Virus record (IMG/VR): IMGVR_UViG_3300025132_000361
Span: 1-21,722 of that record
Source of the DNA: a virus
Direction: 5' to 3' (one strand)
Length of the DNA stretch: 21,722 bases
Below, piece by piece: positions 1-21,722 of this stretch. The notes below the pieces were generated by a model. That model was given only the letters and a program-made list of their open reading frames with translations. It ran no database searches and was not told where the DNA came from. Both the position numbers and the translations under genes were made by a program. Positions within the stretch are counted from its first letter, which is position 1; each line of letters begins with the position of its first letter.

Positions 1-1
1 A

Positions 2-394
2 ATGGAAAACTATCAAAATTACAGGAGTATAGACTTAAAGAACTTAGAAAGCATGGATGTAGAACCGAGGTTTACAACGGAGTCGGGACTTGATGTAGGA
101 GATGATTTTTTAGATACCCTTCAAAGTTTAGAGATAAGGGTAGGAATAAAGATTGCTAAGTTTATAGCAGAGCACGTTAAAAAAATTGAACCTAACGAAT
201 TAGTTTCTACAGTTATCGGAGGTTTAGTTATGGATAACAATAACGAACCTATAACCTTTGCATTAGAAATAATAAAATCAAAAGACTTCAATGTAATGCT
301 ATCAGATTTAGAGCTGGTAGATATGGATGAATACTTAGACTTAATCAACTTAAATAAAAAAACAAATGGACTCAATAAAGGTAAGGACAATTAA
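2..394 (+). CDS. hypothetical phage protein, 130 aa (possibly 5'-truncated)
   Basis: I do not recognise this protein. The frame is open from the first ATG at base 2. Because only one base precedes it, the true start could lie upstream of the window. The product is acidic and soluble-looking: there is a run of mixed helix (residues about 36-60), then a hydrophobic strand-like stretch with STVIGGLV, then an acidic C-terminal half (SDLELVDMDEYLDL). No signal peptide, membrane segment or catalytic motif is visible. Its last 29 nt overlap the start of the DnaA domain IV-like gene, so the two are probably translated together and may act in the same early process. That shared role is inference from position only. 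Confidence 0.6.
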   Translation: MENYQNYRSIDLKNLESMDVEPRFTTESGLDVGDDFLDTLQSLEIRVGIKIAKFIAEHVKKIEPNELVSTVIGGLVMDNNNEPITFALEIIKSKDFNVMLSDLELVDMDEYLDLINLNKKTNGLNKGKDN

Positions 395-824
395 ATATAT
401 TGTCGGTAAAAAATTAAACTTAGATTTAAATAAGACAAGTCGTAAGTTTGAATATGTAAAGGCACGAATGATGTGCTATAAAATTTTAAGAGAGCAGTGT
501 AACTTCTCCTTAGCAGACATAGGAAGATACTTTAAAAAAAATCACGCTACCGTTTTACATTCTTTAAAAGAATTTGAGGCAGTGTGTATCTACGATAAAA
601 AATTTAAGGAAGACTATAAGGCGGTAGAGGAAATGTGGTGTGATCCAGATCGTGAAGAAACTGGAGGAATAAGCACTGTATTTAAGTTAGATATTAACGA
701 TGCTTTAAAAAAATTAAACATGGAATGTGCTTATTTATCTAATGCTGTAGAGAGAATGATGCATAATGTAAATGAACTTCATAAAGAAATTTCTGAAAAA
801 TATTTGGAATTAGAAAAAAAATAA
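366..824 (+). CDS. DnaA domain IV-like DNA-binding protein
   Basis: The 152-aa product carries the C-terminal DNA-binding domain (domain IV) of the replication initiator DnaA without its AAA+ ATPase. Residues about 22-70 follow the DnaA helix-turn-helix pattern: basic Arg26 and Lys27, the helix VKARMMCYKILREQ (31-44), the turn SLADIGRYF (48-56), then NHATVLHS (59-66). The last corresponds to the DnaA signature DHTTVLHA, with Asp replaced by Asn and the first Thr by Ala. Residues about 100-152 form a charged, probably coiled-coil tail that could dimerise or bind a partner. In DnaA this domain reads DnaA boxes in major and minor groove. A free-standing version could mark a phage origin, compete with host DnaA or act as a transcription factor. 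No Walker motif is present. The gene starts inside the preceding gene and is followed by a structured non-coding gap. Confidence 0.8.
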   Translation: MDSIKVRTIKYIVGKKLNLDLNKTSRKFEYVKARMMCYKILREQCNFSLADIGRYFKKNHATVLHSLKEFEAVCIYDKKFKEDYKAVEEMWCDPDREETGGISTVFKLDINDALKKLNMECAYLSNAVERMMHNVNELHKEISEKYLELEKK

Positions 825-836
825 TTACTTTTAGGT

Positions 837-855
837 ATTACTTTCTGTAAGTGAT
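837..855 (+). promoter_or_regulatory. small stem-loop, first of three in the 825-993 gap
   Basis: ATTACTT (837-843) pairs with AAGTGAT (849-855), giving seven pairs including one G-U wobble, around the 5-nt loop TCTGT. It lies 12 nt after the stop codon of the DnaA domain IV-like gene and has no U-tract, so it is not a terminator by itself. It may be part of a larger folded leader or RNA. On its own, a stem this short could be chance in AT-rich DNA. Confidence 0.3.
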
Positions 856-867
856 TCATAATTGGTT

Positions 868-920
868 AAAGGTTGTCTAGCTAGTTTAACTTGGGAGAGT
901 GGGTTAGGCAACCTTTTTTT
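868..920 (+). terminator. terminator-like stem-loop with elaborate interior
   Basis: AAAGGTTG (868-875) pairs perfectly with CAACCTTT (909-916), and a run of seven T (914-920) includes the end of the stem. Inside the outer stem, TTTAAC (885-890) can pair with GTTAGG (903-908). This leaves a 9-nt bulge TCTAGCTAG and the purine-rich 12-nt apical loop TTGGGAGAGTGG (891-902). An alternative fold extends the outer stem to 11 pairs and opens the inner stem. The stem plus U-tract fits intrinsic termination of the upstream genes. The large ordered interior is unusual for a simple terminator and leaves room for a regulatory RNA or attenuator. Confidence 0.55.
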
Positions 921-936
921 ACCTTTAAAATTTCAC

Positions 937-985
937 AAGACTTAAGAACCTCTGCCTCCAAGTATGAATTCTTAAGTCTTTTTTT
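937..985 (+). terminator. terminator-like stem-loop directly upstream of the next gene
   Basis: AAGACTTAAGAA (937-948) pairs perfectly over 12 bp with TTCTTAAGTCTT (969-980). A T-run (979-985) completes an intrinsic terminator shape. The 20-nt loop is pyrimidine-rich at its 5' end (CCTCTGCCTCCA). The next start codon is at 994, only 8 nt after the T-run. Any transcript of the following genes must therefore start inside the hairpin or read through it. Attenuation or RNA processing fits that better than plain termination. Confidence 0.6.
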
Positions 986-993
986 AAAAAACA

Positions 994-1233
994 ATGGACT
1001 GTAGATATAACATAGAAGATATAGAAAAGATAATAGGGTTTACCACTTGGTCTGATAAAAAAAAGATTGATACCCTTTTACATATTGACTGTAATATGTA
1101 CGCCAACCTTGGTTCAGATTCTTTAATCAAAGAAAAAAAAGAAACCAAACAACAATCCAAAAAAATATACAAAGCAATAAAAGAAATTAATGTAGAGATG
1201 GGTAAGTCCCTGCTGCAAGCAATGGATGTGTAA
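994..1233 (+). CDS. hypothetical small phage protein, 79 aa
   Basis: I cannot assign a function. The 79-aa protein opens with a probable helical segment (YNIEDIEKIIGF), then TTWSDKKKIDTLLHIDCNMYANLGSDS, and ends with a strongly basic helix (KEKKETKQQSKKIYKAIKEI). No membrane segment or known catalytic motif is visible. The pattern IDTLLxIDxxMYxNLGxDS followed by KxxSKKIYKAIK gives me the impression of a conserved small protein of aquatic Bacteroidota phages, but that is recollection only. The ATG at 994 is the only sensible start, since the next Met is residue 35. It sits just behind a terminator-like hairpin. The stop overlaps the next start as TAATG, so translation of the two is coupled. 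Confidence 0.7.
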   Translation: MDCRYNIEDIEKIIGFTTWSDKKKIDTLLHIDCNMYANLGSDSLIKEKKETKQQSKKIYKAIKEINVEMGKSLLQAMDV

Positions 1234-1421
1234 TGGGAATAGCACCAGAAGATACGGAGATGATAAAGCATATAGAGTTTATATGCGATAACATCCACGA
1301 CTTCGGTGATGAACTCTATGAAGACTTAATGGATCGTAACCACGATGCTGTTAAAGCTAAAGCTAAAGAATTAGTATATGTATTAACAGACTTAATAGAG
1401 TCTTTAACAGAAGATATCTAG
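1233..1421 (+). CDS. hypothetical small acidic protein, 62 aa
   Basis: This is a very small, acidic, all-helical-looking protein that I do not recognise. Two probable helices, around IKHIEFICDNIHDFGDELY and AVKAKAKELVYVLTDLIESL, could pack as a hairpin or mediate dimerisation. Three codons for Lys-Ala repeats (AKAKAK) sit at the centre. It overlaps both neighbours by one base (TAATG upstream, TAGTG downstream). This is strong evidence that it is translated, and that it belongs to the same unit as the 79-aa protein and the HNH protein. No motif points to a role. Confidence 0.6.
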   Translation: MGIAPEDTEMIKHIEFICDNIHDFGDELYEDLMDRNHDAVKAKAKELVYVLTDLIESLTEDI

Positions 1422-1777
1422 TGCCTTATCTAAAAAAAGAAGATCAGGCCGCTTCCTCTAAGAAACACTATGAGGCTAATAAAGAAAAGATAAAAGCCCG
1501 TTCTAAAGTTTGGTCCAGGAAACAAAGAATAAAAAATAGAGAGTTCTTAAAAGAATTTAAAAGTAAAAACCCTTGCGTAGATTGTGGAGAGACTAACCCA
1601 TTGGTATTAGACTTTGATCATGTAAGGGGTGAGAAGAAAAGAAATATATCAGACATGGCTCACGCTTGTTGTTCTATTGATACTATACTAGAGGAAATGG
1701 AGAAGTGTGATGTACGATGCTCTAACTGTCACAGAATAGCAACATATAATAGAAAAAAAAATGAACTTAATGGATAA
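1421..1777 (+). CDS. HNH endonuclease
   Basis: The 118-aa protein has a basic helical N-terminus (residues about 12-49, with many Lys and Arg), followed by a treble-clef HNH nuclease fold. C52-x2-C55 and C100-x2-C103 form the likely structural zinc site. DFDH (64-67) supplies the conserved Asp-His that binds the catalytic metal and activates water. The C-terminal CSNCHR (100-105) provides the last metal-side His104. Such small phage HNH proteins nick or cut double-stranded DNA. Some assist terminase packaging, while others are homing or free-standing nucleases. Here it lies among early-type genes and not next to a terminase, so its role is open. The start is GTG, chosen because it overlaps the upstream stop (TAGTG) and no ATG occurs before residue 79. 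The gene overlaps the next one by 17 nt. Confidence 0.85.
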   Translation: MPYLKKEDQAASSKKHYEANKEKIKARSKVWSRKQRIKNREFLKEFKSKNPCVDCGETNPLVLDFDHVRGEKKRNISDMAHACCSIDTILEEMEKCDVRCSNCHRIATYNRKKNELNG

Positions 1778-2042
1778 AGAAATGTTAATGGAAGCTCTCA
1801 CTGAAGAGGAGTGCTTACTGGCCGATGGGTATGATGATGCTTTAATAGGTATCACTGAAGGCATGAACCCTGTAGCAGTATACGATACAGATAAATGTAT
1901 AGAGATACTTATGCGAGACGATGAGCTGACGCATGAAGAAGCTCTAGATCATTTTTATTATAACACCGTAGGTGCATACGTAGGAGAAAAGACTCCACTG
2001 TTTTTACGTATGATGGAAGGAGAATATTTTAGAACTTTATAA
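1761..2042 (+). CDS. conserved-looking hypothetical phage protein, 93 aa
   Basis: The 93-aa acidic protein has the pattern LTEEECLLADGYDDALIGIT, then VAVYDTDKCIEILMRDDELTHEEALDHFYYNTVGAYVGEKTPLFL. This recalls a family of small phage proteins of unknown function that share AxYDxDKCIEI and EEAxxHFxYNxxGAYVGExTPxF. That match is from memory and has not been searched. No catalytic or membrane feature is visible. The ATG at 1761 overlaps the HNH gene by 17 nt. A second in-frame ATG at 1770 is also possible. It is the last gene of the + strand block and ends 6 nt from the stop codon of the giant virion gene on the opposite strand. Confidence 0.7.
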   Translation: MNLMDKEMLMEALTEEECLLADGYDDALIGITEGMNPVAVYDTDKCIEILMRDDELTHEEALDHFYYNTVGAYVGEKTPLFLRMMEGEYFRTL

Positions 2043-2048
2043 TAATTT

Positions 2049-5000
2049 TTATACATAACGTCTATTTTTCTTTCTTTTATTTTTGTTCTTTAAGACCTTC
2101 CCTTTATCTTCATATCCTAGTTTCTTAAGTTTTTCTTCCTCCCTTTCTTTCCTCTTTTTATTTTCTTCCTTTCTTTCCTCTTTTAGTTTTTTATACTCTG
2201 GAGTTTTCTGTATACGTTCTAATTCTTTCTGTACCTCTGGTTGTTGTTTACCAATCTTTTTCATTCGTGCTTCACTTCCATAAATACCCCACATTGAATC
2301 GGCGTTAGACTGTTCCTTTTGGTATCGTTTCTTTCTAGCAACTCTCTTTAAGTCTTTATAAAAAGGTATTAAACCAAGCTGACCTAAACCATCATAAAAT
2401 AAAGCTTCGTCTATTCTTTTTTGGTACTTCGCTTTAGTTTCATCTTTTTTAGATTGGTATCTTAATTGAATGTCTGTACCTGTTCTAGTTACAGATTTAA
2501 GTAGAGGACTTAAAGGACCTCCAAGTGCTTTAACAAGTATCTCAGGAAAAGATTTTCTTTCCAAATCCTTATCATTAAGAAGACTAAATACAATGGCATC
2601 ATCAAACGAGTCATACTCTTTAAGTCCTGTTTCTGGGTCTATCTCACCATCCCTTAAGAACCCTAGGTAGTTTTCATTAAACATTTCTAAACCATAATTT
2701 AAACCTATTCTTCCTACCTGTCCCATACCTCTTCCTGTAATAAGTGTGGTAACTGCTCCAAACATTTGTCTAAGCATCAGGTCACTGACATCTTCTTTCT
2801 CATCCTCATCTTCTTCATATCCAAGTAACAAATCATATATTGATTGGAACACTTGATATAGTACTACATATACACCCATTCTAGCAATCGCCCCTGCCAT
2901 CGTCCCTGCGGCTTGTGCTTTAGACATGTCTCCACTTCTCGTTAAAGCAAGAACAGCATTTCTTGCTGTTACATACTCGTTAAGCATAAAGGATGCCATA
3001 TATCCATTAATAGTTTTATAAGCTTTTGTAGCCATATCATCATCCGCATTTATCATATTTTTTGGTATGACATTAAATGGATTTCTACTGTTAGACATCT
3101 TCACACCCTGCCCATCTGCAAAAGCTGTTGCGTCTTTTATAGCGTCTTTATATTTAGCATCAAGATACTTAGAAGTACCTTCACCTATTTCAATTAAATC
3201 TTTAGCTGTTAATGTTTCTCCTGTAATATCCTTAAAGCTTCTCGTAAAAGCAGCAAACCATAAAGGTCTAGATAAAGCCCGATCAGGAGTAGAAAGCATT
3301 TTACTTGCAACCTCCCTTGTTAACCTTCGTGTTTGAGGTAAACCTGTAAACTGTAAGAGATATTTAACCTGCTCTACTAAAGCATCATCTTTTAATTGGT
3401 CAGGACTAAGTATACCTGTAATTATATTTTGATCTACAGTTTTGCTTGTTAAGTTTTTAGTGTCGTAATTCTTCATTGTCTCGGTACTACCAAGAGCCTG
3501 CATTATATCAAACCCTTGACTTGTTGTACTTAACGCACCAAATTGTGCTACCCCCCTAATAAACGCTTCAGGGTCAGATAATATAGCATAAGTCATGTTA
3601 CTACCAAGCTCTGCTGCTGCCCTTGGTACAGAAGCAAGAGCTGCTTCATACCCTAACCTAACTAATTCCCTATATATTTTAGTACCAATACCAGTTGATC
3701 TAAATGATTTATTTAAAACATTATCTATAACATCGTTAGTAACCTGATCTAAAGCTTTTACTGCTTCCTTTTGGTATTTAGTAGACGTATCAGAATCTAT
3801 AATATCTTCTTTTACTTTAGCTACTGTAGCTAAAGCTACTCTTACAGCATCGGTCATATAGTAATCCATCATAACATCCCTAGCTCCCCTAGCTGTAGAA
3901 GATATAGGGTCAAAGTCAATCGCTTTAGCACCTGGCGTTCTCTCTATCATCGTCTTAGCTTTTGTGCTAACTTTCATTTTATTAACTTGTTTCACTGCAA
4001 AATCTTTACCTTGGTCATCTTTATAATCAATAACACTGTGATGTACGTAGTTAGCTATAGGTTTAATACCTGTGCCACGAATAACAGTAGCAGTCCAATT
4101 AGCTTTTTGTTCTAAGTCTCCTGCTTCATCAATAAGTTTTATTGCTTTGTTTTCATTTCTAGAAAAACTGTCTCTTAATTTAGCTAAGTCTATCTCACCA
4201 TCTACAGAGAACTCCTCTTTTAGTTCTTTAAGTATTTTTATTTCCGCATCTGTATACCTAGGTTCATTAGCACGTTCATTTGCTTTTATAGTTGCATCAA
4301 TAAAATCATTAGCACTAGCCACTTGTTTATTTCCTGGATTAGATTCAAACTCACGTTGTATTCTCAACATCTGTATCTTAGCTTTCGTTCTAAATATCTC
4401 TAAAGGTGTACGTATAATTGTAGGAACCTTAGTTTTAGAAATTAATTTCTCCGCAGCCTCTAGTTTGACAGCTACGTTCTTAGCATAGTTACTTGTAAAT
4501 GTTTCATAGGCCACACCTAAAGGTCTAAATACACTGTTGTATATTGTCTTCTTATTAAAGTTACCAAATACATCATCAACCGCAGAGGTCATAGTGTTTC
4601 TTAACTGTTGTTGGAATCCTGATCTTTTTGTACGAAAAGAAAACAATTCTTTAACCTTACCATAAGCCGCAGAGAAAAACATACGAAAATCTAGTTTTTT
4701 AGTTCTAGTCTTTACCACTTCTTCTATAGTGGTTGCATTTCTATTAGTTTTAACTTTATTCATAATGGTATTAGCCAGTGCTGGCACATATCCATTATTC
4801 ATATTATCTTTAATTGTTTGTAAGTTTTCAACCATAGTGTAGTCACTCACCCCATTCTTTGTTGTAACAAGTGCTTCTATATCTTTCTTGGTTAAATTAT
4901 TTAATTCTCTCGCTAGGTCTTGAGCATCTTCAAGTTTAAGGACGTTATTTAAATCAATCTTATTTGAGATAATATCGTTGACCAATTTTTTAAATTTCTC

Positions 5001-8000
5001 TTTAATTTCTTTATTCTCTTTTTTCTTAGCCTCGATAAGTTCCTTTATCATCTCTTTCTCCACATCAGTCTTAGCTTCAGTTAAAGCCTGCTCTAACTCT
5101 TCTATAGTATTCTTTTCGCTTACAATAAAAAAGCCATCTTTGTCTATCGGTTCTTCTGTTATAGAGTTTATTATGTCAGCCGCTTCATCCATAACCTTAC
5201 CGCTATCCCTTAAATTTTTTAAGGAACGTTTTCTTTGACCGAACTCTTCCGCTAACTTAAGATAGGAGTCTAGTTTATTTACAGGTATAATATTTGCGTT
5301 TAATGTAAACAACTCTCTTAATACGGCTTGTAACTCTGGGTTAGGTCCAACCTTACCCTTTAAGTTTTCAATAGCTCTTCTTCTTTTTGTGTTAGCCTTG
5401 TTAACTTTAGCTTGATAGTCAGCGTTATCGTATACTTTTTCTATATAGTCAATCAGCCTATCTACCAACTTATCGTTTAACATATTGGTACGTAACACCT
5501 TCTTAATCATAGCTTTAGACTGTGCGTTTGTTATAACACCAGTCTTAGACATCTCATTAATAGAATCAATTATTGATTTCTGTGCGTCCTTGTATGCCTT
5601 AACACTATCCCTAGAAGACTTTGCTTGAAGTTTAATCTGATCTCTTAATGCAGTTCTTTCGTTTACTATAACCTTTTTATCTTTAGGAGATACTTTCTTT
5701 TTTGTTATTTTTTTATAGCGAGGTCGTAGCCTTAACCTATCTGTCTCTACTCTTTCTTTTACTGTTCTTTTACCAGCTCTAATGTCTTTTCTTGTTTGCT
5801 TAACATTTTCTTGAGTATCTTTTATATCCTCATTAAGTGTTCCTAGATATTCGTTTTTAACTTTTCTTTTACCTTTCTGTAAAACTTCTATTATAATATC
5901 AAATACCTGCTCACGAGTTAAGGGGTTATACCCAGCTATACCTTCTATGCCACCTTCATCCACTAGATCTTCTACTAATCCTTCAATAGTGTTTCCTCCT
6001 GCACCTTTCTTAGCTACAAAAGATGCTTTTATATCTCCATCCTTCCCTATCTTTAAACGTGTTTCTTTCTTAATAGATTCTCTGGTAATATTTTCTACAC
6101 TATTAATAACCACAAATTCAGCAGTTTTTTCTACCGTTTTCTTTTGTCGTTTAAGTTCTTTTAGTTTCTCTTTTAATTGTGTTTCCTCCTTTGTAAGCTC
6201 CTCTACAACTCTTTTTTCATCATCTCTAACTTCAGCTTCTTTCTCCTCTTTAGCTCTTTGTTTAAACTCTAAATCTTTTTTAAGTTTATCTTCTTTATCT
6301 TTTACACCGTAAGACTCGTCTATCTCTGCCTTAGAGAAACCTAATCTTTGTAATGCAGTTATGGTTTCATCTTGAGATAACCCTTGCTCTTTAGCTGCAC
6401 CTCTTACTTCCTTAATAGAAAGTTTATCCTCTCTACTTTTAGTTGTACTCTTACTTATTTTTTGTTCACGCTCTGGAAAGGCTGCTTTTTCTCTAGGATC
6501 ACGCACTTCTTTACCTCTCTCTAAAGCGTCTTTCATTCCTTGTAACTCCTTATCAACATTCGACCTAGCCTTTACATCTCTACTTTTATACCAATCAGAT
6601 TGTTTTATTTTATTGATAACTTTCTCTATAGTTTCTACAGTAAGAGCCACCCCTTCTAAGGCTGTGTCCCATACTTCCACTGGTATAATGGTACTCATCG
6701 TTCCTTTACCCTTGAGTTTACCTTCACGTATTTTATCCGCTAAACTCACTTCCTGCTCCTCTGTTTCCTTAACTGGTGCCTCTTCCGTCTTTGGAGAAAA
6801 CATTTCAACGAAAGAATCTATTTTCTTTTCCGACTCTTCCTTAGCTTTAGTTTTGATTTTCGTTTCTGCTTCTTGCGTTTCGGTAACGGTCCGAACGTCT
6901 CCTTCTCCCACTGTTTCGCTGTCTCTGGTAGATTCTTGTACATCCACGCTCTCTGTGCTTGGCTCTGAAATGGCATCTTCTTTAGTTTTAATTATTATAT
7001 TTTCTTCTGTAACTTCAGTTGGAGTAATAATGTTTTCAGACTCTACTTTTGTTCCATCTCCAAAAAGTTCTGCATAAGCAGGAGCAGTGTCAACTATATT
7101 TTGTGCGTCTTTTTTAGAAGTCGCATATAAAATTTCTCCTGTAACTTTATTAACCACTAACCATTTGTTGTCAATCTTATCTCCTTCTTCATCTATTGAA
7201 GACTCTTCTTGTCCTTTACGGTTATCTAGTATTTCAAAATCTTTAGACCAAATCTTTTTATCGGTCTTATTCATATTGTAAACTACTTGATTAGCTTCTT
7301 GTTTAGCTTTGATTTTCTCAATATCCTCCCTAGTTATTACTTTTTCTTCTGCTGGAGTTTCCTCTACTACTTCCTCTGTTACTTCAGTTGTTTCTAAATC
7401 AGATGGTGGTTTACCTATACCTGCATCTAATAATTGTTGCCCACTAAATGTTATTCTTATACTTTTAGTTGCATCTTTCTTAGTTTTACCTTTTGTTATT
7501 TCAGTTTTACCTAGAGGCTTAATATCTTGGAGTTCCGTAGGTATATCTTCTTCAGATGTATACTCGAAAGTGTAACCTTTAGTTGGGTCCGTAACTATTA
7601 TATCTTCCTCTGTAACTTCTTCTTCTACTTTACCTTCTTTCTTTACCTCACCTTCAACAGTCTCCTTTACTACCTCTTTCTGTGTATCGTCAATGGTATT
7701 AATTACATCATCGACACGTTTCTTTTGTTCTTTATTTAACTTATTATATCGTGCCTTAACATCACTAGGCTGCATCATTCCAAAAGCAGTACCCATAGCA
7801 AAAGACCCTACAATAAACTTCATGTTCTCATCAAAGTCCCCAAACCTTTCTGTAGCTGCTTCCCAAAATCCTTGATCCTCTAGATTACTATTATATAACT
7901 GAGTAAGTTCTTGAGTTGTTTCCTCACCTACTTCACCTCCACCTCTTGATATAATCTCCCCTGCACGTTGAATAACGTATGCGGCACGCTTACCTTCTTT

Positions 8001-10544
8001 ACCAAACTTACTAGCTACAAGTTTTACTAGGTCGCTTACAGGTATTTTACCTGCCACCTTTTGTATAAGCTCGCCCCCTAACGTACCTAAAAATCCACCC
8101 TCAAAACTTAACTCTTCTTGTTGATTATCAAATACAATTCCTGCTGTCTCAAATTCCACGCCTTGTTGTAAAGCTTTTTTAACAAACCTACGAGTAGCGT
8201 TTTTATCCATAGCTTTGTTGTAATTCTTTGCTATCCTTTTAACTAAGGCATCTTGGGTTGTCATTTTTTTCAAACCTCTCTTTGTAATACCAAGAGCACC
8301 TATTATAGCAGAAGTAGAACCACCCATGTCTCCCCAAAATTCCCACGAATCTAAATCTGTTTCCGTTATCTTCTCTAATTGTTCTACTATATCTTCTTCG
8401 GTATAGTCATCTGCGGTGACACCTAATTCAGGAAGCCCTCTCAATTGGTCTTGTATCATACCCGTTTGGGATTTAATTCCAGACTCACCCACTAAACCTT
8501 TAGCAAAAGCTGCACCAAATGCATCAAAGAAATTACTATCTTCTTTAGATATACCAGGAGTATTAGTTAAAAGAATAGGAGCTAGGTTATTTAATAACTC
8601 TCTGTTAGCGAGCCACTCTTTTTCTTTTTTACCTACATTTAAACCAAACTCTTTAACATTCAATATTCTTCGTGCTCCTCTACCCATCGCACCTAATATT
8701 GACCCTTCACTAAAACCACCCTCTTCTCTCAGACGATTAGTCTCTTCTCTTAATTGATGGTAAGCTCTTTGAAATTGCTCATAACTACTAAGCCCTTCTA
8801 TCTTCTCACTAAACGCTGCTCTTGCAGATGGAGATAACTCTATTGCTACTTTTGTTTGTTCTATAATTTCGTCAGGACTTGTTTTTAATATACTTGTAAC
8901 TTGAGTACCTTCCGTTAGTATTTCGTCACGCATCTTATCTGCATCCGCTTCAGTTTTTGTAATCCTTGCAGCGAGTTCTTTATATTCTGTAGAATTTGGA
9001 TCTAACGTTGCAAGTTCAGCTTGAGCGTTTCGTATCCTAGTTACTAGCTTTCCAAACGTTTCTCTCTTCTCTGTTGCACCGTCTCTATAAGCTGCGATGC
9101 TATTATCTTCTGCCGCTTGCACTGCATCAAGTAAAGACTTAACATCCATTGTTATAACTTCTTTAGCTGAATCATCAACCCCTTCTTTAAAGTTAACACT
9201 ACCATCACTGTTTAATGAATCTATCAGAGGTTGGTTAGCTAAATACTTATCTAACTTTCTTTTAGCCGTATATAACATTTTTACCATCTCGACATCACCC
9301 TCTCCATTTAATATATAATTTTTTAACTCTGCGTCATTAAGGTCTATTATATATTGTTTTTTATTTTTTCCTTCGTATGCAGCTCTAACATCTAATTTTT
9401 TATCGAAAGAAGTGTTATTCATTTTATCTTGAAGCCTTGTGTATTCCTCTTCAAGAATATTATATTTTTCCCTACTTGTTTTTCCTTTATCGAATAATGT
9501 TTTATTTGCAAATTCCTGAAAAACTTTTATATCATTTAACTCCTCAGCTGTAGCCTTATCTCCTATAAAATATCTAGCAACATCTTGTTCTGCTAACGTT
9601 TGATATTCACCTAAAGCTCTATTGATTGTATCGTCTGAAGCCTTTTGGCCAAGTTTAAATCTTGGTCCTTCGTCTTTCATTCTAGCACCTCCTATATAAC
9701 TTAAAAGACTAAATATACTTCTAGGTTCGCTAGTCTGTTCCTCTTCAACCAAAGAAAATGCGCCTAGTTCTTCTTGCTCTGTAGGTGTTCTAGATAATGA
9801 CTCATCAAACTCTCTAGTTTTTTGTGCTAGTCCTAAAGCTGTACCTGTAGCTTGAGTTTGGTCAAACTTCTCTTGATCTATAAGCTCACCGTACCGCTCT
9901 TCTATTTCTTGGTGTTTATCAGGTGCTGAGTTTTTTAACTCTTGTTCTTTTGCGGCATTAAGACCTGCTATATTTTTTTCTGATTGTGCTTTAGTACCCC
10001 CATATTTTTTATCCCATTCTTCTTGAGCCACTTTTAATGAGGCTGCCTCCATCATGTTATTTATGTTGTAAGGATTTCCTGTTAAAGGATTGATACTTTC
10101 ATTTGTAGGTCTAACATTTTCAGGAGCAGATATTTTTAAACCTTCTAAGTCTAAACCTTTAGTTTCCTCAATACCTCTATCTTGTTCTTGTATTTTCGGT
10201 GAGCCATCTGTAATAACATCTTCTTCGACTACGGTATCAACCTCAACTTCTTGATCGGAAACATCCGATGAGCCAGTAGGAACCGTCTCTTCTTCGGTAA
10301 CAGATTCCGTAACGTCCTCTTCCACAATAGGTTGAGATTCGTCTTTTTTTTTTACGTCAACTCCCCCTACATATTTATTAATAAAAGAGTCATAATCTTT
10401 AGTATAAAGCTCATCTCTACTAACTACATCATATACTTTTTGTTGATAATCTGTATCACTCCATTTTGTTTTAAACTCGTCAAAACTTTTTGTGTAATAA
10501 CCATCTCTAGTAAGAACGTTGTATAATTTTTCTAATTCATCCAT
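2049..10544 (-). CDS. giant virion protein, probable ejected internal protein
   Basis: The 2831-aa product is far longer than T7 gp16 (about 1300 aa), the position equivalent at the end of a podovirus internal-protein cassette. The N-terminus holds two copies of a 30-residue repeat (Tyr8/Tyr38, Arg13-Asp14/Arg43-Asp44, YTK 17-19/47-49, Phe24/Phe54). An acidic linker follows (about 60-115), then long helical segments. Hydrophobic patches lie near 738-751 and 905-923, with GEVGEETTQEL near 875 and Glu-rich linkers at about 950-1290. A WYKSRD segment lies near 1317, and a Lys/Arg/Glu coiled-coil region at about 1350-1850. The final third includes ERTPGAKAIDFDP (about 2200) and a membrane-like stretch (about 2552-2576) directly followed by EEDEDEKED. 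The overall layout resembles the large polyvalent proteins of Bacteroidota phages. I see no lysozyme, transglycosylase, protease or helicase motif. It follows the 526-aa gene after one base (TAA-T-ATG). The role is inferred from position and architecture. Confidence 0.75.
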   Translation of the reverse strand: MDELEKLYNVLTRDGYYTKSFDEFKTKWSDTDYQQKVYDVVSRDELYTKDYDSFINKYVGGVDVKKKDESQPIVEEDVTESVTEEETVPTGSSDVSDQEVEVDTVVEEDVITDGSPKIQEQDRGIEETKGLDLEGLKISAPENVRPTNESINPLTGNPYNINNMMEAASLKVAQEEWDKKYGGTKAQSEKNIAGLNAAKEQELKNSAPDKHQEIEERYGELIDQEKFDQTQATGTALGLAQKTREFDESLSRTPTEQEELGAFSLVEEEQTSEPRSIFSLLSYIGGARMKDEGPRFKLGQKASDDTINRALGEYQTLAEQDVARYFIGDKATAEELNDIKVFQEFANKTLFDKGKTSREKYNILEEEYTRLQDKMNNTSFDKKLDVRAAYEGKNKKQYIIDLNDAELKNYILNGEGDVEMVKMLYTAKRKLDKYLANQPLIDSLNSDGSVNFKEGVDDSAKEVITMDVKSLLDAVQAAEDNSIAAYRDGATEKRETFGKLVTRIRNAQAELATLDPNSTEYKELAARITKTEADADKMRDEILTEGTQVTSILKTSPDEIIEQTKVAIELSPSARAAFSEKIEGLSSYEQFQRAYHQLREETNRLREEGGFSEGSILGAMGRGARRILNVKEFGLNVGKKEKEWLANRELLNNLAPILLTNTPGISKEDSNFFDAFGAAFAKGLVGESGIKSQTGMIQDQLRGLPELGVTADDYTEEDIVEQLEKITETDLDSWEFWGDMGGSTSAIIGALGITKRGLKKMTTQDALVKRIAKNYNKAMDKNATRRFVKKALQQGVEFETAGIVFDNQQEELSFEGGFLGTLGGELIQKVAGKIPVSDLVKLVASKFGKEGKRAAYVIQRAGEIISRGGGEVGEETTQELTQLYNSNLEDQGFWEAATERFGDFDENMKFIVGSFAMGTAFGMMQPSDVKARYNKLNKEQKKRVDDVINTIDDTQKEVVKETVEGEVKKEGKVEEEVTEEDIIVTDPTKGYTFEYTSEEDIPTELQDIKPLGKTEITKGKTKKDATKSIRITFSGQQLLDAGIGKPPSDLETTEVTEEVVEETPAEEKVITREDIEKIKAKQEANQVVYNMNKTDKKIWSKDFEILDNRKGQEESSIDEEGDKIDNKWLVVNKVTGEILYATSKKDAQNIVDTAPAYAELFGDGTKVESENIITPTEVTEENIIIKTKEDAISEPSTESVDVQESTRDSETVGEGDVRTVTETQEAETKIKTKAKEESEKKIDSFVEMFSPKTEEAPVKETEEQEVSLADKIREGKLKGKGTMSTIIPVEVWDTALEGVALTVETIEKVINKIKQSDWYKSRDVKARSNVDKELQGMKDALERGKEVRDPREKAAFPEREQKISKSTTKSREDKLSIKEVRGAAKEQGLSQDETITALQRLGFSKAEIDESYGVKDKEDKLKKDLEFKQRAKEEKEAEVRDDEKRVVEELTKEETQLKEKLKELKRQKKTVEKTAEFVVINSVENITRESIKKETRLKIGKDGDIKASFVAKKGAGGNTIEGLVEDLVDEGGIEGIAGYNPLTREQVFDIIIEVLQKGKRKVKNEYLGTLNEDIKDTQENVKQTRKDIRAGKRTVKERVETDRLRLRPRYKKITKKKVSPKDKKVIVNERTALRDQIKLQAKSSRDSVKAYKDAQKSIIDSINEMSKTGVITNAQSKAMIKKVLRTNMLNDKLVDRLIDYIEKVYDNADYQAKVNKANTKRRRAIENLKGKVGPNPELQAVLRELFTLNANIIPVNKLDSYLKLAEEFGQRKRSLKNLRDSGKVMDEAADIINSITEEPIDKDGFFIVSEKNTIEELEQALTEAKTDVEKEMIKELIEAKKKENKEIKEKFKKLVNDIISNKIDLNNVLKLEDAQDLARELNNLTKKDIEALVTTKNGVSDYTMVENLQTIKDNMNNGYVPALANTIMNKVKTNRNATTIEEVVKTRTKKLDFRMFFSAAYGKVKELFSFRTKRSGFQQQLRNTMTSAVDDVFGNFNKKTIYNSVFRPLGVAYETFTSNYAKNVAVKLEAAEKLISKTKVPTIIRTPLEIFRTKAKIQMLRIQREFESNPGNKQVASANDFIDATIKANERANEPRYTDAEIKILKELKEEFSVDGEIDLAKLRDSFSRNENKAIKLIDEAGDLEQKANWTATVIRGTGIKPIANYVHHSVIDYKDDQGKDFAVKQVNKMKVSTKAKTMIERTPGAKAIDFDPISSTARGARDVMMDYYMTDAVRVALATVAKVKEDIIDSDTSTKYQKEAVKALDQVTNDVIDNVLNKSFRSTGIGTKIYRELVRLGYEAALASVPRAAAELGSNMTYAILSDPEAFIRGVAQFGALSTTSQGFDIMQALGSTETMKNYDTKNLTSKTVDQNIITGILSPDQLKDDALVEQVKYLLQFTGLPQTRRLTREVASKMLSTPDRALSRPLWFAAFTRSFKDITGETLTAKDLIEIGEGTSKYLDAKYKDAIKDATAFADGQGVKMSNSRNPFNVIPKNMINADDDMATKAYKTINGYMASFMLNEYVTARNAVLALTRSGDMSKAQAAGTMAGAIARMGVYVVLYQVFQSIYDLLLGYEEDEDEKEDVSDLMLRQMFGAVTTLITGRGMGQVGRIGLNYGLEMFNENYLGFLRDGEIDPETGLKEYDSFDDAIVFSLLNDKDLERKSFPEILVKALGGPLSPLLKSVTRTGTDIQLRYQSKKDETKAKYQKRIDEALFYDGLGQLGLIPFYKDLKRVARKKRYQKEQSNADSMWGIYGSEARMKKIGKQQPEVQKELERIQKTPEYKKLKEERKEENKKRKEREEEKLKKLGYEDKGKVLKNKNKRKKNRRYV

Positions 10545-10545
10545 A

Positions 10546-12126
10546 TTAGTCGTCTAACTCACCTTTTCTGTTTCTAATATTGCTAGCCTTTTTTTGTTCT
10601 TCATAAGATTGTTTAGACTCTCTATTTTTTGTATCAAATATATATTGCGACATTTGATCCATATCTTCAAAGGTTCCTAATCTAAATCTTCCAGCTTTAC
10701 CTTTTTTAGGCTTAAGTGTCTCTGCATCATATATTCTTTCATAAACCTCCCACATTCCAGTATCTCTATTATAATTAGTGTAAAGGGCATCATTAACACC
10801 AGTAACCAAGGAGTTCATATCTTTAACTACTTTCCTTTTTTCATCATCAGTCATTCGTCTAGGGTTACCATTTTCATCTCTAGATAAATTAGCTGCTTCA
10901 TTCCACACTCTAAAATATTCATCATAAAGCTCAGTATTAATAGGTGTTTTATTTCCTCCTCCACTACCATATCTAGCGGCTTGAATTTTCTGAGCCTTTA
11001 CATTTATCTTAGAAGATAACGCTGTTTTTATTTCTTCCATACCATATTTGATAGCTTGCTCCTTTTGAAATTGGTTAAGCTGTGGTTGTGCTAAACCATC
11101 CGTACCTTGTTCAAATACTAATATAGGATTGTTTTCCTCTGGGCCACCGTATGCTTCATACTCATCAGCTGAACCTATTCTAAAAGAAACACCATCTGCT
11201 GTCTTTCCAAATTCACTATCGCTAGTACGAGCTAAACGTGCTAACACATCCATCTTGTCTTGGTCGTTAGTTAGCATTTGTTCTGATTTATCTTTTAATA
11301 TTTCTTGACCTGCGGTGTTATTTGGATCTAACAATTCTTGTTCTGCTTTACTTACTGTAACATCTGTTATAGATGTTACTATACCTTCTCTTTTTAAATT
11401 AGCTCTAACCAAGGTTCCTATCTCACCTACCATTTTTTTAACTGAACCTCCCACATCAAACTTATCTATCTTCTGTCTTAGGAAAATAGACATCTGTTGA
11501 AGACTCATACTCTGACCTTTTATTGGTTGTCCTGCTTTAGGGTTTTTATCACCGTTCTCTAAAAAGGGTGGCTCTACTCTTAAAAAAGCAGCATTACCTG
11601 TCTCGGCATTAAAAGATATTTGAGAGTTATTTAAGTTAGCAAATCCTTTTAATTTTTCTGCTAGATATATTTCTTGTTCAGCATTCGTATCGTCCTTAGT
11701 TCTTTGTGCGTATTCTTTAAAAACAGCATCAAAAGCTAAAGCATTTTTTTGAAATAACTCAAACCCTGTCTTTACATTATGTTCAAACAGATTATAATCG
11801 GTAACACTAACTAATCCACGTTTCATTAAGTCGTTAAAGTTTGTTAGTTTTTCAGAAGCATCTTGTGAAGCTTGTATAGCTGTTTGTTGCAGTGTAGGGT
11901 TGTCATAAAACTCAATATCATTTAAAGCTTCTTGTCTTTCTCTATACCCTTTTTCTATAGCATCCTTTCGTGACTGTCTATCATCCCGAATATCTTCAAC
12001 TGTTTGAGTTATATCTTTAGCGGCTTGAGCCCAATCTACAAAAGATTCAGGATCTGCTCTTTCATATGTATCAAAATCAAGATTACGTCTTCTTAATATA
12101 TTAGTGTTTGTTACTGTCTTAGCCAT
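10546..12126 (-). CDS. virion protein of the internal-protein cassette, 526 aa
   Basis: I know no named family for this protein. The first 130 or so residues are helical and charged: FVDWAQAAKDITQTVEDIRDD, then KDAIEKGYRERQEALNDIEF. Such segments precede coiled coils in internal and tail-associated proteins. The middle part mixes beta and helical stretches. A region around residues 360-390 (QFQKEQAIKYGMEEIKTALSSKI) is strongly helical, and the C-terminus is Lys/Arg/Glu-rich. There is no signal peptide or membrane segment. It sits between the gp14-like protein and the giant protein, where T7-type phages encode gp15, part of the ejected DNA-translocation channel. By position it may serve the same role, but no sequence motif proves it. 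It starts 9 nt after the upstream stop. Confidence 0.65.
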   Translation of the reverse strand: MAKTVTNTNILRRRNLDFDTYERADPESFVDWAQAAKDITQTVEDIRDDRQSRKDAIEKGYRERQEALNDIEFYDNPTLQQTAIQASQDASEKLTNFNDLMKRGLVSVTDYNLFEHNVKTGFELFQKNALAFDAVFKEYAQRTKDDTNAEQEIYLAEKLKGFANLNNSQISFNAETGNAAFLRVEPPFLENGDKNPKAGQPIKGQSMSLQQMSIFLRQKIDKFDVGGSVKKMVGEIGTLVRANLKREGIVTSITDVTVSKAEQELLDPNNTAGQEILKDKSEQMLTNDQDKMDVLARLARTSDSEFGKTADGVSFRIGSADEYEAYGGPEENNPILVFEQGTDGLAQPQLNQFQKEQAIKYGMEEIKTALSSKINVKAQKIQAARYGSGGGNKTPINTELYDEYFRVWNEAANLSRDENGNPRRMTDDEKRKVVKDMNSLVTGVNDALYTNYNRDTGMWEVYERIYDAETLKPKKGKAGRFRLGTFEDMDQMSQYIFDTKNRESKQSYEEQKKASNIRNRKGELDD

Positions 12127-12135
12127 AATTTAATG

Positions 12136-12927
12136 TTAAAAATTAAACCCCCCGCCTGAAGTAGAATTTATTAGTGTTGTCATCTCATCAGTAAAATCAA
12201 AGTTATTAGTATCGGGATTCCACTTAAATGCCGAAGCATTATCTGAGGATCCTTGTAAATACTTAGAAAATTTATCATCAGATAATGTATATGCCCAACC
12301 TGCATCAGACATACCTTCAGGTTTTTGTGAAGCGAATTTTTTTGCTAATTTACTACCTTGTATATCACTACTACTTTTACCATATAAAGGAGCTATACTA
12401 GCACCAGACTGTAAAGCTGAAGTGATACCACTTACACCACTTTGTATAGATTGTGCTCGTGCAGCCTCTGCATCTCTTCGCATTTGGCTTTGTTGTTTTG
12501 CAAAAGATAAATCCATATCTGCTAACTGTTGGTTTAAGTCTGTTTTAGAATCGGCTTTCATTTTATCTAAAGCAAATAAATCTTGACCCATATCAATACG
12601 AGTTTTTTCTCTAGCTTGATTAGCTAATGCTCCGACTCTACCTACACCTGCAGCTAAATTTCTAGCATCCCCTTCTTGTAATGCCTCAATAGCTGTTTGT
12701 TGTCCTGCTAACTGTTGTTCAAACTCTTCTTCGTATGCATCCATAGGCACAGTAAGACCTGCATAAAAATCTTTTTCTAATCTTTTTCTCGCCTCTTTCC
12801 TTGCTTTATTTGCTTCTCCCTCTGCTCTTTGCGCTGCCTTTTTTTGGTCTGCTGCATTACTAAAGGATACTGCTGCGGAAGCTACGCCTCCTACTACTCC
12901 TATTACTGCTGCTGTTACTGCTGCCAT
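12136..12927 (-). CDS. gp14-like internal virion protein with N-terminal membrane segment
   Basis: The 263-aa protein opens with one hydrophobic, Ala/Val/Gly-rich helix (residues about 3-24). A long Ala/Lys/Arg/Glu helix follows (about 25-50), and then VPMDAYEEEFEQQLAGQQTA and ALQEGDARNLAAGVGRVGAL (about 60-105). This combination is typical of the small internal virion protein of podoviruses (T7 gp14 type), which inserts in the host outer membrane during DNA ejection. The middle is rich in Ala, Gln and Asp heptad-like helices. The C-terminus turns Ser/Gly/Asn-rich and ends GGGFNF. It starts one base after the stop of the acetyltransferase-like gene and is followed by the 526-aa and 2831-aa genes, giving a three-protein internal cassette. 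Assignment rests on architecture, position and remembered sequence pattern, not on a search. Confidence 0.65.
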   Translation of the reverse strand: MAAVTAAVIGVVGGVASAAVSFSNAADQKKAAQRAEGEANKARKEARKRLEKDFYAGLTVPMDAYEEEFEQQLAGQQTAIEALQEGDARNLAAGVGRVGALANQAREKTRIDMGQDLFALDKMKADSKTDLNQQLADMDLSFAKQQSQMRRDAEAARAQSIQSGVSGITSALQSGASIAPLYGKSSSDIQGSKLAKKFASQKPEGMSDAGWAYTLSDDKFSKYLQGSSDNASAFKWNPDTNNFDFTDEMTTLINSTSGGGFNF

Positions 12928-12928
12928 A

Positions 12929-13339
12929 CTATATTTTTTTTATCATTTCTTGTGTATACGTACTTCCTTCTATAAACCCTACTTTTTTATAGGTCTGTAT
13001 TAAAGGTTGGTTTTTAATTAATGCATATATATATTTCATTCCTAGTAATTCTGCTTTATCACTTATTGTTTTTATTAATAACTCCAAAGCTTCCTTTCTT
13101 TTTTGTCTATCCTTATAACTTATGTTAGAAATAATCCAATCACACCATACTGCTTTGGAATTAGTAAGATACATAAATCCCGCACACACTGGTGTATCTC
13201 CATCATAAACTATAAAACCACCTTTTCCCCCTTCAGGTAAAAAATCTTTTGAAGGAGGAGTCCACCTCCAATCTTCCCACCAACCACAAAGGATATCTTT
13301 ATAATCTGTTTCTTTAAGTGGTATTATATTTAATTGCAT
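12929..13339 (-). CDS. GNAT-like acetyltransferase in the virion operon
   Basis: The 136-aa protein has the size and layout of a GNAT fold. An N-terminal strand (MQLNIIPL) precedes a WWEDWRWTPP segment and the core strands GGFIVYDGDTPVCAGFMYL and KAVWCDWIISN. Next comes the basic segment KDRQKRKEALELLIKTI, placed where the pyrophosphate-binding loop and helix of acetyl-CoA would lie. The C-terminal helix-strand pair LIQTYKKVGFIEGS is the usual GNAT ending (xxYxKxGF). The canonical Q/RxxGxG/A loop is replaced by KDRQKRKEA, so acetyl-CoA binding is likely but not certain. Similar proteins occur inside structural operons of marine phages, in my recollection. The substrate is unknown; an N-terminus, a Lys of a phage protein or a host factor are all possible. 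The start codon lies in a perfect 14-bp palindrome. Confidence 0.7.
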   Translation of the reverse strand: MQLNIIPLKETDYKDILCGWWEDWRWTPPSKDFLPEGGKGGFIVYDGDTPVCAGFMYLTNSKAVWCDWIISNISYKDRQKRKEALELLIKTISDKAELLGMKYIYALIKNQPLIQTYKKVGFIEGSTYTQEMIKKI

Positions 13340-13352
13340 TAATGCAAAGATA
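13334..13352 (-). promoter_or_regulatory. palindrome and -7-like box at the acetyltransferase start
   Basis: TTGCATTAATGCAA (13334-13347) is a perfect 14-bp inverted repeat containing the start codon of the acetyltransferase-like gene. On the minus strand it overlaps TATCTTTG (13352-13345), which matches the Bacteroidota -7 promoter consensus TAnnTTTG. No TTTG -33 element occurs at the usual distance. If used, transcription would start almost at the ATG. Chance occurrence is quite possible. Confidence 0.2.
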
Positions 13353-13359
13353 ATAAATT

Positions 13360-14181
13360 CTATGGAAAACTTTTCATTACACTAGAACCAACTGAAAATA
13401 ACTCTACCGCAGTAGTGTCAGAATTTTTTAATGTAAAATGCATAAAGTAACCTCTAGCTCCATGTGACTCTGCTACTGCATTTTTTAAGAATAATATAAA
13501 CTGATTGGCTGTAGGGACAGTATTACCTGTGCAATCTACTGTTATCTGAGGTAACTGAGTTACAACACCAAATGCATCTACTACTTTTGTTCTTACTAAC
13601 GCTGTTATGGTTCCCGCTAAAGTTGGAGCACCTGTGGTAGCTGGAGGAGTTACTGGTGTAGCCGCATAAATCGCATCTCCTACACTAACTATACTACCTA
13701 AGTCATCCATATTAAAAGTAATAACTACTGCGTTTATAGGGCCAACAATAGTATTAGCCTGTCCTATACCGTTAGCTGATCTTGCTTTAAAATTTACCGT
13801 ACTACTATTCTCTCTTAAAAATGTAAACCACTCACCTTCTTTTTGAACAAAGTAAGTGGACAACATAGAACCTGTACTTAAATCTGTAAATAAAGAAGTA
13901 CACTCCCATGCAGCACTACTCTCATAAGACATTGTTTTAAATAACTTTATAGTCATAGGTTCTGCATTAAATACAGAAGTTATTTCAGAACTAAATTGTT
14001 GTTCATAATAATTATTACGAGTATTATTAGTATTGTGTCTATAAAGATTACCTCCTTTCCAAGAATAAAAAAATCCATTCATTCCTGCCATATAATCAGG
14101 AAGAAAAGAATAAAATGAAGGCCATCCTTTTACGTCTTCACTATAAGATACTGTATATGGATCGCTTGTTGTACGTGGCAT
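13360..14181 (-). CDS. stabilization-type tail protein (C-terminal modules encoded separately)
   Basis: The 273-aa product carries the modules that, as I recall, normally end the large tail stabilization proteins of marine and Bacteroidota podoviruses. VKGWPSFYSFLPDYM (17-31) is followed by FFYSWKGGNLYRHN (37-50), RNNYYE (55-60), FNAEPMTIKLFKTMSYE (71-87), KEGEWFTFLREN (114-125), a VSVGDAIYA segment and a final GYFMHFTLKN...AVELFSVGSSV. It looks all-beta and has no membrane segment. In relatives these motifs usually follow the GxYDxxxxxYVLS propeller motif. Here that motif lies in the 1761-aa protein, so the fold may be completed by two chains in the assembled tail. The gene lies in the same operon, 13 nt behind the 339-aa gene and 20 nt before the acetyltransferase-like gene. 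The structural role is fairly sure; the exact position in the tail is not. Confidence 0.75.
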   Translation of the reverse strand: MPRTTSDPYTVSYSEDVKGWPSFYSFLPDYMAGMNGFFYSWKGGNLYRHNTNNTRNNYYEQQFSSEITSVFNAEPMTIKLFKTMSYESSAAWECTSLFTDLSTGSMLSTYFVQKEGEWFTFLRENSSTVNFKARSANGIGQANTIVGPINAVVITFNMDDLGSIVSVGDAIYAATPVTPPATTGAPTLAGTITALVRTKVVDAFGVVTQLPQITVDCTGNTVPTANQFILFLKNAVAESHGARGYFMHFTLKNSDTTAVELFSVGSSVMKSFP

Positions 14182-14194
14182 AATTTATATTTTA

Positions 14195-15214
14195 TTATGG
14201 ACAGGCTACTACATCAGTAACTATCCCATTACTATCTACGGTTACAAAATGAGTTACACCCCCTATTGTTACAGGATATACCCCTGCAGGTTTTGGAGTT
14301 ACTCCGTTTACATCATTAAAAGCCCAATCGTTTGCAGCAATAGTTGCCGATGTCCCTGTATCATTTCCTACGTGTGCTGTATAAAAAGGTGTTCCTAAAG
14401 TACCACACACATCATTTACCGCACCACCATCAAAATTATTTAAAGATATAGGGCAGTTTACTCTTATATCAAATAAAGTAGCAGAACAAAAAGACTCTAT
14501 CACTACATTTAAACTTTCAGGAGTTGCATTAGGTTTAGGTACTACCATTGTAAAATAATCAGCAGCTCCATTAAATAAATTTGTTTGTGGAGGGGTAGGG
14601 TTTAACGCTGCGTTGTAAGGTCCTACCGTTGTCAGTACAGGATTCCCAAAAGTATCTGTTGAACCAATAAATCCTCCAGCAGGAGTATTATAGGTATACT
14701 CTTGAGCTGCAAAACCTAATCCTCCACTACCGTTATCATTATTTATTGTAATTGGAATGCCAGGATTTCCAGGAGTACCATAACCAAAACATGAATACTC
14801 ACCACCATTAACAGCACTTTGTTCTTCTCCAATTAAACCTTGTTTATAACCATGTGTAGGACTACTATATTCAGACGCTGTTATTCCATCGAAAGTCCAA
14901 ACTACTCTTGAAGGTCTTTGTCTGGGTCTAAACCTTATTATAACCGCTCCTGTTGCAGCCCCTAAATCTATATTCATTATATAATTACCTGCATTACCAC
15001 CACCTGAAACAATACCTGTTCTACAAGCAAAGTCACACGAGGGACAAGTTGTAGGAGCTCCCAACACACCTCCTGACATATACCTATATATACCTCCTAA
15101 AGCATACCACCCATCTGCTGCTGGTGTAGTAAGAGCTGCATCACTATAAAATTGAGGTGCAGCGGCAAAATTATTTCCTTGCCAATATATTAATGTTGAA
15201 TTATTACAAGCCAT
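14195..15214 (-). CDS. tail beta-sandwich protein, candidate receptor-binding component
   Basis: The 339-aa protein is Gly/Asn/Thr/Pro-rich and looks all-beta. Residues about 22-57 form a small module (FYSDAALTTPAADGWYALGG, then YRYMSGGVLG and a Cys pair). The central part has GAVIIRFRPRQRPSRVVWTF (about 89-108) and later FTMVVPKPNATPESLNVVIE followed by C-x2-T and VNCP. I associate this beta-sandwich pattern with tail proteins of flavobacterial phages. The C-terminus (THFVTVDSNGIVTDVVACP) repeats a motif found at the end of the neighbouring 1761-aa protein. Several Cys residues could form disulfides outside the cell or bind metal. It is in the same reading frame as the upstream gene, but two TAA codons separate them. 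A role in host recognition or tail decoration is inferred from composition and neighbours. Confidence 0.65.
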   Translation of the reverse strand: MACNNSTLIYWQGNNFAAAPQFYSDAALTTPAADGWYALGGIYRYMSGGVLGAPTTCPSCDFACRTGIVSGGGNAGNYIMNIDLGAATGAVIIRFRPRQRPSRVVWTFDGITASEYSSPTHGYKQGLIGEEQSAVNGGEYSCFGYGTPGNPGIPITINNDNGSGGLGFAAQEYTYNTPAGGFIGSTDTFGNPVLTTVGPYNAALNPTPPQTNLFNGAADYFTMVVPKPNATPESLNVVIESFCSATLFDIRVNCPISLNNFDGGAVNDVCGTLGTPFYTAHVGNDTGTSATIAANDWAFNDVNGVTPKPAGVYPVTIGGVTHFVTVDSNGIVTDVVACP

Positions 15215-15226
15215 ACTTTATTTTTT

Positions 15227-18200
15227 TTAACATGTTCCACTATTTACCACCACCCCTGTATTATCTATTTCTATCCATTTTTTTGGAGGAAGTGAAGGAG
15301 AAACTCCAGTAGGACTCGTTATATAAAATCCTTGAGGCATTGGCATATCAGGCGAACACTTCTGTTCATATACCACATCTCCTATCGAAGGTATTCCTCC
15401 ATTTCCAAAGTAAGTTGTTCCTAATGGTGCCCCTGGACTATCTACATCTGTAGTACAAGCAGCGGCAGCAGAAGGGGACACTGGACCTAATAAAACATTT
15501 TTACATATTTGTAAACAATTACAACATACATCTTGTACTGTATCTGTAGTTGGACAGTAACATACTTGTTGTTGAGTTACTTGTGTGAAATCATATATTA
15601 AATATAAATATTGATTACCAATAGGTATGTTCATTGCTGTTTCTACTGCGAAATACGTTGGTGTTTGTTGATAAGGTAATGGTACAGATGGGAGAGGAGG
15701 TTGAGTAATAGGAGACACTTCCGAACTTGCTGCTACTAAACTTGCTATATCTGCTGCACTATTACTATAATAAGTATTAGAAGATAATATTCTAAATTTA
15801 TGCATAGTTGGAATAAATGTAAAAGTATCAGGTGGAATTTGTTGAACTCTCATTGTAATATCTGTTCCATCATATGGAAATACTCCTGACGCTCTATATC
15901 CTGTAGTTATTTGATAACCTGAAGGTTGTGTAGTTTGTAACACAATCGGGCTAAATGCATTCTGAGCATATGGACTAGTAGTAGTACCATCGGACCACTT
16001 GTAGTCTACATGAATAGTTTCTCCATTATAATTAGGACTATTTAAAACAACTTCTACTACACTTATAGTTACTTGTTGAACACATTCTACAGTAACTGAA
16101 TAAGTAGATGGTTCATTTGGTGTTATAACTACATCACAAAATGTTGGATTAGTTAAGTTTTTAGTAAACGATAATGAACCTGACACTGTAGCTCCCGTTA
16201 CACTAGCTACTTGTATATTATTAAAAGTAATACTAATATCTACACTTCCTGCAGTTACTGTATATGGAATATCAACAGTTCCTGTATATGGACCTAATGG
16301 CACATCGTAATTCATTACTACTTCACTATTAATCTGTGATATAGTTTGACCACAAGGTACTGTACTATCTTCTGTACGTATAGCATTTAAGTTAGTGCTT
16401 AATACATATTCTTTCATATATGGATCGTAAGCTCCTAATTTTTGAGTGTTAAGTTGTTTATTGAAAGTATCTCTAAACCAAGAGTTCATGCCTAAAGAAG
16501 AGATTACTTGTAGTTGGTCTGAACCTTGAGTAGCTCCACGTAAATTTATAACCGCTCCTCTTTTAGCGTCTGTAAAAAACATATCAGAACCCCATGCTAT
16601 AAAACTTTCAGGATTAAAGCTTATACCATATTCTTCGATACGAGCTATTTGCTTACCTAAAACAGATGGAGTAGAAACAATAGCTCCTCCCCCTGTAGCA
16701 TCACTAATAAGTGTTTTGTCCGCTAATACATATGTTATTCTGTCTTCTTGTAAAGTAAGTATATCTGTTTGTCTTGCGTGTAATTTTTCAATAGAACCAA
16801 ATACAGTTTCACAATCTTTAAAATTTACTAATCCTAAATTAAACTCATTTAAATTATTAACATTAGTAGAGTTAGTATAGATACCACTGTATGTTAAACT
16901 TGCAAATCTATGAGCTTCTTTAAAATCTTGATTCGAAACAGCTAAAACTCTTTCTCCTAAATTAAAAGACTTTCCGACAGGGCTGTCATAAATTTTATAA
17001 CTTTCTATTCCATTACCAAAAGTATAACAGTTATAAGCATCTAATACTGTTACTAAAGAGTTTACATTTGTTTGATTTAATCCAAAAGGATTTAAAGCGT
17101 ATGTTTGGGTAGTAGGGAAAAAATCTTGTTTAGCTTTATGATAAGCTTGGTCTCCTGGTATTATTGGTTTTATATCTAATAAATCAGATGCATCGTAAAA
17201 TAAATTAGGATCAGATTCTTGTGGTTGAGTTTCAAAAACAAAAGTACCCCTTGTTCTTGTAACTTGTACTTCCACATCTAGATATGCAGGAAATTTCCCT
17301 GTATCTCCACCATTAAACTCTGAGCATTTAGTTAATCCAGACGTTACACAGAAAAACATAGGATCTCCAGGTCCATCTTGACTAATTGATACTTTTACAT
17401 CTTTATTATCGAATGTAAAACATGGATTTGACCCTTGAGGTACAAGTGTAGGGTCAAAATAAAGAGCTAAACCATTTGGTGTGAAATCTCCACCCTCAGT
17501 AAAAGTATTATTAGAATTTGTAGTCATTTGATTCGGCAAGTTATCTCCTATCGCCCAAGCGTGAAAATTAGCGTAATCTTGAGACGCAATGAAAGTACGA
17601 TTATATGTTAATTTAGCGTAACATTTATTTCCTCCTCTCTCTACTTTTATATTAATAGTAATAGTAGCACCCGCTGGAATAGTATAAGGGAGACCTGAAG
17701 AATCGTTTAAAGGATAGTCTTTGATACATAACTGACCGTTGTCATCTGCTTTATCTTTATATAATCCTGGGTATATATAAGAGTCAGGTGGTGGAGTTGA
17801 GTTCCATCCCGATGCCTTTAGCAACATATATAACCCCGCTAAAGAATTTGATCTAATACCTCCTCCTGAAAAAGCTTGTACAGCTAACACTACTGAAATA
17901 CTTTCAGTAAAAATAGGACCGTCTATATCTTGTTTTAAAGTAAGTTGATCTCCTACTTGTACAATATTAGCATTCTGTCCATCTAATCTAAACCACGTTA
18001 AACTAGGGTCATTTGTTGTAGCAACAGGTAAGGCAGTAGGAATAGCAGCAGAACCTGATCCGTCTTGTTGATAAAAAATGTTAGAAAATATTGTATTATA
18101 TTCTCCTTGACTTGGTTTAACTACAAACTTATACTTAGTTGCCCAATACGGAGGTAAATTATCTAATGTTACTTTAATTTTATTTTTATATACAGAAGTG

Positions 18201-20512
18201 TTAGGTGGAAAATAAACAGTATTATTATTACTAGTAAGAACTGTTGAAGATCTTCCATAGTCATCCATATATACAACTCCTACTTCATAATCTCTATTAG
18301 AGTGAAGGCTACCAGATGTAACGTCTTTTTTATAAAATAATGTACAACCAAACTGTTTAAAAGCAAAAGTATAATATGTAAAATTTAAAGAAACACCCTG
18401 ATACCAATATCCCGCTCTAACTGCAGGTAAAGTTAAACGTAACTGCCCTACCATGTTATTTTCTATTTTAATTCCATCAGGGAAACATTGTTGACTATTA
18501 CCCCCTCCAATTATTATTTGAAAAGGCACATTAGGTTGGGTTAACCCTGCAAAACTATTAGTATTAATATCATTTAAAATAATAGTACTATCAGAATCTA
18601 TTTGTCCTATCTCAGCAATTTCTAAAGTGTTCAGATTAACAACTAAATACCCTACTAGTATAGGTGGAGTATTGCTTAAAAATGGAGCACTTTGATCATA
18701 TAATAAACCAGGGGTTGGTGGTAGAATGGATGGTGGAGTTTGAGTCATTCCTTGAAATAATACTTGAGTATTACAAGGTACGGGAAACGCTCCGCCTGGT
18801 GGAGTTCCTTGAAGTGATAATGGTGGGTTACAAAAACCACCGTCTACTCCACCGCCAACTAATATTGCGTCAGGTTGAGTAAGCTGTATATTCTCTAAAG
18901 CGGCTGTGTAAAATTTATCGGAAAGTGTACCGCCTTGGTTACTGTTATTACATGGATAAAGTTCTTGGGTTTGAGCATAAGAATCTGTAAATCCTTCAGT
19001 TATACTTCCTCCTATAGCATTTTTAAAAGACTGTGAGGAAAGCATATTATTTACATTAGTAAAATATTGCTCAGCTGTATATTTAAATTCTATATTAAAA
19101 GTACTAGTAGGATCACCTCCTGGAGTAGTAGACCATGGGTAAACAGAAGAACGTACTATTTCAAAATTAAAAAAGAAAGTATCTCCTGGCTCTATATCTA
19201 TACCATTAAAGAAACTACTCAAACTAAATATAATTTTCGAATCGGGTGTAGTAACAGCACCTATAGGTACTGAAGCTAAATTCGCAGGAAGATCATAATT
19301 TCCTGGAAATAAATTAGGGTTTGAAGAATTACCTCCTATCTGTGTACCTGCTGTTTGTAAACTTAAAGGTTCTGCATAATAATCCATCTCAATTAAAGGT
19401 CCTGTTTTAGACCCACTTCTAATATCATAACCTTCGACATAATTTCCATAAATTAATCTATTACCTTGGATTGTTTGGGCTTTGGCAAAACGTGGAACAT
19501 TATCATATAATCTTAATAACTCATCTGATCCTAGTGTAGTATATATTTCGCTATTAGTAAATTGTACTGTTTCAAAACTATTATCTGCCCATCCACTCTC
19601 TACTTTATCGTATCTCTTAATAACGTAAATAACATTAGATGTAGCTTCTTTATATAATAATTGTATTTCGGTTACTCTTCTACTACCTGTAGAAAAAGTT
19701 ATATTACAAGCATTATATTCATTTTGCATCCCTTCATTCCAAAAATTTTGAATACTTAATTGGAAAGTTTGAGGTTCAAAAGCAGGGTCAGAAAATAAAG
19801 ATGTGGCACTATACTGTCCGTTTTCATACCTATATCTATATGCAAAAGATAAAAATCTTGTCTCCATATAGTTTTCTTCAGTAGGTAATTTAATTAGTTC
19901 TATATGAGGACAGCCTAATGGTGCTACTTGACCTGCGGCCGCATCATAATCTTCAAACCCTGGCGGTTTAACTATTACATTTAAATCTTCTTCTTCTAAT
20001 ACAGTATCTATACCGCCTACAGGATATGCATACCCTGGACTTTTGTTTACATTTATACCACGAGGAGGGTTGAAATTATCTGTAAAAAATAAAAGGTTTT
20101 CTAATTTAGAAACTCCCGTTATTAAGTTGGAAAAATTAAAATTCAAAACAGATGTACTAATAACATGATATACCAATGCACTTGTGTTGGTATTAAAAGA
20201 TACTATCATATCTACTACACCTGTAGGAGAATTTGGGTTTTGCTCATCATGTACAAACCAATAAATAGTTTCTTCTACCCCATCTTCAAAACAACCAATA
20301 GTTCTAGCGTTATCCGTTAGAGGTGCTCCTGCATATTCTAAAGTAGTCAACCTACTGTTACCTTTAGAATTTTCTACCGCACCTATTTCTGTAGTTTCGG
20401 TTGAACCTAAACGTACATTAAGAGCATCGACATACTCGCCTAGTGGGACTAAGCGTTCATCCACGCTTTTATTCATTCGCCCTTTTACAAAAGTTTCAGA
20501 AATTTGAGCCAT
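15227..20512 (-). CDS. large tail stabilization protein (gp12/tubular-B-like) with fused tail domains
   Basis: The 1761-aa product begins with the hallmark of phage stabilization proteins: KGRMNKSVDERLVPLGEYVD (10-29) followed by ALNVRLG and EIGAVEN. A beta-propeller blade follows with GVSKLENLLFFTDNFNPPRG (about 131-150). The second hallmark region lies at about 1247-1325 (LQEDRITYVLA, LGKQIARIEEYGISFNPESF, then FFTDAKRGAV). GAYDPYMKEYVLS is at about 1360. After this come Ig-like beta domains, a YLYLIYDF motif (about 1636) and a C-terminal module with nine Cys in the last 111 residues. The protein is more than twice the length of T7 gp12 (about 794 aa). Such proteins close the tail tube and carry fibres. 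Its start is one base after the stop of the 306-aa adaptor gene. The product is clearly structural, and the tail-tube role is likely. Confidence 0.85.
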   Translation of the reverse strand: MAQISETFVKGRMNKSVDERLVPLGEYVDALNVRLGSTETTEIGAVENSKGNSRLTTLEYAGAPLTDNARTIGCFEDGVEETIYWFVHDEQNPNSPTGVVDMIVSFNTNTSALVYHVISTSVLNFNFSNLITGVSKLENLLFFTDNFNPPRGINVNKSPGYAYPVGGIDTVLEEEDLNVIVKPPGFEDYDAAAGQVAPLGCPHIELIKLPTEENYMETRFLSFAYRYRYENGQYSATSLFSDPAFEPQTFQLSIQNFWNEGMQNEYNACNITFSTGSRRVTEIQLLYKEATSNVIYVIKRYDKVESGWADNSFETVQFTNSEIYTTLGSDELLRLYDNVPRFAKAQTIQGNRLIYGNYVEGYDIRSGSKTGPLIEMDYYAEPLSLQTAGTQIGGNSSNPNLFPGNYDLPANLASVPIGAVTTPDSKIIFSLSSFFNGIDIEPGDTFFFNFEIVRSSVYPWSTTPGGDPTSTFNIEFKYTAEQYFTNVNNMLSSQSFKNAIGGSITEGFTDSYAQTQELYPCNNSNQGGTLSDKFYTAALENIQLTQPDAILVGGGVDGGFCNPPLSLQGTPPGGAFPVPCNTQVLFQGMTQTPPSILPPTPGLLYDQSAPFLSNTPPILVGYLVVNLNTLEIAEIGQIDSDSTIILNDINTNSFAGLTQPNVPFQIIIGGGNSQQCFPDGIKIENNMVGQLRLTLPAVRAGYWYQGVSLNFTYYTFAFKQFGCTLFYKKDVTSGSLHSNRDYEVGVVYMDDYGRSSTVLTSNNNTVYFPPNTSVYKNKIKVTLDNLPPYWATKYKFVVKPSQGEYNTIFSNIFYQQDGSGSAAIPTALPVATTNDPSLTWFRLDGQNANIVQVGDQLTLKQDIDGPIFTESISVVLAVQAFSGGGIRSNSLAGLYMLLKASGWNSTPPPDSYIYPGLYKDKADDNGQLCIKDYPLNDSSGLPYTIPAGATITINIKVERGGNKCYAKLTYNRTFIASQDYANFHAWAIGDNLPNQMTTNSNNTFTEGGDFTPNGLALYFDPTLVPQGSNPCFTFDNKDVKVSISQDGPGDPMFFCVTSGLTKCSEFNGGDTGKFPAYLDVEVQVTRTRGTFVFETQPQESDPNLFYDASDLLDIKPIIPGDQAYHKAKQDFFPTTQTYALNPFGLNQTNVNSLVTVLDAYNCYTFGNGIESYKIYDSPVGKSFNLGERVLAVSNQDFKEAHRFASLTYSGIYTNSTNVNNLNEFNLGLVNFKDCETVFGSIEKLHARQTDILTLQEDRITYVLADKTLISDATGGGAIVSTPSVLGKQIARIEEYGISFNPESFIAWGSDMFFTDAKRGAVINLRGATQGSDQLQVISSLGMNSWFRDTFNKQLNTQKLGAYDPYMKEYVLSTNLNAIRTEDSTVPCGQTISQINSEVVMNYDVPLGPYTGTVDIPYTVTAGSVDISITFNNIQVASVTGATVSGSLSFTKNLTNPTFCDVVITPNEPSTYSVTVECVQQVTISVVEVVLNSPNYNGETIHVDYKWSDGTTTSPYAQNAFSPIVLQTTQPSGYQITTGYRASGVFPYDGTDITMRVQQIPPDTFTFIPTMHKFRILSSNTYYSNSAADIASLVAASSEVSPITQPPLPSVPLPYQQTPTYFAVETAMNIPIGNQYLYLIYDFTQVTQQQVCYCPTTDTVQDVCCNCLQICKNVLLGPVSPSAAAACTTDVDSPGAPLGTTYFGNGGIPSIGDVVYEQKCSPDMPMPQGFYITSPTGVSPSLPPKKWIEIDNTGVVVNSGTC

Positions 20513-20513
20513 T

Positions 20514-21434
20514 CTACTTTATAATTTTATTCTGACCTCTCATGTTTTGTAAGAGTCTGCCAGGGTGTATGTTACTTAGTCTTAGTTTTGCATTACGTAA
20601 TAAAGAAGACTTATCCTTTCTTGCTCTATTTATTATATATTCTGGTATACCATATCTACCATTTAATAAAGAGTATTTAATATATGCATAAATAAACTCT
20701 TCAAATAATTTATTTACACTTACACTAGCATCGTCTCCATTTTCTAAACCATCCGACACATATTCTAAGACAACTAACTTACCCGACATATCAGATGTGA
20801 AATTTATAACACCTCCCTTTTTATTTATACTGAATGTTGGGTTGATGTTAGCTGTCTCCGTATTTAAACCAAAACGTGCACCAATATTATAATCAAAATA
20901 CCACGCACCATCTATATTATATCCCATCACACCATGATATGGGCCATCACCTAGGTACATATTCTTTTGTTTACCATCTAACCTTTGCTTATCAAAAAAT
21001 GAGTTATCAGGTTTTAATACGTTTCCATCTATATCAAATAATATATTACAATCATTATCCTGTAAGTATGCTCCACTCCAGTTAGTCTGTATATTCTCTG
21101 TCATTGGATATAACATACCGTCCTGTTCTAAAGATATTCTTACCCAGTTGATATAGTCTGGAGGTAAAACAAAACGTAACTGATCACATACCGTTAATTC
21201 TAATATTTTTATTTCTTTCATCGCATCGTAGTTCAACTCTTGAACACCTCTCTTTGCGTGAAATAAAACTTGATAACGGTTTATATTATTAATAAGTTCA
21301 TGGTTACCTTGATACATTAACATAAAGTTATTTACAATATCTTCTAAGCTAACGTATTGATATGACCCCCAGTTAGAATCTGTGGGTACATTCCCTCCAT
21401 TTTCATAATATTGATAATCTGTAATATATGCCAT
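20514..21434 (-). CDS. tail tubular/adaptor-like virion protein, 306 aa
   Basis: The N-terminal part (about 28-90) is helical: SLEDIVNNFMLMY, then HAKRGVQELNYDAMKEIKIL. It leads into CDQLRFVLPPDYINWVRISL (about 83-102). This arrangement, a helical bundle followed by the LPxDYxxxxRI motif, is what I know from the ring and adaptor proteins (tail tubular protein A-like) of podoviruses and crAss-like phages. A beta-rich insertion follows (Gly/Asp/Asn-rich, about 115-220), then a long helix (VNKLFEEFIYAYIKYSLLNG) and a basic C-terminus (RARKDKSSLLRNAKLRLS). It would link the portal to the tail tube. Its position directly before the stabilization protein supports this. It starts 2 nt after the upstream partial gene. 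No catalytic motif is expected or seen. Confidence 0.7.
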   Translation of the reverse strand: MAYITDYQYYENGGNVPTDSNWGSYQYVSLEDIVNNFMLMYQGNHELINNINRYQVLFHAKRGVQELNYDAMKEIKILELTVCDQLRFVLPPDYINWVRISLEQDGMLYPMTENIQTNWSGAYLQDNDCNILFDIDGNVLKPDNSFFDKQRLDGKQKNMYLGDGPYHGVMGYNIDGAWYFDYNIGARFGLNTETANINPTFSINKKGGVINFTSDMSGKLVVLEYVSDGLENGDDASVSVNKLFEEFIYAYIKYSLLNGRYGIPEYIINRARKDKSSLLRNAKLRLSNIHPGRLLQNMRGQNKIIK

Positions 21435-21436
21435 AG

Positions 21437-21722
21437 TTATGATGATTCTTGTGTTTCAGTATTTTCTTCTGTTTTCCCAAAGTTATATACATCAGCCTCT
21501 CTAATTTCTATACCAACATACTGACAAATCTTTGCAATCAATGTTGGCTCATCAGAGTCAGGTAATTCAAAGTCTTGAAAGTCTGGAGAAGATGGATAAA
21601 ATATAGGTTCTCCCTCTGTTATAAGCTGGTATGTCCAGTTAGGTGCTAGAGGATAACGTACATACTGTGCGTGTATTGCTCCTACCTGTAGTATACTTGT
21701 AGGATATACAGTAATAGTATTA
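21437..21722 (-). CDS. virion structural protein, C-terminal 94 residues only
   Basis: A minus-strand frame enters from the right edge of the window and ends at TAA (21439-21437), two bases before the 306-aa gene. The visible C-terminus contains VYPTSILQVGAIHAQYVRYP, then LAPNWTYQLITEGEPIFYP, DFQDFELPDSDEPTLIAKIC, and QYVGIEIREADVYNF with an acidic tail ending TQESS. I recall the pattern YxRxPxxPxWTY...DFQDFELPxxDExxLIxKIxxYxGIxIRE from structural or connector proteins next to the adaptor gene in phages of Bacteroidota. That is recollection, not a search. The N-terminus lies outside the window, so total length and start are unknown. Gene order suggests a head-tail connector or head-associated protein. 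Confidence 0.6.
   Translation of the reverse strand, partial: NTITVYPTSILQVGAIHAQYVRYPLAPNWTYQLITEGEPIFYPSSPDFQDFELPDSDEPTLIAKICQYVGIEIREADVYNFGKTEENTETQESS

What the first reader, a model, noticed from the sequence alone, without database searches (positions are those of the whole stretch)
2049..10544. 2831-aa virion protein with no recognisable enzyme motif
One gene takes about 40% of the window. It ends the internal-protein cassette, combines coiled coils, Glu-rich linkers and hydrophobic patches, and shows no lysozyme, protease or helicase signature. If ejected with the genome it would be among the larger ejected proteins. It could carry several undescribed domains that act early in the host.
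Basis: partly seen in the sequence, partly recalled or inferred. Interest (0 to 1): 0.5.

Follow-up and report, generated by a model that had tools for sequence, protein, structure and literature searches.

The report
Giant phage ejection protein with frameshift
A virus of aquatic bacteria carries a giant protein that is probably injected into the host with its DNA, and just after the start of the gene a run of ten A's appears to let the cell also make a short second protein from the same DNA in a different reading frame.

Summary
The 2831-aa ORF is real (window 2049-10544, minus strand) and has no recognised enzyme domain. It is the third gene of a cassette (263, 526, 2831 aa) beside a crassvirus-type muzzle gene. 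In two cultured Cellulophaga phages the cassette products are annotated as found in virions by MS/MS. The products almost lack cysteine, like known ejection proteins of N4, T7, P22 and crAss001. Best reading: the large ejection protein of a podovirus. The gene is a mosaic: two phages 83-93% identical in flanking genes have giants without any protein alignment, while the window's first third is 93% identical to one of them. Unexpected: after a 62-aa N-terminal module all 34 giant genes examined carry a poly-A tract (32 exactly A10) in two codon registers; it is the only A/T run of 9 or more in a complete related genome. Downstream the -1 frame is open for 24-45 codons in 34 of 34 and encodes a conserved Arg/Tyr/Gly-rich peptide, far above a synonymous-shuffle null. 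This indicates programmed -1 frameshifting or transcript slippage giving a second product of about 100 aa. No product was observed; its function is inferred.

The parts
2049..10544 (-). Giant gene, 2831 aa, no cysteine; third gene of the ejection cassette
10359..10544 (-). N-terminal module aa 1-62, an internal two-fold repeat of about 30 aa; swapped between phages
   Evidence: two halves align better than shuffles (p<0.05) in 27 of 31 giants; 55% and 61% identical to L106 and L093, while the match to L002 begins only at aa 64
10344..10353 (-). A10 tract (T10 on the plus strand), proposed slippage / -1 frameshift site
10243..10343 (-). Conserved overlapping -1 frame, 33 codons plus stop; proposed C-terminal part of a 100-aa frameshift product
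10155..10358 (-). Linker 1, aa 63-130, Glu-rich; its first part is dual coding
7680..10154 (-). Middle module type M3, aa 131-955; 92% identical in L002, not found elsewhere by one pattern scan
6855..7679 (-). Linker 2, aa 956-1230, Glu/Thr-rich, with the 'DAISEPSTESVDVQES' motif inside aa 1177-1218 (window 6891-7016); blocks 98% and 93% identical to L003 lie in or next to it
5580..6854 (-). Lys/Glu-rich segment aa 1231-1655, found only in L089 by profile search; the window lacks the HExxH that 25 of 31 giants have
2319..5579 (-). C-terminal module type C1, aa 1656-2742, mostly helical model (pLDDT 72.4, pTM 0.74)
2052..2318 (-). Lys/Glu/Arg-rich tail aa 2743-2831
10546..12126 (-). Second cassette protein, 526 aa, no cysteine
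12136..12927 (-). First cassette protein, 263 aa, no cysteine; PHROG 13764 'virion structural protein' (E 2.4e-9); T7_gp14 Pfam row at E 0.52, below cut-off
13360..14181 (-). Muzzle-type protein (crAss_MUZ_C, E 1.8e-11, above Pfam cut-off)

Best explanation
The gene encodes the large third ejection protein of an aquatic flavobacteriophage-type podovirus. It is carried in the virion with the 263- and 526-aa proteins and passes into the host, at least partly unfolded, with or before the DNA (inferred from relatives). It is built from exchangeable modules: an N-terminal 62-aa repeat module, a middle module and a helical C-terminal module, joined by conserved linkers. At the junction after the N-terminal module an A10 tract makes a fraction of products shift into the -1 frame (ribosomal -1 slip, or one extra A in the mRNA). 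This yields a protein of about 100 aa: the N-terminal module fused to a basic, aromatic, Gly-rich tail. The dual coding is shown from sequence; the shift itself and its products are inferred. Most likely role of the short product (speculative): an assembly helper or placeholder that occupies the site where the N-terminal module docks during packaging, comparable in logic to frameshifted tail-assembly proteins of other phages (recalled).
For: Cysteine: 1 in 87,258 residues of 31 giants, 0 in 18,218 of 66 first-gene proteins, 6 in 41,413 of 62 second-gene proteins, against 0.66-3.2 per 100 in five other families of the same cluster; 2 in 78,390 residues of 34 further giant ORFs, most cut at the 5' end, found without the muzzle gene (39 of 48 loci given, 4 duplicates and 1 frameshifted ORF dropped). 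Ejected proteins of N4, T7, P22, crAss001: 8 in 15,342 residues (14 proteins) against 167 in 20,318 (36 others that I chose). Mosaic: 35 giants fall into 5 middle and 6 C-terminal types in 13 combinations; L002/L003 muzzle 92% identical, giants 0 residues aligned. Frameshift: tract of 9-11 A in 31 of 31 (29 exactly A10) against 1 other run of 9 or more in 261,867 nt, and 1 of 86 other KKK sites all-AAA; A10 also in elemo, Gundel_1 and phi40:1 giants; two codon registers. -1 frame open 24-45 codons in 34 of 34, median 33 against 4 at other positions of the same genes (codon 400 onward); mean 34.1 against 6.3 in synonymous shuffles. -1 peptide identity 0.211 against null 0.107 +/- 0.004, highest of 300 nulls 0.119, 24 dereplicated genes; similar peptide in 14 further loci, which were picked for having an A run and some of which are close to genes already counted. 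The -1 frame is closed just upstream (median 6 open codons, 3 of them at the tract) and has no start codon there in 30 of 34, so it is most simply entered at the tract.
Against: No expression or peptide data for the -1 product were available; phi18:3 gp122, which carries the N-terminal module, has no MS/MS note (its phi46:3 counterpart gp119 is called structural by similarity only). In phi18:3 and phi46:3 the tract is A9 and puts N-terminal module and body in different frames: either real or a homopolymer sequencing error. The +1 frame is also more open than expected (35.6 against 16.4 codons) and mildly conserved (0.159 against 0.111), and D/E/S/T-rich stretches elsewhere are open in it fairly often (24 or more codons in 28% of 3018 positions), so the direction of shift is not fixed by openness alone. 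4 of 34 genes have a possible start codon in the -1 frame before the tract. No sequence match of C1 to N4 gp50, T7 gp16 or crAss001 gp47 and no PDB fold match at E 0.001. N4 gp50, T7 gp16, crAss001 gp49 and gp50 have no A run of 8 or more, and gp45-gp47 none of 9 or more. The genes are related, so counts are not independent. Some non-ejected proteins also lack cysteine.
Confidence: 0.74

Rival explanations
1. Ordinary large structural protein; the A tract merely encodes a poly-lysine hinge and the open -1 frame is a by-product of linker composition.
For: All tracts encode K-rich residues (VKKK 12, LKKK 11, EKKN 7, others 4); Asp/Glu/Ser/Thr-rich stretches are somewhat more open, above all in the +1 frame.
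Against: AAA is 69.8% of Lys codons, so KKK would be all-AAA in 34%; it is 1 of 86 elsewhere and 22 of the 24 KKK sites here, the other two being AAA AAA AAG within an A10. The tract is kept in two registers with different amino acids. D/E/S/T-rich positions reach 24 open codons in the -1 frame in 5.8% (n 3018), the site in 34 of 34. The -1 peptide exceeds the synonymous null.
Confidence: 0.08
2. The tract is a phase-variation switch: changes in A number turn the giant body on or off in a phage population.
For: Homopolymers are mutable; phi18:3 and phi46:3 have A9 with module and body out of frame.
Against: 31 of 31 collected giants are in frame; they were taken as the largest ORF, not chosen for the module or tract. 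The conserved -1 peptide is not explained by simple on/off switching.
Confidence: 0.1
3. Nucleic-acid signal: the A-rich tract is an internal translation start signal (A-rich leaders matter in Bacteroidota, recalled) for a body lacking the N-terminal module.
For: phi18:3 gp123 is annotated from a TTG start about 120 nt after the tract.
Against: The frame-0 peptides printed show no consistently placed Met just after the tract (looked at by eye, other start codons not tested); the conserved -1 peptide stays unexplained.
Confidence: 0.06
4. The giant is a cryptic virion RNA polymerase, as proposed for another cysteine-free giant in phage StenR_269 (PMC10747016, passages seen).
For: Size, helical content, no cysteine, same gene position as N4 gp50.
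Against: No DxDxD and no match to recalled T7-type patterns in the window protein; cysteine absence also marks P22 and T7 ejection proteins, which are not polymerases (their roles recalled); no similarity of C1 to N4 gp50.
Confidence: 0.04

Closest known systems
Phage N4 gp50 (virion RNA polymerase) with gp51 and gp52
   Same: Three-gene small, medium, giant cassette, all cysteine-free (150, 644, 3500 aa); giant ejected and with an HExxH domain (PMC12633501, passages seen), as 25 of 31 giants here have HExxH
   Different: No polymerase motif and no HExxH in the window protein; no match of C1; no A run of 8 or more in gp50
T7 gp14/gp15/gp16 ejection proteins
   Same: Gene order; nearly cysteine-free (1, 0, 0); weak structural rows for ejectosome core chains of T7 and PhiM1, Z 4.4-5.1 over 204-227 aa (that the T7 chains are gp16 is recalled)
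   Different: Those Z values are within helical noise and were not among the 50 rows for the domain alone; no sequence match
Polyvalent proteins (Iyer et al. 2017, PMC5512222, passages seen)
   Same: Giant modular phage proteins thought to be injected; ART-PolyVal, LPD23 and FtsK_gamma each match 1 of 16 giants; C1 model matches models of LPD and ART-PolyVal proteins (Foldseek E 1e-8 to 2e-5, TM-scores about 0.3-0.4)
   Different: The window protein itself has no recognised enzymatic domain
crAss001 cargo proteins gp45-gp47, gp49, gp50 (PMC10172136, passages seen)
   Same: Internal cargo encoded after the muzzle gene; low cysteine (7 in 7478 residues)
   Different: RNA-polymerase-related giants there, one giant here; no A run of 9 or more in gp45-gp47, none of 8 or more in gp49 and gp50
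Cellulophaga phi18:3 gp122 + gp123 (Pachyviridae), phi40:1 gp101 (Pervagoviridae), Flavobacterium elemo gp18
   Same: Same locus, cassette, A tract and -1 peptide
   Different: C-terminal modules differ except elemo; phi18:3 tract is A9; the phi40:1 N-terminal module is another one
Frameshifted phage tail-assembly proteins (lambda G/GT, recalled)
   Same: One start, two products through a slip in the virion gene cluster
   Different: Here the frame-0 product is the giant and the shift gives the short product; ejection cassette, not tail chaperone

Membership tests
Podovirus ejection (internal virion) protein, T7 gp16 / N4 gp50 type | Third gene of a small-medium-giant internal protein cassette | tested here: met
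Podovirus ejection (internal virion) protein, T7 gp16 / N4 gp50 type | Present in virions | not testable with these tools
   Only cassette counterparts are annotated from MS/MS
Podovirus ejection (internal virion) protein, T7 gp16 / N4 gp50 type | Near absence of cysteine (an empirical mark, not a formal definition; used before for N4-like giants in PMC10747016) | tested here: met
Podovirus ejection (internal virion) protein, T7 gp16 / N4 gp50 type | Sequence or fold homology to gp16 or gp50 | tested here: inconclusive
   hhalign none; VIA rows weak
Polyvalent protein | Several domains of unlike biochemical activity in one phage polypeptide | tested here: inconclusive
   Modular, but no named activity in the window protein; named PolyVal domains in single relatives
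Polyvalent protein | HExxH (zincin-like) motif, common in the class but not required for it | tested here: not met
   Absent in the window protein, present in 25 of 31 giants
Virion RNA polymerase | DxDxD or T7-type catalytic motifs (patterns recalled) | tested here: not met
Programmed frameshift / slippage site | Slippery tract conserved at nucleotide level | tested here: met
Programmed frameshift / slippage site | Alternate frame open and conserved beyond the null, entered at the tract | tested here: met
Programmed frameshift / slippage site | Frameshift product made in infected cells | not testable with these tools
   no expression data here
Crassvirus-like virion | Muzzle C-terminal domain | tested here: met
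Crassvirus-like virion | RNA-polymerase-related cargo giants | not tested
   the window is a 21.7-kb fragment

The most novel reading that the evidence does not exclude
Programmed frameshifting built into a phage ejection protein. In a broad, abundant group of aquatic Bacteroidota podoviruses a nearly invariant A10 tract splits expression of the giant ejected protein into a full-length effector and a conserved short protein of about 100 aa that shares its N-terminal docking module and regulates or plugs its loading into the virion. Because the linkers and the module type are kept while the cargo modules are freely swapped, this would be a natural cargo-loading system for proteins that a phage injects.
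Probability: 0.5. Interest if true: 0.82.

Novelty: new variant of a known kind. Interest (0 to 1): 0.72.

Why it matters
How a giant protein is threaded through a narrow phage tail is stated as unknown for N4 in PMC12633501 (passages seen). This family offers comparative material: a docking end and linkers that recur, with cargo modules swapped between closely related phages. The A10 tract with a conserved overlapping peptide is a directly testable dual-coding element, and cultured phages that carry it exist (phi40:1, elemo, Gundel_1; phi18:3 with A9). Cysteine-free runs of genes also give a simple sequence flag for ejection cassettes.

Tried and rejected
tblastn of the whole giant and of its C-terminal 863 aa found nothing in 50,697 phage records, although the neighbouring 306-aa gene found 87. 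A direct scan with the 526-aa protein found no relative. PHROG 32588 matches aa 1970-2747 (E 6.8e-103), but its source phage was not identified; phi18:3 gp123 is PHROG 22602, which phi40:1 gp101 matches in part, and Gundel_1 gp74 and elemo gp18 matched no PHROG at E 0.001. A 'YHGS' stretch in L002 looked to me like an ADP-ribosyltransferase but Pfam gave nothing at E 0.05. Other Pfam rows among the giants (DUF6861, Phage_L5_gp82, DUF3293, QSregVF_b, PhaC_N, T4SS_pilin) and 25 scattered families among 40 C1 members (best E 1.4e-5) were not used. Middle module M3 against M0: no relation by hhalign. First cassette protein against T7 gp14 by hhalign: nothing. C1 against C0: 97 columns, probability 67%, not pursued. 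T7-type and other ejectosome rows in VIA were not among the 50 rows for the domain alone. Covariation of the 526-family C-terminus with the giant's N-terminus (partial r 0.48) is no stronger than with giant aa 100-500 (0.53), so it may be mere linkage. Dropped rows: of 34 sources read for giants, 3 were open at the 3' end; of 48 loci with C1, 39 were given to the cysteine count, 4 were duplicates and one (L143) frameshifted. T7 gp6.7 (1 cysteine in 88) and gp7.3 (0 in 99) were in neither group. Paper searches; none was made for frameshifting in ejection proteins because all ten were used, so I do not claim that it is absent from print. The short -1 products gave no Pfam family above cut-off and one PHROG at E 2e-9 (24532, for one of three, through the N-terminal module).

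Full report
Observation. The ORF at 2049-10544 is on the minus strand, 2831 aa, with an ATG start. The window is a whole 21,722-base virus record, by size a fragment. Upstream on the same strand lie a 526-aa gene, a 263-aa gene, a 136-aa gene, a 273-aa protein with the crassvirus muzzle C-terminal domain (PF25729, E 1.8e-11), and 339-, 1761- and 306-aa genes. Downstream are small convergent plus-strand genes. The giant has no significant Pfam, NCBIfam, PADLOC or PDB-sequence match; PHROG 32588 (unknown function) matches aa 1970-2747.

Relatives. Scans of viral contigs brought two close relatives (L002, L003) and, through the muzzle gene, the best 80 of 552 confirmed loci. Of 34 sources read for the giant, 31 (window included) held it complete, 2042-3859 aa long. 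Cultured relatives of the structural genes are Cellulophaga, Flavobacterium, Tenacibaculum and Maribacter phages.

Mosaic gene. L002 and L003 are 83-91% identical in DNA over the upstream virion genes compared and 93% downstream, but their giants share only two stretches of about 100 nt at DNA level and no protein alignment. The window's giant is 93% identical to L002 over 2749 nt (about aa 64-975), while its other virion genes are 67-77% identical to L002 where they align and the early genes 82-86%. It is 98% and 93% identical to L003 over 374 and 203 nt in or next to linker 2. Typing 35 giants (31 plus four isolates) by aa 101-900 and the last 1000 aa, with single-linkage clustering, gave 5 and 6 types in 13 combinations: window M3-C1, L002 M3-C0, L003 M0-C3, L089 M0-C1. 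Other close pairs vary: L097/L098 muzzle 97% but only 594 identical residues in giants of more than 3100 aa; L107/L111 muzzle 78% and giants 87% identical. So exchange is frequent but not universal. A linker of the form DAIQ-SSTESVDVQE-VGxGD was found by pattern in 18 of 31 giants (a 19th hit, L115, I judge spurious), mostly before an HExxH; the window keeps the linker but has no HExxH.

Virion and ejection. In Cellulophaga phi18:3 (gp120, gp121, gp123) and phi40:1 (gp99, gp100, gp101) the cassette proteins are annotated from MS/MS of virions. Their giants are not similar to the window's C1 module, so this is evidence for the cassette rather than for this sequence. elemo gp18 does share C1 (blastp E 4.8e-6; fold E 3e-18 for the elemoC_14-1A protein) and is annotated as a structural protein. 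Cysteine counts mark the cassette: 31 giants 1 in 87,258; first-gene family 0 in 18,218 (66 proteins); second-gene family 6 in 41,413 (62 proteins); five other families of the cluster 0.66-3.2%, with 11 of 56 and 8 of 61 cysteine-free members in the two lowest. In the complete genome MW202828 the giant has 1 against 44.7 expected from the other annotated proteins that I tabulated (57 in all). Known ejected proteins show the same: N4 gp50/51/52 none, P22 gp7/20/16 none, T7 gp14/15/16 one, crAss001 gp45/46/47/49/50 seven; together 8 in 15,342, against 167 in 20,318 for 36 other proteins of those phages which I picked. That these are ejected rests on PMC10172136 and PMC8954989 (passages seen) and recall. 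Counter-examples exist: non-ejected proteins such as N4 gp56 and gp57, P22 gp8 and gp26 also lack cysteine, so the mark is strong only for long proteins. PMC10747016 (passages seen) already used absence of cysteine to flag an N4-like giant; what I add is its extension to whole cassettes and to P22, T7 and crAss001. The passages that I searched in PMC12633501, PMC8954989 and PMC4496689 held no mention of cysteine.

C-terminal module. 40 relatives of aa 1656-2742 gave a mostly helical model (pLDDT 72.4, pTM 0.74). It matches predicted viral proteins named large polyvalent protein associated, PolyVal ART, MuF and 'protein inside capsid D' (E 1e-8 to 2e-5, TM-scores about 0.2-0.4) but nothing in the PDB at E 0.001.

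Dual coding at the N-terminal junction. Reading phi18:3 showed its N-terminal module (gp122) and body (gp123) in different frames around an A9 tract. All 31 giants have a tract there: 29 A10, one A9, one A11; elemo, Gundel_1 and phi40:1 have A10, although phi40:1 has a different N-terminal module. In the 60,850-base genome of MW202828 the tract (there A11) is the only A/T run of 9 or more; the window has one other, A9 at 1753-1761. The tract occurs in two codon registers (23 and 9 genes with A10), so the nucleotides, not the lysines, are conserved. After it the -1 frame is open 24-45 codons in 34 of 34; at other positions of the same genes (codon 400 onward) 3.4% of 78,839 reach 24. Both alternate frames reach 24 codons in 32 of 34 against 227 of 78,839. 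Against synonymous shuffles the -1 opening is 34.1 against 6.3 codons. The encoded peptide (consensus about RRFSTYFSRGSYGIRYxxxGxxWLIGxFRS, my reading of the alignment) has mean pairwise identity 0.211, above the frame-0 linker (0.181) and above the null (0.107 +/- 0.004, 300 shuffles, 24 dereplicated genes). Fourteen further loci show it; they were picked for having an A run, and some are close to genes already counted. The -1 frame is closed a few codons before the tract and lacks start codons there in 30 of 34, which points to entry by slippage at the tract. The product with one extra A would be 82-114 aa in the 31, 60, 83 and 103 aa in phi40:1, Gundel_1 and elemo. In the window it would be 100 aa with 3 cysteines, unlike the cassette, a hint that it is not itself ejected.

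What is shown and what is inferred. Shown by sequence: ORF, cassette, mosaicism, cysteine depletion, tract conservation, conserved -1 frame. Inferred: packaging and ejection of this very protein, the shift mechanism (ribosome or polymerase), the short product and its role. The +1 frame is also more open and slightly more conserved than its null, so a second alternative product cannot be excluded.

Noticed in passing
window 1753-1761: A second run of nine A's lies at the overlap of two small plus-strand genes, ending on the A of the ATG at 1761.
   Followed up: no
L123 15310-15633; L175 4619-4939: In phi18:3 and phi46:3 the N-terminal module is a separate annotated ORF because the tract is A9; real split or homopolymer error.
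   Followed up: partly
L175 4939-11458: phi46:3 has two large cysteine-free ORFs after the module (1439 and 626 aa) where phi18:3 has one of 1935 aa.
   Followed up: no
window 10546-12126 and relatives: The C-terminal 150 aa of the 526-type protein vary together with the start of the giant more than its N-terminal 250 aa do; in L002/L003 the DNA similarity breaks inside this gene.
   Followed up: partly
window 12929-13339: A small acetyltransferase-like gene (weak Pfam row, E 0.23) with cysteines sits inside the virion cluster; 48 unique homologues in the loci searched.
   Followed up: no
L173: A contig of an Aureispira MAG carries a C1-type giant, a possible host or co-binned phage link.
   Followed up: no
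L143: This C1-type locus translated with 93 stops in the reported frame and was dropped from counts.
   Followed up: no
window 366-824: This small plus-strand gene is 95-97% identical in L002 and L003, more than any virion gene compared.
   Followed up: no
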